A stretch of 64,000 bases of DNA from Haloplanus sp. (lineage in GTDB: Archaea > Halobacteriota > Halobacteria > Halobacteriales > Haloferacaceae). The position numbers were made by a program, and so were the translations under genes. Below the pieces are notes generated by a model. That model had not been told where the DNA came from and did not search any database. It was given only the letters and a program-made list of their open reading frames with translations. The stretch spans positions 1 through 64,000 of the forward strand of contig NZ_JAQCNJ010000046.1 in the NCBI RefSeq assembly GCF_028275055.1, read 5' to 3'. Of this stretch, positions 1-64,000 are shown in pieces; position 1 is the stretch's first letter, and each line of letters opens with the position of its first letter.

Positions 1-402
1 TCGCCAACGCGGCAACTGGTCAGACAGGGTGCCGCGCTCCAGCAGGTCGAGATACGCCCCGATTCGAACGATATCGCCGTGACGGTGCGGTTGCCGTACG
101 AAACCGAGATTCGGGAGTACGTCGACACCGTCACCGACGTGCTTGACGGCGCCGAACTGGTCGCCAAACGTCACCGGTCCGTCGACCGGCAGTCGGACTC
201 GACCGTCGCCACGGCCGTCGACGACCGACTGACGGATCGACAGCGCGAGGCGCTCCAAATAGGGTTCCACGCGGGGTACTTCGACTGGCCGCGGAACGCC
301 GACGCGGACACCGTCGCCGCGGAGATGGGTATCGCACAGTCGACGTTCAGCCAGCACCTCCGGGCGGCGGAGCGCAAACTGCTCGAGGAACTGTTCTCGT
401 AG
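1..402 (+). CDS. Bat-type HTH transcriptional regulator, C-terminal part (cut by window edge)
   Basis: The reading frame is open from the first base, so the gene starts to the left of the window. The last ~55 residues are a bacterio-opsin-activator type HTH_10 domain: the LTDRQREAL box, then an AGYFDWPR segment, then a recognition-helix region with GIAQSTFSQHL. The part before it resembles the end of the GAF/HTH-associated domain found ahead of HTH_10 in this family. Such proteins are haloarchaeal one-component regulators. The signal input is not visible because the N-terminus is missing. A full-length family member lies at 26354-28783. Confidence 0.85.
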   Translation, partial: SPTRQLVRQGAALQQVEIRPDSNDIAVTVRLPYETEIREYVDTVTDVLDGAELVAKRHRSVDRQSDSTVATAVDDRLTDRQREALQIGFHAGYFDWPRNADADTVAAEMGIAQSTFSQHLRAAERKLLEELFS

Positions 403-694
403 GCGCCGACAGCGCTTCCCCCGACGCCGGTCGCTTTGGCTCCGTCCGAGCCCACGCCGTTCCGGTCTCGAGACATCACACGCGGTACACCCCCACGTCC
501 ACGTGGTCGAAACTCCCCCGGCAACGGTGCAGGCCATGTCACACTCGAATACACATCGGGGCCGAGCGGCACGGCCCGATATAGATGCCAGTGAAGGCGT
601 TACGACCACGGACACGCCATGGCGTATGGCAGTGTTCCGCGGTGGACAACGGAGTGACTCCCACGACGACGTCCCGGCAGACGCGGTCGTTTGA

Positions 695-1297
695 CCCACC
701 ACAGGTGACGACGTCCTCGGCCGTTCGGCGTCGGCTCCGGCGGTCGTCATCGCGGGCGAGACCGGTTCGATCACCCGCTGCGCGTCCTGGCTGGCGGACA
801 CATACGAAACGCAGACCGTCCGCCGCGGGGAAACGATACCGCCCCATCCCGGCACGGAGGTGGTGGTCGTCGACCACCGGACGCCAACGATGGCGGGGGA
901 ACGTGCCCGTGGCCCGATCAGCCGGCGGCGTGGTAGCTGCCGGGTGCTTGCACCTGCTACGCTGACCCCGTGTGACGGTTTCATCGACGGGTACATCGCC
1001 GAACCGGTCGGTCGGGACGGACTGCTCGGACGCGTCGAGACGGCCATGCGGATGGCGACGTACGACGCCAGTATCGCGGAACTGGTCTCGTTGACCATGC
1101 GGAGGCGAAGACTCCGGAACCGCGCAGCCACCGGCTGTGCCGACCACGGCTCGGACATCGCCCGCCTTTCCGAGCGGATCGACACGCTCCACCGCCGCAT
1201 CGACGACGAACTGTCGGACGTGGAGTCCCGGTACGCCACGCGACTCGGGCGAGAACGCCGGCAATCGACTCGCCGGACGACGGACGAGAGCGCATGA
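695..1297 (+). pseudogene. Decayed HalX response regulator
   Basis: The frame reads through a recognisable receiver plus HalX coiled-coil protein, but it has no ATG, GTG or TTG before the receiver, and an in-frame TGA at 692-694 closes it upstream. It aligns by eye with the intact regulator at 2095-2721: VVIAGETG stands for VLIVEDEQ, WLADTYETQT for WLADEYDVQT, and VVVVDHRTP for VVLLDRRMP. The phospho-acceptor Asp survives. The acidic pair is Gly-Glu, and the conserved Lys of VTKP is Glu (IAEP). The HalX part (MATYDASIAELVSLTMRRRR onward) is well kept. An internal GTG at 860 could start a truncated product. Best read as a relic, or a pseudo-receiver with a lost start. Confidence 0.65.
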
Positions 1298-1389
1298 GAC
1301 ATGTTTCGGCCGTTCACCACCTGCTGGTCTGGGTGTACGCAATCGCCGTGTTGTTGTTGTCCTTCGGGATGTTGTTCACGCTGCTCTGA
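1294..1389 (+). CDS. 31-residue single-pass membrane peptide
   Basis: A short frame begins at an ATG that overlaps the TGA of the preceding HalX relic (ATGA), an arrangement typical of translational coupling. The product has a polar start (MRHVSAVHH) and then one hydrophobic helix, LLVWVYAIAVLLLSFGMLF, to the end. No family is recognised. The coupling to a signalling gene and the clean transmembrane helix argue for a real small protein, but it could be a remnant like its upstream neighbour. Confidence 0.4.
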   Translation: MRHVSAVHHLLVWVYAIAVLLLSFGMLFTLL

Positions 1390-1562
1390 CCGACCCACCG
1401 CCGGTACGACACCACGACCACCGGGTGCCGACATCGCACACCACACGAACGGAGCCGAGACGTCGTTCACCGACGTATCCCGACGGAAACGAACCCTCAA
1501 CGGTGAGTGCCCGGCGACCAATGGCACCGTTCTCCCACGGTTGAGACACGCCTATAACCGAT

Positions 1563-1997
1563 ATGGATCGGTATCCATGCTCGGACACCGATGGCGAGAG
1601 GCGAAGACGCTGTACCGCAGTGGGCGGTACCACGGATGTGAGCCGTCAACGGAACCCGAGTGCCGTCTCAGATACGAAACCCCAGGGAGAGACAGACGTA
1701 TGCGGTGTGTCAGGATGGACGACGGAGACGGAACTGGTACGAGGCTTCGACCGCCCGGTCATGGTGGCCGACGCGGTCGGGGTAACGATCCGCGAAGCTA
1801 TCCAGGAGTGGTCGGAACTGTCCGAGACGCCGCCACTGTACCAGTCCGTCGACGTCGAGAACTTAGACGGACTGTTCAGGCCACAAGCCACGGGCGACGG
1901 CGGGTGGCTTCCATCGGTGAAGTTTCAGCACCAGAGCTGTCGGGTGACGGTTCTGTACGGGTCGTCAGTCCGCGTGATCGTCGAGCGTGACCCATGA
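1563..1997 (+). CDS. HalOD1 output-domain protein
   Basis: The C-terminal ~80 residues fit the haloarchaeal HalOD1 domain: an Ala/Val-rich helix ending in IREAIQEW, then PPLYQSVDVENLDGLF, then a beta hairpin with VKFQHQSCRVTVLYG. HalOD1 occurs alone or fused to receiver domains in haloarchaeal signalling; its biochemical role is not established. The first ~60 residues are arginine-rich and unlike the family, so the true start may be internal, for example ATG at 1761. A short palindrome-like stretch (1557-1577, ATATGGATCGGTATCC inside it) spans the annotated start. It sits between a decayed and an intact HalX regulator. Confidence 0.6.
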   Translation: MDRYPCSDTDGERRRRCTAVGGTTDVSRQRNPSAVSDTKPQGETDVCGVSGWTTETELVRGFDRPVMVADAVGVTIREAIQEWSELSETPPLYQSVDVENLDGLFRPQATGDGGWLPSVKFQHQSCRVTVLYGSSVRVIVERDP

Positions 1998-2094
1998 GGA
2001 GCATGCACGCCACGCCGGTACCGTCCGGTATCCACCCCCCCGTGGACGGCGGATCAGGGACTCCCCGCCGACCCGTGCGCCCGACACCGGAGAT

Positions 2095-2721
2095 ATGACA
2101 CCAACGGACACCGAACAGCTACGCGTCCTCATCGTCGAAGACGAGCAGAACCTTGCCGATCTCTTCGAGATATGGCTCGCGGACGAGTACGACGTTCAAA
2201 CGACATACTCCGGTGAGGCGGCCCTGGAGGGTGTGGCGGACCACGGAGCGGACGTCGTGCTTCTCGACCGCCGAATGCCGGGGCTTTCCGGCGACGAGGT
2301 CGCGGACCGACTGGACGAGACCGGGTGCGACGCACAGGTGATCATGATCACGGCCGTCTCGCCGTCTCCCGAGATGGCCGCCCTTCCGGTCGACGATTAT
2401 GTCACGAAACCCATCACGAGGGGACAGTTGCGGTCGATGGTGGAAACGGCGGCACTGGTCAGAACGTACAACGACGACATCACGGAGCTACTGGCCCTGA
2501 CGGCACGACGGCAGGCGCTGAAAGAGGAGGTTCCCGCAGACGAGTTGGAAGCGAGCGAGGCGTTCGATCGACTGGTGAGCGACATCGGGGACGCACGGGC
2601 GTCGATAGACAGCACAATCGAGGAACTGCGGTCCCGGTCGGAGACGACCGTGTTTGCGCGGATCGAGAACGAATTGACCGGTGAACAGATCGAGAACGAG
2701 AACACCGATCTGCGCCCGTGA
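2095..2721 (+). CDS. Response regulator with HalX domain
   Basis: A 208-residue cytoplasmic response regulator. The receiver has the acidic pair E15-D16, phospho-acceptor D58 in LLDRRMPG, T86 and K105 in VTKP. The C-terminal half is HalX, a haloarchaeal helical output domain with two helices (TYNDDITELLALTARR and later GDARASIDSTIEEL). No DNA-binding domain is visible, so output is probably protein-protein. I chose the ATG at 2095 because the receiver strand begins ten codons later; an upstream start at 1987 would add a basic, non-conserved leader. No kinase is adjacent. The MEDS kinase at 7.1 kb and the broken PAS kinase at 22 kb are the nearest candidates. Confidence 0.85.
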   Translation: MTPTDTEQLRVLIVEDEQNLADLFEIWLADEYDVQTTYSGEAALEGVADHGADVVLLDRRMPGLSGDEVADRLDETGCDAQVIMITAVSPSPEMAALPVDDYVTKPITRGQLRSMVETAALVRTYNDDITELLALTARRQALKEEVPADELEASEAFDRLVSDIGDARASIDSTIEELRSRSETTVFARIENELTGEQIENENTDLRP

Positions 2722-3064
2722 AACGGATCGGCAAGGTGTCACCGAACGCGCCGTTACCCGGGGTGACAATCCCCGGCCCGGTCCCGCCGCGGAACGAAAC
2801 GGACGACACCGCGGGCGGGCACACGGCGTGTGTACTGCCGTCTATCGCCGCCGATACGGGTCGTCGAATTTGGCTTGACACCCTCCTCGGTCGACGTTCC
2901 CCGAGACGGTCGACGATGCTACGCTCGGTTACGACGACACCGAAGAACCCGTCACCACAGGTCGGCTGTGTGCCTCCGGATCGACCTCACCATCGCGTCC
3001 GACGGCGGAGGCGCTTGGCACGGACACCGAGGGGATCTTCAACCGAGCGGCCCAATCGAATCGT
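2722..3064. other. Intergenic stretch without a supported gene
   Basis: About 340 bp between the HalX regulator and the DCC protein. Short frames exist on both strands, but none has recognisable protein features. The frame leading into the next gene is open from 2879 and acidic, so an N-terminal extension of that gene cannot be fully excluded. Confidence 0.5.
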
Positions 3065-3511
3065 ATGGCCGATGAGCCGCGAGCCTCGCGCTCGGTCGAC
3101 GCGAGCCCCGATCCGGACGGCCCGGTCGTTCTGTTCGACGGCGTCTGCAACCTCTGTAACGGGCTCGTCGGGTTCCTGATCCCCCGTGATCCCGAGAAAC
3201 GCCTCCGGTTCGCGCCGCTCCAGTCCGAGGCAGGGCGGGCGCTCCTGAACCGACACGGCTTCCCGACCGACGATCTGGATACGGTCGTTCTCGTCGAGGG
3301 CGACCGGGCGTACACGAAGTCGGACGCCGCGATCCGGATCGGCGAACTGCTGGGTTGGCCCTACCGTCTGGCCCGTCTCGGCCGGTTCTGTCCGACCGCC
3401 GTCCGTGACCGCCTCTACGACGCCGTCGCCAACAGACGCTACGACTGGTTCGGGCGCAGGGATCGGTGTCTCGTCCCCGACGACGATGTCGCCGACCGGT
3501 TTCTCCCGTAG
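3065..3511 (+). CDS. DCC-family (DUF393) thiol-disulfide oxidoreductase-like protein
   Basis: A 148-residue protein of the DCC family, named for the DxxCxxC motif seen here as VVLFDGVCNLCNGLVGF at residues ~21-37. The downstream pattern also fits the family: RFAPLQSEAGR, then TVVLVEGDRAYTKSDAAIRI, and a C-terminal YDWFGRRDRCLVP. The two cysteines of the CxxC motif suggest a redox role; substrates are not known for most members. Length is normal. It stands alone and upstream of the exonuclease on the same strand. Confidence 0.85.
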   Translation: MADEPRASRSVDASPDPDGPVVLFDGVCNLCNGLVGFLIPRDPEKRLRFAPLQSEAGRALLNRHGFPTDDLDTVVLVEGDRAYTKSDAAIRIGELLGWPYRLARLGRFCPTAVRDRLYDAVANRRYDWFGRRDRCLVPDDDVADRFLP

Positions 3512-3697
3512 GCGCCCCCGTGTCAACCGTCCGTATACACGGATCCGTTCCGTTCGCCGACCTACCCTCGCGTCACTCGACATCGCGGCCGCCCGGCACT
3601 CCTCCCGGTCGGTGTTGCCCGTCTGTTCGGTGGGGGTTCAACGCCGTTGTCGCCGGGGTCGTCGCCACTCGCCGACCGACCGCAGTCGATGACGCGA

Positions 3698-3711
3698 GGT
3701 TTTTTATCGCC
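3698..3711 (+). promoter_or_regulatory. TATA-like box for the exonuclease gene
   Basis: A T-rich GGTTTTTTATCG element lies about 22-30 nt before the GTG at 3731. This is the expected distance for a leaderless haloarchaeal transcript, and it supports that start. Confidence 0.45.
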
Positions 3712-3730
3712 CGACCGCTCACCCACGTTT

Positions 3731-4480
3731 GTGCGCATCGAGAACAGTTTCATCCCGATACACGGCGTCGGCGAGACGACCGAACGCCGCCTCTGGGAGG
3801 CCGGCATCACCCACTGGGAGGAGTTCGACGGCTCCGTCGTTGGGCCGACGACCGCCGACCGTATCGGTGAGTTCGTCGATGTGGCGACCGACCACCTCCG
3901 CCGGGGGGACGCCCGCTTTTTCCACGACTCCTTCCCTTCGGGCGAGCGCTGGCGCCTCTACGAGAACTTTCGCGACGACGCGCTCTTTTTCGACATCGAG
4001 ACCACCGGTCTCGACGCCGCCCGCCACGACGTGACGACGGTGAGCGTCCACCGCGGCGGCGACACGGAGACCCTGATCCGGGGCGACGACCTCGATGCTC
4101 CCCGGCTTCGAGAACGCTTCGTGGACGCACCCCTGATCGTCTCGTTCAACGGCGCACGCTTCGACGTGCCCTTTCTCGAGGACACCTTCGACCTCGAGAT
4201 CACCGCACCACATCTCGATCTCATGTACCCGTGTCGCCGCCTCGATCTGACCGGCGGTCTCAAGCGTATCGAGGCGGAGGTTGGTATCGGTCGCGACCGG
4301 CCGGACCTCGCCGGCAAGGACGCTGTTCGCCTCTGGCGCGAGTACGAACGCGGCGACGAGGCCGCACTCGATACGCTCGTTTCGTACAACCGCGAGGACA
4401 CCGAGAACCTCCGGACGCTCGCGGATCTGGTCACCGACCGCCTCCACGAGGCGTGTTGTCCACCCGACGCAACGTTTTAG
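3731..4480 (+). CDS. Ribonuclease H-like exonuclease (YprB-type)
   Basis: A 249-residue protein with two parts. The N-terminal ~60 residues carry a helix-hairpin-helix-like segment (GVGETTERRLWEAGITHWEEF spans it). The rest is a DEDD exonuclease fold: Exo I at FFDIETTGLD, Exo II at SFNGARFDVPFL with D149-like acidic context, and Exo III as YNREDTENL, the YxxxD form. This matches the YprB/ribonuclease H-like family common in haloarchaea and expected to act 3' to 5' on single-stranded ends. The GTG at 3731 is chosen because the TATA-like element precedes it by ~25 nt and the family begins close to this residue. Confidence 0.85.
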   Translation: MRIENSFIPIHGVGETTERRLWEAGITHWEEFDGSVVGPTTADRIGEFVDVATDHLRRGDARFFHDSFPSGERWRLYENFRDDALFFDIETTGLDAARHDVTTVSVHRGGDTETLIRGDDLDAPRLRERFVDAPLIVSFNGARFDVPFLEDTFDLEITAPHLDLMYPCRRLDLTGGLKRIEAEVGIGRDRPDLAGKDAVRLWREYERGDEAALDTLVSYNREDTENLRTLADLVTDRLHEACCPPDATF

Positions 4481-4522
4481 GCAAACCTAAACGCTCAAGT
4501 GGGACGGCTCGTAGGTGGGGGT

Positions 4523-5251
4523 ATGAGCGAGTACACCTTCGACGACGTGTCCGTCGTGATGGGGACGTACAACGAGGAGGCGGCCATCGGCAGCGTGTTG
4601 GCAGACATCGAACGTGTGACCGACGGACGGGCCGAGGTGGTCTGTGTCGACGGGTCCGACGACCGGACACCGGAGATCGCACGCGGGATGGGCGCCCGGG
4701 TAATCGAACAGGAGCCACGGGGGTACGGCGTCGCCGTCCACGAGGCCGTCCGCACACCCGACCGGCCGGTGGTCGTTACGACCGACTGCGACGACACCTA
4801 CCCGATGGAGCGTCTCCCCGATTTTCTCGACCGGATCAACGAGGGGTACGATGTCGTGAGCGGCGACCGTATCACGCCCAACCCGGAGACGATGCCGGCG
4901 CTCAACCGGCTTGGTAACCGGATTTTCGCGGGGCTCGCCAGCCTCCTGCTCGGCCGGCGCCTCCACGACGTGACCACGGGGATGCGCGCCTACCGCCGTG
5001 ACCTTCTCCACCGGATCGAGTGGACCGAAAACACCGGGCTGTCGGCCGAACTCCTGATGCGGCCGGTCGCTCGCGACTACCGCGTCACGGAGACGACCAT
5101 CGACTACGACGAACGTGCCGGCGAGACGAAACTCGACCCTTTCCGTGGTGGTGCCGCCATCGCGAAGTCCATTCTCCGGGTCGGCATCGAGGAACGGTTC
5201 GGCACGTCGCTCGACTCGGTGTCGACGACCGACGTCGTTGAGCGGACGTAG
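4523..5251 (+). CDS. Family 2 glycosyltransferase (dolichol-phosphate sugar transferase-like)
   Basis: A 242-residue GT-A enzyme. Nucleotide-sugar binding begins with VVMGTYNEEAAIGSVL, the first acidic motif is VCVDGSDDRT, and the DxD-type metal site is TTDCDDTYP. A later segment, VTTGMRAYRRDLL, is typical of polyprenyl-phosphate glucose or mannose transferases. There are no C-terminal membrane helices, as in the single-domain forms. It likely charges dolichol phosphate for N-glycosylation or cell-surface glycans. The ATG at 4523 follows a GGTGGGGG stretch that may act as a ribosome binding site. Confidence 0.85.
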   Translation: MSEYTFDDVSVVMGTYNEEAAIGSVLADIERVTDGRAEVVCVDGSDDRTPEIARGMGARVIEQEPRGYGVAVHEAVRTPDRPVVVTTDCDDTYPMERLPDFLDRINEGYDVVSGDRITPNPETMPALNRLGNRIFAGLASLLLGRRLHDVTTGMRAYRRDLLHRIEWTENTGLSAELLMRPVARDYRVTETTIDYDERAGETKLDPFRGGAAIAKSILRVGIEERFGTSLDSVSTTDVVERT

Positions 5252-5341
5252 CGCCGGTGTTCCCGGCACCGAGAACGGTGCCCGTCCGCCGACCGCCGGC
5301 GGCGTCACCAGGGACAAGAACCGCTCGTGTCACGGCCACAC

Positions 5342-5758
5342 ATGGATATCGTTCCCTTCCCGGCCGACGAGGCCGCCGTCCGTCGCTACGTCGAGAAGTT
5401 CTGGCTCCCGTCTCACCGGGAGCGCAAGGGACTCGTCGACCGGTTTGCGCTTGCAGACGGCGTCGACCTCGTCGCCGAGGAAGTCACACATCGGCCCAAC
5501 CGCCACGAGACGGAGCGGTATCGGGCGTGGATCGCCGACATCGACGGTTCGGTCGCCGGATTCGTCACGACCGACCTCGACGAATCGCCGAGCGTGTTCG
5601 ACCGCCCCGACCGTCCCGTCGTCGTCGACATCTACGTCCGCGACGCCTACCGAGGAGGCGGGCTGGCCCGTGAACTGATCGCCCGCGCCATCGCCTTCGA
5701 CGAGAAACTCGGATTCGAGCGGAGACGACACACCATGACCGCCGACGTTGATCGGTAG
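5342..5758 (+). CDS. GNAT family N-acetyltransferase
   Basis: A 138-residue single-domain GNAT. The acetyl-CoA loop is seen as VRDAYRGGGLARELIARAI, preceded by the strand VVVDIYV. The central strand motif VAGFVTTDLD fits the family. The end is acidic and short. The substrate cannot be told from sequence. The ATG at 5342 gives a start typical of the family (MDIVPFPADEAAV); a GTG fifteen bases earlier is possible. Confidence 0.85.
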   Translation: MDIVPFPADEAAVRRYVEKFWLPSHRERKGLVDRFALADGVDLVAEEVTHRPNRHETERYRAWIADIDGSVAGFVTTDLDESPSVFDRPDRPVVVDIYVRDAYRGGGLARELIARAIAFDEKLGFERRRHTMTADVDR

Positions 5759-5868
5759 CGGGCGTCCCGGTCGGCGGGTTCTTCGGACGTCGAGGCCCCA
5801 CGACGCCGGCGCGTTCCGGTCCTGACGGGATCGCTCCGTGTAGCCACCCGAGCGCCGGGGGGACACGC

Positions 5869-6066
5869 CTACCGCAGAATGTCGCCGATCCGTCGTGGTT
5901 CGCCGCCGAGTGCCGGATCCTTCTCGACCATCTGTAACACCTCGTGGTCGGTCACGTCGGGGTAAGACTTCTCTATGGCGTCCTCGATCAGTCCCTTCTC
6001 CAGTCTGAACTCCGTCCCCTCGTACACAACGTCGACGCCGTCCTCATCGAAGGCGAGCGTGGTCAT
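5869..6066 (-). CDS. Small conserved haloarchaeal protein (DUF5800-like)
   Basis: A 65-residue acidic protein with EGVDVVYEG-type features (here DGVDVVYEGTEFRLEKGLIE) and a TDHEVLQMVEKDP segment. It resembles a small family found widely in haloarchaea, which I believe is DUF5800. No function is known. The internal ATG at 6066 is chosen because the conserved part starts there; the longer frame upstream is rich in Arg and Ser and unlike the family. It is divergent from the bactofilin-like gene. Confidence 0.65.
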   Translation of the reverse strand: MTTLAFDEDGVDVVYEGTEFRLEKGLIEDAIEKSYPDVTDHEVLQMVEKDPALGGEPRRIGDILR

Positions 6067-6136
6067 GCGCGGCCGTTGTCGGCCGTCGGTGAAAACCCCT
6101 CCCTTCGAGCCGTTGTCGGACGGCTGTCTGACGGCC

Positions 6137-6146
6137 GTTTTAATAA
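6137..6146 (+). promoter_or_regulatory. TATA-like box for the bactofilin-like gene
   Basis: TTTTAATAAT lies 22-31 nt before the GTG at 6168. That is the spacing of a leaderless promoter, and it supports the GTG as the start. Confidence 0.5.
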
Positions 6147-6167
6147 TAGCGGCGTCTACGAACGCGC

Positions 6168-7019
6168 GTGGCACTCGGAAGGGATCCGCTCGATTCGCTG
6201 GAGATCCCCGACGGGACGACCGTCGAGGAACACGACCTCGTGACCGACGGCGACGTGATCGTCGGCGGACAGAGCACCGTCGAGTTCGGCGTCCGTGGCC
6301 GGAACGTCATCGCGGGCGAGCGTGTCCGGTTCGGCGGCGACATCGAGGCCGAGAGCGACTGCCGGTTGGACGTGTGGTGTGACGTGGCGGGCAACGTTCT
6401 TGTCGGTGACGACGCGTATCTCGGCGAACGCGTCCACGTGGGCGGTCAGTTGATGGTCTCGGGCGACCTCGACATCGGCGACGACGTGGAGATCGACGAG
6501 GGGTTCGAGGCCAACGGCTGGATCGTGATCCGAAACCCCGTCCCGACGCTCGTGTTCTATTTTATCGTCCTTTCGCAACTGCTCCGGGTCGGCGAGACCG
6601 ACGCTGCCGAGAGCATCGCCGAGGCGCTCGGCGGCGAGGCCCCGGACGATCCGCTGGTGATCCCCCGCGGGAGCGACGTTTCCGACGACTCCTGGCGGGT
6701 TTCGACGGCCGCGGAGGTGGGCGACGACTGCCGCCTCCACGGCAACGTCCGCGCCGAGTCCATCGAGATGGGCGCGGACGACAACGTCTTCGGGAGCCTG
6801 CGCGCTCGCGGCGACATCTCCGTCGGTGCGAACACGCGTATCCACGGCGACGTGACCACCCGCGGCGGGACCGTCCGCCTCGACGAGGGCGTGCGCGTTC
6901 TCGGCGACGTTTCGTGCACCGACCTCGAACTTCACGAGGACGCCGTCGTCGACGGCTCGATCAGATCCCGCGGCGAGATGCGGATCCGCCGCCCCGACGC
7001 CGGCCGCGAAATCGAGTGA
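6168..7019 (+). CDS. Polymer-forming bactofilin-like beta-helix protein
   Basis: A 283-residue protein made of repeated short strands with Gly, Asp and Val at regular spacing, such as GDVIVGGQSTVEFGVRG, GNVLVGDDAYLGERVHVGG and GDVTTRGGTVRLDEGVRVLG. This is the right-handed beta-helix pattern of bactofilin/polymer-forming cytoskeletal proteins and related acyltransferase-like repeats. A hydrophobic helix (PTLVFYFIVLSQLLRV, residues ~126-141) interrupts the two repeat blocks and could be a membrane contact. Likely structural. Archaeal bactofilins are little studied. The gene stands alone. Confidence 0.75.
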   Translation: MALGRDPLDSLEIPDGTTVEEHDLVTDGDVIVGGQSTVEFGVRGRNVIAGERVRFGGDIEAESDCRLDVWCDVAGNVLVGDDAYLGERVHVGGQLMVSGDLDIGDDVEIDEGFEANGWIVIRNPVPTLVFYFIVLSQLLRVGETDAAESIAEALGGEAPDDPLVIPRGSDVSDDSWRVSTAAEVGDDCRLHGNVRAESIEMGADDNVFGSLRARGDISVGANTRIHGDVTTRGGTVRLDEGVRVLGDVSCTDLELHEDAVVDGSIRSRGEMRIRRPDAGREIE

Positions 7020-7050
7020 ACGGCCGTCCCCACGGTGGTTCACAGCTTTC

Positions 7051-8439
7051 ATGACGACGGGGACATCATGTTATCGTATGTTAGACGGGGAGGACGTCGC
7101 CGCGGCCGACTGCCGGTACGCTGACGTCCGTGCACAGTTCGATGAGTTAGAGCCCGGTGCACACGTCGCACTGTTCTATGACTCCCCCGATCTGCAACTC
7201 CGGGTCGCGGCGGCCTTTGTCGCGAGCGCGCTCCAGCGGGAGTACGAGTGTCTCTACCTGACGGACGACACCGACACCGACGAGGTACACCGGCGGTTCC
7301 GCGACGCCGGTATCGACATCGACGCTCGGATCGACGCCGGGGACCTGCGGATCCGCCCGGCTGCAGAGGTGTATCCCGACGACGGCCACCTCGACGTCGA
7401 CCGGGTCGTCGAGGCGCTCGCGACGGCCGCCGAGGATGTCGGCGCCGGCCGGCAAGGGCTCTGTGCCGTCGGCGAGAACTCGTGGTGTTTCCGCACCGAG
7501 AACGACTTTGACGACGTGGCAACGTTCGAGGCGGCGCTCGACGCCCGGTCTTCCGACCTGCCGACCGTGACCCTTTGTCAGTACGGGTTGGACGAGTTCG
7601 ACGACGAGGCCATCGCCAAGGCCCTCCGGAGCCACGAGTACGTTGTCTATCGGGAGACGCTTTGTCGGAACCCCTACTACGTTCCGCCGGAGGAGTACGT
7701 CGAGACCGATGAACCGGGGCCAAACGCCGCGCTCATGCTCGAACAGACCCACGACATCGCCCGGAGCCGGCGGCGACTCGAACGCCACGAACAGCGTCTC
7801 TCGGTGCTCAACCGAATCCTCAGACACGACATCCGAAACGACCTCAACGTTGTTCTCGGTAACGTCTCCAAGATTCAGGAGAACGAGGCACTCGACGACG
7901 CCGGCTGCGAGTGTCTCGAGACCATCGAGCGTGTCACCACCCGCATCGTCGACCGCGCCGACAAGGCCAGACACGTGCAACGAACGCTCGCCGAATCGAC
8001 GATCGATCGGGTCGACCTCGGCCAGATGATCACCGACGCCGTCGCCGAGGTCCACGACGCACACCCCGAGGTGTTTATCGCGGTCGACACGACCGACGCG
8101 CCGACGGTTCTCGCGGACATCCACCTGCGAACGGCGCTGGTCGAACTGCTCACCAACGCCGTCGTCCACGGCACTGCGGACGCCCGCTCCGCGACGGTCA
8201 CCGTCTCCCGAACCGATGGGCTGGTGACCGTCGAGGTATCGAACCCCGGGGAGCCGGTTCCGGAACGCGACCGACGCGCGCTCCGGCGCGGGATCGAGAC
8301 GCCGTTGTCTCACGGCCACGGACTGGGGCTCTGGCTGGTGAAGTGGATTGTCGAGAACTTCGGCGGCACGCTCCGATTCCCCGACGACGACCCCGAGGAG
8401 TGCCGGATCGCCATCGACCTCCGGCCTGTCGAGGCATAA
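7051..8439 (+). CDS. MEDS-domain sensor histidine kinase
   Basis: A ~460-residue soluble kinase. Residues ~30-220 form a MEDS (DcmR-type sensory) domain: GAHVALFYDSPDLQLRVAAAF, then VCLYLTDD-like CLYLTDDTDTDEV, and VTLCQYGLDEF. Then follow a HisKA-like helix with the phospho-acceptor His in LRHDIRNDLNVV and an HATPase domain with LLTNAVVHG (N box) and GHGLGLWLVKWIV (G box). MEDS domains probably sense small organic or redox signals. There is no transmembrane segment. Start uncertain: ATG at 7051 or ATG at 7078, both without a clear ribosome site. No response regulator is adjacent; the HalX regulator lies 4.3 kb upstream. Confidence 0.85.
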   Translation: MTTGTSCYRMLDGEDVAAADCRYADVRAQFDELEPGAHVALFYDSPDLQLRVAAAFVASALQREYECLYLTDDTDTDEVHRRFRDAGIDIDARIDAGDLRIRPAAEVYPDDGHLDVDRVVEALATAAEDVGAGRQGLCAVGENSWCFRTENDFDDVATFEAALDARSSDLPTVTLCQYGLDEFDDEAIAKALRSHEYVVYRETLCRNPYYVPPEEYVETDEPGPNAALMLEQTHDIARSRRRLERHEQRLSVLNRILRHDIRNDLNVVLGNVSKIQENEALDDAGCECLETIERVTTRIVDRADKARHVQRTLAESTIDRVDLGQMITDAVAEVHDAHPEVFIAVDTTDAPTVLADIHLRTALVELLTNAVVHGTADARSATVTVSRTDGLVTVEVSNPGEPVPERDRRALRRGIETPLSHGHGLGLWLVKWIVENFGGTLRFPDDDPEECRIAIDLRPVEA

Positions 8440-8484
8440 TCCACGGACCGAAAGGCAGTTGCCGCCGACCCGCCCACGTCCAGT

Positions 8485-9666
8485 ATGCTCTCTCTCGCGC
8501 TCGCTGGCAAGCCCAACGCGGGCAAGTCAACGGTTTACCGGGCCGCGACGCGGGCCGACGTGGACGTTGGAAACTACCCGTTTACCACCATCGACGCCAA
8601 CCGCGGGGTGACCCACGCACGGACCGACTGCCCCTGTCTCGCTCGCGACGAGCGGTGTGGCAACGAGCACTGTCACGACGGGAAACGATACGTTCCCGTC
8701 GAACTCCTAGATGTCGCCGGACTCGTCCCCGGCGCACATGAGGGACGGGGTCTCGGCAACCAGTTTCTCGACGAACTCACCAACGCCGACGCCATTCTCA
8801 ACGTCGTCGACGCCTCCGGCGGGACGAACGCCGAGGGCGAACCCGTCGAGGTCGGCGACTACGACCCCCTCGAGGAGGTGGACTTCGTCGAACGCGAGAT
8901 GGATCAGTGGCTCGCGGGCATCGTCGACAGCAACTGGGAGTCGGTCGAGCGCAAGTCCCGGTCGCCGGAGTTCGACATCGACGAGACGCTGACCGACCTA
9001 CTTACGGGCTTTGGCGCGACGGTGGCCGACGTGGCCGCCAGCCTCCGAGCGCTCGATTACCCCGAGGACCCCATCCAGTGGACCGACGAGGACCGCACCG
9101 CGTTGGCCCGCGAGATACGGGCCCGCACCAAACCGCTCGTTGTCCTCGCGAACAAGGTCGATATCGCGCCACCCGAAAACGTTGCCCGCCTCCGGGAAAC
9201 CGACCGCCCCGTGATCCCGACGACGGCGGACGGCGAACTCGCCCTCCGGACCGCGGGCGACGCGGGCGTCGTCGACTACGACCCCGGTGACGAGGCGTTT
9301 GGCATCGTCGGCGACGTGACCGACGCCCAACGCGAGGGGTTGCAGCGAATCGGCGAGGTGATGGCCGACCACGGCGGCACCGGCGTTCAGGCCGCCATCG
9401 ACCACGCCGTCTACGACCTTCTCGACCACGTCACGGTCTACCCGGTCGGAAACGAGACGAGATGGACGGACGGGAGCGGAGCGGTTCTCCCCGACGCCGT
9501 CCTGCTCCCCCGGGGGTCGACGCCGCGTGACCTCGCCTACGCCATTCACTCCGACATCGGCGACGGCTACCTCCACGCCGTCGACGCCCGCTCTGACCGA
9601 CGGATCGGCGAGGACCACGAACTGAGCGAGGGCGACGTGATCAAAATTGTCAGCACGGCGAACTGA
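8485..9666 (+). CDS. YchF/OLA1-type Obg-related GTPase with TGS domain
   Basis: A 393-residue P-loop protein. G1 is [15 protein letters not shown] at the N-terminus, G3 is [18 protein letters not shown], and G4 is VLANKVDIA near residue 220. The last ~80 residues form a TGS domain: [16 protein letters not shown] and a terminal GDVIKIVS. Archaeal members bind ribosomes and hydrolyse GTP or ATP. A cysteine cluster ([16 protein letters not shown]) sits inserted after switch I, as usual in archaeal forms. A core gene; an isolated transcription unit here. Confidence 0.9.
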
Positions 9667-9706
9667 ACGGGGAAGGGGGGAGGGGGAGGGGGAGGGGCCA
9701 GGGGCC
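9667..9706 (+). repeat. G-run tract downstream of the YchF GTPase gene
   Basis: Immediately after the stop codon come five or more runs of four to six G separated by single or double A, within GGGGAAGGGGGGAGGGGGAG and its continuation. The pattern could fold into a G-quadruplex on the + strand, in the transcript's 3' untranslated region. Confidence 0.5.
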
Positions 9707-9824
9707 GTCAGCGGGCAAGTAAACTTGCGGCACGTGGATAGTTTAACGTGACGTTCCCCCCACCGAAACCAGTTTATTCACGTTTATCGCCCGTATCACC
9801 GCCACAGCTTGATATGGCCGACGC

Positions 9825-10922
9825 ATGAACGCCCCATCACCGATGACCCCATTCGACGGCGTCGACACGGCGACGCTTCTCTCGGGCCACGCCGACTGGA
9901 TCGGCCGTCAGGGGGCCGCCCGTCTCTCGCGACCGGCGCTCGACTGCCTCGAGACGGAGTTCCCCCACCACGTCGGGCGCGTTGACGGCCCGGACGGCCC
10001 CGAGCGGCCGCGGGAACGGCACCCGGTCTTCTACGGCTGTTACGACTGGCACTCGGCCGTTCACGGCCACTGGACGCTGGTGCGTGGGCTCCGCCTGTTC
10101 GACGACCACCCCGCCCGTGCCGAGGCCGTCGACCGGATCGACGCTCGCCTCACCGCCGACGGCGTCGCCCGCGAGGTCGAACGGTTCGAGGTGGAACCGA
10201 CCTTCGAGCGACCGTACGGCTGGGGGTGGTTTCTCCGACTCGCGGCCGAACTGTCCCTCTGGGACGACGCCCGGGCCGCCGAATGGCGGGCGATCCTTGA
10301 TCGGCTGGAACGTCGGATCGTCACCCTCGTCGAGTCGGACCTCCGTTCCCCGTCACGGCCCAACAGGGTCGGCACGCACGGCAACACCGCATTCGCGTTG
10401 TGTTGTGTTCTCGACTACGCCCGAACCACTGGAGCCGACGAACTGGCTGCGGCCGTCGTTGAGGCGGCGACCGACCACTTCGCGACGGATCGGGACGCCC
10501 CCGCGGCGTATGAACCGTTCGGGCTCGACTTTCTGTCGCCGTCGCTGACCGAGGCGGACCTGTTGCGCCGCGTTTTCGATCCGAGTCGGTTCGCGGCGTG
10601 GCTCGACGACTTCCTGCCCGGCCTCGACGCGGACGGCCTTTCGCTCGACCCCGTCGAGGTTCCCGCGGACCCCACGGACGGGACCGCACTCCACCTGCTC
10701 GGTCTCAACCTCTCGCGGGCGTGGTGTTTGGCGGGCGTGGCCGAGACGCTTGACGGCCATCGCGACGGCGCGGCCGAGGCGGCCAGGCGCTGTGGGGCGC
10801 GACACGCCGAACGCGGTGTGTCACGGGCGTTCACCGACGCGTATGCCGGGTCACACTGGCTCCAGTCGTTCGTGCTGTACCTCCTCACGCGCAACGAGGG
10901 CGGAGTCACGCCGGACGCGTGA
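9825..10922 (+). CDS. DUF2891 family protein
   Basis: A 365-residue protein of the DUF2891 family. The signature HPVFYGCYDWHSAVHGHW lies at residues ~66-83, followed by helical-hairpin repeats (RPYGWGWFLRLAAEL and RVGTHGNTAFALCC). The alternating Trp, His and Gly motifs suggest an (alpha/alpha) toroid as in glycan-acting enzymes, but no activity is known. A C-terminal HWLQSFVLYLLT matches family members. It is convergent and directly adjacent to the aminotransferase. A possible TATA region (TTTATTCACGTTTATC) precedes the start by ~40 nt. Confidence 0.85.
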   Translation: MNAPSPMTPFDGVDTATLLSGHADWIGRQGAARLSRPALDCLETEFPHHVGRVDGPDGPERPRERHPVFYGCYDWHSAVHGHWTLVRGLRLFDDHPARAEAVDRIDARLTADGVAREVERFEVEPTFERPYGWGWFLRLAAELSLWDDARAAEWRAILDRLERRIVTLVESDLRSPSRPNRVGTHGNTAFALCCVLDYARTTGADELAAAVVEAATDHFATDRDAPAAYEPFGLDFLSPSLTEADLLRRVFDPSRFAAWLDDFLPGLDADGLSLDPVEVPADPTDGTALHLLGLNLSRAWCLAGVAETLDGHRDGAAEAARRCGARHAERGVSRAFTDAYAGSHWLQSFVLYLLTRNEGGVTPDA

Positions 10923-12044
10923 TCAGCCGAGGTCCACCACTACCCCGGCCATCACGTCCAATGCTTCTTCGAGCGTCGCCGTGTCGGTCGCATAGGAGAG
11001 CCGCGCGTGGCCCGCGCCCGCGTCGCCGAACGCCTCGCCGGGGACGACGATCACGCCCCGGTCGAGGCAGGCGTCGACGAAGCCGTCCGGCACCTCCGGC
11101 ATCGCGTAGAACGCGCCTTCGGGCGTAGGCACGTCGAGTCCCATTTCCTCCAGTCGGTCGAGAACGAGATCACGGCGCTTCTCGAACGTGTCGGCCATCT
11201 CGTCGACGTGGTCCTGTGGCCCGGTGAGCGCCGCCTCGGCGGCGTACTGTGCGGGGGCCGAAGCACACGCCTGCACGTACTGGTGGACACGGAGCATCCG
11301 TTCGATCCGGGGAGTCGAGGCGGTCACCCAGCCCAGCCGCCATCCCGTCATCGAGTACGTCTTCGAACAACCGTTGACGACGACGACGTTGTCGGTGTCG
11401 GCGTATGTGAGCGGCGAGTGGTGATCGCCGTCGAAGACGAACCGCTCGTACACCTCATCGGAGATACAAACCACGTCGTGGTCGTCCGCGATGCGGGCGA
11501 ACTCGCGAACGTCTTCCTGTGGCGACACCGCGCCGGTCGGGTTGCCGGGGCTGTTGACGACAAAGGCGGCGGTGTCGTCGGTGATGGCGGCCTCGACGGC
11601 CGCAGGATCAAGCGTCAGGTCGTCCCGGAGCGGAACCGGCACGGCCGTCCCACCGGTGAGTTTCGTCAACGCGTCGTATGAGACAAACCCCGGATCGGGG
11701 ATCAGTACCTCGTCGCCGGCGTCGACATGGGCCTCCAAGGCGAGGTGGAGCGCCTCGCTCCCGCCCGCGGTGGCGATGACGTCGCCGGCGTCGACATCGA
11801 CGCCCTGTTCTCGGGCGTGTCTCTCTGCGATGGCCGCCCGAAGGGGTTCGATCCCTTTGTTCTCGGTGTAGGCGTCGGCGTCACCCGCCTCGATGGCGTC
11901 GACGGCCGCCCGTCGGGCGTGGCCCGGCGCGGGGAAATCCGGTTGGCCGAGGCCGAGGTTGATGGCGTTCTCGCCGGCCGCCTCGAACACCTCGCGGATG
12001 CCGCTGATGGATATCGACTCGACGCGCGTGGAGAACTCGGTCAT
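10923..12044 (-). CDS. Class I/II pyridoxal-phosphate aminotransferase
   Basis: A 373-residue fold-type I PLP enzyme of the aspartate aminotransferase superfamily. Visible are INLGLGQPDFPAP, VVNSPGNPTG (the NPTG motif), CISDEVYERF, the Schiff-base Lys within GCSKTYSMTGWRLGW, and a final ARLSYATD with the carboxylate-binding Arg. Likely acts on aspartate, alanine or aromatic amino acids; the exact substrate is not decidable. The start at 12044 is chosen because MTEFSTRVESISISGIR matches the family, whereas the 100 residues before it in frame are Arg/Ser-rich and non-conserved. Confidence 0.9.
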   Translation of the reverse strand: MTEFSTRVESISISGIREVFEAAGENAINLGLGQPDFPAPGHARRAAVDAIEAGDADAYTENKGIEPLRAAIAERHAREQGVDVDAGDVIATAGGSEALHLALEAHVDAGDEVLIPDPGFVSYDALTKLTGGTAVPVPLRDDLTLDPAAVEAAITDDTAAFVVNSPGNPTGAVSPQEDVREFARIADDHDVVCISDEVYERFVFDGDHHSPLTYADTDNVVVVNGCSKTYSMTGWRLGWVTASTPRIERMLRVHQYVQACASAPAQYAAEAALTGPQDHVDEMADTFEKRRDLVLDRLEEMGLDVPTPEGAFYAMPEVPDGFVDACLDRGVIVVPGEAFGDAGAGHARLSYATDTATLEEALDVMAGVVVDLG

Positions 12045-12117
12045 ATTCCCGTTCCGGGTCCGGGTCGTGATAGGTGTTCCCGTTTCTGACCCGACGCCAG
12101 CGACGAACTGAACGGGA

Positions 12118-12312
12118 TTACCGGAGCTTTCGGGCAAGCCGAAGAAACACCGAAACGGCCACTCCGAGTCCGGGGACGCGCGACGAGAGCGCGGCCGCCC
12201 CGAGGAGGAGGACCCCGCTCTTTCGCCGGCCGCGGGCGAACGCCACCGCGGCGTCGACGAGCGTTGAAACTGTGCTGACTCCGTGTATCGATCCGGCCGA
12301 AATGTTAGCCAT
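12118..12312 (-). CDS. Small hydrophobic haloarchaeal protein
   Basis: A 64-residue product with a helix of VSTLVDAAVAFARGRRKSG followed by a Gly/Ala/Leu-rich stretch (VLLLGAAALSSRVPGLGVAV) and a basic end. It could be a peripheral membrane or hairpin protein. No named family is recognised. Its length and position upstream of the aminotransferase on the same strand resemble other haloarchaeal small conserved genes. Confidence 0.5.
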   Translation of the reverse strand: MANISAGSIHGVSTVSTLVDAAVAFARGRRKSGVLLLGAAALSSRVPGLGVAVSVFLRLARKLR

Positions 12313-12392
12313 AAGACAGTACCAGCTTCAAGACCCAGAGTCAAAAAGGTGCGCTTCGTGGGGGTGAGCGTGGCGGAGCGGGCATCGCCCGC

Positions 12393-12563
12393 CTACTCGG
12401 CGTCGTCCTCGTGGGCGTCCCGGAGCGTCGAGACGTGGTCGCCCAACTGTGACAACGCGGTGTCGGCGTCGATATACCCGTCGTCGTACTCGTCGTAGAC
12501 GCCTTCGGCGGCGGCGAGAAACGCTTCCACCTCGGTGTCGAGGTTCCCGGAGTCGGAGCCCAT
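12393..12563 (-). CDS. Small acidic protein of unknown function
   Basis: A 56-residue, highly acidic product (LDTEVEAFLAAAEGVYDEY in the middle), probably two helices. The ATG at 12563 removes a long Arg-rich in-frame extension that is antisense to the helicase and clearly not coding. It is divergent from the XPB-type helicase gene with only ~50 bp between them. Confidence 0.5.
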   Translation of the reverse strand: MGSDSGNLDTEVEAFLAAAEGVYDEYDDGYIDADTALSQLGDHVSTLRDAHEDDAE

Positions 12564-12614
12564 GGTCGACCCCGCGGGCGGAGCGCATTTAGTTCCACCC
12601 CTCCAATCCTGACT

Positions 12615-13964
12615 GTGACCCGCCGTGTCCGGTACGACGACGGGACGATCACTCTCGACGGCGAGATTCCCGACCCGCCGGGCGTCGCTGGCCTCCCGGT
12701 CACCGAAGACGACCGTAGTCTGACGTTCCGTGCGCCCGGCCACCGGTACGCCGACCTCGTTGCGGCGCTTGAGAACGCCGGTGTCGACCACGAGGACACC
12801 GTCTTCGATCTTCCCGACCTCGGTCTCTCGACGACGTACGACCTCCGGGCGTACCAGACCGCAGCCCTCGACGCGTGGCGTGACAACGACCGCCGGGGCG
12901 TTCTCGAACTCCCCACGGGAAGCGGTAAGACCGTTATCGCGGTCGGCGCGATGGCGGCGTTGTCGACGCCGACGCTCGTCGTCGTCCCGACCGTCGACCT
13001 TCTCCACCAGTGGCGGCGCGAACTCGAAACGGAGTTCGAGGTTCCGGTGGGCCAACTCGGCGGCGGCGAAGGGTCGATAGAAGCGCTCACCGTCGCGACC
13101 TACGACTCGGCGTATCTTCGCGCCGACGAACTCGGCGACCGCTTCGGGTTCGTCGTCTTCGACGAGGTTCACCACCTCGGCGGCGAGAACTACCGCGACA
13201 TCGCGCGCTTGCTTCCCGCGCCCGCCCGCCTCGGCCTGACGGCGACGTTCGAGCGCCCGGACGGCGCACACACGGCCGTCGCGGACCTCGTCGGACCCGT
13301 CGTCTACGACCTCGACGTGGACGACCTGGCCGGCGACCACCTCGCGGACTACGAACTCCGGCGGGTCGAGGTGGAACTCACGCCTGCGGAGCGCGAGGCC
13401 TACGACGAGGCTCAGGGGACCTTCGTCGACTACCTCCGGCGGTCGGGGCTCTCGATGGAGCGCGGAAGCGACTACCGCGAACTCGTCATGCGGTCGGGCT
13501 CCGATCCGGAGGCCCGGGAGGCACTCCTCGCCAAACAGGAGGCCCGTGAGGTGATGATGAACTCCGACGCGAAGGTGGCGGCTCTGGAACGGATCCTCGA
13601 ACGTCACCGCGGCGAGCGAACCATCGTTTTCACCGCCCACACCGACCTCGTCTACCGGCTCTCCGAGCGGTTCCTGCTCCCGGCCATCACGAGCGAGACG
13701 GGGGCAAGCGAGCGCCGGTCGATACTCGATCGGTTCCGCGAGGGAACGTACACCCGCGTCGTCGCCGCGAACGTTCTCGATGAGGGGGTGGACGTGCCCG
13801 ACGCCGCCGTCGGTGTCATTCTCTCGGGCAGCGGGAGCGAACGCGAGTTCACCCAGCGTCTCGGGCGACTCCTCCGGCCGAAGGCGGACGGCCGAGGAGC
13901 GATTCTCTACGAGGTGGTCAGCGCCGAGACGGCCGAGGAGCGGGTCGCGGAACGCCGGCGGTAG
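12615..13964 (+). CDS. XPB/Rad25-type DNA helicase
   Basis: A 449-residue SF2 helicase. The N-terminal ~70 residues are a damage-recognition-like domain. Walker A is LPTGSGKTVIAV (residues 99-110), motif II is VVFDEVHHLGG, motif III is LGLTATFERPDG, and motif VI is EFTQRLGRLLRPK. Archaeal XPB unwinds DNA and pairs with the nuclease Bax1 in nucleotide excision repair. The Bax1-like gene here is at 19945, on the same strand but 6 kb away rather than next door. The GTG at 12615 starts the family-like MTRRVRYDDGTI segment. Confidence 0.9.
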   Translation: MTRRVRYDDGTITLDGEIPDPPGVAGLPVTEDDRSLTFRAPGHRYADLVAALENAGVDHEDTVFDLPDLGLSTTYDLRAYQTAALDAWRDNDRRGVLELPTGSGKTVIAVGAMAALSTPTLVVVPTVDLLHQWRRELETEFEVPVGQLGGGEGSIEALTVATYDSAYLRADELGDRFGFVVFDEVHHLGGENYRDIARLLPAPARLGLTATFERPDGAHTAVADLVGPVVYDLDVDDLAGDHLADYELRRVEVELTPAEREAYDEAQGTFVDYLRRSGLSMERGSDYRELVMRSGSDPEAREALLAKQEAREVMMNSDAKVAALERILERHRGERTIVFTAHTDLVYRLSERFLLPAITSETGASERRSILDRFREGTYTRVVAANVLDEGVDVPDAAVGVILSGSGSEREFTQRLGRLLRPKADGRGAILYEVVSAETAEERVAERRR

Positions 13965-14018
13965 ACCGTGGACCGAGCGGAACCCCCCTTCTTTATCCTC
14001 GCGCCGTGTAGGCAACAC

Positions 14019-15452
14019 ATGGTTTTAGCGTCACGGCCGATCCGCGTCGTTCTCGTCGCCGTTGTCGTCGTTCTCGCGGGGTGTGGCGGCGCCGGCCCCG
14101 TCGACGGAGGTGGCGGGGTCGACGAACCGTCGGAGCCGACGGCGACGGCGGCCGTGGACCAGGCAAACGCCCCGAACGGGACGGTGGAGGTCCACTTCAT
14201 CAACGTCGGCCAGTCGGTGAGCACGCTCGTCGTCGGGCCGACGGGCGAGACGATGCTGATCGACACCGGTCACTACAACGACGACGGCGCGTACGTGTTG
14301 GCGTATCTGGAGCGCCACGACATCGAACGCGTCGACCACCTCGTCGTCTCGCATAACGACGCCGACCACATCGGCGGCAACGCGGCGGTCATCGAACGGT
14401 TCGAGACGGAAGGCGACGGGATCGGAGCCGTCTACGACCCGGGTATCGCCGCGAGTACGGGCACGTACGGCGAGTATCTCGATGCGGTCGAGGCCCACGA
14501 CGTGACGCTGTACGAGACGCGCGAGGGCGACACGGTGCCGATGGAGGGAGTCGATGTCGACGTTCTCGGTCCCCCGGACCCGTACCTCGAAAACGAGGCT
14601 CGAAACGAGAACAGCATCGTTCTCAAACTCACACACGGCGAGACCGGGATCCTGTTCTCCGGCGACGCGGAGGACGATCAGGAGGCCTACCTCACCGAGA
14701 CCTACGGCGATGAGCTCCGGTCGACCGTGTTGAAGGCTGGCCACCACGGCTCGTCGAGTTCCTCGACGGAACCGTTTCTCGACGCAGTTCGGCCGGAGGC
14801 GGTCGTCGTCTCCAGCGCCCACGACTCCCGGTACGGTCACCCGACCGACGAGACCCTCCGGCGGTTCGCCGACCGATCGGTGCCGACCTACTGGACGGCG
14901 ACCCACGGCGATGTCGTTCTGATCAGCGACGGACGCGGTGTCGCCGTCCGAACCCAGGCCGCGGCACCGACGGCACCGCTTGACCTCCGGGCTGGTGACC
15001 CCATCGACCCCGGGAATCAGAGCGTTGTCGCCGGCCGCGCCCGCCTCGGTGGCGGGTCGGACACGGCCCCGCCTCCGACCCCAACCGCGACCGACGGCGG
15101 GACCGACGCTCCGGCCAGCGGCGAGATGGTCGTTGCCGGGGTGCAGCCGGACGCCGAAGGGGACGACCGCGAGAACCTCGACGACGAGTACGTCGTTTTC
15201 GAGAACGCGGGCGACGCCACGCTTGATCTCACGGACTGGCGTGTCGAGGACGAGGCCGGCCGGACGTACGCGTTCCCCGACGGCTACACGCTCGACCCCG
15301 GCGAGACGGTGACGGTGCGAACCGGCACCGGAGCCGACGGCGACGGTAACCTGTACTGGGGATCGGAGTCGCCGGTCTGGAACAACGACGGCGACACGGT
15401 AATCGTGCACAACAGTGACAACGACACGGTTCTTCGAGAGACGTATGACTGA
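14019..15452 (+). CDS. Secreted lipoprotein: ComEC-like metallo-beta-lactamase plus lamin-tail domain
   Basis: A 477-residue exported protein. The signal peptide VVLVAVVVVLAGC ends in a lipobox with the lipidated Cys. Residues ~50-320 form a metallo-beta-lactamase fold of the ComEC C-terminal type: HFINVGQSVSTLVV, LVVSHNDADHIGG (metal ligands), ILFSGDAEDD and LKAGHHGSSSSS. After a Pro/Thr linker, residues ~370-477 are a lamin-tail domain (YVVFENAGDATLDLTDW). Such hybrids are thought to be extracellular nucleases or hydrolases. The ATG at 14019 follows a TTTATC box. It overlaps the DUF3006 gene by 8 nt. Confidence 0.88.
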   Translation: MVLASRPIRVVLVAVVVVLAGCGGAGPVDGGGGVDEPSEPTATAAVDQANAPNGTVEVHFINVGQSVSTLVVGPTGETMLIDTGHYNDDGAYVLAYLERHDIERVDHLVVSHNDADHIGGNAAVIERFETEGDGIGAVYDPGIAASTGTYGEYLDAVEAHDVTLYETREGDTVPMEGVDVDVLGPPDPYLENEARNENSIVLKLTHGETGILFSGDAEDDQEAYLTETYGDELRSTVLKAGHHGSSSSSTEPFLDAVRPEAVVVSSAHDSRYGHPTDETLRRFADRSVPTYWTATHGDVVLISDGRGVAVRTQAAAPTAPLDLRAGDPIDPGNQSVVAGRARLGGGSDTAPPPTPTATDGGTDAPASGEMVVAGVQPDAEGDDRENLDDEYVVFENAGDATLDLTDWRVEDEAGRTYAFPDGYTLDPGETVTVRTGTGADGDGNLYWGSESPVWNNDGDTVIVHNSDNDTVLRETYD

Positions 15453-15738
15453 CATCGAGGCGCTGGACGACGGCCGGTACACGGCGGTCGTCGACGCCGT
15501 CGAGGACAGGTTCGCGACGGTCTTTGTCGAGCGAGACGGCGAGGAGATCGGTAACGCGGTGCTGGAGACCGACGCCCTCCCCGAAAAGGCTCGACGCAAC
15601 GACGCGGTCCTGCGGATCACCGTCGCCGACGGGACGCTACTCGAAACCGAATACGATGCCGACCGGACCGACGACCGGGCGGCGCGGGCACAGAACCGGT
15701 TCGACCGCCTCTCCGAGCGCCCGCCGGACGACTCGTAA
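15445..15738 (+). CDS. DUF3006 family protein
   Basis: A 97-residue protein matching DUF3006: a beta-strand repeat YTAVVDAVEDRFATVFVERDG, then LPEKARRNDAVLRITVADG. The ATG lies inside the end of the beta-lactamase-fold gene, so the two are probably translated together. DUF3006 genes often sit next to ComEC-like metallo-beta-lactamases in bacteria and archaea, which suggests a partner role. The function is unknown. It has no signal peptide, so it would stay in the cytoplasm while its partner is exported. Confidence 0.8.
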   Translation: MTDIEALDDGRYTAVVDAVEDRFATVFVERDGEEIGNAVLETDALPEKARRNDAVLRITVADGTLLETEYDADRTDDRAARAQNRFDRLSERPPDDS

Positions 15739-15744
15739 CCGGGC

Positions 15745-16443
15745 TCAGGTCTCCGCGACGACGGAGACGTACCCCACGTCGCCGGTCTCGACCGCCCGCT
15801 CGACGTTTTCGATGGCGTCCAGTGCCCGCCGACCCCGTTCACCCATGAGACCGAGCAGGCTTTCGTAGTCGACCTGCTCGGTCACCCGATCCCGCATCGC
15901 AAGAAGGTCGTCGCGGTGGTCCCGTGTCGCTCTCGGGTCGAAGCCTGCGTCCACGAGGTAGGCCATCAGCGTCTCGGAACTCCGTGCGCCATCGAGACAA
16001 AGCGCCTCGGCGACCGGATCGGGGACCGTGGGCCGGTCGCCCTCGACGACGACGTCGGAGACGGCGAGGCGTCCGCCGTCGGTGAGAACCCGTTTCGCCT
16101 CGGAGAGCGCGGTCGGGAGATCGGTGAGACAAAGCACGCACTCGGCGAGCACGACGTCGGTACAGCCGTCCCGCAGGGGGAGGGCCGTCGCGTCGGCCCG
16201 GAGCGCCCGGCTGGCCGACGGAGACGGGTCGACGCCGACGGTCTCGGCTCCACGTTCGCGGGCGACCGTCAGCGCCTCGCCCGCGCCACAGCCCACGTCC
16301 ACCAGGCGTGTCCCCGCCCCGACGCAGGCCCGGTCGAGTAGTTCGGCGGTCGCCTCGGTGCCGCCCGGGTGGAGCGGGCCATCGAGCACGGTGTCGAGTG
16401 TGCCCCACGGGTTCGCGAGCGCCGCATCGAGCAGTCCGTCCAT
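15745..16443 (-). CDS. SAM-dependent methyltransferase, partner of the radical SAM gene
   Basis: A 232-residue class I methyltransferase: motif I is LVDVGCGAGEALTVA, motif II is ETVGVDPSPSA, then DVVLAECVLCLTDLPTAL and LTDGGRLAVSDVVVEG, as in Methyltransf_11 and ArsM/UbiE-like enzymes. The ATG at 16443 overlaps the stop of the radical SAM gene (TGATG), so the two are coupled. A GTG one codon earlier is also possible. The substrate is unknown; pairing with a Tes-like radical SAM enzyme points to lipid or cofactor modification. Confidence 0.82.
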   Translation of the reverse strand: MDGLLDAALANPWGTLDTVLDGPLHPGGTEATAELLDRACVGAGTRLVDVGCGAGEALTVARERGAETVGVDPSPSASRALRADATALPLRDGCTDVVLAECVLCLTDLPTALSEAKRVLTDGGRLAVSDVVVEGDRPTVPDPVAEALCLDGARSSETLMAYLVDAGFDPRATRDHRDDLLAMRDRVTEQVDYESLLGLMGERGRRALDAIENVERAVETGDVGYVSVVAET

Positions 16444-17900
16444 CACTCACACCCACCCCCGTGGTCGCCCGGTCCACAGCCACCGTCGGTGGCGGTCCCG
16501 TCGTACCCGGATCCGGTCGCCCCGTCGTCCTCGTCCTCGCCCGCCAGTGGCTCGTCGACCGCTGCCCGGCCACCCCACCCGTTGCGGGTTCGGAGGGCGT
16601 ACTCGCCGCTCTCGGTCGTCATGTTGTAGCCACAGAAGGGGGCGAGGTCGCCGTCCGGCGTCGGGACCGAGAGACAACAGTTGCTCAGTCGGTTCACGTC
16701 GGCCGCGTCGGCGTCCATAAAGCCGGTGAAGGAGACGGGAACCACCTCGTCGAACAGCCCCTCAACGCCGCCGGGCACGTCGACGCCACAGCAGCCGGCG
16801 GTCTTACACGCCCACTCCTCGCCCGCGGCGGTGCCGGCGAGCAGTTCCATGTAGTCGCTCTCGTCGACCAGCCCAGAGAGCGTGTCCCAGAGGCCGTCGT
16901 CGACGTACTGTGTCAACGGAATGAACGCGTCGCCGTCGTCGCCGTCGCCGCCGGCCGGCCCCGCGTCCTGCGGGACGAACGCCGTCCCGATCTGACAGTA
17001 GGCCGAACAACAGGGCGCGGGGAGCATGTCCCGCGGATCGAGCGTCTCGATCTGGTCGGCGAGCAGTCGGGTGGCGTCGTCGATGGCGAACCGGCCGTCG
17101 TTCGCCTCGTACCGACCGAAATGCGCCACGGGCTGGAAGTTGACCGAGCGGACCACGTCCCGGTTGTCGAGCGCGAACCGGACGATATCGCCCATCTCGT
17201 CGTCGTTGACGCCGGGGACGACCGTCGGAACGAGAACAACCGGCAGGTCGGCCGCCCGACAAGCCTCGATGGCGTCGTGTTTCTCCGCGACGAGATCAAC
17301 CTCGCGGATCCGTTCGTATGTCTCGCTCGTCAGGCCGTCGAACTGCAGGTAGACGGCGGTGACGCCGGCGTCGGCGAGTGCCGCGGCGTACCCGTTCTCG
17401 GTCGCCAGCCGGATCCCGTTCGTGTTCACCTCGACGTGGTCGATGCCGCGGCTCCGTGCGCGGTCCACGAGGTCGGGCAGGTCGTCTCTGACGGTGGGTT
17501 CGCCCCCGGAGAACTGGATCGGGCGCCCGCCCGCCTCCGCGACGGTGTCGAGCAGCGACTCGATCTCCTCGGTCGAGCGGTGTGGGCCGCCCGGGCCGGA
17601 ACTCGCGAAACAGTACGAACACGAGAGGTTGCAGTCGTCGGTCACCTCGACGATAGCCAGACAGGCGTGGTCGTCGTCGACGGTCAGGTCGCCGCCGTCG
17701 TGTTCCGGACTCGGGCCGAACTCGGCGGCCCACTCCCAGTGGTCGATCGACCCCCAGACGCGACGGGACGTCTCGCCGTGGTCCGGACACTCGCGGCTGA
17801 GGAACACGCCGCCGTCCCGTTGTTCATAGCACCCCGGAACCTGTTCCAGACAGTCGGGGCAGAGACTCGTCGTCGTCGAGAGCACGTCACCGCTTGCCAT
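16443..17900 (-). CDS. Radical SAM enzyme related to the Tes/MJ0619 family
   Basis: A 485-residue protein. An N-terminal zinc-ribbon-like part (SLCPDCLEQVPGCYEQRDG, then RECPDHGET) precedes the radical SAM core with VTDDCNLSCSYCFASSG, the CxxxCxxC cluster site, and IQFSGGEPTVRDDL. Further cysteines (APCCSAYCQIG, CKTAGCCGVDVPGG, LSNCCLSVP) suggest additional iron-sulfur sites, as in tetraether lipid synthase and its relatives. The C-terminus is an unusual Gly/Cys/His tail (DGGCGPGDHGGGCE). The ATG at 17900 fits the conserved start; a longer frame upstream is not family-like. Haloarchaea usually lack tetraether lipids, so another substrate is likely. Confidence 0.82.
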   Translation of the reverse strand: MASGDVLSTTTSLCPDCLEQVPGCYEQRDGGVFLSRECPDHGETSRRVWGSIDHWEWAAEFGPSPEHDGGDLTVDDDHACLAIVEVTDDCNLSCSYCFASSGPGGPHRSTEEIESLLDTVAEAGGRPIQFSGGEPTVRDDLPDLVDRARSRGIDHVEVNTNGIRLATENGYAAALADAGVTAVYLQFDGLTSETYERIREVDLVAEKHDAIEACRAADLPVVLVPTVVPGVNDDEMGDIVRFALDNRDVVRSVNFQPVAHFGRYEANDGRFAIDDATRLLADQIETLDPRDMLPAPCCSAYCQIGTAFVPQDAGPAGGDGDDGDAFIPLTQYVDDGLWDTLSGLVDESDYMELLAGTAAGEEWACKTAGCCGVDVPGGVEGLFDEVVPVSFTGFMDADAADVNRLSNCCLSVPTPDGDLAPFCGYNMTTESGEYALRTRNGWGGRAAVDEPLAGEDEDDGATGSGYDGTATDGGCGPGDHGGGCE

Positions 17901-18033
17901 GGGAGTGGGGAGGACTCCCGGTGAATAAACGTATCGCAGGTGTGTGACGCCTGCTCCCACGCCCGTCCCGCACTCTGACGCTACCGACGCCAGCCCGCAC
18001 AACCCTTTTTCGACGCCGTGACCCACATATCAC

Positions 18034-18777
18034 ATGCCATCACCGGCACTGGCCACGCACCCGCCGGAATCCGACGACTCACCGACGGCGCTCGCCCGAG
18101 CGTTGCTCGTCGCGTGCAAACGCAACGACCCGACCGACCGGTATCGGGACGCCATCGCCGCGGCGACCGACGCCGACCTCCACGACGTTCGGACGGACCG
18201 ACGGACTGCGCTTGCCTTCTGGCTCAACTGTTACAACGCGGGCACGCAACTCCTTCTCGGCGACCGACCCGAGCGCTACGATAGCCCGTTGCGGATCGTG
18301 CGGTTCTTTCGTGCGCCCGCGCTGACCGTCGCCGGCACCCCGCTCTCGCTCGACCGCATCGAGAACGGGCTGCTCCGGGGCGGACGCTCGAAGTACGGAC
18401 TGGGCTACCTCCCGAAACTCCTCGTGACGACCTTCGAGTCCCGCCACCGTCTCGACGGCTGTGATCCGCGAATCCACTTCGCGTTGAACTGTGGAGCCGA
18501 GAGCTGTCCGGCGATCCGAGCCTACGAACCCGCCCGCGTCGACGACCAACTCGATCTGGCGACCCGTCACCACCTCGACCGGACCGTCGAGTACGACCCC
18601 AGTGCGGGTGTCGTCCGTGTCCCCCGCGTCTGCCTGTGGTTCCGCGGCGACTTCGGCGGGTCGTCGGGACTCCGGTCGCTGCTCCGGACCCACGATGTCA
18701 TCCCCGCCGACGCGACGCCGACGGTCCGGTATCTGTCGTGGGACTGGTCACGGGCCGCCGGGGCGTTCGTGGAGTAA
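18034..18777 (+). CDS. DUF547 family protein
   Basis: A 247-residue protein of DUF547: ALAFWLNCYNAGTQLLL, the SLDRIENGLLRGG segment, and IHFALNCGAESCPAIRAY. Conserved Cys, His and Asn residues suggest a hydrolase-like or thiol-dependent site, but activity is not established. There is no signal peptide, unlike many bacterial members. The next gene, a redoxin, starts 41 nt downstream and may be co-transcribed. Confidence 0.85.
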   Translation: MPSPALATHPPESDDSPTALARALLVACKRNDPTDRYRDAIAAATDADLHDVRTDRRTALAFWLNCYNAGTQLLLGDRPERYDSPLRIVRFFRAPALTVAGTPLSLDRIENGLLRGGRSKYGLGYLPKLLVTTFESRHRLDGCDPRIHFALNCGAESCPAIRAYEPARVDDQLDLATRHHLDRTVEYDPSAGVVRVPRVCLWFRGDFGGSSGLRSLLRTHDVIPADATPTVRYLSWDWSRAAGAFVE

Positions 18778-18818
18778 CTGCCGGTGGCGTTTTGGGTTCG
18801 AGGCCACAACCAGTCGTT

Positions 18819-19310
18819 ATGACAACCCAGGGACAGTCGTTCTCGCTCCCGAACGTGGCGGCCGGCCCGGATCCGTTCTCGCTGGGGTCGCTCCCCGACG
18901 ACGTCGACTTCGCCGTTCTCTTCTTTCAGCGCGATCATTACTGTACGAACTGCCGGTCGCAGGTCCAGTCCCTCGCCGACCGGATCGACGAGTTCCGTGA
19001 CCGCGGCGCGGAAGTCGTCTCCATCGTCCCCGAGCCGGTCGATCGGGTCGAATCGTGGCAGGCACAGTACGATCTCCCCTACCCGCTGTTGGCGGATCCG
19101 GAAACCGAGGCGGGAGACGCCTACGATCAGCCCGTCCGATTCGGGGTTCTGGGCCGGTTTTCCGACCTCTTCGGCCGAATGCCCGAGGTGGTTATCGTCG
19201 ACAGACGCGGGGCAGAGCCAGCCATCGCGTACGTCCACCGCGGCTCCTCGACGTTCGACCGTCCCGAGATCGACGACCTGCTCGCGGAACTCGACGACCT
19301 CCGGGAGTGA
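18819..19310 (+). CDS. Peroxiredoxin-like (AhpC/TSA superfamily) protein
   Basis: A 163-residue thioredoxin-fold protein. The active segment is VLFFQRDHYCTNCRSQVQ with a CxxC motif; PEPVDRVESWQAQYDLPYPL and LLADPETEAGDAYD are typical of peroxiredoxin-like proteins. The Thr-x-x-Cys of true peroxiredoxins is replaced by a CxxC, so it may act as a disulfide reductase. A C-terminal YVHRGSSTFDRP matches haloarchaeal relatives. The ATG at 18819 is chosen because upstream in-frame sequence overlaps the DUF547 gene. Confidence 0.8.
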   Translation: MTTQGQSFSLPNVAAGPDPFSLGSLPDDVDFAVLFFQRDHYCTNCRSQVQSLADRIDEFRDRGAEVVSIVPEPVDRVESWQAQYDLPYPLLADPETEAGDAYDQPVRFGVLGRFSDLFGRMPEVVIVDRRGAEPAIAYVHRGSSTFDRPEIDDLLAELDDLRE

Positions 19311-19462
19311 GATCGGGGGCGGCGGCGCGGGCGGCGCGTCCGGGAACGAGGGAGCAACACCGCCGCCGACCCGGCGATGCCGATGCGGTGACGCCGACCC
19401 ACCTCTGGAACCTCAACCGTATCCTCATCGACACCGCCCGCCACGACCGGCCCGACCGCGCG

Positions 19463-19864
19463 TTACTCCACCCGCGAGCGGAGCGACCCGCCACCGGAGA
19501 AGTCATCGAAGGCGACCCCCTCGAAGCCGACCACGACCTCGCGCTCGCCGTCCCCGGAGACGCTCACCTCGCGGCGTCGCTCCGTTGTCGACCCCTCGAC
19601 CGAGACCGTGACGACGAGCGTGCCCGCCCGTTCGGCCCCGCCCCGGTTCGTCACCGTCACCAGCACCCTGAGATGTCCGTCGTCCGCGGGTTCGACGCCC
19701 TGATCGGTGACACGAAGCGACGACCCGGACGATCCGGACGACCCGGACGACGTCGGCTCGCCGGGCGTCGGCGGGGTCCGTGGTCCGCTGGCTCGTGGCG
19801 GGTTCGACGAACAGCCCGCGGTCAGCGTGAGTCCGGCGAGGCAGAGGAGGGCGCGCCTGTCCAT
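19463..19864 (-). CDS. Predicted lipoprotein with CARDB-like beta domain
   Basis: A 133-residue exported protein. The signal peptide ALLCLAGLTLTAGC ends in a lipobox Cys. A low-complexity linker, GSSGSSGSS, follows, encoded by a near-perfect repeat of CCGGACGA-type units around 19726-19752. The rest is a single immunoglobulin-like domain (LVTVTNRGGAERAGTLVVTV). Haloarchaea often expose such domains on the surface. No function is assigned. It is convergent with the redoxin and divergent from the Bax1-like gene. Confidence 0.7.
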   Translation of the reverse strand: MDRRALLCLAGLTLTAGCSSNPPRASGPRTPPTPGEPTSSGSSGSSGSSLRVTDQGVEPADDGHLRVLVTVTNRGGAERAGTLVVTVSVEGSTTERRREVSVSGDGEREVVVGFEGVAFDDFSGGGSLRSRVE

Positions 19865-19944
19865 ACGGTGGGCACCGCCGCGACCGAAAAGAGCGTTGCC
19901 CTCGACGGCGGCGGGATTTTACCCTGCCCGCCACAAGCTCACCC

Positions 19945-21450
19945 GTGCTCCGAAAGGATCTGCTCCGGGTGTCGCGAGCGGGCGGGGGCTACCACCCGCA
20001 GTTCGCCGACCGTGCCCACCGGCCACTCGCGGCGCGTGTCCTCGGCGCGTTCGCGGACCACGTCGGCCGCCCCCGGGCGGCGCTCGACGACGCCCTCGAC
20101 ACGCTGGAGTCGGAGGCCGACGACTTCAAACTCGTTCGCGGCTTCGCCGCGTTGTGTGAACGCGATGCGATTTTCGAAACGCAGGCGTCGGTCCCGCCGG
20201 AGCGCGTGCGCCGCGTCGTCTTCGAGGCCGCCGAAGCCGTCGGCGTCGTCTCCGAGGGGGACCGCGACCGGGCACTCGACCGCGCGGCCGACCGCCTCGG
20301 CGTCGACGCCGGCACCGCCGAGTCGTCGTTGTACGCCGACCGCGGCGTTCGGCAGGTGCTGGTCGACTTCGATCCCCGGTGGACGCCGGACACACTCCTC
20401 GATCGGTACGACCTCTCGCTGGCACAGACGGCGTTGTTCGACGCCGTCGAGGTCCGGGTCCGGAGTTCGGATCCCCGGGCCGTGATCTCCGCGGTGAAAC
20501 GTCTCGGCCTCATGTACGAGGTACGCCGGACCGACACGGGCCGCGAGGTGGTCGTCACGGGACCCGACCACCTTTTCCGACGAAGCCGTCGGTACGGAAC
20601 GGCCTTCGCCCGCCTGTTGCGCTCGGTCGCCAAAACCGCCGAGTGGCGGCTCGACGCGACGATCGATGACCGGGGGACCGAGCGGGAACTCTCGCTCGAC
20701 GGCGACGACATCGGCGTCCCGGGGGTCGACCCAATCGCCGAACCAACCTACGACAGCGGCGTCGAGGCCGACTTCGCCGCCCGCTTCTCGGCGCTCGATC
20801 TGGACTGGAGACTGGCCCGCGAACCCGAACCGCTTGCGGTCGGCTCCCAGGTGATGATCCCCGACTTCGCCTTCGACTACCGGTTTGCCGACTTCCGGGT
20901 GTTTTTCGAGATCATGGGCTTTTGGACCCCGGAGTACGTTTCGAAAAAGCTCGGCCAACTCGCCGACCTCGAGGACGTCGAAATGCTCGTCGCCGTCGAC
21001 GAGAGCCTTGGCGTGGCCGAGGACATCGAAGCTCGGGATCATCGGGCGATCCCTTACACCGGAACCGTTCGCGTCAAGGACGTGGTCGACGTTCTCCGGC
21101 GCTACGAGGAGCGACTCGTCGCCGAGACGCGGGCGGAGTTGCCCGACACGCTCCACCCGGGGGCCGACGCTGTCGCGCTGTCGACGGTCGCCGAGCGCCA
21201 CGGCGTGAGCGTGGACACGATTGAGGATGTTGCCTTCCCCGATCACGAGCGCGTGGGTGGATGGCTGTTCCGGCCGTCGCTGTTGTCGGCGCTTGCCGCC
21301 GACCTCGACCCCGGTATGTCGTTCGACGCGGTCGAGGAGCGTCTCGCGGCGTCTGGCGTCACCGAGACGAGCGCGGTGCTGTCGCGTCTCGGCTACGAGG
21401 TCGTGTGGGACGGGTTGAGCGGGGGCACACTCCGGGAGAAAAGTCGATGA
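19945..21450 (+). CDS. Bax1-like nuclease (DUF790), XPB partner
   Basis: A 501-residue DUF790 protein. The N-terminal half is helical; the nuclease-like core lies at residues ~305-345 with VMIPDFAFDY followed by FFEIMGFWTPEYVSKK, the pattern of a PD-(D/E)xK or Bax1 active site. Bax1 binds archaeal XPB and cuts at the junction it opens. The usual tandem with XPB is split here by eleven genes of other functions. The GTG at 19945 begins the conserved MLRKDLLRVSRAGGGY segment. Length matches the family. Confidence 0.88.
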   Translation: MLRKDLLRVSRAGGGYHPQFADRAHRPLAARVLGAFADHVGRPRAALDDALDTLESEADDFKLVRGFAALCERDAIFETQASVPPERVRRVVFEAAEAVGVVSEGDRDRALDRAADRLGVDAGTAESSLYADRGVRQVLVDFDPRWTPDTLLDRYDLSLAQTALFDAVEVRVRSSDPRAVISAVKRLGLMYEVRRTDTGREVVVTGPDHLFRRSRRYGTAFARLLRSVAKTAEWRLDATIDDRGTERELSLDGDDIGVPGVDPIAEPTYDSGVEADFAARFSALDLDWRLAREPEPLAVGSQVMIPDFAFDYRFADFRVFFEIMGFWTPEYVSKKLGQLADLEDVEMLVAVDESLGVAEDIEARDHRAIPYTGTVRVKDVVDVLRRYEERLVAETRAELPDTLHPGADAVALSTVAERHGVSVDTIEDVAFPDHERVGGWLFRPSLLSALAADLDPGMSFDAVEERLAASGVTETSAVLSRLGYEVVWDGLSGGTLREKSR

Positions 21451-21548
21451 ATCCAATGTCGCGATACGAAATCGTTCGGGTCCGGGTTCCGTGGCTGGGA
21501 CCACCGGGGGCAACACGGAGCCAACGGAACGCACCGCCGCTTTCTCCC

Positions 21549-22972
21549 CTACTGTGACATCTCGAACTCGAATTCGAACCGTGCTCCGCCATCTGACCCC
21601 TCCGTTACGCTCACCGTCCACCCGTGGGCCTCTACGATCCGTTTTACGATGGTCAGCCCGAAGCCGGTGCCGCCACTCGTGGACGAATGACCCGGTTCGA
21701 AGACCTCGTCGCGCCGGTCTACAGGAATTCCGGGCCCGTCGTCCTCGACGTAGATGGTGTCCGGACCGACACAGCCGACACGAACCGTTACGCCCGGACC
21801 GCCGTGTTCGACGGCGTTTCGGAACAGGTTTTCGAACACGTGTTGCAACCGGTCGCGGTCACCGTCGAACACCAACTCGTCTGCTATCTCGAGGGTCGCC
21901 TCGTCCGTGTCCACCACCCCCCAGCACTGTCCAACGAGGTCGGTCAGCCTGACCGACTCCGCCTCCTCTATCGTGTCCCCCTGCCGAGCGAGCGTTAGCG
22001 TGTCCATGATGATGGCCTCCATCCGGTCGAGCGCCCGGACGAGCGGCCCCGTGTGTTCGCTCTCGATTTGCTCATCCAGAAGCGTTGCGCGGCCCTGTGC
22101 GACGTTGAGCGGATTGCGAAGGTCGTGTGAGATGACACTCGCAAACTCGTCGAGGCGCTCGTTCTGACGACGGAGCCGTCGCTCCTGCTTGACGCTGTCG
22201 GTGACGTTCCGAGTGATTCCCACGAGACCGGATATCTCACCGCCGGTGGTAACCGGCGCGAGTCTCGTCTGCCAGACGCGTGCCTCCCCGCCGATCCGCA
22301 GTTCCTCTTGATACGAGATCGGCTCTCCGGCCTTGACACAGCGGTGATAGTTCGCTTCCAGCCTCGCACCCCGCTCCTCACCGAACACCTCACGCGGCGT
22401 CTGGCCACGAACCTGTTCGGTCGTGAGTCCGGTCTGTCGCTCGTACGCCGGACTGAGGCGGTCGAACCGGAACGTGATCTCCCTCGACGTGTCGACATCG
22501 ATAAAAAGATGACGTCGGCCGCGTTGTTCAGAAGCGCCTTGTACTCTTTGGCGAGCGTTTCGCGTTCGCGTTCCTGTCTTTTCCGCTCGGTGATATCACG
22601 GCCGTTGAGTAGAATCCCGTCGATAACGTCGTCCTGAAGCCGGTTCCGCATCGTTGCCTCGATCCAGCACCAGGTGCCATCGGCGTGTTTGAACCGGACC
22701 TCGACGACCTGTGGCTCCTCCGGAGTTTCGATAACGGCCTCGATGGCGTCGGCGTTTCGCTCCCGGTCGTCGGGGTGGACGTACTCGTATCCGGTGTTCC
22801 CGATCAACTCCTCCGGGTCGTAGCCGAGAACACGGGTAACCGCGGGGCTGACGTACGTTATCGTTCCGTCCGTGTCGATGATCGTGGCGATATCGTTGGA
22901 CTCTTGAACGAGCTTCCGGTACCGGCCTGCCCGATTCTGGCTCCGGTTGTTCGAAGTCTCAGCGTCTCCCAT
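21549..22972 (-). pseudogene. PAS-PAS sensor histidine kinase interrupted by a single-base frameshift
   Basis: Two overlapping frames together form one kinase. The first (from ATG at 22972) holds a PAS domain (ATIIDTDGTITYVSPAVTRV, then RDITERKR) and the start of a second PAS ending at NNAADVIF. The second frame resumes with IDVDTSREITFRFDRLSPAY and continues through VGITRNVTD, the His box VISHDLRNPLNVAQ, LFRNAVEHG and TGFGLTIVKRIVEAHGW. Adding one T to the five-T run (22503-22507 on the + strand, written A5) restores one 474-residue protein. It is either a real mutation, a slippage-controlled gene or a sequencing error. It is cytoplasmic, with no membrane helices. Confidence 0.85.
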
Positions 22973-23583
22973 TGGTCTTGACTGACGCGGTGGGTATAAT
23001 AATACCTACCGTCCGTTGCCGGGGGCATCCACCTGCGTGGTGTCAAACCATCCTGCTGTGTGACCATCGGGCCGGAATCGCACCGATGTCGTGGTGTCGG
23101 TCCCACCTCGATCCATCCGGCGGTCGGGGGTGATCGAGCGGCGTGACACACCGGGCTTGTGGAGGGAGGAATCGACGGACGAATAAGATGGCCCCGGTAC
23201 GACATCTGCTCCACGCGGTGAGTCGTTCCCGAGTGTGACCTCGCCCCCGAACCTGTACGGCCGGACCGGGCTCCGAACACCGGGTTCACCGGGTTCGTGT
23301 GTCCGACCGTCCCCTTTGTGTCGGTGATGATGGCGGCGACCCGTTCGCCGGCACAGCCGACGGCCTCCGAACCGCTTGCCACCTTCACGCTCGAGCGCCA
23401 CCCTTGTCGGCGTACATCGGTCACTGCGGCCCCTCCCGATCCGTCGTGACTCCCGATACAGCACGAGTCTCACAGCCGAGACCCAGCGGCAACGCCATCC
23501 GTTCTTTTCACGGACTACGCCTCGAACGGCATGCCGTTATCTAGATGTGGGAGTTATGTCGCCGTTCACTCTACGCACCTGTT
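22973..23583. other. Gene-poor stretch with promoter-like element and PAS relic
   Basis: About 610 bp between the broken kinase and the HemAT gene. It holds GGTATAATAATACC-like sequence at 22990-23005, probably the kinase promoter on the minus strand, and the decayed PAS fragment listed separately. No intact gene is supported on either strand. Confidence 0.5.
23220..23382 (-). pseudogene. Relic of a PAS domain
   Basis: On the minus strand a ~45-residue stretch reads AAIITDTKGTVGHTNPVNPV and then GRTGSGARSHSGTTHRVEQM. This follows the order of a haloarchaeal PAS domain (IIVTDTDGTIxYVNPAF followed by GRTPRxLxSGTHDxxYxxM), with the middle missing and no start, stop or partner domains. It is probably what is left of a Bat-type regulator or kinase. 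Confidence 0.35.
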
Positions 23584-25344
23584 ATGGCCGATTCGCCACA
23601 GTTTGGCCGCGACGACTTCGGACAGGGCGGTCTCAACGACCAGTTGGACGTTGACTCGCTGGTCGACGCCATCGGCCTCGACGAGTCCGAAATCCGGTGG
23701 CGAAAGGAGTTCGTCGGGTTCACCGACGACGATGTCCGCCGCCTCCGGACGTATCAGGATGACTTCGCCGCCAACGCCGAACAGGTGGCGGACGACTTCT
23801 ATGATAACCTGACCGACCACGACGAGACGGTCTCCGTTATCGAGCGCTCGCCGAAGGATCTCGAACAACTCAAGCGGACGCAATCGGCGTATCTCGTGAC
23901 GCTTGCCGAGGGTGAGTACGGCACGGAGTATTTCCGCGACCGGGCCCGTATCGGCAAACTTCACGACCTGCTGGAGATGCCGATGAAGCAGTATCTCGGC
24001 CAGTACGGTGTCTACTACGACCTCATCCTCCCGCTGGTCGGCGACCGCCTCGTCGAATCGCTCACCGACCGACTGACCGACGCCGCCACAGACGGCGGGG
24101 CCGAACCTGTGTCCGGCGAGCGAACGGACGAACCGGGACCACACGCCGGGGTCTCGCGTCGCGGGATCGAAGCGGCGATCGAGGAGGAGGTCGACGACGC
24201 CGTGCAGGATCTCCTCGCGATTCTCCGACTGATCGATCTCGATATGCAGGTGGTCACCGACACCTACATTCATTCCTACAGCCAGCAACTCGAAGAGGAG
24301 ACCGAGCGCAACCGGCAACTGATGGCCGATGTCGAGGCGGACGTGAAACAACCGGTGAGTGACCTCCAAACGAGCGCCGAGGACGTCGCCGAGAGCGCCA
24401 CTGCAATCAGCGATGCGGCGGCCCACCAGTCGGAACGGGTCGACGACATCTCGTCCGAGGTAGCGGATCTTTCGGCGACGGTCGAGGAGGTCGCCTCGAC
24501 AGCCGACCAGGTCGAGAACGCGAGCGAGCGGGCGGAAACGCTCGCGGTGGACGGCAAGGAGGCTGCCGACACCGCTGCCGAGGTCATGGACGACATCGGC
24601 GAGGCGGTAACCGACGTCGCGGACGACGTCGCCGCATTACAGGATCGCGTTCAACAGATAGACGAGTTCGTCGACGCCATCGACGGCATCGCCGAGCAGA
24701 CGAACATGCTCGCGCTGAACGCCTCGATCGAGGCCGCCCGTGCCGGGGAGGCGGGTGAGGGATTCGGCGTCGTCGCCGACGAGATCAAATCACTCGCCGA
24801 GGAGTCACAGACCCACGCCAGTGATATCGAGACGATGGTCGATGGAATCCGGGCGGATACCGAGGAGACGGCGGCGAATCTCGCTGCCACGACCGAACAG
24901 GTCGACGAGGGTATCGAACAGGTGCAGAACGCAATGAACAGCTTGACCGAAATCGTCGAGGCTGTCACCGAAACGGGGGACGGGATCAGCGAGGTCGCAG
25001 ACGCGACCGACGACCAGGCGGCTACCGCCGAGGAGATCGCGTCGATGGTCGACGATGTGGTCGGTCGGACCGACCGCGTCGCCAAGGAAACCGAAAGCCT
25101 GGCTGCCGCGAATCAGGAACAGGCGGCGATGGTTTCGGAGGTCGAGGAGTCGGTAACGCGCCTATCGGGTGACCGCTCCGCCACGGACGGCGGGCGAGAC
25201 GCCGTCACCACGACGGCCCCCGACGAGGTGTCGATTCCGGCCGATCTCCCCGACGACATGCCGGACGCCGCGGCGGAACTGCTCTCCGACGAACAACTTC
25301 GAGCGGTGGCTATCGGGACCCTCGACCCGAACGACCTGGCGTGA
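23584..25344 (+). CDS. HemAT-type globin-coupled aerotaxis transducer
   Basis: A 586-residue soluble chemoreceptor. Residues ~25-180 form a globin-coupled sensor domain: IRWRKEFVGFTDDDVRRL, YLVTLAEGEYGTEYF, and the proximal His in RIGKLHDLLEMP. No transmembrane or HAMP segments follow. Residues ~260-560 are a long coiled coil with the methyl-accepting hairpin tip (IAEQTNMLALNASIEAARAG and GFGVVADEIKSLAEES). HemAT proteins bind oxygen through heme and steer the swimming response via CheA/CheW. The ATG at 23584 fits family starts; thirteen extra residues upstream are possible. DICT and Bat-type genes follow on the same strand. Confidence 0.92.
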   Translation: MADSPQFGRDDFGQGGLNDQLDVDSLVDAIGLDESEIRWRKEFVGFTDDDVRRLRTYQDDFAANAEQVADDFYDNLTDHDETVSVIERSPKDLEQLKRTQSAYLVTLAEGEYGTEYFRDRARIGKLHDLLEMPMKQYLGQYGVYYDLILPLVGDRLVESLTDRLTDAATDGGAEPVSGERTDEPGPHAGVSRRGIEAAIEEEVDDAVQDLLAILRLIDLDMQVVTDTYIHSYSQQLEEETERNRQLMADVEADVKQPVSDLQTSAEDVAESATAISDAAAHQSERVDDISSEVADLSATVEEVASTADQVENASERAETLAVDGKEAADTAAEVMDDIGEAVTDVADDVAALQDRVQQIDEFVDAIDGIAEQTNMLALNASIEAARAGEAGEGFGVVADEIKSLAEESQTHASDIETMVDGIRADTEETAANLAATTEQVDEGIEQVQNAMNSLTEIVEAVTETGDGISEVADATDDQAATAEEIASMVDDVVGRTDRVAKETESLAAANQEQAAMVSEVEESVTRLSGDRSATDGGRDAVTTTAPDEVSIPADLPDDMPDAAAELLSDEQLRAVAIGTLDPNDLA

Positions 25345-25420
25345 CCGACGCTTCACACAACGACAGGCTCCAACGGCCGACGATGCCGGACAAGGGGCAC
25401 CGAGGCTGAACACAAAAGAG

Positions 25421-26206
25421 ATGTGTTGGATGGATACGAACGCGGCTCCGTTGACCGATCTGCGGGCCAGTATCGAGTGTGTCAAACACCACGAGAAGGA
25501 ACTCCGTCTGTTCAACGTCGACCCAACCGATGCGATACACGAGGCTCTTAGAACGCAGTTTGCGATGCTGAACGTGCGGATCACCGTCGGACAAACGGCC
25601 TCGAAAGCCCCGGAAGATGTCGCGGTCCTTAGCAACCGGCGTGTCGTACTCGCGGTCGTCGATGGCTCGACTCTCAGGGAGTTACTCGGAGACGTGCCGA
25701 CAAAGGCCGGCCGACTCGGCGTTACCAACGGAAAATACCGGACCATTCTCCGGCATCTCAAGGAGACGACCTTCACGTCCTACGACACGGAACAGTTGCT
25801 CTACGGCTCCCGGGAGATCGAGGATCGCGCCCGACGGATCGGTCAGGGCTCGATTCATGCGGGGTTCCAGCGCTGTTCTGCCATGACAGACCAACGATCT
25901 GTCTACGCCGACCTCGCCAGCCAAGGTGTCTCGGTACACGCCTACGGTATCCCCGACGCCACGCCACCGGACCTCGGTTCCGGCCACGTTCACGCGGTCC
26001 CGGCGGACGAGATCGCCGAAACGTGGTTCGTCGTCTTCGACGGCGGCGGTGATGAGACCCAGAAGACCGCCTTGCTCGCGTGTGAACGCGCCGACAACGA
26101 GTTTTACGGTGTTCTAACGTACGATCCTGGATTCGTCGACCCCCTCCTCGCGTACCTCGATCGAACGTACGACACCTCAACCGACGGCGTGGAACCCGAC
26201 CTCTAA
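25421..26206 (+). CDS. DICT sensory-domain protein
   Basis: A 261-residue protein whose features fit the DICT domain found with diguanylate cyclases and two-component systems: LTVGQTASKAPEDVAVLSN-like text (here ITVGQTASKAPEDVAVLS), YDTEQLLYGSREIEDRARRIG, and a GGDETQKTALLACER segment before the C-terminus. Haloarchaeal DICT proteins stand alone and have an N-terminal HTH-like helix set. It lies 76 nt after the HemAT gene on the same strand, suggesting a shared sensory context. Two starts (25421 and 25430) are near-equivalent. Confidence 0.8.
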   Translation: MCWMDTNAAPLTDLRASIECVKHHEKELRLFNVDPTDAIHEALRTQFAMLNVRITVGQTASKAPEDVAVLSNRRVVLAVVDGSTLRELLGDVPTKAGRLGVTNGKYRTILRHLKETTFTSYDTEQLLYGSREIEDRARRIGQGSIHAGFQRCSAMTDQRSVYADLASQGVSVHAYGIPDATPPDLGSGHVHAVPADEIAETWFVVFDGGGDETQKTALLACERADNEFYGVLTYDPGFVDPLLAYLDRTYDTSTDGVEPDL

Positions 26207-26353
26207 TCGCCGCGGATGGGAGTTCGTCCCGAAGCCAGGACCCGCGGCACGGACCGCCGACAAGTGTCCACGTGGACGGGCCAGCGCGTGCGTTCTCAAA
26301 ATATAAAATCGGTATGAGGGTGTTAAGACGTGGGGGGATGACTCCGAGGTAGC

Positions 26354-28783
26354 ATGAACGAACAGGATCGCCACGAGACGATCAAAGACGGCGACCGCCC
26401 GAACCGCGTCGAATCCGCTGCTCACGGTTCTGTTGCGTGGCGCGACCGTTTCGGGACCGAAGGATCCGCGCCGGAACGGGGGACGGCCGGCGAGGACCGC
26501 GGTTCCGGAACGAGCGGCGAGAACGCACACGACGAACCGACGAACGCGCTGGGCGCAGTCACGCGGGCGAGTGAACTCTTTCCCGGCTTGCCCGACGATC
26601 TCGACGACGGACTCCGGACCTACGTCTCCGAGCTCCCTCGGTGGTTTCGACGCCCGCGAACGATCGAGACCGAGATACGTGTGGACGGCGATGTGTTCGA
26701 AACCGACGGCTTTCACCCGACCACCGACCGCCTGACAGCGGAGGCACACACACGTACCGGAACGGATCTCTCGGTGACGGTCGCCTGCACGGATCGGCGA
26801 ACATGGCTCGCCAGCGAACGGGAACTGGTCGAGGCGGTCGTCTCGGTTCTCAGGGATGGACTCGACCGGTTGGAGACGGACAGTCTGGAGCGTGTGCCGG
26901 ATGGTGTCGTCGTACTCGACGGTGATCTCAGATGCACACACGTGAACAGACAGGCCGAACGGTTTCTCGGACGGGACCGGCAAAAGCTGCGTGGCGAACA
27001 CGTCCGGGGCGTTCTTTCCGGGGTAGCGGACACCAGCGCCGAAGACGAGTTCCGAACGGCCCTCGACACACGGTCGCCCACGTCATTCGAGCGATATGAC
27101 GCACACCACGAGCGGTGGGTCGGAGTCGAAATCCATCCGGCTGGAAACAGCGTTATCGCCGTATTTACCGAGAGCACCGATTCAAACGTGGCCCGGCGGG
27201 AGCCGAACCACGTTCTGGAAACGGCCCCCGTCGGTATCGTCCTCCTGGATGCCGGCGGAGATGTCACCCACGCGAACTCCCGTGCCGAGGAGTTGCTCGG
27301 GTTGTCCAGACACGACATGGCTCAACAGGAGTCCGACGACTCCGACTGGGACATCTGGGACGAGACGGGTGCTCCGATTCCACACGGGGACCACCCGGTC
27401 ACGCGTGCCCGCAGAACCGGCGAGGTCGTGCAAGGATTCACCCACGGAATCACACTCCCGGACGGCTCCGAACGGTGGTTATCGAGCAATGTTACCCCGG
27501 TCAGAAACCGTGACGGATCGGTCAGACGGATCATCGTTGCGCTGGAAGATATCACCGGGCCAAAACGTCTCGAACAACTCGTCCGGACGATCCAGCCGGT
27601 TAACGAGGCTCTCAACGGCGCAACACCGACCGATGAGACTGAACAGACGCTCTGTGAGCTGTTGACGGAGACGCGGGCGTACCAGCGCGCACGGCTCATC
27701 GAACACACGCCGGGCACGCCGCTGACCGAACGGGCCGTTTCGGACCATCAGAACGGCTGCGGTGACGACGAGTCGGTGTCCGTCTCGACACAGTCGCGGA
27801 CGGAGGTCGGTCCGGCAGAGGCCGCCGTTGAAACGGGCGAGATACAGGTCGTCACGGGGAGTCAGCGAAACTCACGGTTCGGACGGTGGCGAGCACACAC
27901 ACTGAATCAGGGGTTCCAAGGCGGAGCCATCGTTCCGCTCGAACACAGGGGTCGGACCCACGGTCTGCTCGTCCTGTACACCGACCGTGGAGAAGCGTTC
28001 GGGGGCTACGAGCGGACACTCTTGACGACGCTCGGTGAGAGAACCGGGCAGGTTCTCCACTCGCTTGCGATGGAGCGTGTGCTCCATACGGACAGCGTGG
28101 CCGAACTCACGTTCAACAGTACCGACACCGGGTCATTTTTTATCTTCGCTTCCAAACAGCTTGGGTGTACGGTCGAAATCACGGGGACCATTCCGACCGC
28201 AAACGAGACGTTCGTTCACTATGTGTCCGTTCGGAATGCCTCGTTGGATTCTCTCGCCGACATTGCGGAGCACGCGGACTGTGACGCCGAGTTGCGACGG
28301 GTCCGGCGGACGGAAGACCCCCCGGGTGGAGACGTCGAAATCGAACTGCAGCGTCGGTCCTTGGTGCAAACACTCGTTACAGCGGGTGCAGTCGTCACGA
28401 CTGATCTTGTAGCCGACGGTCAGGCCGAGGTTGTCTGTGAGGTGCCGCTTGGGACGGATATTAGCTCGCTCGTGACGCGTGTCCAGCAATCGTTCCCGGA
28501 CACGACGTTTGTCTCAAAACGTGAGTACACGGGCTCTTCGGGGGTGAGTGTGCGTGAAACCGGCCGGGTGCTCCGAGACACCTTCGATGATGAACTCACG
28601 GATCGGCAACAGCAGGTTCTGCGAGCCGCGATACACGGTGGCTACTTCGAATCACCGCGACGGAGTACAGCCACCGAAATCGCCGACGCTCTCTGTCTCA
28701 CACAGTCGACCGTCTCCTATCATCTACGAAAGGCACAACAGACGCTCTTCGAACGGCTGTTCGACCGGTCGCAACGGCAATGA
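26354..28783 (+). CDS. PAS-PAS-GAF Bat-type HTH regulator
   Basis: An 809-residue one-component regulator. In order: a disordered, Arg/Glu/Gly-rich start (~1-70), a helical domain of unknown type (~75-175), a PAS (~178-275, VPDGVVVLDGDLRCTHVNRQ), a second PAS (~285-400, APVGIVLLDAGGDVTHANSR, then ALEDITGPKR), a GAF (~405-555, GAIVPLEHRGRTHGLLVLYT), a Bat-associated domain (~565-725), and HTH_10 (~745-800, LTDRQQQVLRAAIHGGYFES and LTQSTVSYHLRKAQ). No histidine kinase part is present. It follows HemAT and DICT genes on the same strand. A TATA-like AAATATAAAATCGG is ~45-55 nt upstream of the start. Confidence 0.88.
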   Translation: MNEQDRHETIKDGDRPNRVESAAHGSVAWRDRFGTEGSAPERGTAGEDRGSGTSGENAHDEPTNALGAVTRASELFPGLPDDLDDGLRTYVSELPRWFRRPRTIETEIRVDGDVFETDGFHPTTDRLTAEAHTRTGTDLSVTVACTDRRTWLASERELVEAVVSVLRDGLDRLETDSLERVPDGVVVLDGDLRCTHVNRQAERFLGRDRQKLRGEHVRGVLSGVADTSAEDEFRTALDTRSPTSFERYDAHHERWVGVEIHPAGNSVIAVFTESTDSNVARREPNHVLETAPVGIVLLDAGGDVTHANSRAEELLGLSRHDMAQQESDDSDWDIWDETGAPIPHGDHPVTRARRTGEVVQGFTHGITLPDGSERWLSSNVTPVRNRDGSVRRIIVALEDITGPKRLEQLVRTIQPVNEALNGATPTDETEQTLCELLTETRAYQRARLIEHTPGTPLTERAVSDHQNGCGDDESVSVSTQSRTEVGPAEAAVETGEIQVVTGSQRNSRFGRWRAHTLNQGFQGGAIVPLEHRGRTHGLLVLYTDRGEAFGGYERTLLTTLGERTGQVLHSLAMERVLHTDSVAELTFNSTDTGSFFIFASKQLGCTVEITGTIPTANETFVHYVSVRNASLDSLADIAEHADCDAELRRVRRTEDPPGGDVEIELQRRSLVQTLVTAGAVVTTDLVADGQAEVVCEVPLGTDISSLVTRVQQSFPDTTFVSKREYTGSSGVSVRETGRVLRDTFDDELTDRQQQVLRAAIHGGYFESPRRSTATEIADALCLTQSTVSYHLRKAQQTLFERLFDRSQRQ

Positions 28784-29059
28784 TCATCGGCCCGCCGGAG
28801 CGTACACCTCCTCGCGGGAGGCACACGCTCCGTGTTCTCGGCGAGGACTAGCCGTCCCCCGAGTCCGTCCGACCGAGCCAACGCCTCCCGTCTCCACTCA
28901 CACCGATTTCAACGGATACGGATGCAGGACCCGTCCACCGGTCCGTTGGCACCCACCACGGTCCGGACGACACCATTCCGAGTTCGGCCTCGCGCCAGGT
29001 ATAGCCCTCGCTTCGCCTGTAACGTGCATCCTGAAGTGGCCGCGTCGTCGAAGAAAGGC

Positions 29060-29539
29060 ATGAGCAACCGAGAGGTCGACGACGTGGACAGGGCAATCCT
29101 GTACGCGTTACAGAAGGACGCCAGAAACACCTCGTCGGGCGACATCGCCGAGCGGACCGGTACCTCGGACAGCACCGTCCGCAAGCGGATCCAGCGACTC
29201 GAGACCAACGACATCATCAAGGGGTACAGCGCCGACGTCGACTACCAGGCTTCGGGCTACCCGCTCAGAATGTTGTTGTTCTGCACCGCGTCCATCGCCG
29301 ACCGGGGTGAACTCATCCCCGAGATACTCCGTATCGACGGGGTCGTCTCGGTCCAAGAACTGGTCACCGGCGACCGAAACCTCCTCGTGACGGCCGTCGG
29401 CGAGACGGACAACGACATCACACCCGTCGCCCAGGACCTCATCGACATGGGACTGACGGTCGCCGACGAGGTGTTGGTCCGGAGCCACGAGACGACGCCC
29501 TTTGGGGAGTTCGACCCCGAGACCGATCCGGACGACTAG
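29060..29539 (+). CDS. Lrp/AsnC family transcriptional regulator
   Basis: A 159-residue regulator. An N-terminal winged helix (VDRAILYALQKDARNTSSGD, then RTGTSDSTVRKRIQRLE) is followed by the ligand-binding RAM-like domain with VVSVQELVTGDRNLLVTAVG. The ATG at 29060 is chosen over an upstream in-frame start because the HTH begins at residue 8. It is convergent with the amidohydrolase; the two share a 4-bp overlap over CTAG at the stop codons. The ligand is unknown, and a link to the neighbouring deaminase-like gene is only positional. Confidence 0.88.
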   Translation: MSNREVDDVDRAILYALQKDARNTSSGDIAERTGTSDSTVRKRIQRLETNDIIKGYSADVDYQASGYPLRMLLFCTASIADRGELIPEILRIDGVVSVQELVTGDRNLLVTAVGETDNDITPVAQDLIDMGLTVADEVLVRSHETTPFGEFDPETDPDD

Positions 29540-30552
29540 GTGATGACCCGGTCGACGTCCAGAGCGGTCGCACGCCGAACGACCGCCCGCACCGGATCGG
29601 CCGTGCCGGCCAGATTGTCCGAGTCGCCGTCGAGAACCAGGAGCGCGGCCCGTCGCCCGGGTTCGATCAGGCCGCAGTCGAGCCCAACGATTTCGGCCCC
29701 AGCACGCGTCGCCATCCCCAGCACCTCCCGGGCGGTCACGTCGAATCGTTTTGCCGTGTACGCCATCTCCCGAAACATCGACGGCGGGTTCAACATCACG
29801 TTATCGGTCCCCAACGCGACGGTCGTGTGATCGAGAAGGTCACGGATCGGTGGCCGGCCGACGCCGAGTACCGTGTTCGCGCGCGGGCAGACAGCGACCG
29901 GCACCGCCTCGTCGGCGACGCGGTCGAGATGGTCGGGTCCCGCGTGGATCATGTGGACGAGCAGATCCGGAGCCAGGTCGAGTGCGGGGTGGACGTCCGT
30001 CGGATCCGGTTCGCCGGCGTGGATGGCGAAGGGGACGCCCCGTTCCTCGGCGGCGGCGCGCTGCTCGGTGAAGTCGTCGTCGTTCGCGCCGCTCGCCCCG
30101 TAGCCGTCCGCGACGTCGAGAACGGATCGATCCCCGCTGCCGAACACGAACGGCTCCACGTCGACCGGGCGGGCCGCATCGCGGAGCGCACGGACGCCCT
30201 CGACGCCCGACTCGCGGAAATCCAGACAGGACGCCGTCCCCGTCTTTCGCATAAACCGGAGCGTCCGCCGTATCGCCGTCACGAGGTCGGATCTGTCGGC
30301 GGTCGACAGCCGCCGGTGTTTCAGGCTGTCCGGCGGGGCCACCGCCTCGTCGAGCGACAGGCCCACGCCCGCCTCCTTCGCGACGGAGTCCCCGAGATGC
30401 GTGTGGGCGTTGACAAACGCCGGCGCGACGATGTCGGTTGAGTCCGTCTCCGCCTCCTCGACGGCCTCGATCCGGCCGCCCTTGACGGCGACTCGTCCCC
30501 GAATCGGGTCGAACGACTCCCCGCGTAGCACGGTCCCCTCGATCAGCTTCAT
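29536..30552 (-). CDS. Amidohydrolase family protein (deaminase-like)
   Basis: A 338-residue metal-dependent hydrolase. The first metal site is VNAHTHLGDS, then AIHAGEPDPTDVHPAL, HMIHAGPDHLDRVADE, and the Asp site VALGTDNVMLNPPS. The C-terminal beta-domain carries AALLVLDGDSDNL. The set resembles cytosine, guanine or S-adenosylhomocysteine deaminase-like enzymes. The substrate cannot be fixed. Length is slightly short for the family, but the ends are complete. Its stop codon overlaps that of the Lrp gene. Confidence 0.85.
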   Translation of the reverse strand: MKLIEGTVLRGESFDPIRGRVAVKGGRIEAVEEAETDSTDIVAPAFVNAHTHLGDSVAKEAGVGLSLDEAVAPPDSLKHRRLSTADRSDLVTAIRRTLRFMRKTGTASCLDFRESGVEGVRALRDAARPVDVEPFVFGSGDRSVLDVADGYGASGANDDDFTEQRAAAEERGVPFAIHAGEPDPTDVHPALDLAPDLLVHMIHAGPDHLDRVADEAVPVAVCPRANTVLGVGRPPIRDLLDHTTVALGTDNVMLNPPSMFREMAYTAKRFDVTAREVLGMATRAGAEIVGLDCGLIEPGRRAALLVLDGDSDNLAGTADPVRAVVRRATALDVDRVIT

Positions 30553-30723
30553 ACTACCACTCCCGACTTCGTACCGATATGTGTTACTGCGATGGCCGCT
30601 CGAACGGGTCGTGATCGCCGCCCGCTACCCGTGGGCATCTGTCGTTCGCCGGGCAACACCCCGAATCGACGTGTCCGGCCCCGTGTGACCCGGACACGAC
30701 CGTCCGACGAACACGTTCGCCGC

Positions 30724-30820
30724 CCGCGAGCGAGAAACATAATGTTCTATGATACGAAATTTTGGAACGATTTGTGAATATAGATAGATTTAATAACCGA
30801 TTCGTTCGTATATCTGGTAA
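30724..30820 (+). promoter_or_regulatory. AT-rich promoter region upstream of dabB
   Basis: About 100 bp of distinctly AT-rich sequence, including ATAGATAGATTTAATAACCG, lies in the ~325 bp between the amidohydrolase start and dabB. The AT-rich block ends ~60 nt before the DabB ATG. The rest of the gap has no supported gene. The TTTAATAA motif at 30788-30795 could be a TATA-like element serving the dab genes, which would leave a leader of ~60 nt. Confidence 0.45.
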
Positions 30821-30877
30821 CGACGACCGGCGTGCGTGGTCGTGGGCGGCGGCCCGCCCGGTCGTTGCCGGACAACG

Positions 30878-32362
30878 ATGGCAGGAGATCAACGGACGAC
30901 AACGGTTGGGGAGCTTCCGACGCCGGAACCGGACGGGACGCGTCTCCCGGCGGTGGTGACGACGGTGGTATGGCTTCTGTGGGCCGTGAGTTGTGTCGCC
31001 CTCGGCGTCCAGTCCCGGACCGGCGCCTGGGACCTCGCCGGCGTCGTGCGCGTGGACGGCCTGACGGCCGTGATGTGGACGACAGTGACCTTCTTCAGCG
31101 GGATCGTCCACAGTTACTCGCGGCGGTATATGACCGGCGATCGGACGATCGACCGCTTTTTCGCCCGCGTGTTCGCGTTCACGCTGGTCGTGATGCTTCT
31201 GGTTGCGGCCGACAGCCTCGCGCTGTTCTGGGTGGCGTGGCTCGTGATGGGGCTTCTGATGGCCGGGTTGATCGGTCACGTCGGGGACTGGCAGCAGGCG
31301 CGGGCGGCGTCGTCGCTCGCGCGGCGGTACTTTGTGGCCGGTAGCGCGTCGCTCGCAGTCGGGTTCGTGAGCCTCTGGTGGGTTACCGGTGCAACGACCG
31401 TTTCCGGCGTCGCATCCGCCCTCGGAGCCGACGCTCCGGCGGCCGTTCTTCTCGCCGCCGGCGCACTCCTGCTTGCGGCGTCGATCCAATCGGCGCTGGT
31501 TCCGTTTCACGCCTGGCTGCTCTCGTCGATGACGGCCCCGACGCCGGCCTCCACGCTGATGCACGCCGGCTTCGTCAACGCCGGCGGGGTTCTTCTCGTG
31601 CGCTTTGCTCCCGTCGTCACCGCCGATTCGGCGGTCATGCTCGGTATCGTTCTCGTCGGCGCGGCGAGCGCCCTCGGTGGGAAGCTCCTGAAGACCGTCC
31701 GGACGGATATCAAGGGCCAACTCGGCTGCTCGACGGTCGGCCAGATGGGCTTTATGATCATGCAGGCCGGTCTCGGCTTCTTTGCCGCCGCCATCGCCCA
31801 TCTGATTCTCCACGGGTTCTACAAGGCCTACCGGTTTCTCTCCTCGGGGAGTCACGTCGGCCACGAACACCCCGACCCCTCGACTCCGGCCGAATCGATG
31901 GGCCCGCTCGGTGCCGCCGTCGTCGTCGGCACCGCGCTCGCGGGCGGTGGTCTGTTCGCCGTTCTCACCGGAAAGGGAACGGGCGTCGACAGCGGCCTTC
32001 TGCTCACGCTTGTGGTCGTTCTGACCGTCGTCCATGCGGCCCGTGACGTGGTCACACACGCCGCGTTGCCGCCGGCGATCCGGTACGGCGCCGTTCCGCT
32101 CGTCGCGCTGCCGGCGCTCGCCGCCTATGCCGCCATCTACCGCGTTCTCGACGGGCTTTTGACCGGCCTGCCGGCGACCGGTCAGCCCGTGGCACTGACA
32201 CCGATCCACGGGTTCGTCGCCGCCGCGTTCGTCGTCGTCTACCTCGCCGTCGAGCGCGGTGCCTACACGCGCAGTCGGCGGCTGTACGTGGCGTTGCTGA
32301 ACGCGGGCCGCCCGCCGACCGACACCCTGCTGACAAACACGGAGGAGTACGATGAGCACTGA
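30878..32362 (+). CDS. dabB: DabB, proton-conducting membrane subunit of the inorganic carbon uptake complex
   Basis: A 494-residue membrane protein of the NADH-quinone oxidoreductase subunit L/antiporter type, with ~12-14 helices. The family core is seen as ITFFSGIVHSYSRRYM-like text (here VTFFSGIVHSYSRRYM), FWVAWLVMGLLMAGLIGHVG, the PFHAWLLSSMTAPTPAST region and GHVGHEH-like loops. DabB powers DabA in taking up CO2 or bicarbonate in bacteria. It directly precedes and overlaps the dabA gene by 11 nt, which settles the identification. The ATG at 30878 is chosen because it gives a family-like start. Confidence 0.88.
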   Translation: MAGDQRTTTVGELPTPEPDGTRLPAVVTTVVWLLWAVSCVALGVQSRTGAWDLAGVVRVDGLTAVMWTTVTFFSGIVHSYSRRYMTGDRTIDRFFARVFAFTLVVMLLVAADSLALFWVAWLVMGLLMAGLIGHVGDWQQARAASSLARRYFVAGSASLAVGFVSLWWVTGATTVSGVASALGADAPAAVLLAAGALLLAASIQSALVPFHAWLLSSMTAPTPASTLMHAGFVNAGGVLLVRFAPVVTADSAVMLGIVLVGAASALGGKLLKTVRTDIKGQLGCSTVGQMGFMIMQAGLGFFAAAIAHLILHGFYKAYRFLSSGSHVGHEHPDPSTPAESMGPLGAAVVVGTALAGGGLFAVLTGKGTGVDSGLLLTLVVVLTVVHAARDVVTHAALPPAIRYGAVPLVALPALAAYAAIYRVLDGLLTGLPATGQPVALTPIHGFVAAAFVVVYLAVERGAYTRSRRLYVALLNAGRPPTDTLLTNTEEYDEH

Positions 32363-34802
32363 CACTTCGATCCACGGAGGTATCGACGCGGCGGCCGATG
32401 CGGTCGGCTCCGTCTGGCCGCTCCATTCGTTCGTGACGGCAAACCCACTGGCTGGGTTCGAGGACCGACCGTTTCACGAGGCCGTCGCGGACGCCGAACG
32501 TGTTCTCGGCGGCGACGGGTACCCCAGCGCCGACGTGTTTCGTCGGGCGTGGGAGGCCGGCCGGATCGATCCCGGTGAACTTCGCTCCAGACTGACAGCC
32601 CACGGGTACGACGCCGACCCGGCGGCGTCGCTCGACCGCATGGCCGAGCGGACGGTCGCCGGCCGCGAGACGGTAGCAGAGACCGACCGGGTCGACGCGG
32701 TCCTGACGAAGTGGCTCTCGGCCTTTCTCGATCAGGGGCAGGCGACGTGGCCGATGCCGAACCGCGAACAGGGGTTCTACCGCGCGTTTTGCGCCGTCGC
32801 TCCCTACGACGGCGAGATTCCGGATGGCGACGTTCTCGCCGACCTCCCCGATGACCCGGCCGATGCCATCCGAGACCGCCTCTCCAACTACCCCGTCGAC
32901 CGGTGGCCGGATATCTTCGAGTTCCAGTTGGCGGCGCTCCCGGGCTGGACGGGCCTTCTCAAGCAACGGGCCGCTGCCGGGGGCGACTGGCAGTCGGCGT
33001 TCCCGATCACGCTAGCGGGGTACCTGGCTGTCCGGCTGACGCTCACGGCCCAGTTCGACGCGCCCATCGCGCCGGCGGAGGCCCCCGGCGACGTCGACGA
33101 CGCCGCGACGGACGGCGACCGTGTCCCACTTCCCGAGGTCTGGTTGTCCGCGTGGGAGGCGACATACCGCGCGGAACTGGTCGAGTCGGTCGCCGACGCG
33201 ACCGACTCGGTCGCGGACACCGGCGAGGGGGACGGCGACGCCGACCGGCCGGTCGCCCAACTGGTCTTTTGTATCGACACCCGATCGGAGATCATCCGGC
33301 GCCACGTCGAGGCGGCGGGAAACTACGAAACCCACGGCTACGCCGGCTTCTTCGGCATCCCGATGCGCCACGACGGCTACGAGTCGGACGTGGCCACCGA
33401 CGCCTGTCCGCCGATCCTCGACCCCGAACACCGGATCAGGGACCGGCCGGCCGACGGCGCGGCCGACGAACGCGACGACTACGATCGGTGGGACACCGTT
33501 CTCGACGCGGCGAAGTCGGCGGTCCACGGCCTCGAGTCAAACGCCGCGACGGCGTTCAGTTTCGTTGAGAGCGCCGGCTTTGGATACGGGGCGGCGCTGG
33601 CCGCTCGGACCCTCCTCCCGGGTCGTGTGGCCGACCTGCTCGCCGCCGCCGACGGACGCGTCCCCGACCGACACGAGTTCTGTGAGCCCTCGGTCGACCA
33701 CGACCCGGATACAGAGGGCGACCTCCCCGAGGGACTCACGCTCGAAGAACGGGTCGAGTACGCCGCGACGGCGTTCGAACTGATGGGCTGGGAGGAGTTT
33801 TCCCGGCTCGTCGTCTTCACCGGCCACGGCAGTCGGACGGCGAACAACCCGTTCGACTCCAGTCTCGACTGCGGTGCCTGTGCGGGCAACCCCGGCGGGC
33901 CAAACGCCCGTGTTCTTGCGGCCATCTGCAACGACGATGCGGTCAGGGCGGCACTCCGCGACCGCGGCATCGACGTACCGGAGGACACCGTCTTTCTCGC
34001 CGGCGAACACAACACGACGACCGACGAGGTGGAACTGTACGCGTCGACCGTTCCCGAGAGCCACGAGGCGGCTCTTGATCGCCTCCGCGCCGACCTCGAC
34101 ACCGCCCGTGCCGGTGCGGCCGCCGAACGCGCCGGCGACATGGGGGCCGACCCCGACTCCGGGCTCCGCGACACACGCCGCCGCGCCGTCGACTGGGCGG
34201 AGACGCGGCCGGAGTGGGGACTGGCCGGAAACGCCGGATTCGTCATCGGCCCCCGCGCCCTGACTGACGGCCTTGACCTGGACGGCCGCGCGTTTCTCCA
34301 CTCCTACGACTGGACGACCGATCCGGACGGCGACGGCCTCGAGGCGATCCTAACCGGACCGCTGGTCGTCACCCAGTGGATCAACACGCAGTACTACTTC
34401 GCGACGGTCGACAACGCGGCGTATGGAAGCGGATCGAAGGTAACACACAACCCCGTTGGCAACGTCGGCGTCTACCAGGGCAACGGCGGCGACCTGATGA
34501 CCGGGCTCCCCCTCCAGTCGCTGATGAGCGGCGACGACGAGCCGTACCACCAGCCGCTCCGTCTCTCGACGGTCGTCCACGCGCCGACCGACCGCGTAAC
34601 CGAGATTCTGGCCGACAACGAGCAGATCGCCGGGCTTCTGGACAACGGGTGGTTGTCCCTGACCGTCGTCGATCCGACACAGAACGGCCGTGCGTTCCAC
34701 TACGACGGTGACCTCGCTTGGACGCCGGTCGCCGAGCGCCGGACGGTCGGCGCGGCCACCACTGACCCGGAACCGGCCACACCCTCGGCCGCAGGCGACT
34801 GA
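32352..34802 (+). CDS. dabA: DabA (DUF2309), carbonic-anhydrase-like subunit of the inorganic carbon uptake complex
   Basis: An 816-residue DUF2309 protein. The four residues expected to bind zinc are present with the spacing known from Halothiobacillus DabA: C307 and D309 in VFCIDTRSE, H492 in VFTGHGSRTANN, and C507 in SSLDCGACAGNP (C351/D353/H524/C539 in the bacterial protein, same intervals of 2 and 15). An N-terminal WPLHSFVTANPLAGFEDRPF and a C-terminal QWINTQYYFATVDN also match. DabA converts CO2 to bicarbonate inside the cell, coupled to ion flow through DabB. Length is normal. Confidence 0.92.
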   Translation: MSTDTSIHGGIDAAADAVGSVWPLHSFVTANPLAGFEDRPFHEAVADAERVLGGDGYPSADVFRRAWEAGRIDPGELRSRLTAHGYDADPAASLDRMAERTVAGRETVAETDRVDAVLTKWLSAFLDQGQATWPMPNREQGFYRAFCAVAPYDGEIPDGDVLADLPDDPADAIRDRLSNYPVDRWPDIFEFQLAALPGWTGLLKQRAAAGGDWQSAFPITLAGYLAVRLTLTAQFDAPIAPAEAPGDVDDAATDGDRVPLPEVWLSAWEATYRAELVESVADATDSVADTGEGDGDADRPVAQLVFCIDTRSEIIRRHVEAAGNYETHGYAGFFGIPMRHDGYESDVATDACPPILDPEHRIRDRPADGAADERDDYDRWDTVLDAAKSAVHGLESNAATAFSFVESAGFGYGAALAARTLLPGRVADLLAAADGRVPDRHEFCEPSVDHDPDTEGDLPEGLTLEERVEYAATAFELMGWEEFSRLVVFTGHGSRTANNPFDSSLDCGACAGNPGGPNARVLAAICNDDAVRAALRDRGIDVPEDTVFLAGEHNTTTDEVELYASTVPESHEAALDRLRADLDTARAGAAAERAGDMGADPDSGLRDTRRRAVDWAETRPEWGLAGNAGFVIGPRALTDGLDLDGRAFLHSYDWTTDPDGDGLEAILTGPLVVTQWINTQYYFATVDNAAYGSGSKVTHNPVGNVGVYQGNGGDLMTGLPLQSLMSGDDEPYHQPLRLSTVVHAPTDRVTEILADNEQIAGLLDNGWLSLTVVDPTQNGRAFHYDGDLAWTPVAERRTVGAATTDPEPATPSAAGD

Positions 34803-34909
34803 GCCCGGTCGATCCCACGTTGACGCCGTTTTAGGCTCGCCCGGCGTCTACGTGAGGTCACCGCCGCGTCCACCCGCGGAATTTTGTACGATGCGCCGCT
34901 ACACCGATC

Positions 34910-35821
34910 GTGTCTCTCCGTGCGCCCTCCCCGGAGATTCTCCGACCGATCGGTGCCGAGCTGGGGCTTATCACCGGCGTGTTCGTCGTTCTGTATCTCT
35001 GGCAACGCCTCCTCCGTGCCGCCCCGTTGGCCGCCGTCCAGCCTTCGGTCGGTGGACCCCCGGCCGCCGGTGCCGTCAACGGCGGACTCCTGCTTTGTGG
35101 TATCGTGGCCGTCGTCGGCGCGTACGCCGCGGTTCGGGACGTCGATGCCGGCGTGATCCGTCCCTCGGCCGCCGATCTGTGGTGGGCCGGACCGGCGACG
35201 CTGACGCCGCCAGCCCTCGTCACGCTCACCGCGCTCGTCGGCTCGGCAACCGGCGTCCGGTACGGCTCGTTGACCGGCACCGCCGTCGCCGCCGATCCGC
35301 CGCTTGGTCCGGTGGTGCTCGTCGCCGGGCTTGGCCTCCTCATCGGCGTTCCATCGCTCGTCGCGGTGTGTCAGGTGGTCGTTCAGGGAAGCTTCGCACA
35401 CGTCGTCGATGGTGATACCGCGGCGCTCCTGACGACGGCCCTGACCGGGTTCGTTGCGGTGAGCAACACCGGTGGTCTGACCCCGATCCCCGATACCGGG
35501 CGTCTCATCGGCGTCGTTGGCCTCGCGGGCCTCCTCGGTGTCGGCGTGTTCGTGGACGAACGGACCGACCGCCGTCCGGCCCGACTCCTCGGTTATCTTC
35601 CCGCCGCGGCGCTCGGACTGCTCGTCGTCGGTTCGGGGCTGGCAGGCGTCGGCTCCGCCGCCGCCGGGTTGTTCGCGGCGACGCGGCTCGCCACCCTCGG
35701 GATCGCCGCGTGGTCGTACGACCGAACGGGGTCGCTTCTCGTTCCGGCGCTCGCGTACGCGTCCGTGCTGTTGGCCGATCAGGTCGTCGTGGTAGTTTTC
35801 GAGGCGGGAGCAGGGCTGTGA
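34910..35821 (+). CDS. Multi-pass membrane protein of unknown function
   Basis: A 303-residue very hydrophobic protein with about eight predicted helices, for example LGLITGVFVVLYLWQRLL at the start. The C-terminal part (AATRLATLGIAAWSYDRTGS, then VLLADQVVVVVFEAG) faintly resembles the end of CPBP-type membrane proteins, but the paired Glu and His of that protease family are not seen. GTG at 34910 is used as start. It follows dabA by ~107 nt on the same strand, so it may belong to that transcription unit, although nothing shows a functional link. Confidence 0.65.
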   Translation: MSLRAPSPEILRPIGAELGLITGVFVVLYLWQRLLRAAPLAAVQPSVGGPPAAGAVNGGLLLCGIVAVVGAYAAVRDVDAGVIRPSAADLWWAGPATLTPPALVTLTALVGSATGVRYGSLTGTAVAADPPLGPVVLVAGLGLLIGVPSLVAVCQVVVQGSFAHVVDGDTAALLTTALTGFVAVSNTGGLTPIPDTGRLIGVVGLAGLLGVGVFVDERTDRRPARLLGYLPAAALGLLVVGSGLAGVGSAAAGLFAATRLATLGIAAWSYDRTGSLLVPALAYASVLLADQVVVVVFEAGAGL

Positions 35822-35978
35822 GTGTCTCGCCGCTACCGACCGGTGGTACGGCCGACACGGACCCGCACCTGCTAAGGATCACCGTCGAACCGGTCGGGTC
35901 CCGAGGAGCGGACGCTCGGCCGGTTCCGCGCGACGGTTCCGAATGCCGTGGCCGATACACCGACCGGGCGGGCCGGTC

Positions 35979-36425
35979 TCACTCGGCCCGCGCCGGATCC
36001 CGGCTCCCCTCCATGGAGAGGGCGTCGCCGCTCCAGTCGATGTCGAGTCGGTGACGCGAGAGGTACGGGGCGAGGTCGTCTCGGACGACGAGGCCGACGT
36101 ATCTCCCGTCGTCGACGACCGGGAGCCGGTTCACGCCGGCGTCGCGCATCCGGTCTGCCGCGAGTCCGACCGGCCGCGACGGGGATGTGGTCACCACCGG
36201 TGTGGACATGAACGATCCGACTGACGGATCGGTGCCGCCCTCTGCAACGACCGCGACGATGTCGGACTCGGTCACGATCCCGACGACCGACCCTGCCGCG
36301 TCGGTCACGACGACGGCCGCCACCTCCGACCGCCGGAGGCGGTCGGCCGCCTCGACGGTCCGGGTGTCCGGCGCGACGGTCGCCGCCGCGCCGGTCATCG
36401 CCGCGGAGACAGGCACGTCAATCAT
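35979..36425 (-). CDS. Two-CBS-domain protein
   Basis: A 148-residue protein with two CBS motifs: the first around VTDAAGSVVGIVTESDIVAVV, the second around RLPVVDDGRYVGLVVRDDLA. CBS pairs bind adenosine nucleotides and modulate partner proteins. It has no catalytic partner domain and no obvious neighbour partner. The short AT-rich segment just before its start holds a good TATA box, so transcription is likely leaderless. Confidence 0.85.
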   Translation of the reverse strand: MIDVPVSAAMTGAAATVAPDTRTVEAADRLRRSEVAAVVVTDAAGSVVGIVTESDIVAVVAEGGTDPSVGSFMSTPVVTTSPSRPVGLAADRMRDAGVNRLPVVDDGRYVGLVVRDDLAPYLSRHRLDIDWSGDALSMEGSRDPARAE

Positions 36426-36889
36426 AACACAAAATTAGACTAAATATATTTAAAAATTTTGGCTAAGAGAAATATTACTGGCCATAGCAGTAGCAATTCT
36501 ATTTATAATCGTATCTACAGACAGATAATTTTCGATTAGCCGGAAGAACAGCAGATATCGTGCAACGATCGATGTGGCACGACCTGGGCTGGTCACTCCG
36601 CCGCAGGCCGCGGCGACGGTGTCGCCCATCCGGTAGCGCACGCGTCGGCGCGGAACCAGTTGTCACAGAACCGGATCGTCGGGATGGAACCGACGCTTCC
36701 ACAACAACCGACCATCGGGCGAGGTAGCCGACAACGAGCGTCTCCGTGCCGGCGAGAACGGCCGCCACCCGGTGGCAGTTGTCGACGCGACGGCCGCTTA
36801 CCAGCACCGACCACATGTCGAGAACGGAGGCGTAGGGAAAGAACGCGTGTGCCATTCCCTCCGCGATTCAACTCAACAGAGCGGCCGGT
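36426..36889. other. Gene-free stretch with an AT-rich island
   Basis: About 460 bp. Bases 36426-36540 are strongly AT-rich for this genome; the rest has normal composition. Minus-strand frames from 36855 (MAHAFFPYASVLDMWSVLVS at its start) and 36871 are unlike known proteins and drift into Arg/Ser-rich sequence. They may be a decayed gene, but I cannot support one. Confidence 0.45.
36445..36456 (-). promoter_or_regulatory. TATA-like box for the CBS gene
   Basis: Read on the minus strand, TTTTAAATATATTTAG lies ~20-31 nt before the ATG at 36425, the spacing of a leaderless archaeal promoter. It sits in the most AT-rich stretch of the window. Confidence 0.5.
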
Positions 36890-39160
36890 TCAGTGGAAGG
36901 TCCGGCTCGAGTCGGTGCCACTCGCCGGGCCGGTCCGATCGGTGCTGAACCGTTGTTCGATTTCGCGGTAGCGCTCGCGGGTCTCCTCGGTCACGCTCGC
37001 GACAACCTCGTTGAGCGCCTGTTCGAAGTGGTTCATCGTGATCCGAACGTTTCCCAGCGACTCGTCGATATCGTCTGTGGAAACGCTGTTGATGAACTCC
37101 CGGGAGGCGGCCATCGAGGCTTCGCGGCAGACCGCCTCGATATCCGCTCCCACGTAGTTCTCCGTCCGCCGTGCGAGGCGGTCAAGGTCGACATCGTCCG
37201 CGAGCGGTTTGTCGCGGGTGTGGACCTCGAAGATGGCTCGGCGCGCCGTCTCGTCGGGCACGGGCACGTGGACGTGTCGGTCCAGCCGGCCCGGGCGCAG
37301 GAGCGCTGAATCGATGAGGTCCGGCCGGTTCGAGGTGGCGATCACGACCACGTCCTCCAGCGTCTCCAGCCCGTCGAGTTCGGTCAGGAGCTGCGAGACG
37401 ACGCGTTCGGAGACGCCGGAGTCGCCGGTGTTCTGTCCCCGCTCGGTCGCGATGGCGTCGATCTCGTCGAAAAAGATCACTGTCGGGGCGTTCTCGCGAG
37501 CCTTGCTGAAGATCTCGCGGACGCCCTTCTCGCTCTCCCCGACGTACTTATCGAGCAGTTCCGGTCCCTTCACCGAGATGAAGTTGGACTCGGCCTCGTT
37601 GGCGACGGCCTTCGCAAGCAGGGTCTTCCCCGTGCCCGGCGGGCCGTACATGAGCACGCCCTTTGCCGACTCCATGTCCATGGTCTCGAACACCTCGGGG
37701 TAGTCGAGGGGCCACTGGATCGTCTCGCGGAGGCGTTCTTTGGTGTCCTCGAGACCGCCGACGTCCGCCCACGTGACGTCGGGCACCTCGACGAACACCT
37801 CCCGGAGCGCCGAGGGTTCGATGCCTTTCATCGCCTCCCCGAAGTCGTCCTGATCGACCTCGAGCGATTCGAGGACCCCGGCGTCGATCTCCTCTTCTTC
37901 GAGGTCGATCTGTGGGCGAATGCGCCGGAGTGCGCTCATCGCGGCCTCCTTTGCGAGACTTTCCAGATCCGCCCCGACGTAGCCGTGGGTGGAATCGGCG
38001 AACCCTTCGATGTCGACGTCATCCGCGAGGGGCATGTTGCGGGTGTGGACCTGCAGGATCTCGCGGCGACCGTCGCGGTCCGGCACACCGATCTCGATCT
38101 CACGGTCGAACCGACCGCCACGCCGGAGCGCGGGGTCGATGGCGTCGACCCGGTTGGTCGCGCCGATCACGACGACCTCGCCGCGCTCTTCGAGTCCGTC
38201 CATGAGGCTCAACAGCTGTGCGACGACCCGTCGTTCGACGTCGCCGCCCGCCTCGCTCCGCTCGGGGGCGATGGAGTCGATCTCGTCGATAAAGACGATG
38301 GCGGGTGCCTCCTCCTCGGCCTCCTCGAAGACCTCGCGGAGTTGCTCCTCGCTCTCGCCGTAGTATTTCGACATGATCTCCGGGCCGCTGATGTTGTGGA
38401 ACGCGGCGTCGATCTCGTTGGCGACGGCCTTCGCGATCAGCGTCTTCCCCGTGCCCGGCGGGCCGTGGAGGAGCACGCCCTTCGGCGGGTCGATCCCCAA
38501 CCGTCGGAACAGCTCCGGGTGGCGCATCGGGAGTTCGATCATCTCGCGAACCTGTTCGAGTTCGCGGTCGAGGCCGCCGATGTCCTCGTAGGTCACGTCG
38601 GGCGTGTCGCCGTGGGCCTCGCCGCTGGCCTCCTCCCGAATCTGCTCGGCCGGTTTCTCGCTGACGGCAATCTCCGTCGAATCGGTGACGACGACCGTCC
38701 CCGACGGCTCGGTGTCGGCGACTTTCATCGGGAGTGCCTTGCTCTGCCGGCCGCCGATAAACCCGAACCCGAAGGGAACCCGCAGGGTCTGGCCCGTCGT
38801 GATCGGCTTGTCCGTGAGTTTGTCACGAAGGTAGTGGCCGATGTCGCCCCGGATGCCGATCTGTTGGGGAAGCGCGACCGTCACGCGCTCGGCGGCGCTC
38901 ACCTCGGCTTTCTCGACTTCCACGCGGTCGTCGATGCCGACATCCGCCTGCTGGCGGAGTTGGCCGTCGATGCGGATCACGCCCGTGCCCTGATCCTCGG
39001 GGAGACCGGGCCAGACGCGAGCGATAGCGGTGCCGTCCCGCCCCTCGATCCGGACGTAGTCACCGACCTCCAGACCCATCTCGCTCGCAGCCGCGCGGTC
39101 GATGGCGGCCAGTCCCCGGCCGGCGTCCTTCTGTTTCAGGGGCTTAACGGTGAGTTTCAT
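36890..39160 (-). CDS. cdc48: CDC48/p97-type AAA+ ATPase
   Basis: A 756-residue double-AAA unfoldase. The N-terminal ~190 residues carry the CDC48 double-psi barrel ([20 protein letters not shown]). D1 has the Walker [17 protein letters not shown] and [14 protein letters not shown]2 has [16 protein letters not shown] and [17 protein letters not shown]48 extracts and unfolds proteins, feeding the proteasome. The ATG at 39160 overlaps the stop of the small upstream gene (ATGA), so the two are coupled. Confidence 0.95.
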
Positions 39161-39393
39161 GCTCCACGAACCTCCAGCACACCGTTGTTCGTGTCGACGC
39201 CGTCGACCGATCCGGGGAGATCGAGTTCGACTTCGGTCTCCCCGTCGACGACCACGATGGCCGTGTCGTCGACGACGTCGACATCCAGGTGGTCACCGCC
39301 GACACCGACGTCGGCCGCGATCACCCACTCGTCGTTGTAGTCGTACCGACGCACAAACGTCTCGGACTCTCCGGCGTGTTGTTGATCGTTCAT
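39157..39393 (-). CDS. Small Hsp20-like protein coupled to cdc48 (DUF7127-like)
   Basis: A 78-residue acidic protein. The strand pattern [20 protein letters not shown], then [16 protein letters not shown] and [20 protein letters not shown] resembles a minimal alpha-crystallin/CS fold, and it matches what I recall as haloarchaeal DUF7127. Overlap with the CDC48 start argues for a substrate-delivery or chaperone role with the unfoldase; that is inference. The ATG at 39393 is chosen over an upstream frame of 22 residues that spans the promoter. Confidence 0.75.
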
Positions 39394-39402
39394 GGTACTT
39401 CT

Positions 39403-39415
39403 TAACTCCAAGTTA
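39403..39415. promoter_or_regulatory. Inverted repeat between TATA box and start of the cdc48 operon
   Basis: TAACT-CCA-AGTTA is a perfect 5-bp inverted repeat with a 3-nt centre. It lies 10 nt before the ATG of the Hsp20-like gene and ~10 nt after the TATA box, where a repressor could block transcription. The size resembles known archaeal heat-shock operator sites, but no regulator is identified. Confidence 0.4.
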
Positions 39416-39423
39416 GTTAGCCA

Positions 39424-39433
39424 CGTATATAAA
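39424..39433 (-). promoter_or_regulatory. TATA box of the cdc48 operon
   Basis: On the minus strand CATTTATATACG lies ~31-40 nt before the ATG at 39393. It is a strong archaeal TATA element in otherwise GC-rich sequence. Confidence 0.55.
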
Positions 39434-39548
39434 TGTTTTGTGTAGCAATCGCAGTACAACGGCGGGGTGAAAAATTTGAGTGTACTTGCGGTTCACGAAC
39501 TCTTTCCACCGGAAGCGGGTTTATCAGCCTGCCCCGGTAATCGGTCGT

Positions 39549-40334
39549 ATGGAGACAGTCACACACCACGGTCGAGAAACAGCCTACCGGCGACTCAACC
39601 GGGGTGGCGACGGGGAGCCGCTTCTCTTTGTCCACGGGAGCGGCGGTTCCCACGCTGTCTGGAGCGCACAGACCCGCCTCGCCGACGACCGCCCGGTGAT
39701 CGTACCGGATCTGAGCGGCCACGGCGAAAGCGAGAACGTGGACGCCGGTCCTGGCTACGAGACGCTGTCGGCGTACGTCGACGACACGCTTGCCGTCGCC
39801 CGGGCGACCGACGCGCGCGTTCTGTGTGGCCACTCGATGGGCGGTGCGGTCGTTCTCTCGTTGTCGATCAACCGTGGCGCCGAGTTGTCCCCCGACGGGG
39901 TGATCCTCGCCGGAACGGGCGCGCGCTTGGTCGTTCTCGATGACCTCCTCCGGTGGCTCCGCTCGGACTTCGAACGGGCCGTCGAGTTTCTCAACGGTCC
40001 CGACCGACTCTTTCACGACCCCACCGACCGGCTCCTGTCGGCCGCCAGCGAGGCGCTCCGCGATGCGGGACAGGCCGTCACCGACCGCGACTTCCGGACC
40101 TGCCACACGTTCGACGTGCGTGGACGACTGGACGAGGTGGACGCCCCTGCGCTCGCGCTCGTGGGCGAACACGACGCGCTCACCCCGCCGTGGTACCACG
40201 AGGCCCTCGCAGAGGGCATCCCGGACGCGAGATGGACGACCATCGACGGCGCGGCCCACCTCGCCATGCTCGAACAGCCCGAGGCGTTCAACGAGGCGGT
40301 GTCCGCGTTTCTCGGCCGGACCGCCACCCATTAG
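39549..40334 (+). CDS. Alpha/beta hydrolase
   Basis: A 261-residue enzyme with the complete catalytic set: oxyanion motif HGSGGSHAVW, nucleophile Ser in LCGHSMGGAVVLS, acid Asp in LVGEHDALTPP, and His in IDGAAHLAML. It is a single alpha/beta hydrolase fold with a cap (GARLVVLDDLLRWLRS region). The substrate is unknown; haloarchaeal relatives are annotated as esterases or peroxidase-like hydrolases. The ATG at 39549 fits the family start METVTHHG; the frame extends upstream without similarity. Confidence 0.88.
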   Translation: METVTHHGRETAYRRLNRGGDGEPLLFVHGSGGSHAVWSAQTRLADDRPVIVPDLSGHGESENVDAGPGYETLSAYVDDTLAVARATDARVLCGHSMGGAVVLSLSINRGAELSPDGVILAGTGARLVVLDDLLRWLRSDFERAVEFLNGPDRLFHDPTDRLLSAASEALRDAGQAVTDRDFRTCHTFDVRGRLDEVDAPALALVGEHDALTPPWYHEALAEGIPDARWTTIDGAAHLAMLEQPEAFNEAVSAFLGRTATH

Positions 40335-40358
40335 CGCGTCGCCCCGCAATCGGGATAC

Positions 40359-40613
40359 GTGCCACAGCCCGTCGAACGGACGGACCCAGAGGGCGTCGAC
40401 TTCGGGTGGGTGATGCAGGTGACGTTCGTCGCGACCATCGTCGTCGGCGCGCCGCTGGTGGCGGCCCTGTCGACGACGACGGCGCTCCCGACGTGGAGTG
40501 CGCGGGCGGTCTTCGCCGCCCGCGTGGGAGCGCTCGTCTGGTTCGTCACCGCACTTTTTACCTACGCGTACGCCCGGCGCACGACCGATTCCGCGGATCC
40601 GGACGCCGACTGA
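40359..40613 (+). CDS. Small two-helix membrane protein (DUF5822-like)
   Basis: An 84-residue protein: N-terminal RTDPEGVDFGWVMQVTF, a first helix VATIVVGAPLVAALSTTT, then a second VGALVWFVTALFTYAYARR. It resembles a haloarchaeal family I believe is DUF5822. No function known. It starts with GTG 24 nt after the hydrolase stop and precedes the eIF2B-like gene on the same strand. Confidence 0.65.
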   Translation: MPQPVERTDPEGVDFGWVMQVTFVATIVVGAPLVAALSTTTALPTWSARAVFAARVGALVWFVTALFTYAYARRTTDSADPDAD

Positions 40614-40683
40614 CCCCGACGCGGGCCCGTGGTCCCGCCGCCGAGGCCGGAACCTCTTTGCCTCGGACACGACACCACACGGT

Positions 40684-41532
40684 ATGATCGACGAGACCAT
40701 CGAGGAAATCCGTCGGATGCAGACACACAGCTCGTCGGTGGTCGCTGTCAAGGCCACGGTCGCACTGGGCGAACTGCTCGACCGCGAGTACCGGAACGTG
40801 GAAGAGTACGAGCGTGACCTCGAACGCAACGCCGGCGCACTCCGGCGAGCCAACCCCTCTCACGCCTCGCTACACAAAGCGATGCGAGGGGTCGTCGACA
40901 CCGTTCTCGGGGCGGCCGATACGGTCAGGGAAGCCAAATCCCTCACCGAAGCCGAAATCGACCGCATCACCGAGGAGATTGAGACGGGCAAGCGGCGGGC
41001 GGCCGACCGGGCGGCCGACACGTTCGACGACGGCGAGACGTTTCTCACACACGACTTCTCCTCGACCGTTCTGGAGGCCATCGAGACGGCGGCGGCCGAC
41101 GGCCGACATCTCACCGCCTACGTCACAGAGGCACGACCCCGTTATCTCGGCCGCAAGACCGCTCGAACCCTCGCCGAGATCGACCGGGTCGAGCCACATC
41201 TCCTCGTCGACAGCGCCGCCGGCTACGTCCTCGACCGCTGCGATCGGATGGTCGTCGGCATGGACTGCATCGTCGGGGACACCCTCTACAACCGGGTCGG
41301 GACGTTCCCCCTCGCAGCCGCCGCCGACGTGGTGGATGTCCCGGTAACCGTCGTCGGATCGGAGTCGAAGGTGATCACCGACGATTTCGTTTTCGAGAAC
41401 GAAACCCGACTCCCGGCAGAGGTGGCCCGCGAACCGATCGAAGGTGTCACCATCGAGAACCCGGCGTACGATGCGACGCCGGTGTCGCTGGTCGACCACG
41501 TGGTGACGGATAAAGAACGGTACGAACCCTAA
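40684..41532 (+). CDS. eIF2B-alpha-like / ribose 1,5-bisphosphate isomerase family protein
   Basis: A 282-residue protein of the eIF2B-like Rossmann family, which also includes methylthioribose-1-phosphate isomerase and archaeal ribose-1,5-bisphosphate isomerase. Family marks are VTEARPRYLGRKTARTLAEI, LLVDSAAGYVL, RMVVGMDCIVGDTLYNRVGT and VPVTVVGSESKV. Assignment among the subfamilies is open. The stop overlaps the convergent GNAT gene by 4 bp at CTAA. Confidence 0.8.
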   Translation: MIDETIEEIRRMQTHSSSVVAVKATVALGELLDREYRNVEEYERDLERNAGALRRANPSHASLHKAMRGVVDTVLGAADTVREAKSLTEAEIDRITEEIETGKRRAADRAADTFDDGETFLTHDFSSTVLEAIETAAADGRHLTAYVTEARPRYLGRKTARTLAEIDRVEPHLLVDSAAGYVLDRCDRMVVGMDCIVGDTLYNRVGTFPLAAAADVVDVPVTVVGSESKVITDDFVFENETRLPAEVAREPIEGVTIENPAYDATPVSLVDHVVTDKERYEP

Positions 41533-42032
41533 CGCCGGATCAACTCGGAGAGCCGGTCGCGGAGGCGCTCGTTGGAGCCGAGCCGGAGGTAGTAGGCGTC
41601 GCCGTCGTCCTCGTAGTAGCCGTCGATGCGGCGCTTGATCTCGAACCCGATCGACTCATAAAACGAGAGCGCCCCCTCGTTTGTCGCTCGCGCGTGACAG
41701 GTCACGGTCCGGTGGTCCTCGGCCACCTCGGCGATGAGGCGTCGGCCGAACCCCTCGTCACGGTGTTCGGGGGCGACGGCGAGAAAAAGGATGTAGCCGT
41801 CGCGCCGTGTCGTCGCAAACCCTACCAGGTCGTCGCCGAGATACAGCAGGTGGGTCGTTGACCGTCGGTACGCGTCCATAAAAAAGCGTTTCCGTTGTTT
41901 CAGGACGTTTTCGGTCCGCCGGATGCACTCTTTGAGTTCCCACGCCTCATCGGCGTGGTCGGTCGCTCCGGGCCCATCCACTCGCTTCTCGACGGTGACG
42001 CTCACTACCAAAACGCTAGTGTCGGCGTCCAT
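41529..42032 (-). CDS. GNAT family N-acetyltransferase
   Basis: A 167-residue GNAT with the CoA-binding segment FLAVAPEHRDEGFGRRLIAE, preceded by LVGFATTRRDGYIL and followed by VTCHARATNEGALSFYESIG. The end (EIKRRIDGYYEDDGDAYYLR) resembles RimI-like protein N-acetyltransferases. Start taken at the ATG at 42032, where the AT-rich sequence just upstream (minus strand) may be the promoter; the longer frame upstream is not conserved. Confidence 0.82.
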   Translation of the reverse strand: MDADTSVLVVSVTVEKRVDGPGATDHADEAWELKECIRRTENVLKQRKRFFMDAYRRSTTHLLYLGDDLVGFATTRRDGYILFLAVAPEHRDEGFGRRLIAEVAEDHRTVTCHARATNEGALSFYESIGFEIKRRIDGYYEDDGDAYYLRLGSNERLRDRLSELIRR

Positions 42033-42140
42033 TATAACTGCATCGTCCCCGTCCCTCGTTGCCGCCGTTCCGTCGAATGGATAAGGAACCGTTTTCAGGA
42101 TGCCCGTTCTGTCTCCGACGACCGACCCGGCCAACAGATC

Positions 42141-42557
42141 ATGACCTTCGAACTCCGCTCTCACACGGCCGACGTGGCCGTTTCGGCGACCGGAGCTACC
42201 CTCGGCGAGGCGTTCGCCGCCGCCGCCGACGGCCTCGCGGCCGCCACCTGCGACGATATCCCTGACGCCGGCGGGCGGTTTTCGCTCACCGTCCGCGCCG
42301 AGGGTCCGGAGGCACTCCTCTTTGACTACCTCGACCGACTCATCTACGAACGCGACGTTCGAGGCGTCCTCCCCGCCGACAACGAGGCGACGATCCACGA
42401 GAACGAGAACGCCGACGGGTGGGTGATCGAAGCGACCGCCCGCGGCGTGCCCCTCGGCGCCGTCGACGCCCGCGAGGTGAAGGCGGTGACGTACTCCGAG
42501 ATGCGGATCGACCGCGTCGACGACGGCTGGGAAGCGTACGTCGTTCTCGACGTGTAG
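42141..42557 (+). CDS. Archease
   Basis: A 138-residue archease. The N-terminal SHTADVAVSATGATLGEAF and the C-terminal VKAVTYSEMRIDR hold the conserved acidic residues that bind metal. Archease activates RtcB ligase by helping its guanylation. The rtcB gene starts 36 nt downstream on the same strand, which confirms the role. ATG at 42141 begins the family sequence. Confidence 0.92.
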   Translation: MTFELRSHTADVAVSATGATLGEAFAAAADGLAAATCDDIPDAGGRFSLTVRAEGPEALLFDYLDRLIYERDVRGVLPADNEATIHENENADGWVIEATARGVPLGAVDAREVKAVTYSEMRIDRVDDGWEAYVVLDV

Positions 42558-42592
42558 TAACGTATTCCTGCGTCGGTCACGTCGGCACGCAC

Positions 42593-44053
42593 ATGACCAC
42601 ACGCGAGTTCGATGGGGTCCAACTCGAACGGGTTCGGGAGTTCGTTTGGGAGATCCCACAGGAGAACGGCATGGGCGTCCCCGCGCGGGTGCTCGCCAGC
42701 GAGGCGTTGTTGGAGCAGATCGGCGACGACAAAACGCTTCGGCAACTGAAGAATGCGGCACATCTTCCGGGGATGACCGGCCACGCCATCTGTATGCCGG
42801 ATGGCCACCAGGGGTACGGCTTCCCGGTCGGCGGCGTCGGCGCGACCGACGCCGAAACCGGCTGTATCTCGCCGGGGGCGGTCGGCTATGATATTAACTG
42901 TGGCGTGAGAATGATGACCACAAGTCTCACCTACGACGACGTTCGCGGCCGCGAGGAGGAACTCGTGGAGGCGCTCTTTGCGAACGTCGCGTCGGGACTC
43001 GGCGGCGGTGGGGTCATCGACGGCGACATGGACACCGTCGAGGCGATTCTCGAACGTGGCGTCGACTGGGCCGTCGAGGCCGGGTGGGCCGTTCACGACG
43101 ACCTCGAACACTGCGAGGACGAGGGTCGACGACCGGACGCCGACCCAGGCGCCGTCTCACAGAAGGCCAAAGACCGCGGCAAGAACCAACTCGGCAGTCT
43201 CGGGAGCGGCAACCACTTTCTCGAAATCCAGCGCGTGACGGACGTTTACCGCGACGATGTGGCCGACGCGTACGGGCTGGAACCCGACCGGATCGTCGTT
43301 CTGATTCACTGTGGCAGTCGGGGACTCGGCCACCAGACCTGCACCGACTACCTCAGAAAGATCGAGAAGCGCCACGGCGATGTGCTCGCGGACCTGCCCG
43401 ACAAGGAACTGGCGGCCGCCCCCGCAGGCTCCGAACTCGCAAAGGACTACTACGGCGCGATGTGTGCCTGCATCAACTTCGCGTGGGTGAACCGTCAGTT
43501 GATCATGCACCGGACCAGACAGGTGTTCGAGCGGGTGTTCGACCGGTCCTGGGAGGAGATGGGGATGAGCCTGTTGTACGACGTAGCTCACAACATCGTC
43601 AAAAAGGAGCGCCACCGGGTGGACAACGAGAAGCGCGAACTCTACGTCCACCGAAAAGGGGCGACGCGGGCGTTTCCCGCCGGTCACCCCGAGGTGCCCG
43701 CCGCCTACCGCGACGTGGGCCAACCGATCATCATCCCTGGGAGCATGGGTGCGGGGAGCTACGTCCTGCGGGGCGGCGACGAGTCGATGGAGCGTACGTT
43801 CGGGTCGACCGCCCACGGCGCCGGTCGACTCATGAGTCGGACACAGGCCAAACAGGAGTTCTGGGGCGAGACGGTGCAGGACGAACTCCGCGATCAGAAC
43901 CACGTCTACGTCAAGGCCCAGAGCGGGGCGACGGTCGCCGAGGAGGCCCCCGGCGTCTACAAGGATGTCGACGAGGTGGTGCGGGTGTCGGACGCCCTCG
44001 GTATTGGCGACCGGGTGGCACGGACGTACCCGGTGTGCAACATCAAGGGGTAG
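42593..44053 (+). CDS. rtcB: RtcB tRNA-splicing ligase
   Basis: A 486-residue RtcB. Recognisable are MPDGHQGYGFPVGGVGATD, GYDINCGVRMMTT (manganese-binding Asp/Cys), LGSLGSGNHFLEIQ, IHCGSRGLGHQ, and the guanylation-site region around STAHGAGRLMSRTQA with its His. RtcB joins 2',3'-cyclic phosphate and 5'-OH RNA ends in tRNA splicing and repair. Partnered by the upstream archease. Length is normal. No intein is present, although archaeal rtcB is a frequent intein site. Confidence 0.95.
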   Translation: MTTREFDGVQLERVREFVWEIPQENGMGVPARVLASEALLEQIGDDKTLRQLKNAAHLPGMTGHAICMPDGHQGYGFPVGGVGATDAETGCISPGAVGYDINCGVRMMTTSLTYDDVRGREEELVEALFANVASGLGGGGVIDGDMDTVEAILERGVDWAVEAGWAVHDDLEHCEDEGRRPDADPGAVSQKAKDRGKNQLGSLGSGNHFLEIQRVTDVYRDDVADAYGLEPDRIVVLIHCGSRGLGHQTCTDYLRKIEKRHGDVLADLPDKELAAAPAGSELAKDYYGAMCACINFAWVNRQLIMHRTRQVFERVFDRSWEEMGMSLLYDVAHNIVKKERHRVDNEKRELYVHRKGATRAFPAGHPEVPAAYRDVGQPIIIPGSMGAGSYVLRGGDESMERTFGSTAHGAGRLMSRTQAKQEFWGETVQDELRDQNHVYVKAQSGATVAEEAPGVYKDVDEVVRVSDALGIGDRVARTYPVCNIKG

Positions 44054-44059
44054 TCGAAC

Positions 44060-44416
44060 TCACGGACCGGGATCGAACCCCGGCCCCGACGACGCCGGCC
44101 CGTCCGTCCCGCTTCCCAGTTCGACGAACTCGCTTTCCGGGACCGGTTCGACCGCCTCGCCGTCCTCGTATCGGAGGTAACTCAGGTAGAACGTCTCGCC
44201 ACAGCCCTCGGCGTCGTCGTCGCGGAGCGTCCCGTCCTCGCCACAGACGAAGCGAACGCCGTCCTCGGATTCGATGTCGTCGTCGCCGCCAGCGTCGACG
44301 TACGTCCACCCCGCCAGCGGGTACGGCGTCACCGACTTGTCTTCGAGATACCCTTTACGTTCGAGTTCGACGATGGCCTCGCAGTTCGGACAGTGGTAGG
44401 TGACGGGATACCCCAT
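44060..44416 (-). CDS. Small zinc-ribbon protein
   Basis: A 118-residue protein. The N-terminal YHCPNCEAIVELERKGYLED and later FVCGEDG and AEGCGETFYLSY give four Cys in a split zinc ribbon. The middle and end are acidic, with a Pro/Gly tail. No named family is recognised. The ATG at 44416 is used; a GTG two codons earlier is possible. It is convergent with rtcB (6 nt between stops). Confidence 0.6.
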   Translation of the reverse strand: MGYPVTYHCPNCEAIVELERKGYLEDKSVTPYPLAGWTYVDAGGDDDIESEDGVRFVCGEDGTLRDDDAEGCGETFYLSYLRYEDGEAVEPVPESEFVELGSGTDGPASSGPGFDPGP

Positions 44417-44560
44417 GCCCACGGTAGGGACGAGACGGACTTATAACGTGTCGTGTGTCATCGTCGCGTTGGTTGGCCGCTCCGCGACGGTGGCCGGCCC
44501 GGGCGCCCACCGAGTCCGCTTTGATACCGGGACCGTACACCTACTCGTGCGCATCCGACG

Positions 44561-45634
44561 CTACCCGACCGCCTGAACAGCCATGTTCAGCGCTTGGGGC
44601 AACAGGACGCTGATGATGATTTGAGACCACATCGTAAATGTCGCCGGATACACCCGGGTGTCACTGATCTCCTGTCGTCGCCGGTCGATGTCCTTCAGTC
44701 GCTCTTCGTCGGTAACCTCCGACTTATTGATGTCGTACGGGTTCCGAATAATGTCCTCTATGTCTGCCTCTAGTTCGTTGATCCGTTGTTCTTTTTTGCT
44801 GGCCATCACGCGGTGCAATGTCATCATAGAGTACGCAATAGAGGCGACACCAATGGTCCATGCCGCGGAAAAAAACACGGCCTCGACAACCCCCGGTTTC
44901 GTCGGGACTGTTCCACCGAACGAGAATAACACTGAGCCATACGTCAGAACGAAATACAGCAGTAGACCGGCGGTATAGAGGTAATATGAGTGCTTGAGGA
45001 GTTGGCCAACCGAGGCGAATCCTCCCATGTTGCGTGGGTCATAAAAGAACATCGTGACGTCTGCGTTCGCTATGCGCCGCGGTAGCAACACGTGAACGCC
45101 AAAATACATGAGTCCGAACTCCACGACAAACGGGATGTAGCCTACTTCCCAGACGAACAACCAGTTGATGAGGCCAGCCGCCCCCTCGGTGGCAACGATG
45201 TTTCCCAGTCCGACGTTCACGATACCATTCACATATACGCCAACAACGGCGATACCGTACACCACGAGTTTGACTCGGAACGGTACGATGCGCTCGAATA
45301 CCGCGATATCATCTCGATCAAGGCTGTCGAGGGGTAGTCCTTCGACCGCACTGGCATAATTGCTGAAGAGGTAACTGATGCCGACAGCCGCGAGAAGTAA
45401 CCCCAGTGGGCCGACAACGACGTACGGCGAGTCAAGGAGAACGTAGGTCGCATCGCCAGTAACATGACTGTACGTGTTGACGATGCCGAAATCGATGACG
45501 AGAAACGCCGCTAAATAGAGGTATGGCGGATAGATGTCTCCAGGGAGTAACTCAGCAAGCCGGTCGACCCGAAGCACTTCCGCGAAACGTTCTACGAGAA
45601 GGGGTTCCTCAACCACGATTGGAGACTCACCCAT
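44561..45634 (-). CDS. Multi-pass membrane protein, AT-richer than its neighbours
   Basis: A 357-residue protein with about seven helices (such as LYLAAFLVIDFGIVNTY and VEAVFFSAAWTIGVASIAYS) and a C-terminal coiled-coil region (KKEQRINELEADIEDIIRNP). No family is recognised. Codons are less GC-rich than in the rest of the window (many ATA, AAT, TAT), consistent with later arrival. The ATG at 45634 is chosen because an AT-rich TATA box sits ~20-30 nt upstream; a TTG start six codons earlier would overlap it. Confidence 0.65.
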   Translation of the reverse strand: MGESPIVVEEPLLVERFAEVLRVDRLAELLPGDIYPPYLYLAAFLVIDFGIVNTYSHVTGDATYVLLDSPYVVVGPLGLLLAAVGISYLFSNYASAVEGLPLDSLDRDDIAVFERIVPFRVKLVVYGIAVVGVYVNGIVNVGLGNIVATEGAAGLINWLFVWEVGYIPFVVEFGLMYFGVHVLLPRRIANADVTMFFYDPRNMGGFASVGQLLKHSYYLYTAGLLLYFVLTYGSVLFSFGGTVPTKPGVVEAVFFSAAWTIGVASIAYSMMTLHRVMASKKEQRINELEADIEDIIRNPYDINKSEVTDEERLKDIDRRRQEISDTRVYPATFTMWSQIIISVLLPQALNMAVQAVG

Positions 45635-45652
45635 GAGTCCGAGTAGTGCCAA

Positions 45653-45665
45653 GTATAATAATAAG
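45653..45665 (-). promoter_or_regulatory. TATA-like box for the membrane-protein gene
   Basis: On the minus strand CTTATTATTATACTTG lies ~19-31 nt before the ATG at 45634, suggesting a leaderless transcript and supporting that start. Confidence 0.45.
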
Positions 45666-45799
45666 TGACAGGGTATCCCACTCCGGCGAACTCCGTCGTC
45701 CTACGGTGGTGCTTTTCAACGACCGATTCGGTCACTCGGAGCATACGTCACGCCGATGCCAGGCATGGGGGTTCACGCACCCGGACAGCCGCGGTGGAG

Positions 45800-46219
45800 T
45801 CACTGCACGACTGTCACCGGGACCGGCGACCCTCGGACGACCGTCTCGGCGACGTTGCCGACGAACAGCCGATCCATCAATCCGCCGCTGTGGCTCCCGA
45901 GCACAACGCCGTCGAACGCTTCCGCACGGTCAAGGATGGTCCGGGCCGGATGGCCAACCCGCACCTCGGTTTGTATCTCGGCGTCGCACTCGGAAGCGAC
46001 CGCCCGCGCCCGGTCCAGGGCATCCTCGGCGTGGTCGTCTGCGACCCCCTCAGGGTCGTCCGAGAGGGCGATTTCGGTCGCCTCACCCATCATCGGCGAC
46101 GGGCCGCCGCTGACGTGGAGCACGGTGACCTTGGCGCCGGGAAAGACCTCGAGCGCGTACCGAAGCGCACGACCGGCCATCTCGGAGTCGTCCATCGGCA
46201 CGAGGACGCGGGCTATCAT
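45800..46219 (-). CDS. Universal stress protein (UspA family)
   Basis: A 139-residue Usp fold. It begins RVLVPMDDSEMAGRALRYAL and ends with the ATP-binding type sequence VVLGSHSGGLMDRLFVGNVA followed by VVRGSPVPVTVV. The GxxG motif class suggests ATP binding. A single-domain form, one of many in haloarchaea. Start at the ATG (46219). Divergent from the LSm operon. Confidence 0.88.
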   Translation of the reverse strand: MIARVLVPMDDSEMAGRALRYALEVFPGAKVTVLHVSGGPSPMMGEATEIALSDDPEGVADDHAEDALDRARAVASECDAEIQTEVRVGHPARTILDRAEAFDGVVLGSHSGGLMDRLFVGNVAETVVRGSPVPVTVVQ

Positions 46220-46278
46220 ACACAGGATACGGCCGACCGACTGATAAGGACCCGCCCGTCGAGCGGCGTTACCTTCGG

Positions 46279-46289
46279 TACGTTTATTA
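46279..46289 (+). promoter_or_regulatory. TATA-like box for the lsm-rpl37e operon
   Basis: ACGTTTATTATTCC lies ~25-35 nt before the ATG at 46314, fitting a leaderless archaeal promoter. Confidence 0.45.
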
Positions 46290-46313
46290 TTCCAACCCAT
46301 AGCCTTTGTTGGC

Positions 46314-46556
46314 ATGAGCGGACGACCCCTCGACGTGCTGGAGGCTTCACTCGACGAGGACGTGACGGTACACCTCAAAGACGGCCGGGCGTTCCACGGC
46401 GTGCTCGGCGGCTACGACCAGCACATGAACGTCGTGATCGAACCGACCGACGATGTCGGTGACATCGACGAGGGCCTTCTCGGCGACCCGGACCTCAAAC
46501 GGATCGACAACACAACCATTATACGCGGAGACAACGTCATGACAATAACAACATGA
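46314..46556 (+). CDS. LSm (Sm-like) RNA-binding protein
   Basis: An 80-residue Sm protein. Sm1 is [23 protein letters not shown] (seen in part as [20 protein letters not shown]), and Sm2 is [13 protein letters not shown]. Forms heptameric rings that bind RNA. Its stop codon overlaps the L37e start by ATGA, the conserved archaeal lsm-rpl37e pairing. Confidence 0.93.
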
Positions 46557-46726
46557 CGGGAGCAGGAACGCCGAGCCAAGGAAAGAAAAACAAGACCACC
46601 CACGTCAAATGTCGACGCTGTGGTGAGAAGTCGTACCACGTCCGAAAGAAGGTCTGCTCGTCGTGTGGCTTTGGCAAGTCGGCCAAGCGCCGCGACTACG
46701 AGTGGCAGAGCAAGGCCGGCGAGTAG
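46553..46726 (+). CDS. rpl37e: Large-subunit ribosomal protein L37e
   Basis: A 57-residue basic zinc-binding ribosomal protein. Two CxxC knuckles are visible, [11 protein letters not shown] and [10 protein letters not shown], with the L37e hallmarks [10 protein letters not shown] and [11 protein letters not shown]. The start ATG overlaps the stop of the LSm gene. It lies ~115 bp before purF. Confidence 0.95.
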
Positions 46727-46841
46727 CCACGCCGCTCCGCCCCGCGCTCGTGCCCCGAGATGTGTGTCCCTGTTGACTAGTTCTCTCCTCCGCGCGTCGT
46801 AATAACGTGGATTTTTACACTCCCGCACAGTACGGTCGCTC

Positions 46842-48320
46842 ATGGCACACCGGCGGGATCACCGTTCCCCGGACGGGATGACGGAGAAATGTGGCGTCGT
46901 CGGCGTCTCCCTCGCCGGTCGCGACGCCGCGCGACCCCTGTACTACTCGTTGTACGCGCTCCAACACCGGGGCCAGGAGTCGGCAGGAATCGTCACGCAC
47001 GACGGGTTCCAGCAACACAGCCGCGTCGAGATGGGGCTCGTCGGCGACGTTTTCGACGCCGACGACCTCGATCAGTTGAACGGGCCGACCGGCATCGGCC
47101 ACGTCCGCTACCCGACGTCGGGCGGCGTCAACACCTGTTGTGCACAGCCGTTTTCGGTTTCGTTCAAATCCGGATCGCTCGGCCTCGCACACAACGGCAA
47201 CCTGGTCAACGCCGCCGAGATCCGGTCGGAACTGGAGGCGCTCGGACACGCCTTCACATCAAACGGTGACACCGAGGTGATCGCCCACGACCTCGCACGG
47301 AACCTCCTGGAGGAGGATCTGGTCCGTGCGGTCAAGCGGACCATGGGCCGCATCCACGGGTCGTACGCGCTGACGATCATGCACGACGACGCCGTTCTCG
47401 GGGTACGCGACCCGCAGGGGAACCGCCCCCTGTGCATCGGCGAACTCGACGACGGCTACGTGTTGGCCTCCGAGTCGGCCGCCATCGACACGCTCGATGG
47501 CACTCTCGTCCGCGACGTTCGTCCGGGCGAGTTGATCGTTCTCGCGCCCGACGGCTCCGGTTTCGACTCGTATCAACTGCTCGACCGCGACGACACCGCC
47601 CACTGCTTTTTCGAACACGTCTACTTCGCCCGCCCGGACTCGGTCATCGACGACAGCCTCGTATACGACGTGCGCCGAGATCTCGGTGGGGAACTGTGGG
47701 CCGAGACCGGCATCGAGACGGACGTGGTAATGCCCGTTCCGGACTCCGGACGCTCGTTTGCCTCGGGGTACGCCGAAGCCGCAAACGCCGACGGCGCGGA
47801 CGTTGAGTTCGCGGAGGGGTTGATGAAAAACCGGTACGTCGGCCGCACGTTCATCATGCCAACACAGGACGAACGCGAACGCGCCGTTCGGCTGAAGCTC
47901 AACCCGATCAAAAGCACCGTGGAGGGCAAAACCGTCACCATCATCGACGACAGCATCGTCCGGGGAACCACCTCGACGCAACTGGTCGATCTGATCCGCG
48001 AGGCAGGCGCCGAGGAGGTCCACGTCCGCATCGGCGCACCGCCGATCGTCGCCCCGTGTTACATGGGCATCGACATGGCGAGCCGGGACGAACTCATCGC
48101 GGCCGACAAAAGTACCGAGGAGATCCGGGAGATGGTTGAGGCCGACAGCCTCGCCTACCTCTCCATCGACGCCATCGCCGACGTTCTCGACCGGTCGCAT
48201 GGCGACCTGTGTCTTGGCTGTGTTACCGGCGAGTACCCGTACGACATCGACGGCGAACGAACCGACCGAGAGGTGTCCCGACCCGCCGTCGGCAGCGGCT
48301 CCGCCCCCGCAGACGACTAA
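46842..48320 (+). CDS. purF: Amidophosphoribosyltransferase
   Basis: A 492-residue class II glutamine amidotransferase for the first step of purine synthesis. The catalytic Cys is in EKCGVVGVSLAG near residue 17, after a short propeptide; GHVRYPTSGGVNTCCAQPF and LAHNGNLVNAAEIR follow. The phosphoribosyl site is TIIDDSIVRGTTSTQLVDL. A C-terminal CLGCVTGEYP and further Cys could bind an Fe-S cluster, as in Bacillus-type PurF. Start: ATG 46842 (ATG 46878 is the alternative); a TTTTTACA element ~30 nt upstream supports the first. Confidence 0.95.
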   Translation: MAHRRDHRSPDGMTEKCGVVGVSLAGRDAARPLYYSLYALQHRGQESAGIVTHDGFQQHSRVEMGLVGDVFDADDLDQLNGPTGIGHVRYPTSGGVNTCCAQPFSVSFKSGSLGLAHNGNLVNAAEIRSELEALGHAFTSNGDTEVIAHDLARNLLEEDLVRAVKRTMGRIHGSYALTIMHDDAVLGVRDPQGNRPLCIGELDDGYVLASESAAIDTLDGTLVRDVRPGELIVLAPDGSGFDSYQLLDRDDTAHCFFEHVYFARPDSVIDDSLVYDVRRDLGGELWAETGIETDVVMPVPDSGRSFASGYAEAANADGADVEFAEGLMKNRYVGRTFIMPTQDERERAVRLKLNPIKSTVEGKTVTIIDDSIVRGTTSTQLVDLIREAGAEEVHVRIGAPPIVAPCYMGIDMASRDELIAADKSTEEIREMVEADSLAYLSIDAIADVLDRSHGDLCLGCVTGEYPYDIDGERTDREVSRPAVGSGSAPADD

Positions 48321-48405
48321 CCCAACCTGTCAGGGGTGTGAAAGCGGCAATCACAGGCGAAACCGGCAATATTTTTCAATGGGTCGTGTGTATCCGTATC
48401 TGACA

Positions 48406-49128
48406 ATGACCGAGGAACGCGACGCTTGGCTGGGACGGCGACGGTTGTTGCGGGCGGGTGCCGGTGCCGTCGGGGCTGGTCTCGTGGGTGCTGGAACGAC
48501 CGGGACCGCAGCCGCGCAGTCCGACCCGTTCGACGGGTGGTTGAGTAGCGTGGGCAACTACGAGGGACTCGTCGACGAGACGGGAACCGACGAGGTAACC
48601 GTCGAGGTCGGCGTCGAACAGGGCAGCGGTGCCTTCGGCTTCGGGCCGGCCGCGGTCCAGGTCGACCCCGGGACGACCGTCGTCTGGGAGTGGACCGGCG
48701 AAGGCGGCGTTCACAACGTCGCCGCCGAGGCGGGGGCCGACTTCGCCAGTGAAACCCTCCAGGAGGAGGGCGCCACGTTCGAGCAGACGTTCGAGGAGGA
48801 GGGCGTCGTCAAGTACTTCTGCCAGCCACACCGGGCGCTGGAGATGAAAGGTGTCGTTGTCGTCGGCGACGTCGACACCGGCGCGGAGGTGATCGGTGGT
48901 GGCGACGGTGGCGGTGGTGGTGGCGGTGATGGCGGTAGCGGCGACGGCGGTGGCGGTGGCGGCGACGGGAGCGGTGACGGCAGTGGCTTCGTCATGTCGC
49001 TGACGGTCGGTGGTGCCATCGTCGCGGCGTTTCTCTCGCCGATCATCTTCGGTCTCGTCTTGATGTTGCGCGACGCGTCGGACAACACGGCCGAAGAGCC
49101 CGCGGAACACGGCGAGTCGGGCCACTAG
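48406..49128 (+). CDS. Halocyanin-like blue copper protein with membrane anchor
   Basis: A 240-residue exported cupredoxin. The Tat signal RRRLLRAGAGAVGAGLVG and cleavage region AAAQSD come first. The cupredoxin domain (~45-155) has copper ligands in GGVHNVAAE (His) and KYFCQPHRALEMKG (Cys, His, Met). A Gly-rich linker (~165-200) leads to one C-terminal helix (VGGAIVAAFLSPIIFGLVLM). So copper sits on the outer face, tethered. It is next to nirK and a regulator, so it likely donates electrons for nitrite reduction. ATG at 48406 is chosen; a start ten codons earlier exists. Confidence 0.88.
   Translation: MTEERDAWLGRRRLLRAGAGAVGAGLVGAGTTGTAAAQSDPFDGWLSSVGNYEGLVDETGTDEVTVEVGVEQGSGAFGFGPAAVQVDPGTTVVWEWTGEGGVHNVAAEAGADFASETLQEEGATFEQTFEEEGVVKYFCQPHRALEMKGVVVVGDVDTGAEVIGGGDGGGGGGGDGGSGDGGGGGGDGSGDGSGFVMSLTVGGAIVAAFLSPIIFGLVLMLRDASDNTAEEPAEHGESGH
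48892..48990 (+). repeat. Low-complexity GGTGGC-type repeat encoding the Gly-rich linker
   Basis: About 100 bp of imperfect GGT/GGC/GAC units encode a Gly/Asp/Ser linker in the halocyanin. Such repeats can change length by slippage. Confidence 0.6.
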
Positions 49129-49757
49129 AACTCGGTGTCGTCGGCGAACGCGCGGATGATCGCGCCCTCGGCACGGTGGAGTCGTTCACTCGCGGTCGAT
49201 TTCGCGATACCGAGGTGGTCCGCGAGTTCCGTCAGCGTACACTCCCGTGGCGTGTCGTAGTACCCGCGTTCGAGCGCCGTCTCGATCAGCCGTCGCTGTT
49301 CCTCGCTCACGACCGAGTCGTCGTCGGCCGACGTGTGGATCGACCGCACGTCGAACTCCAGTCCGAACGTCCGGAGTTGCTCCCCCAGCGACGACAGGCG
49401 GTCCCGCGAGGCGGTGATGTTGAGCGTTGCGACGCCGTCCCGGACGGTCACCGGCGGTTCGAACGGGGCACGGGAGTTTCGCATCGACAACAACACGAGC
49501 GGTTCGTCCGTCTCGAACTGGACGAGCGCCCGGTTCTCGCCCCGGTGGAGTACCTCGAAGATACGGACGCCGCCCGTGTCGTCGAGTTGCGAGAGTACGG
49601 TCGCGATGTTCTCGGCGGTTATCTCAACCAACCCGACACCCGTCTCACCGTCGGGGAGCGCCGCGAGAACGCGCCAGGTCGCCTCGGGAAACCGCGTCGA
49701 GAGCTCCGCGATCCAGACCGACTCGGGGATGGTCACCGCGAGTGTCGCAGTCGGCAT
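49125..49757 (-). CDS. Bat-type HTH regulator beside nirK
   Basis: A 210-residue regulator. Residues ~1-140 form an N-terminal sensor-like domain of the haloarchaeal DmsR/NarO type (RIFEVLHRGENRALVQFETD) without the Cys cluster of NarO. The C-terminal ~55 residues are HTH_10: VVSEEQRRLIETALERGYYD then LGIAKSTASERLHRAE. The ATG at 49757 is chosen because a TATTTGA box lies ~26-33 nt upstream; an earlier ATG at 49781 overlaps it. Its stop shares CTAG with the halocyanin stop. Likely controls the nitrite reductase genes. Confidence 0.82.
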   Translation of the reverse strand: MPTATLAVTIPESVWIAELSTRFPEATWRVLAALPDGETGVGLVEITAENIATVLSQLDDTGGVRIFEVLHRGENRALVQFETDEPLVLLSMRNSRAPFEPPVTVRDGVATLNITASRDRLSSLGEQLRTFGLEFDVRSIHTSADDDSVVSEEQRRLIETALERGYYDTPRECTLTELADHLGIAKSTASERLHRAEGAIIRAFADDTEF

Positions 49758-49782
49758 GCCCCAACTCTCGGGGTCCGACATC

Positions 49783-49790
49783 AAATACCC
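49783..49790 (-). promoter_or_regulatory. TATA-like box for the Bat-type HTH gene
   Basis: On the minus strand GGTATTTGATG lies ~26-33 nt before the ATG at 49757, which suggests a leaderless transcript. Confidence 0.4.
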
Positions 49791-49889
49791 TGCCGGACCC
49801 TCGTCGCTTGAAAAGTGGCGTGACCTCGTGTGGTATGACCCGCCGCGAGTCGGCGTCACGGGACCGGTCGCGACGCCGACGCGATCAGG

Positions 49890-50987
49890 TCAGGCGGGCG
49901 TGGTTTTGCCACCTCCCTCCCGTGGGTCGGGGTCGAAGATCTCCGGACGCTCCTCGCCCTCGGCGGTGACGATCGCCAGACAGCCCCGGCGGGCGACCCG
50001 GCTGAGCGCGTGGTCAACGAGTTTGAAGTTCCCCGGGACTGGGAACTCCATCGTCGCGATACAGGTGCTCCCGGGCGCGACCGGCGAGGTCTGGATGTGG
50101 GTCTGTGGCTCCGTCGTGAGCGAGCCCTGTGGCCAGAACTCCTCCCAGACGTTGCCGATGGGGTGGAAACTACTGGTGAGGTTGGGACCGCCGGTGACGA
50201 AGTACACCCGCGCGGTGTTCCCGGTGGACACCGTCGCCGCCGAGCCGTGGACGTCCGGGGTCATAGCGTACTTCTCCCCGTTCATGACGACGTAGGTCGG
50301 GTCCTCCGCCTTCATCGCCGCCATGTCGAAGCTGTGGTTGCCCTCCTGGCCCACCTGGCCGTCGGTGTAGAGTTCGTGCTGTCCGAGGTAGAGTTCCTGA
50401 TCGACCTCAGGGAGGCCTGCCTCGGGTTCGACGAGGATGACCCCGAACATGCCGGCGCTGATGTGCATGTCCATGTTCGGGACGGCACAGTGGTAGATGT
50501 ACGCGCCGGGGTATCTCGCCGCGAACCGCAGGTGTGCCGTCTCGCCGGGCGCGGTCATCGTCGCCTCGGCGCCGCCACCGGGTCCCGCGGCGGCGTGGAA
50601 GTCCACGTTGTGTGGCAGGGCGTTCTCCGAGGGGTTCTCGAAGGTGAGGTTCACCGTGTCGCCACGCCGGACCCGGACCATCGGTCCGGGAACCTGTCCG
50701 TTGTACGTCATATAGTCGAAGGTGACGCCGGGTTCGACCTCGGCGGTCACCTCCTCGGGGCGGAGGGTCACGTCCACCTCCGCCGGTTCGTCCCGGTCGA
50801 TCGGTTCCGGGATATCTGTCGGATCGGCCGCGACCCGGTCGACGCTGGGCGTCGGCGCCTGCTCAACGCGGTCGCGCTGTTTCTGTGCCGCCTCCGTTGA
50901 GGGGGCCTGAACGCTGCATCCCGCGGCCGCCGCCGCACCACCGACCCCGAGCGCTTGGAGCGCTCGACGCCGGGTTGTTTCGAACAT
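49890..50987 (-). CDS. nirK: Copper-containing nitrite reductase NirK
   Basis: A 365-residue exported enzyme. A Tat-type signal with the lipobox-like AAAAAGC at Cys24 suggests anchoring. The two cupredoxin domains have the expected ligands: H126 and H131 (with the catalytic Asp D129) in LPHNVDFHA, H166-C167 in IYHCAVPN, H175 and M180 in MDMHISAGM, and the second-domain histidines H275 (SSFHPIG) and H326 (FKLVDHALS). Nitrite is reduced to NO outside the membrane. No NO reductase or nitrate reductase is in the window. Confidence 0.95.
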   Translation of the reverse strand: MFETTRRRALQALGVGGAAAAAGCSVQAPSTEAAQKQRDRVEQAPTPSVDRVAADPTDIPEPIDRDEPAEVDVTLRPEEVTAEVEPGVTFDYMTYNGQVPGPMVRVRRGDTVNLTFENPSENALPHNVDFHAAAGPGGGAEATMTAPGETAHLRFAARYPGAYIYHCAVPNMDMHISAGMFGVILVEPEAGLPEVDQELYLGQHELYTDGQVGQEGNHSFDMAAMKAEDPTYVVMNGEKYAMTPDVHGSAATVSTGNTARVYFVTGGPNLTSSFHPIGNVWEEFWPQGSLTTEPQTHIQTSPVAPGSTCIATMEFPVPGNFKLVDHALSRVARRGCLAIVTAEGEERPEIFDPDPREGGGKTTPA

Positions 50988-51154
50988 TGGTGGTCACCTC
51001 TACACCTCCATCTGTCGGAGCCACACGTATGAACCAGGACGGGGATTCCCTCGGGCCGGGATCCACCCCGAACCAGTTCGGGCCGAGGAGGTGTAGGCGG
51101 GGAACGGCCGCGGCTGGTGGCGGCGTGGCGGCGGGACGACAGGGAGTATCCCCG

Positions 51155-51556
51155 TCAGCAACAGAAGATGAACGGGTAGACGAGGCTCACACGGTCGCCG
51201 TCCTCGATCTCCGTGTCGAATCCGTCTAATACTTCGTTGAACTTCCCGTTGATCAGCACGCGGGCGTATGGTTTGGTCTGTTCGCCCTCGGGATTTTTGT
51301 GCCACCTGCCGGGGAGGTTCTCTGGCGGCTCGGCCCACCCGGTCGTCGTCGCCTCGGCCTCCGTCTCCGCGACCAGCATCTCCGCGAGTTCCGGCCGTTC
51401 GTCGAACAACCTCTCGAGGAGGGCACGCAGTGTCGTCCCCTCGAACGTGAACTCCTGGTGGGGCTGGTCCATCCGCGCACGGACGTGCCCCGTCGCGTGG
51501 AGCGCGACGGTCGTCCCCGGCGTACTCTCGACCTCGGCCTCTGTTGTCGTACTCAT
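51155..51556 (-). CDS. MoaD/ThiS-like beta-grasp protein ending in Cys-Cys
   Basis: A 133-residue protein upstream of nirK on the same strand. The fold is that of MoaD/ThiS: FEGTTLRALLERLFDERPEL, then VLINGKFNEVLDGFDTEIED and GDRVSLVYPF. Unusually, the C-terminus is PFIFCC instead of the diglycine needed for sulfur transfer. A ~25-residue insert (GWAEPPENLPGRWHKNPEGE) is also unlike normal MoaD. The cysteines could bind copper or iron or act as thiols. The ATG at 51556 is chosen. Co-transcription with nirK is likely, with ~168 bp between them. Confidence 0.75.
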   Translation of the reverse strand: MSTTTEAEVESTPGTTVALHATGHVRARMDQPHQEFTFEGTTLRALLERLFDERPELAEMLVAETEAEATTTGWAEPPENLPGRWHKNPEGEQTKPYARVLINGKFNEVLDGFDTEIEDGDRVSLVYPFIFCC

Positions 51557-51674
51557 GACGTATTTGGATACGCAAGGCCCCCCGGAAAAGCTGTGTGCGA
51601 ACATGTTCGAACCGGGTCGAACGGACTCGATCGGCAAACGGCGGGCCTAAGTAACTCCCTCAGCCAAGTGTCGT

Positions 51675-52051
51675 ATGGTGCGTGATCCGCTGTCGGGTGA
51701 CGACTCGCCCGACCTGCAGTCGGTTCTCGATGCGCTCGACGACGCCGACTGCCGGACCATCATCAGGCATCTCGACGAACCGATGACGGCCACCGAGGTG
51801 TCCGGGGAGTGTGATATCCCCATGTCGACGACATACCGAAAGCTCGACCTGCTTACCGACGCCTCGCTGCTCGTCGAGGGAACGGAGATCAGGCCCGACG
51901 GCCACCACGCGACCCGGTACGGACTCGACTTCGAGACGGTCTCCATCGGCGTGACCGAGACCAGAGCGATCGAGGTGTCGATCGACCGGCCGGCACGGAC
52001 CGCCGACGAACGCCTCGCGTCCCTGTGGGGGAGGTTCGGAAGGAGACATGA
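51675..52051 (+). CDS. Winged-helix regulator with a late frameshift, coupled to a membrane protein
   Basis: An HTH regulator of ~125 residues: LDALDDADCRTIIRHLDEPM, then CDIPMSTTYRKLDLL. The frame as given runs on far past the next gene with Arg-rich, non-conserved sequence. Adding one G to the five-G run at 52027-52031 yields LASLWGEVRKET and a stop that overlaps the next ATG (ATGA), as seen in other regulator/membrane pairs. So the record is one base short, by mutation or sequencing error. It pairs with the three-helix protein at 52048. Confidence 0.75.
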
Positions 52052-52323
52052 GTCACCTCGATATCGCATTGACGGCGGTCAAATCCGGGATGCTCCTGCT
52101 GGGGAGTCTCATCGTCCTCCTCTCGTGGAAGGCCTACCGCCGAACGGGCGCTCCCGCGTTGCGGGCGCTCAGCGTCGGCTTCGGGCTGGTCACGGTGGGC
52201 GCCATCGCCGCCGGCGTTGGCCACCAGTTCACGTCGCTCTCGCTCGCACAGTCGGTCGTCATCGAGAGCACGCTCACGTTCCTTGGCTTCGCGGTCATCA
52301 TCTACTCGCTGTACGCCGAGTGA
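52048..52323 (+). CDS. Three-helix membrane protein, partner of the winged-helix regulator
   Basis: A 91-residue protein with three helices: SGMLLLGSLIVLLSWKAY, LRALSVGFGLVTVGAIAAGV and ESTLTFLGFAVIIYSLYA. It begins inside the end of the regulator gene. Haloarchaea have many such HTH/DUF7521-type pairs, thought to pass membrane signals to DNA. It ends next to the convergent DUF420 gene with no gap between stops. Confidence 0.75.
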   Translation: MSHLDIALTAVKSGMLLLGSLIVLLSWKAYRRTGAPALRALSVGFGLVTVGAIAAGVGHQFTSLSLAQSVVIESTLTFLGFAVIIYSLYAE

Positions 52324-52884
52324 TCAGTAGACGACGTACAGGAGGGCGTACACGGCGTTTCCGAGAACGAACGACACCAGCCACAGGCTCGCGGCCACCC
52401 GGCCGATACGGGCGTGTGCGGTGTCGACGAGCGCCCGGATGGGGTGGGTCGCCCCGAGCAACAGCACGTAGTACAGCAACGGGATACAGACAACGGCGAG
52501 CAGGATGTGGACCGCGAGCAACGGGAGGTAGAGTAGCCGGTACACCCTCTCGGGCCCTGGGAACTCCGCCGGGCCTTCGAGAGCGACCTTGTAGAGGTAC
52601 AGAATCAGGAAGACGGCGAACAGTCCGGCCGAAAGCGCCATCATCGCGCGGTGGCGGCCGAACTCGCGCCGGCGGGCGAAGGTGACGCCGGCGGCGATGG
52701 TGACGATTGCGACGGTGCTGACAACGGCGTTGATGTGTGGGATGGCCGCGAGAACGTAGCCGGGAGCGCGTGGGAGCGCCGCCCGCGGAATCGCCCCCAA
52801 CGCCGCCGCGAACACGAGTGCCAGCGATGTCAGCGAGAGGGCCACGGTCAGTTCCGGAACCCGGTCGCGTGCGTTCGAGTACAT
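52324..52884 (-). CDS. DUF420 family membrane protein
   Basis: A 186-residue protein with five helices: LTVALSLTSLALVFAAALGA, INAVVSTVAIVTIAAGVTFA, MMALSAGLFAVFLILYLYK, YLPLLAVHILLAVVCIPLLYY and SLWLVSFVLGNAVYALLYVV. Conserved His occur in PHINAV, RHRAMM and VHILLAV, and these may bind heme or copper, as in related cytochrome oxidase accessory proteins (CtaM/CtaG-like). The ATG at 52884 (MYSNARDRVPELT) fits the family. It sits between the two regulator/membrane pairs. Confidence 0.85.
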   Translation of the reverse strand: MYSNARDRVPELTVALSLTSLALVFAAALGAIPRAALPRAPGYVLAAIPHINAVVSTVAIVTIAAGVTFARRREFGRHRAMMALSAGLFAVFLILYLYKVALEGPAEFPGPERVYRLLYLPLLAVHILLAVVCIPLLYYVLLLGATHPIRALVDTAHARIGRVAASLWLVSFVLGNAVYALLYVVY

Positions 52885-53046
52885 GTCGGCTTTGAGTGGC
52901 CGATCCACAAAATCCCCGCGGCTTCGTGATCGTAGAACCCCGTGGTGGCGACGGGACACCGGACCGCTGGAGTGGCAAAAGGAAAGCCATTTCAAATACC
53001 CCCGTCAACGGACGTATGCGTCCGACACGACACAGAACTCATGCGA

Positions 53047-53131
53047 GCGTGGGTAGCCAAGCTAGGCCAACGGCGCAGCGTTGAGGGCGCTGTCCCATAG
53101 GGGTCCGCCGGTTCGAATCCGGTCCCACGCA
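53047..53131 (+). tRNA. tRNA-Leu (anticodon GAG)
   Basis: Acceptor GCGTGGG pairs with CCCACGC plus discriminator A. The anticodon stem CAGCG/CGCTG frames loop TTGAGGG, giving GAG (reads CUC). A long variable arm (TCCCATAGGGGTC) and T-loop CGGTTCGAATCCG mark a class II leucine tRNA. No intron and no encoded CCA. Length is 85 nt. Confidence 0.95.
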
Positions 53132-53293
53132 TCGCACCGGCGGGTCACACGCCCGCCGTCCACCGTACAGGTGGCGATGCAGGTGATTCCCGCTTCGGGA
53201 CATCACCCACGCACAACTTCTCCGGCGCGCCGATCCGACGAGTCAGTGGTCGATCCGAAGCGTTCAGGATCGTTCCGCACAGACGACGAACCG

Positions 53294-53632
53294 ATGGCGC
53301 TTCACGTACACACGATTCCGCTGATCGGCCCGGCGTCGATGGGTCTGGTCACCGTCGTCGCCGTTACCATCGCCGCCCTCGGGGCGGCCACACTGTTCGG
53401 CCTTGCCCTCGCGGCGTTCGTCCGCCGGCGGTCGCGGCCGTACCTTCTCCTCGTCGCCGCCTTCGCGGCACTGCTCGCACGGTCGGCGGTTGCCGCGGCC
53501 ACCCTGTCCGGCTTGCTCTCGCCTACGGCCCACCACGTTCTCGAACACGGACTCGACGCTGTTCTCGTCGCACTCGTCGTCGCGGCCGTCTACTACGCCC
53601 GGACAGTCCGGCGGGAGGTGTCGCCGTCGTGA
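53294..53632 (+). CDS. Three-helix membrane protein, second regulator partner
   Basis: A 112-residue protein with helices LVTVVAVTIAALGAATLFGL, LLLVAAFAALLARSAVAAAT and EHGLDAVLVALVVAAVYYAR. Similar size and helix layout to the 52048 protein; a HHVLEH motif precedes the last helix. The next gene, a two-winged-helix regulator, starts at GTG overlapping this stop (GTGA). Here the gene order is membrane protein first. Probably a sensor for that regulator. Confidence 0.72.
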   Translation: MALHVHTIPLIGPASMGLVTVVAVTIAALGAATLFGLALAAFVRRRSRPYLLLVAAFAALLARSAVAAATLSGLLSPTAHHVLEHGLDAVLVALVVAAVYYARTVRREVSPS

Positions 53633-54138
53633 GCCGACAACGCGACCGAATCCGGCGACACGTCGCGTCCAACCCTGGCGTTCACTTCAACCGACTCGTC
53701 CGTGACCTCGACTTGGCGACCGGGCAGGTCCAGTACCACCTGCGGAAACTCAGGCGGATGGACGACGTGATCGCCGACCCCCGATACGGCCGCACCCACT
53801 ACTACACCCCCGAGTACGAACCGTGGGAGCGCGGTGCGCTCGCGGTGATCCGGCGGGAGACGGCACGTGATGTGCTCGTTCACCTGATCGAGACCGGGCC
53901 GAGCGCCCCCGGATCGGTCGCGTCGGCGCTCGATGTGGCCCGCAGTACACTGGAGTGGCATCTGGACCACCTGACCGAACAGGACCTCGTCGAGAAGCGC
54001 CGCGACGACGGCCGCGTGACGCTCGTTCCCCTTCGACCCGAGGAGACCGCCCGACTCATCCGACTGGTTGAGCCGACCCTCCCGGAGCGCCTGGTCGACC
54101 GGTTCACCCGACTCGTCGACGGACACAGCGACGGGTAG
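53629..54138 (+). CDS. Regulator with two winged-helix domains
   Basis: A 169-residue protein: one winged helix at ~8-65 (HFNRLVRDLDLATGQVQYHL, then RKLRRMDDV) and another at ~75-135 (SALDVARSTLEWHLDHLTEQ). This tandem-wHTH form is common in haloarchaea. It is translationally coupled to the membrane protein before it and lies upstream of the Dyp-like and iron-transport-like genes, which it may control. Confidence 0.8.
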   Translation: MSRQRDRIRRHVASNPGVHFNRLVRDLDLATGQVQYHLRKLRRMDDVIADPRYGRTHYYTPEYEPWERGALAVIRRETARDVLVHLIETGPSAPGSVASALDVARSTLEWHLDHLTEQDLVEKRRDDGRVTLVPLRPEETARLIRLVEPTLPERLVDRFTRLVDGHSDG

Positions 54139-54201
54139 CGCTCGCCTTCGAGAGCCGAACCACAACCCCGATGCGTGCAAGCCCCCAACCGACGTTACCC
54201 C

Positions 54202-55485
54202 ATGTTCGACGGCGACCTCCCGCGACGGACCGTTATGAAAGCCGCCGTCGCTATCGGCAGCGCCGGTGCGTTGAGCGCCTGTCTCAACCGTGCCGACGGA
54301 GCCGACGCACCGACCGGCGACCCCGACGCCAAGCCATCCAGACAACACGCGTGGCGGGAGCACGTCCGCCACGACGACCACGGTAACACGCAACTCCCCG
54401 CCCACCAGATCCTCATCTACTTCGACATCGACGGCGCCGGCCCGCCGGCCGACGACGACCGGGCCGGTCTCGTCGAGACGCTCGACGGACTGGACCGCGC
54501 ATACGAGTGGAGCAACGACGGCCTCCTCCACTCGGTGGCCTACTCGCCGTCATACTTCGACCGGTTCGACGTCGACCCGGCCGGCGTCTCGCTCCCCGAA
54601 CCGAGCGCGCTCTCGCCGTTCGAGTCACCGACGTTCGACCGGCAGGACGCGGTGCTTCACCTGGCGAGTGACCGTCCGGAGGTGGTTCTCGCCGCCGACC
54701 GTGCCCTCCGGGGTGAACGCGAGACTGCGAACGGGGTCACCGTTCCGTCGCTGACCGACGTGGCGACAATCGACTCCCGGCGGACCGGTTTCGTCGGCGC
54801 GGGCCTCCCCGCCGAGAACCAGGACGCCGCGGGGGTTCCCGACTCCCGGCCCGTCCCCGAGGCTTCGCCGCTGTTTATGGGCTTTACCGCCGGCTTCCGT
54901 GGCAATCAGGCGACCGAGTCCTACGTCACCCTCGACTCCGGCCCCTTCGCCGGCGGGACGACGAAGGTGATCGCCAACATCCGGCAGCGTCTCGACGACT
55001 GGTACGACGAGCAGTCCTACGACGAGCGGGTGACGGAACTGTTCAGCCCGGGCCACGCCGAGAACGACCTGGTTGAGGGGGTCGGCGAGACCCTCGGGGC
55101 CGACAGCGGCATCGACCGATTCGTCGACGACGTCGTGGCCGACGCAAAGGAGTACGGTCGCGTGGGACACGCTCAGAAGGCGGCGCGGGCGAACCGCGAC
55201 CCGGAGGGAAACGTTCGTCTCCTGCGTCGGCATTTCGAATCGACCGACGACATCGGGTCGGAGAAGGCGGTGGCGAGTCTCCACTTCCCGTCGCTGCAAC
55301 GGACCATCGCCGAGTTCGAGACGGTTCGACGGTCGATGAACGGCACCGACGCGACGGCGGCGACGCCGGCGGTGAGACAGCGCGTCAACAACGGCATTCT
55401 GGAGTACATCTTCGCCCGTCGCCGGGGCTACTTTTTGGTCCCACCGCGGCGACACCGGGCACTCCCAACACCCGATCCGGAGTGA
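54202..55485 (+). CDS. Dyp-peroxidase-like Tat-exported protein
   Basis: A 427-residue exported protein. The start MFDGDLPRRTVMKAAVAIGS carries a Tat motif and SACL could be a lipobox. The fold is that of dye-decolorising peroxidases: the ferredoxin-like strands (HQILIYFDIDGAG) and the probable heme-ligand His in YGRVGHAQKAARAN followed by GNVRLLRR. The diagnostic GxxDG motif appears as FMGFTAGFRGN, without the catalytic Asp. So peroxidase activity may be lost; iron or heme handling, as with EfeB, is an alternative. A GTG nine codons earlier is possible. Confidence 0.75.
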   Translation: MFDGDLPRRTVMKAAVAIGSAGALSACLNRADGADAPTGDPDAKPSRQHAWREHVRHDDHGNTQLPAHQILIYFDIDGAGPPADDDRAGLVETLDGLDRAYEWSNDGLLHSVAYSPSYFDRFDVDPAGVSLPEPSALSPFESPTFDRQDAVLHLASDRPEVVLAADRALRGERETANGVTVPSLTDVATIDSRRTGFVGAGLPAENQDAAGVPDSRPVPEASPLFMGFTAGFRGNQATESYVTLDSGPFAGGTTKVIANIRQRLDDWYDEQSYDERVTELFSPGHAENDLVEGVGETLGADSGIDRFVDDVVADAKEYGRVGHAQKAARANRDPEGNVRLLRRHFESTDDIGSEKAVASLHFPSLQRTIAEFETVRRSMNGTDATAATPAVRQRVNNGILEYIFARRRGYFLVPPRRHRALPTPDPE

Positions 55486-55533
55486 TCCGTTCGAGGACCG
55501 GACCAGAACGGGTTTTCCCGCTCAGGCCCGAAT

Positions 55534-56607
55534 ATGTGTATGGAGCGTCGAGACCTGCTTCGGGCTGGAGGCGCGTTCGCGGTGGCGTCGATGGCGGGCT
55601 GTTCGAGCCTCGCCGAGACACAGGCCGGGGGCGTGCCGTCGGTCCTCGAAGATCGACCGGACGGCGTCTACCGCCCGACTCACGTCGAAGGGATGGAGAC
55701 CGTCGACACGGCGACGAGCGGCGAGTACGCGGTCGGCCTGTTGTACAGCTACCCCCACCGGTTCTGGAACGTCAACGGCGACGACGTCTCACTCACCGAG
55801 ATCGACCGCGACGACGCCGTTCACCTGATGGCCAGCGTCTGGGACCGAGAAAGCAAGACGGTGCTGCCCGAGACCGGCCTGTCGGCCGAACTCTACCGCG
55901 ACGGCTCGCTCGTCTCCCAGGAGACGATCTATCCGATGCTCTCACAGCCGATGGGCTTTCATTACGGGGCGAACTTCGGACTCGATGGCGACGGAACCTA
56001 CGACGTTCGGCTGAGCGTCGGCGCGATGCAGATCCGCCGAACGGGCGCATTCGAGGGGCGGTTCGGCGACCCGGCGACCGTCGACATTCCTTTCGAGTAC
56101 AGCGAGAACGCGAAAGCGGAGATCGACTTCCGGCAACTCGAGGACGCCGGGACCCCCGGGGCGGTCGATCCGATGTCGATGGGGTCGCTTCCGACGGCCG
56201 TCGCCCCAGCCGAGTCCGCCCTGCCGGGGACGGTTCTCGGATCGGGGACCAGCAACGACGCGCGTCTGGTGGTCACCGTTCTCGACGACCCGCCGTCGGG
56301 CATCGACGAATCGGGCACCTATCTCGCCGTCTCGGCCCGGAGTCGGTACAACCGGATGGTGATCCCGGCGATGGGGCTGTCGGCGACACTCGACCGTGAC
56401 GGTGAGACGATCGCCGACACGGTCCTCGAACGGACGCTCAACCCCGAACTGGGCTACCACTACGGAACGGTCGTTGAGAGCGTTGCCTCGGGCGACGACC
56501 TCACGCTCTCGGTGACCGTCCAGCCCCAGACCGCCCGCCACGAAGGGTACGAAACGGCCTTCGGCGGACTCCTCGGCGGGATGCCGGACCTGACATTGGG
56601 ATTATGA
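55534..56607 (+). CDS. Iron-transport-type (Tpd/P19-like) Tat lipoprotein
   Basis: A 357-residue exported protein. The signal MERRDLLRAGGAFAVASMAG leads to lipobox AGCSS. Two repeated beta domains follow; each starts YAVGLLYSYPHRFWNVNGDD or YLAVSARSRYNRMVIPAMGL, and each has a (M/L)GFHYGANF or LGYHYGTVV segment with His. Met/His/Glu sites resemble the periplasmic iron-binding protein P19/Tp34 (FtrA). It is next to the Dyp-like gene, as in EfeO/EfeB-like systems. The permease is not visible here. ATG 55534 or 55540. Confidence 0.7.
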   Translation: MCMERRDLLRAGGAFAVASMAGCSSLAETQAGGVPSVLEDRPDGVYRPTHVEGMETVDTATSGEYAVGLLYSYPHRFWNVNGDDVSLTEIDRDDAVHLMASVWDRESKTVLPETGLSAELYRDGSLVSQETIYPMLSQPMGFHYGANFGLDGDGTYDVRLSVGAMQIRRTGAFEGRFGDPATVDIPFEYSENAKAEIDFRQLEDAGTPGAVDPMSMGSLPTAVAPAESALPGTVLGSGTSNDARLVVTVLDDPPSGIDESGTYLAVSARSRYNRMVIPAMGLSATLDRDGETIADTVLERTLNPELGYHYGTVVESVASGDDLTLSVTVQPQTARHEGYETAFGGLLGGMPDLTLGL

Positions 56608-56646
56608 AGAATAAAGGATTTATCGGTCGGTATCGTCACTCCGGGC

Positions 56647-57591
56647 ATGGCCGGCCCACTCACCGACGCCCTCGCTTGGGTCGTCGTTGGCCTCTTTCTC
56701 ACCGGGACGCTCCTCAGGCGGTTTGATCGTGCCGGTGCACGACCGGCGACGGTCGGTGCGTGGGCCGTTTTCGCCCTCTTTTGGGCGGCACTGGTCCCCC
56801 ATTTCGCGTTCGAACAAAAGAGCTTCGTCGAGGGGATCCTCTCTCTCGCCGCCGTCCCCGCGTCGTTGTACGTCGGTTGGCTTCTCCGCGCCGGCCGTGA
56901 CTCGTTGTTCGTTCTTTCGACGGCCGTCGCCGTTATGGGCGCCGTCTACCTCCCCTTCGAGACGATACCGGCGGTGACACTCGCCGGCCTCTCGCTCCCG
57001 TCGCCGCGGTACGTTCTCATCTCTCATACGACCGCACAGACCCAGTGGGCGATGGAACTTCTGGGCTACTCGCCGACGCTCGTCGAGGGTGACCAAGGCT
57101 ATCTCAACACGTTCAAATTCGTCACCGACGGCGGACACGTCATTCTCTTTTCGATCATCCTCGCGTGTACCGGGCTGGGAAGCATCGCCATCTTTGTCGG
57201 TCTTATCGCCGCTGTCGACGCGCCGTTCTCCCGGAAACTCCGTGCGTTCGCCGTTGCCGTGCCCATCATCTACGTTCTCAACATCATGCGCACGACGTTT
57301 ATCGCTGTGATGTTCGGCAAACAGTATATGCAGTGGTTCGTCGACGAGGTGCTCTTTCTGTTCGGCGGCACCGACCCGTACAAGGTTTCGTTCTATCTCT
57401 CGGATCGGGTCATCAGCCAGGTGCTCGCGGTGGTTGCTCTGGTCGGCATCACCTTTCTCGTGATCCGGGAGCTTCCCGAACTGTTGACGATCGTCGAGGA
57501 CGTTCTCTACATCGTCACGCGGAAGGAGTACGACCTCCGCGAGGCGCTCGACCTGCCCGACGAGAACGAACTCGGCCCCGGTGCGGACTGA
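56647..57591 (+). CDS. artA: Archaeosortase A
   Basis: A 314-residue integral membrane peptidase/transpeptidase with about eight helices. The catalytic residues match those known in Haloferax volcanii ArtA (C173, R214, R253): C174 in IILACTGLGS, R215 in LNIMRTTFIAVM, R254 in YLSDRVISQ. It cleaves the PGF-CTERM tail of surface proteins such as the S-layer glycoprotein and attaches lipid. No PGF-CTERM substrate is seen in this window. Confidence 0.93.
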   Translation: MAGPLTDALAWVVVGLFLTGTLLRRFDRAGARPATVGAWAVFALFWAALVPHFAFEQKSFVEGILSLAAVPASLYVGWLLRAGRDSLFVLSTAVAVMGAVYLPFETIPAVTLAGLSLPSPRYVLISHTTAQTQWAMELLGYSPTLVEGDQGYLNTFKFVTDGGHVILFSIILACTGLGSIAIFVGLIAAVDAPFSRKLRAFAVAVPIIYVLNIMRTTFIAVMFGKQYMQWFVDEVLFLFGGTDPYKVSFYLSDRVISQVLAVVALVGITFLVIRELPELLTIVEDVLYIVTRKEYDLREALDLPDENELGPGAD

Positions 57592-57669
57592 TCCGCTCCG
57601 GCCGGACCGGCCGGACCGGCTCGGATTTCGCCGCCGGTCTTACCGGGCTGGCGGGCGTAGCTCCATCGT

Positions 57670-57762
57670 ATGAAGGGAGCGGATCGGTTCATGTTCTGGG
57701 CGTTGCTTCTCGTTTTCGCGGGTATCGCGCTGGGACTGGTGCTTTCGATCGTTGCCCCCTGA
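57670..57762 (+). CDS. 30-residue single-helix membrane protein
   Basis: A short frame with start MKGADRFMFWALLLVFAGIA and continuation to IVAP, one clean transmembrane helix. It lies 78 nt after artA and is convergent with the diphthine synthase (5 nt). Codon use is like the rest of the genome. It may be a real small membrane protein; no family is recognised. Confidence 0.5.
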   Translation: MKGADRFMFWALLLVFAGIALGLVLSIVAP

Positions 57763-57767
57763 CTCGG

Positions 57768-58562
57768 TCAGTTCTCGGGGAGCGTGTCCGCCGGCGCGCC
57801 GGCGAGTGTCCGTAGCGCGTCGGCCTCGACGTGGTGGACCTCGCCCGGCACCACCAGGAGGTGAAGCGGGTCGCCGAAGGTTCGTGTCGCAAGCACCGAG
57901 AGGCGGTCGGCGGCAACGACGGGGTCGGGACTTCCCGCCCGCGCCACCGCTACCGCCAGCGTGTCCGGCCACTCCGTGGCAAGCAGTTCGGCCGCACGAT
58001 CGGCTGTCATGTACGTCTCGCCCGCGTTCGCGCCGCGGCCGTCGTCGACCTTGATGTCGAGGTAGACGAGCGTATGGAGGCCGCGTTCGCGGTTCGTCTC
58101 GACCGAGTCGGCGACGGACGCCGGCACGTCGTCGCCGCCGTGAGCGCGGGGAAAGGGGAGCGTCACCGCCTTGCCGAAGCGGTAGTTCTGGAGGCCGGTA
58201 AGCCCGCTCGCGGCCGATGCCGCGGAGACGCCGTGGATCACCCGCGTGTCGATGCCGCGGTCGATGGCCCGCAGACGGAGGTCGACGTGTGTCGTCGAGA
58301 TCATCGAGTCGCCGGCGGTCAGAAAAACGACATCCCCGTCGGCGGCGGCGTCGAGGATCGGGGCCGGATCACGCTCGACACCGGCGCGGTCCCGAACCTC
58401 GATATCGACGCCGTGGTGGGCTTCAAGCTCCGCGACGGAGGTGCCGACGAGGCGACTGGTATAAAACTCCGCGAAGGCACGGTCGGCCCGATGGAGGGCG
58501 TCCCGTCCCTTGACCGTTATCGACCGCTCGTCGTAGAGGCCGAGTCCGACAAACGTGAGCAT
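57768..58562 (-). CDS. dphB: Diphthine synthase
   Basis: A 264-residue SAM-dependent methyltransferase of the tetrapyrrole methylase type. It begins MLTFVGLGLYDERSITVKG, has VVFLTAGDSMISTTHVDLRL and GVSAASAASGLTGLQNYRFG, and ends with VPGEVHHVEADALR. It methylates the elongation factor 2 His residue in diphthamide synthesis. The ATG at 58562 matches family starts. Confidence 0.95.
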   Translation of the reverse strand: MLTFVGLGLYDERSITVKGRDALHRADRAFAEFYTSRLVGTSVAELEAHHGVDIEVRDRAGVERDPAPILDAAADGDVVFLTAGDSMISTTHVDLRLRAIDRGIDTRVIHGVSAASAASGLTGLQNYRFGKAVTLPFPRAHGGDDVPASVADSVETNRERGLHTLVYLDIKVDDGRGANAGETYMTADRAAELLATEWPDTLAVAVARAGSPDPVVAADRLSVLATRTFGDPLHLLVVPGEVHHVEADALRTLAGAPADTLPEN

Positions 58563-58610
58563 ACGGGCTGTGGGGGAGCCGAGCGGTTAAGCGTGGGCGC
58601 TTTGGCGCAC

Positions 58611-58630
58611 CGTCACGTCACGTCACGTCA
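58611..58630. repeat. Four tandem CGTCA units
   Basis: CGTCACGTCACGTCACGTCA, four copies, runs up to and over the stop codon of the small zinc-finger gene. Probably slippage; may alter that stop. Confidence 0.6.
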
Positions 58631-58783
58631 CTGCCGTCTCGCGCGTGCCTGTCGGATATCGGCACCGTCGCGGACCAGGTCCTCGCAGTTCGGACAGACG
58701 CGCGGTTCGGTCATTCCGGTCGGTGCGAACACTCGGACGTAGTCGTCGGTAACGAACGAACCACAGTTCTGACAGCTCGGCAT
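58628..58783 (-). CDS. 51-residue zinc-finger protein (DUF7563-like)
   Basis: A short protein with two CxxC knuckles: MPSCQNCGSFVTDDYVRVFA, then EPRVCPNCEDLV, ending basic (IRQARARRQ). It matches a small haloarchaeal family I believe is DUF7563. The final codons overlap the CGTCA repeat. It is on the same strand as dphB, just upstream. Confidence 0.7.
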   Translation of the reverse strand: MPSCQNCGSFVTDDYVRVFAPTGMTEPRVCPNCEDLVRDGADIRQARARRQ

Positions 58784-58908
58784 ACGTCCCCATCAGGGAT
58801 ATCGGTCGGTATGTACGTTACGGCCATCGGGCTGTCGAGCCGTGACCGGGGACACCGGCCCGGACGACCGCCCCAAAAACACAAATCCACCGACGCATTA
58901 CCCAATCT

Positions 58909-59901
58909 ATGACGACCTTTCTCGCCGGTGGGACGGGTACGCCGAAACTGCTCGACGGGGTCGGGGCCGCCTTCGACCCCGCGGCGGTGACGGTCGTGGC
59001 CAACACCGGCGACGACGTGGAACTCGGTGGCCACCTCGTTTGTCCCGACCTCGACACCGTCCTTTTCCATGGCGGCGGCGTTCTCGACCGGGAGACGTGG
59101 TGGGGGATCGACGGCGACACGACCGCGACCCACGACGAACTCCGCCGGTTGGCATCGGCCGCCGACCTTCCCGACGGGCCGCACTATTTACCCCCCGACC
59201 GTCAGACCGAGGGTCGACGCCTTGCCCGGTGGCGCCGCTTCTCGGCCGTCGGGGAGTTTATGACGATCGGTGACCGCGACCGGGCGGTCCATCTCACCCG
59301 GACTGGCCTCCTCGACGAGGGACACACACTCACCGAGGTTACCCGACTGCTTGCCGACGCCTTCGGCCTCAAGATGGGGCTTCTGCCGATGAGCGATGAC
59401 CCCGTCGCGACGATCGTCCACACCGAGGCGGGCGCGATGCACTTTCAGGAGTACTGGGTTGCGCGCCGCGCTGCCCCGGTCGTCACCGACGTAGAGTTCC
59501 GGGGCGCGGAAACCGCGGAGCCGACCCCTGAGGTGCTCGACGCCCTCGGCGACCCCGTCGTGATCGGCCCTTCAAACCCCATTACGAGCGTCGGGCCGAT
59601 CCGTGCGCTCCCGGGGATCGACGACGCACTTGACGCCACGCCGGTCGTTGCCGTCTCTCCCTTTGTCGAGGATGAGGTGTTCTCCGGCCCGGCCGCCGAG
59701 TTGATGCGCGGTGTCGGACGGGATGCATCGACCGCCGGCGTCGCCGCGGCATACCCCTTTGTCGACGCGTTCGTTCTCGACACCGACGACGGAACCGATC
59801 TCGACCGCCCGACCGTCCGCACCGACACGCGGATCGACACCGACACCGACGCTCGGCGGGTGATCCGTGCCGTCGCCGAGGCGCTCACGGAGGTGTCGTG
59901 A
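58909..59901 (+). CDS. cofD: 2-phospho-L-lactate transferase CofD
   Basis: A 330-residue enzyme of coenzyme F420 synthesis. It begins [16 protein letters not shown], with [35 protein letters not shown], and [20 protein letters not shown]. It joins lactyl or phosphoenolpyruvyl phosphate to Fo. It is first in an overlapping four-gene run (stop TGATG at 59901). F420 use is expected in haloarchaea. Confidence 0.95.
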
Positions 59902-60686
59902 TGCTCGCACTCGCCAGCCTCAGCGGGGCGGCTGACGCGGCGTGGGCGCGGGCCGGAATCCCCCACGCCGACCTCGCCGTTCTCGGGGGGATCGCCATCG
60001 ACGACGCCTCGCGGTCTGCCGCCGAGGGGTTGATCGCCCGCGGGCGCGAGGAGTTTCTTCCCGCAGACCCGCTCGCGTTTGTCGACGACCAACTCGCCGC
60101 CCTCGACGACGCCCCGATCCGAGCGGGGATGAACGTCCGGAGCACGACCCTCGGTCCGGTCCGCAGGGCCGCACAGCTCTGTGCCACCCACGACGCCGTT
60201 CTCGAGATCAACGCCCACTGCCGACAGGACGAACTCCGCGCGGTCGGCTGTGGGGAGACGCTGTTACGCGATACCGACCGACTGGCGCGGTACGTCGCCG
60301 CCGCCAGCGACGCCGACGCGACCGTGAGCGTGAAGATGCGGACGGAGGTCGACGGCGTCGATCTCCCGGCTCTCGCGTCCCGACTCGCCGACGCGGGTGC
60401 CGATGCCCTCCACGTCGACGCGATGGACTCCGAAGCCGTCGTCGCCGAGATCGCCGCCGCCGCGCCCGACCTCTTCCTGCTCGCCAACAACGGCGTCCGC
60501 GACCGGCGGACGGCGTGGGAGTATCTCGGCTACGGCGCCGACGGCGTCAGCGTCGGCCGGGCGAGCGACGATCCGGCGGTCCTCCGACGGGTCGCCCGCG
60601 CCACCGCCGACTGGAAGCGGCGCTCGAAGAACAGCGCGCCCCGGAGTCCCGTCACCCCCGACCGCGGGCCGGAGGTGATCCGGTGA
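59901..60686 (+). CDS. tRNA-dihydrouridine synthase-like protein (MJ0144 type)
   Basis: A 261-residue TIM-barrel flavoprotein related to Dus. Seen are NVRSTTLGPVRRAAQLC, VLEINAHCRQDELRAVG, VSVKMRTEVDGVDLPALA, then LLANNGVRDRRTAWEYLGY and ADGVSVGRASDDP, the usual phosphate-binding end. It lacks the C-terminal tRNA-binding helices of bacterial Dus, so another role is possible. Start ATG 59901 overlaps the cofD stop; GTG 59898 is an alternative. The last codons overlap the next start (GTGA). Confidence 0.8.
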   Translation: MLALASLSGAADAAWARAGIPHADLAVLGGIAIDDASRSAAEGLIARGREEFLPADPLAFVDDQLAALDDAPIRAGMNVRSTTLGPVRRAAQLCATHDAVLEINAHCRQDELRAVGCGETLLRDTDRLARYVAAASDADATVSVKMRTEVDGVDLPALASRLADAGADALHVDAMDSEAVVAEIAAAAPDLFLLANNGVRDRRTAWEYLGYGADGVSVGRASDDPAVLRRVARATADWKRRSKNSAPRSPVTPDRGPEVIR

Positions 60687-61567
60687 CCCGGAGCGACCAC
60701 CCCCGTCCCGACATGACGCCCGTCGACCACGCCCAACTCGCGCTCCATCTCGAGGTCGCGAGCACGCCCAAGCCGGGTAACGTCGACCGACACCGCGAGT
60801 ACGACGACCTCCGGTTTGAGCACTTTCTCGCTGGGGCGGTCGGCGCCAGACCGGGCCTCCGACTGGCCGCCGGCAACGACGGTGGCGACCCCGACTCGAT
60901 CCCCGGTCTCGGCGACGCCTTCGAACGGGGCGTCCGTGGGATGAGCCAACAGGACGGCGACAACACACAGTTCGGTTGTCTGCTCCTCCTCGTTCCGCTG
61001 GTGCGTGCGGCCACGACGGACCGCCTGTCGCAATCGGGCGTCACAAGCGTCACCGCGGCGACCACTGTCGACGACGCGGCGGGGTTCTACCGCGCGTTCG
61101 AGTACGTCGACGTGGCGGTCGACGACCCGCCGCCGGAGGCCGACGCGCTCGACGTGCGACGGGGTGGCGACGCAGTCCCGACGCTCCGGGAACGCGGACT
61201 GACGCTCGCGGACGTGATGGCCCTGAGCGCCGACCGGGACGGCAACGCCAGCGAGTGGACGACCGGCTTCGAGCGCACCTTCCGGGCCGCCGACCGCGTG
61301 CTCGCCGACGACGGACCGATCACCGACCGTCTCGCGCGGGTCTTTCTCGACTGCCTCGCGGAGCGACCGGACACGCTCGTCGCAATCGAACACGGCGAGG
61401 AGCGGGCGCGGGCGGTGAGCCGACGCGCCGCCGACGTTCAGGGGGACCTCGACGCCGCGGCGGATCTGGCCGACGCGTTCCACGAGGAGGGGATCAACCC
61501 CGGGACGACTGCGGATCTGGTCGCGGCGACGGCCTTTGTCGCCCTCGAATGGGGGGTTCGGGTGTGA
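60683..61567 (+). CDS. CitG/MdcB-like triphosphoribosyl-dephospho-CoA synthase family protein
   Basis: A 294-residue protein with the family marks ALHLEVASTPKPGNVDRHRE, FGCLLLLVPL (after SQQDGDNTQ), LADVMALSADRDGNASEWTT and a final GTTADLVAATAFVAL. Bacterial CitG makes a citrate lyase cofactor. In archaea, relatives are found beside pterin or F420 genes and act on other substrates. No citrate or malonate lyase is here. The GTG overlaps the previous stop, and its own stop overlaps the next GTG. Confidence 0.85.
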   Translation: MTRSDHPRPDMTPVDHAQLALHLEVASTPKPGNVDRHREYDDLRFEHFLAGAVGARPGLRLAAGNDGGDPDSIPGLGDAFERGVRGMSQQDGDNTQFGCLLLLVPLVRAATTDRLSQSGVTSVTAATTVDDAAGFYRAFEYVDVAVDDPPPEADALDVRRGGDAVPTLRERGLTLADVMALSADRDGNASEWTTGFERTFRAADRVLADDGPITDRLARVFLDCLAERPDTLVAIEHGEERARAVSRRAADVQGDLDAAADLADAFHEEGINPGTTADLVAATAFVALEWGVRV

Positions 61568-62178
61568 GCGACGCCGCGGCTCCGGCGGGGTGGCCGGTGG
61601 CGCTTCGCGGCGTCACCGAGTCGGTGGTGGCGACGCTCGGTCCGAACGACCGCTGGAACCAGGCGGCGCTTGGTCTCCACGCCCCGGATACCGAGAACGA
61701 CCCGGTCACCGCGGTGACGTGGGGGCAGACACGGACCCGGGGTAACTTCGAACGCCGTGGCGGCGGTGTCGTCCAGTTCACGACCGATCCTCGCGAGTTC
61801 GTCGACGCCGCCCTCGACATCACCGAAACCGAGGAGCCGGTCCGGGACGGCGCGGCCGCGTGGGTCGAAGTGGACACGGAACGCGTGGCCGAGGGCGACG
61901 AGGACGGGACCGAGTGGGTGCGGTGGGCACTCACACCGACGTCGTCGAACGTCGTCGAGCGGACGGTACCGACGACCAACCGCGGGTTCTACGCCGTCGT
62001 CGACGCGACGGTGGCGGCCTCACGACTCGACGTGCCGGCCTACGACACCGCGACCCTGCTGGATCGGCTCGCGTACTTCGCGGAGACGGTCGAACGGTGT
62101 GGCGGCCCGCGGGAGCGTGCGGCCTTCGACCGGGTCGACGAGTTGACCGACTGGCGCGACCGGAACGAATCGTTTTAG
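61564..62178 (+). CDS. DUF447 family protein (flavin-reductase-like fold)
   Basis: A 204-residue DUF447 protein: VESVVATLGPNDRWNQAAL-like start (here TESVVATLGPNDRWNQAALG), VTWGQTRTRGNFERRGGG and VPTTNRGFYAVVDATVAASR. Related proteins have a split-barrel FMN fold and occur with archaeal C1-carrier genes. It is last in the cofD operon, coupled by GTGA. The function is not established. Confidence 0.85.
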   Translation: MSDAAAPAGWPVALRGVTESVVATLGPNDRWNQAALGLHAPDTENDPVTAVTWGQTRTRGNFERRGGGVVQFTTDPREFVDAALDITETEEPVRDGAAAWVEVDTERVAEGDEDGTEWVRWALTPTSSNVVERTVPTTNRGFYAVVDATVAASRLDVPAYDTATLLDRLAYFAETVERCGGPRERAAFDRVDELTDWRDRNESF

Positions 62179-62203
62179 TGGCCCACTCGCCTCAGCTACC
62201 GAT

Positions 62204-62398
62204 ATGGCCATCAAACCCAAATACGTCAAACAGCTCGGCGGGCTCCTTCTCGAGCGCTATCCGGAGGCGTTTAACGCCGACTTCGAGACGAACAAGGAGA
62301 GCGTATCGAAGCTGACAAACGTCGAATCGAAGGGTGTTCGCAACCGGATCGCCGGCTACATCACACGGAAGAACGCCGGCCCGGCGCAGGGTTCCTGA
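62204..62398 (+). CDS. rps17e: Small-subunit ribosomal protein S17e
   Basis: A 64-residue archaeal S17e. IKPKYVKQLGGLLLERYPE and VSKLTNVESKGVRNRIAGYI are diagnostic. It lies 25 nt after the DUF447 gene on the same strand and is followed by a T-run, a likely transcription terminator. Confidence 0.95.
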   Translation: MAIKPKYVKQLGGLLLERYPEAFNADFETNKESVSKLTNVESKGVRNRIAGYITRKNAGPAQGS

Positions 62399-62406
62399 AC
62401 CGGTTG

Positions 62407-62412
62407 TTTTTT
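62407..62412 (+). terminator. T-run after S17e
   Basis: Six T, 8 nt after the S17e stop, in an otherwise GC-rich region, as expected for euryarchaeal termination. Confidence 0.4.
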
Positions 62413-62443
62413 CAGCGTCTCCGCTCGATCGCCGCACCGCGGG

Positions 62444-62560
62444 TCACGCCCGGCAGAGTTCGACCCAAAAGGCGAGGCCGCTTGGCTTGTCGGCACCGAC
62501 CCACGCCCGGCCGCCGTACGCCCGGACGGGACCGTCGACGATGGACAGTCCGAACCCGTC
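62444..62560 (-). pseudogene. Remnant of a histidine kinase HATPase domain
   Basis: On the minus strand DGFGLSIVDGPVRAYGGRAW and then VGADKPSGLAFWVELCRA match the end of an HATPase domain: the G2 box GFGLxIV, a helix ending YGG, and the last strand FxVxL. The rest of the kinase is missing: there is no His box or N box nearby. It is a fragment left by deletion, placed after the pccX-like gene. Confidence 0.55.
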
Positions 62561-62659
62561 CCGGTCGCTCGTCCTCCTCACGGGCCGGTATGACGATCGT
62601 ATACTGGTACTGAAGCCAGGGTCGGCCGACACACGCGTTCGGGCATCGTCCCGAACCGA

Positions 62660-62956
62660 TCAGAGGCGGTCGGCCCGGTCGGCGGCGACCCACCCGTCGG
62701 CCGGCGTCGTGTCGGTGACCCGGACCGACCGTCCGTTGACGACTCGGAGTCGCCCGGCGAAAACCCATCGCCTGCCGGCCCACGCGTCGGCCGTTCGTTC
62801 GGTTTCGGCCGCTGTGGCCGCGGCGAGACGGCTGTCTCGGACGTGTGCACCCACGGCCGCCGCGATGGCCGCGGCCTCCTCGGCGTCGGCGTCGTCCGAG
62901 AGGTCGATGTCGAGTTCGACACCGCGGTCGATGTCGGTATCCGGTGTCTCGACCAT
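62660..62956 (-). CDS. Small acyl-CoA carboxylase subunit (PccX-like)
   Basis: A 98-residue acidic protein. Its first helix ([20 protein letters not shown]) and later [18 protein letters not shown] fit the small third subunit found beside pccB in haloarchaea (acc operon protein, PccX in Haloferax). Its ATG at 62956 overlaps the stop of the carboxyltransferase gene (TGATG). Needed for activity in Haloferax propionyl-CoA carboxylase. Confidence 0.75.
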
Positions 62957-64000
62957 CAGATCGGGATGTTACCGTGTTTCTTTTCGGGGGGGCTCTCGCG
63001 TTTGGTCTTGAGCATGTGGAGGTCATCGACCAACCGCGTCCGGGTGTTCCGGGGTTCGATCACGTCGTCGATGAACCCCCGGTCGGCGGCGGTGTATGGA
63101 TTGGCGAACTCGTCGCGGTACTCCGCGACCAGAGCCGCCCGACGGGCGTCGGGGTCGTCGGCCTCGGCGAGTTCGTCGCTGTACAGGATATTCACCGCGC
63201 CCTCCGGTCCCATCACCGCGAGTTCCGCGGTGGGCCACGCGTAGTTCACGTCCGCGCCGAGATGTTTCGACGCCATAACGCAGTAGGCCCCGCCGTAGGC
63301 CTTCCGCGTGATCACCGTGAGAAGGGGCACGGTCGCCTCCGAGAAGGCATAGAGGAGTTTCGCGCCGTGGCGGATGATCCCCCGGTGTTCCTGATCGGTG
63401 CCGGGCATGTACCCCGGCACGTCGACAAAGGTGACGATGGGGACGTTGAACGCGTCGCAAAAGCGGACGAACCGCGCCGCCTTCATGCTGGCGTCGACCG
63501 TCAGCGTTCCGGCGTTCGACTGGGGTTGGTTGGCGACGACGCCGACGGCGTGGCCGTCGAGGCGGCCGAAGCCGACGACGACGTTGTTCGCCCAGTCGGC
63601 GTGAATCTCGAAAAACGAGCCCTCGTCGACGGTCCCTCCGACCACGTCCCGCATATCGTAGGGTTTCCGCGGCTCGTCCGGAACGACATCGGTGAGTTCG
63701 TCCGCCGGGCGGTCCGGGTCGTCCCACGGGTCGACCCGTGGGGGATCCTCGACGTTGTTCTGTGGGAGATACGAGAGCAGTCTGCGGATGTTGTTGAGCG
63801 CCGTCTCCTCGTCGTCGAAGGCGCCATGAGCGACGCCCGTTCTCGATGCGTGGGTCGCCGCACCGCCGAGCTCCTCGAACGTCACCTCCTCGCCGGTGAC
63901 CGTTTCGATCACGTCCGGACCGGTAATAAACATGTGGCTGGTGTCGTTGACCATGAACACGAAATCCGTGATCGCGGGGGAGTAGACCGCGCCGCCGGCA
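62956..64000 (-). CDS. pccB: Acyl-CoA carboxylase carboxyltransferase subunit (PccB-like), cut by window edge
   Basis: The C-terminal ~350 residues of the carboxyltransferase; the frame is open to the right edge ([16 protein letters not shown]). Seen are [40 protein letters not shown], the [20 protein letters not shown] oxyanion segment, and [20 protein letters not shown] with AYAWPTAE-like [17 protein letters not shown]. It transfers CO2 from biotin to propionyl- or acetyl-CoA. Coupled to pccX. The biotin-bearing subunit is not in the window. Confidence 0.93.

What the first reader, a model, noticed from the sequence alone, without database searches (positions are those of the whole stretch)
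30724..35821. Dab inorganic carbon uptake complex in a haloarchaeon, with a possible third gene
DabA keeps all four predicted zinc ligands at the bacterial spacing and DabB is intact, so the complex should work. A heterotrophic haloarchaeon may use it to supply carboxylases such as PccB, also in this window. A 303-residue membrane protein follows closely and could be a new partner. The AT-rich region upstream may respond to CO2 or pH.
Basis: partly seen in the sequence, partly recalled or inferred. Interest (0 to 1): 0.55.

Follow-up and report, generated by a model that had tools for sequence, protein, structure and literature searches.

The report
Haloarchaeal CO2-uptake operon with its own regulator
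The window holds an ordinary, intact CO2-uptake (DAB) gene pair of a salt-loving archaeon; its conserved companion is not the membrane gene behind it but a regulator gene in front of it, together with a three-part DNA switch that recurs across this group of archaea.

Summary
The dabB-dabA pair is real and intact. DabA keeps every zinc and active-site residue of the solved Halothiobacillus DAB2, but DabB, like nearly all haloarchaeal DabBs, lacks the TM7 lysine and its ion-pair partners. DAB in haloarchaea is already known (190 of 294 class genomes here; dabAB named in Haloferax volcanii). The 'third gene' at 34910 is not a partner. It lies beside dabA only here and in one sister species, elsewhere it is unlinked, and it looks like a decayed CPBP/Rce1-type membrane protein. 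The conserved companion is upstream: an Lrp/AsnC-family regulator (29060-29539) present at 59 of 62 haloarchaeal dab loci. Close homologues occur in 185 of 190 dab+ genomes and 1 of 104 dab- genomes. The AT-rich region upstream of dabB carries three 13-bp GAAC-N5-GTTC-type sites 30-31 bp apart around the TATA box, in 46 of 58 loci against 24 of 2900 shuffles. This matches archaeal Lrp operators with three-helical-turn spacing. A 5'-leader hairpin with some covariation follows. Best reading: PMF-driven CO2 hydration by DAB, switched by a dedicated Lrp-type regulator on a three-site operator. Binding, signal and direction of control are inferred.

The parts
29060..29539 (+). Lrp/AsnC-family regulator (159 aa), the conserved dab companion; AsnC-type HTH, C-terminal domain not matched by any Pfam ligand-domain model
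   Evidence: 59/62 haloarchaeal dab loci, always upstream and same strand, 65-92% identity; 185/190 dab+ vs 1/104 dab- genomes; HTH only in Pfam
29536..30552 (-). amidohydrolase-superfamily enzyme, divergent from dabB; frequent but optional neighbour
   Evidence: PF01979 E 3.6e-31; next to dab in 23/62 loci; unlinked in others
30735..30747 (.). operator-like site 1 AAACATAATGTTC
   Evidence: 13-bp GAAC-N5-GTTC-type palindrome, 30 bp before site 2
30765..30777 (.). operator-like site 2 GAACGATTTGTGA
   Evidence: perfect palindrome in e.g. L063, L080, L081, L091, L093
30789..30795 (+). TATA-like box TTTAATA between sites 2 and 3
   Evidence: aligned in the same place upstream of dabB in most of 58 loci
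30795..30807 (.). operator-like site 3 AACCGATTCGTTC
   Evidence: 30 bp after site 2
30824..30864 (+). candidate 5'-leader hairpin (outer arms CGACCG 30824-30829 / CGGTCG 30859-30864)
   Evidence: 15 two-sided changes vs 5.1 +/- 1.8 shuffled, 0/500; mean z -1.67 vs -0.79 inside dabB; no Rfam match above chance level
30878..32362 (+). dabB (494 aa from the conserved ATG)
   Evidence: PF00361 E 7.2e-38; 9rd0_B E 1.1e-36; start
32352..34802 (+). dabA (816 aa), overlaps dabB by 11 bp
   Evidence: PF10070 E 7.2e-264; active-site residues
   Evidence: hhalign vs CPBP prob 91-96, controls <1; unlinked to dabA outside one sister species

Best explanation
This is a haloarchaeal DAB (DabAB) inorganic-carbon uptake operon. 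DabB conducts an ion down the membrane gradient and DabA, a buried beta-carbonic-anhydrase-like zinc site, hydrates CO2 one way to bicarbonate for carboxylases (inferred from homology and retained residues). Transcription from the TATA box at 30789 is controlled by the adjacent Lrp/AsnC-family protein, which binds as phased dimers to three 13-bp sites 30-31 bp apart that flank and overlap the promoter, in the manner of archaeal Ss-LrpB. The conservation of regulator and array is shown; the binding, the signal (CO2/bicarbonate or a metabolite) and the sign of regulation are inferred. A leader hairpin may add post-transcriptional control. The gene at 34910 is not part of the unit.
For: DabA family and full residue match, with the finger-helix Glu (E406 = E444) in 61 of 61 haloarchaeal DabAs that align there. 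DabB keeps S256, H260, K310, S316, H339, H343, K347 in 62/62. Regulator: 59/62 loci and 185/190 vs 1/104 genomes. Operator: three sites of at least 5/8 at 30-31 bp in 46/58 loci vs 24/2900 shuffles; 47/58 loci score at least 17 vs 0.26% of shuffles. The two second-copy dab loci without the regulator (L178, L180) also lack the array. In the pattern scan of 294 genomes the AT-rich, promoter-like matches I checked lie at dab, and the rest read as GC-rich chance hits. A review reports 13-bp palindromic sites, two- or three-turn spacing, and about 100 bp wrapped around three Ss-LrpB dimers (PMC2995911). 27 of 29 beta-CA-less genomes have dab.
Against: No experiment: binding of this Lrp to the array, its effector and the phenotype are untested. 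The C-terminal domain is not recognised as the usual amino-acid (RAM) domain, so the effector cannot be read off. Co-occurrence counts are not corrected for phylogeny. The regulator's own promoter lacks the array (0/59), unlike autoregulated Ss-LrpB. DabB lacks the K235/D185/R182 network, so coupling may differ from DAB2.
Confidence: 0.72

Rival explanations
1. Three-gene complex: the 303-aa membrane protein at 34910 is a DabC-like subunit of the uptake complex.
For: Same strand, 107 bp after dabA, polytopic; also downstream of dabA in sister genome G096.
Against: 10/12 genus genomes have the gene and 12/12 have dabA, but they are neighbours only in the window and in G096, where about 0.8 kb separates them; in G325 and G328 it sits near the Cdc48-like gene instead. 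No homologue within 6 kb of any of 44 named haloarchaeal-type dab loci. Genomes with the gene but no dabA exist (G078, G019). It resembles CPBP proteases, not Dab parts.
Confidence: 0.03
2. The three sites are operators for another regulator, and the neighbouring Lrp regulates something else.
For: The pairing of Lrp and sites is inferred only; Lrp specificities vary widely and natural sites are degenerate (PMC2995911).
Against: Lrp and array co-occur and are both missing at the two second-copy dab loci; 13-bp palindromes with three-turn spacing are typical of Lrp proteins.
Confidence: 0.15
3. The haloarchaeal complex works as a sodium-bicarbonate system (MpsAB-like) or an ion-translocating enzyme rather than as a proton-driven vectorial carbonic anhydrase.
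For: MpsAB has been proposed to use sodium (PMC8552792; PMC13144422); haloarchaeal DabB lacks the TM7 Lys and partner Asp/Arg, as does the staphylococcal homologue L181.
Against: All DabA catalytic residues and the remaining DabB proton-path residues are kept. In DAB2, alanine changes of the ion-pair residues cut growth yield by only 30-60%.
Confidence: 0.2

Closest known systems
DAB2 complex (DabA2/DabB2) of Halothiobacillus neapolitanus (PDB 9rd0; PMC13144422)
   Same: Two-subunit NuoL-like plus beta-CA-like architecture, all DabA active-site residues, finger-helix Glu, most of the DabB proton path
   Different: DabB TM7 Lys235 is Gln and Asp185/Arg182 are lost (61/62 haloarchaeal DabBs have Gln); Lrp-type instead of LysR-type neighbour; host class described as heterotrophic
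dabAB of Haloferax volcanii (HVO_2410/HVO_2411; PMC8305020) and the YbcC-NuoL pair noted in Haloarchaea (PMC5700660)
   Same: Same gene pair in the same class of archaea
   Different: Those papers predict the pair from homology or neighbourhood; in the passages read, they do not mention the Lrp regulator, the three-site array or the leader hairpin
Ss-LrpB of Sulfolobus and its three-site operator (PMC2995911, PMC4046817)
   Same: Lrp/AsnC-type protein; three palindromic sites in phase on one DNA face
   Different: Different site sequence (GAAC-N5-GTTC vs TTGCAAAATTTGCAA); array lies at the target operon, not at the regulator's own gene; divergent C-terminal domain
LysR- or PII-linked bacterial dab loci (L182-L184, L186; PMC5700660)
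   Same: A dedicated regulator gene next to dab
   Different: LysR or PII there, Lrp/AsnC here
CPBP/Rce1-like membrane proteases (PF02517), for the gene at 34910
   Same: Remote profile similarity across the core, including the RTGSLLVPALAY segment
   Different: Lacks the EExxxR and catalytic His motifs; below Pfam detection

Membership tests
DabA (PF10070) | Full-length PF10070 domain | tested here: met
   positions 1-747 of 747, E 7.2e-264
DabA (PF10070) | Cys2His zinc site plus Asp-Arg dyad at DabA2 spacing | tested here: met
   C307, H492, C507, D309, R311
DabA (PF10070) | Membrane finger helix with Glu444 | tested here: met
   E406; 61 of 61 haloarchaeal DabAs that align there
DabB | NuoL-like membrane subunit encoded with dabA, conserved polar proton path | tested here: met
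   PF00361; equivalents of S256, H260, K310, S316, H339, H343, K347 conserved 62/62
DabB | TM7 Lys235 - Asp185 ion pair of DAB2 | tested here: not met
   Q and S; Gln in 61/62 haloarchaeal DabBs; varies in some bacteria too. Not a strict family criterion
DAB transporter function | PMF-dependent CO2 hydration or rescue of a CA-minus host | not testable with these tools
   needs experiment
Lrp/AsnC regulators | N-terminal AsnC-type HTH | tested here: met
   PF13404 E 6.5e-13, above cut-off
Lrp/AsnC regulators | C-terminal RAM ligand domain (PF01037) | tested here: inconclusive
   no PF01037 match in four family members at E up to 10, though lists for three were cut at 25 rows; profile matches solved Lrp proteins as far as about residue 110-129
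Ss-LrpB-type three-site operator | Three palindromic sites in helical phase | tested here: met
   46/58 loci vs 24/2900 shuffles
Ss-LrpB-type three-site operator | Direct binding by the Lrp | not testable with these tools
   needs EMSA or ChIP
CPBP/Rce1-like (gene at 34910) | PF02517 match above cut-off and catalytic EExxxR/His motifs | tested here: not met
   no Pfam match above cut-off, motifs absent in the family alignment; only remote profile similarity

The most novel reading that the evidence does not exclude
Haloarchaea carry a dedicated inorganic-carbon sensor-regulator: an Lrp-like protein whose divergent, strongly conserved C-terminal domain senses CO2/bicarbonate (or a direct proxy) and switches dabBA through a three-site wrapped operator, with a second layer in a structured 5' leader.
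Probability: 0.25. Interest if true: 0.75.

Novelty: new variant of a known kind. Interest (0 to 1): 0.45.

Why it matters
I found no archaeal inorganic-carbon regulator in the papers searched. A regulator nearly always inherited with the CO2-uptake genes, together with its mapped operator, makes the question 'how does a heterotrophic archaeon sense and meet its CO2 demand?' directly testable in Haloferax volcanii, which carries dabAB. The loss of the DabB ion pair in a whole class also offers a natural variant for testing how DAB couples ion flow to catalysis.

Tried and rejected
Third-gene partner: rejected on synteny. AzlD assignment of the third gene: best Pfam match, below cut-off (E 0.02), in only one of 17 homologues. 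Amidohydrolase as obligate partner: rejected, present at 23/62 loci. DAB as replacement for carbonic anhydrase in general: not supported as a strict rule, since 163 dab+ genomes also have beta-CA. Known riboswitch or other Rfam element in the leader: only one weak match nearby (RAGATH-12, E 7.1, 13 bits against a gathering score of 75), treated as chance. Autoregulatory array at the lrp gene: absent. Replacement gene at the dab-less, regulator-bearing genome G187: the amidohydrolase region shows neither Lrp nor dab, nothing obvious. Structure prediction of the third gene was not run: its homologues came from a source outside the tool's stated list, and a single-sequence model would be poor.

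Full report
What is there. The dab pair is real. DabA (32352-34802, 816 aa) matches PF10070 end to end (E 7.2e-264) and the solved H. neapolitanus DabA2. Residues discussed for DAB2 (PMC13144422) were mapped: zinc ligands C351/H524/C539, dyad D353/R355, S356, H585, D590, L658 and the finger-helix E444 are all present. Of the gating residues, A376, F378, R653, W656 and P704 are kept; L629 is M and A703 is G here. DabB starts at the conserved ATG 30878, not at GTG 30836. It keeps the main proton-path residues (62/62 haloarchaeal DabBs), but K235 is Gln (61/62), D185 is Ser and R182 is missing. In DAB2 these are modulators, with growth yield down 30-60% on alanine change, so function is not excluded, but coupling may differ.

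DAB in haloarchaea is known. 190 of 294 class genomes and 12 of 12 genomes of this genus carry it. The gene pair was noted in Haloarchaea in 2017 (PMC5700660), named dabAB in Haloferax volcanii (PMC8305020), and reported for heterotrophic class Halobacteria (PMC10880623). The host is a haloarchaeon; its family appears to be that of Haloparvum sedimenti, from a contig-length match (G014:C132 and NZ_LKIR01000089.1, both 96635 bases), an inference. The genus was not identified.

The third gene. The 303-aa frame is a real, conserved membrane protein (21 of 99 family genomes), but 10 of 12 genus genomes have it and only the window and G096 have it beside dabA. In G325 and G328 it lies next to the genes that follow the Cdc48-like gene, far from their dab loci. 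None of 44 named haloarchaeal-type dab loci has it within the flank held (up to 6 kb). Profile comparison places it near CPBP/Rce1-like proteins (probability 91-96; controls with DabB and reversed profiles below 1), with the catalytic motifs missing.

The conserved companion. Annotated loci of Halorientalis, Halorussus and Haloarcula pointed upstream. A 159-aa Lrp/AsnC protein (29060-29539) lies upstream on the same strand in 59 of 62 haloarchaeal dab loci, median 80% identical. In 294 genomes a close homologue (E below 1e-55) occurs in 185 of 190 dab+ and 1 of 104 dab- genomes. I set the threshold after seeing a two-peaked E-value list, and the counts are not phylogeny-corrected. Of the five exceptions, G252 and G311 have only weak, split dabA matches and G014's dabA is near a contig start. 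Pfam finds the AsnC HTH but no RAM-domain match in the lists returned; solved Lrp proteins match as far as about residue 110-129. The divergent amidohydrolase is at 23/62 loci. Bacterial loci often have LysR or PII in this role.

The promoter. In 58 aligned upstream regions three 13-bp sites of the type GAAC-N5-GTTC recur every 30-31 bp, with the TATA-like box between sites 2 and 3. In the window they are 30735-30747, 30765-30777 and 30795-30807. Perfect 8/8 sites total 13 against 0.38 in dinucleotide shuffles. Triples with each site at least 5/8 occur in 46/58 loci against 24/2900 base-shuffled sequences. The two second-copy dab loci without the Lrp lack the array. The regulator's own promoter lacks it (0/59). 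In the pattern search of 294 genomes 200 genomes had a match; the AT-rich promoter-like matches I could place lie at dab, others are GC-rich and look like chance, and the list is truncated. A review of archaeal Lrp proteins describes 13-bp palindromes, spacing of two or three helical turns, and wrapping around three Ss-LrpB dimers (PMC2995911).

The leader. Between the predicted start site and the dabB ATG lies a short hairpin with arms CGACCG/CGGTCG. Across 52 sequences 86.5% of cells pair, 15 cells change on both sides against 5.1 +/- 1.8 shuffled (0/500), and sliding the partner destroys this. Folding is only modestly better than shuffles (mean z -1.67 against -0.79 inside dabB), and Rfam gives nothing above chance level. 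I treat it as a candidate.

Function. 27 of 29 class genomes without beta-carbonic anhydrase carry dab, against 163 of 265 with it (odds ratio 8.4, p 0.0004, uncorrected for phylogeny). This fits bicarbonate supply to carboxylases. The carboxyltransferase gene near the window end gives no special link.

What is shown and what is inferred. Shown: gene pair, active-site retention, DabB substitutions, regulator linkage, array, lack of third-gene linkage. Inferred: CO2 uptake in this organism, binding of the Lrp to the array, its signal and sign, and any role of the hairpin. No paper found in the held library mentions the Lrp-dab link; supplements and subscription journals were not searched, so priority is not established.

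Noticed in passing
L178, L180 (G328, G325): Second dab copies with dabB on the opposite strand from dabA, without the Lrp gene and without the operator array.
   Followed up: partly
L179, about 3.2 kb upstream of dabA (midpoints); L189 5666-6334: A beta-carbonic anhydrase gene sits between the amidohydrolase and dabB in a few haloarchaeal dab loci (81% identical between the two); weak beta-CA matches lie near dab in several other loci, including Natrialbaceae-type ones.
   Followed up: partly
window 30824-30864: Candidate covarying hairpin in the 5' leader of dabB, conserved in haloarchaea, not in Rfam.
   Followed up: partly
L185 (Mycolicibacterium plasmid): dabB-dabA followed by a small transcriptional regulator and a carbonic anhydrase on a small mobilizable plasmid.
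   Followed up: no
G187: Genome without dab and without beta-CA that still has a close homologue of the dab-linked Lrp.
   Followed up: partly
window 23545-25344: Protoglobin domain fused to a chemoreceptor signalling domain (HemAT-like).
   Followed up: no
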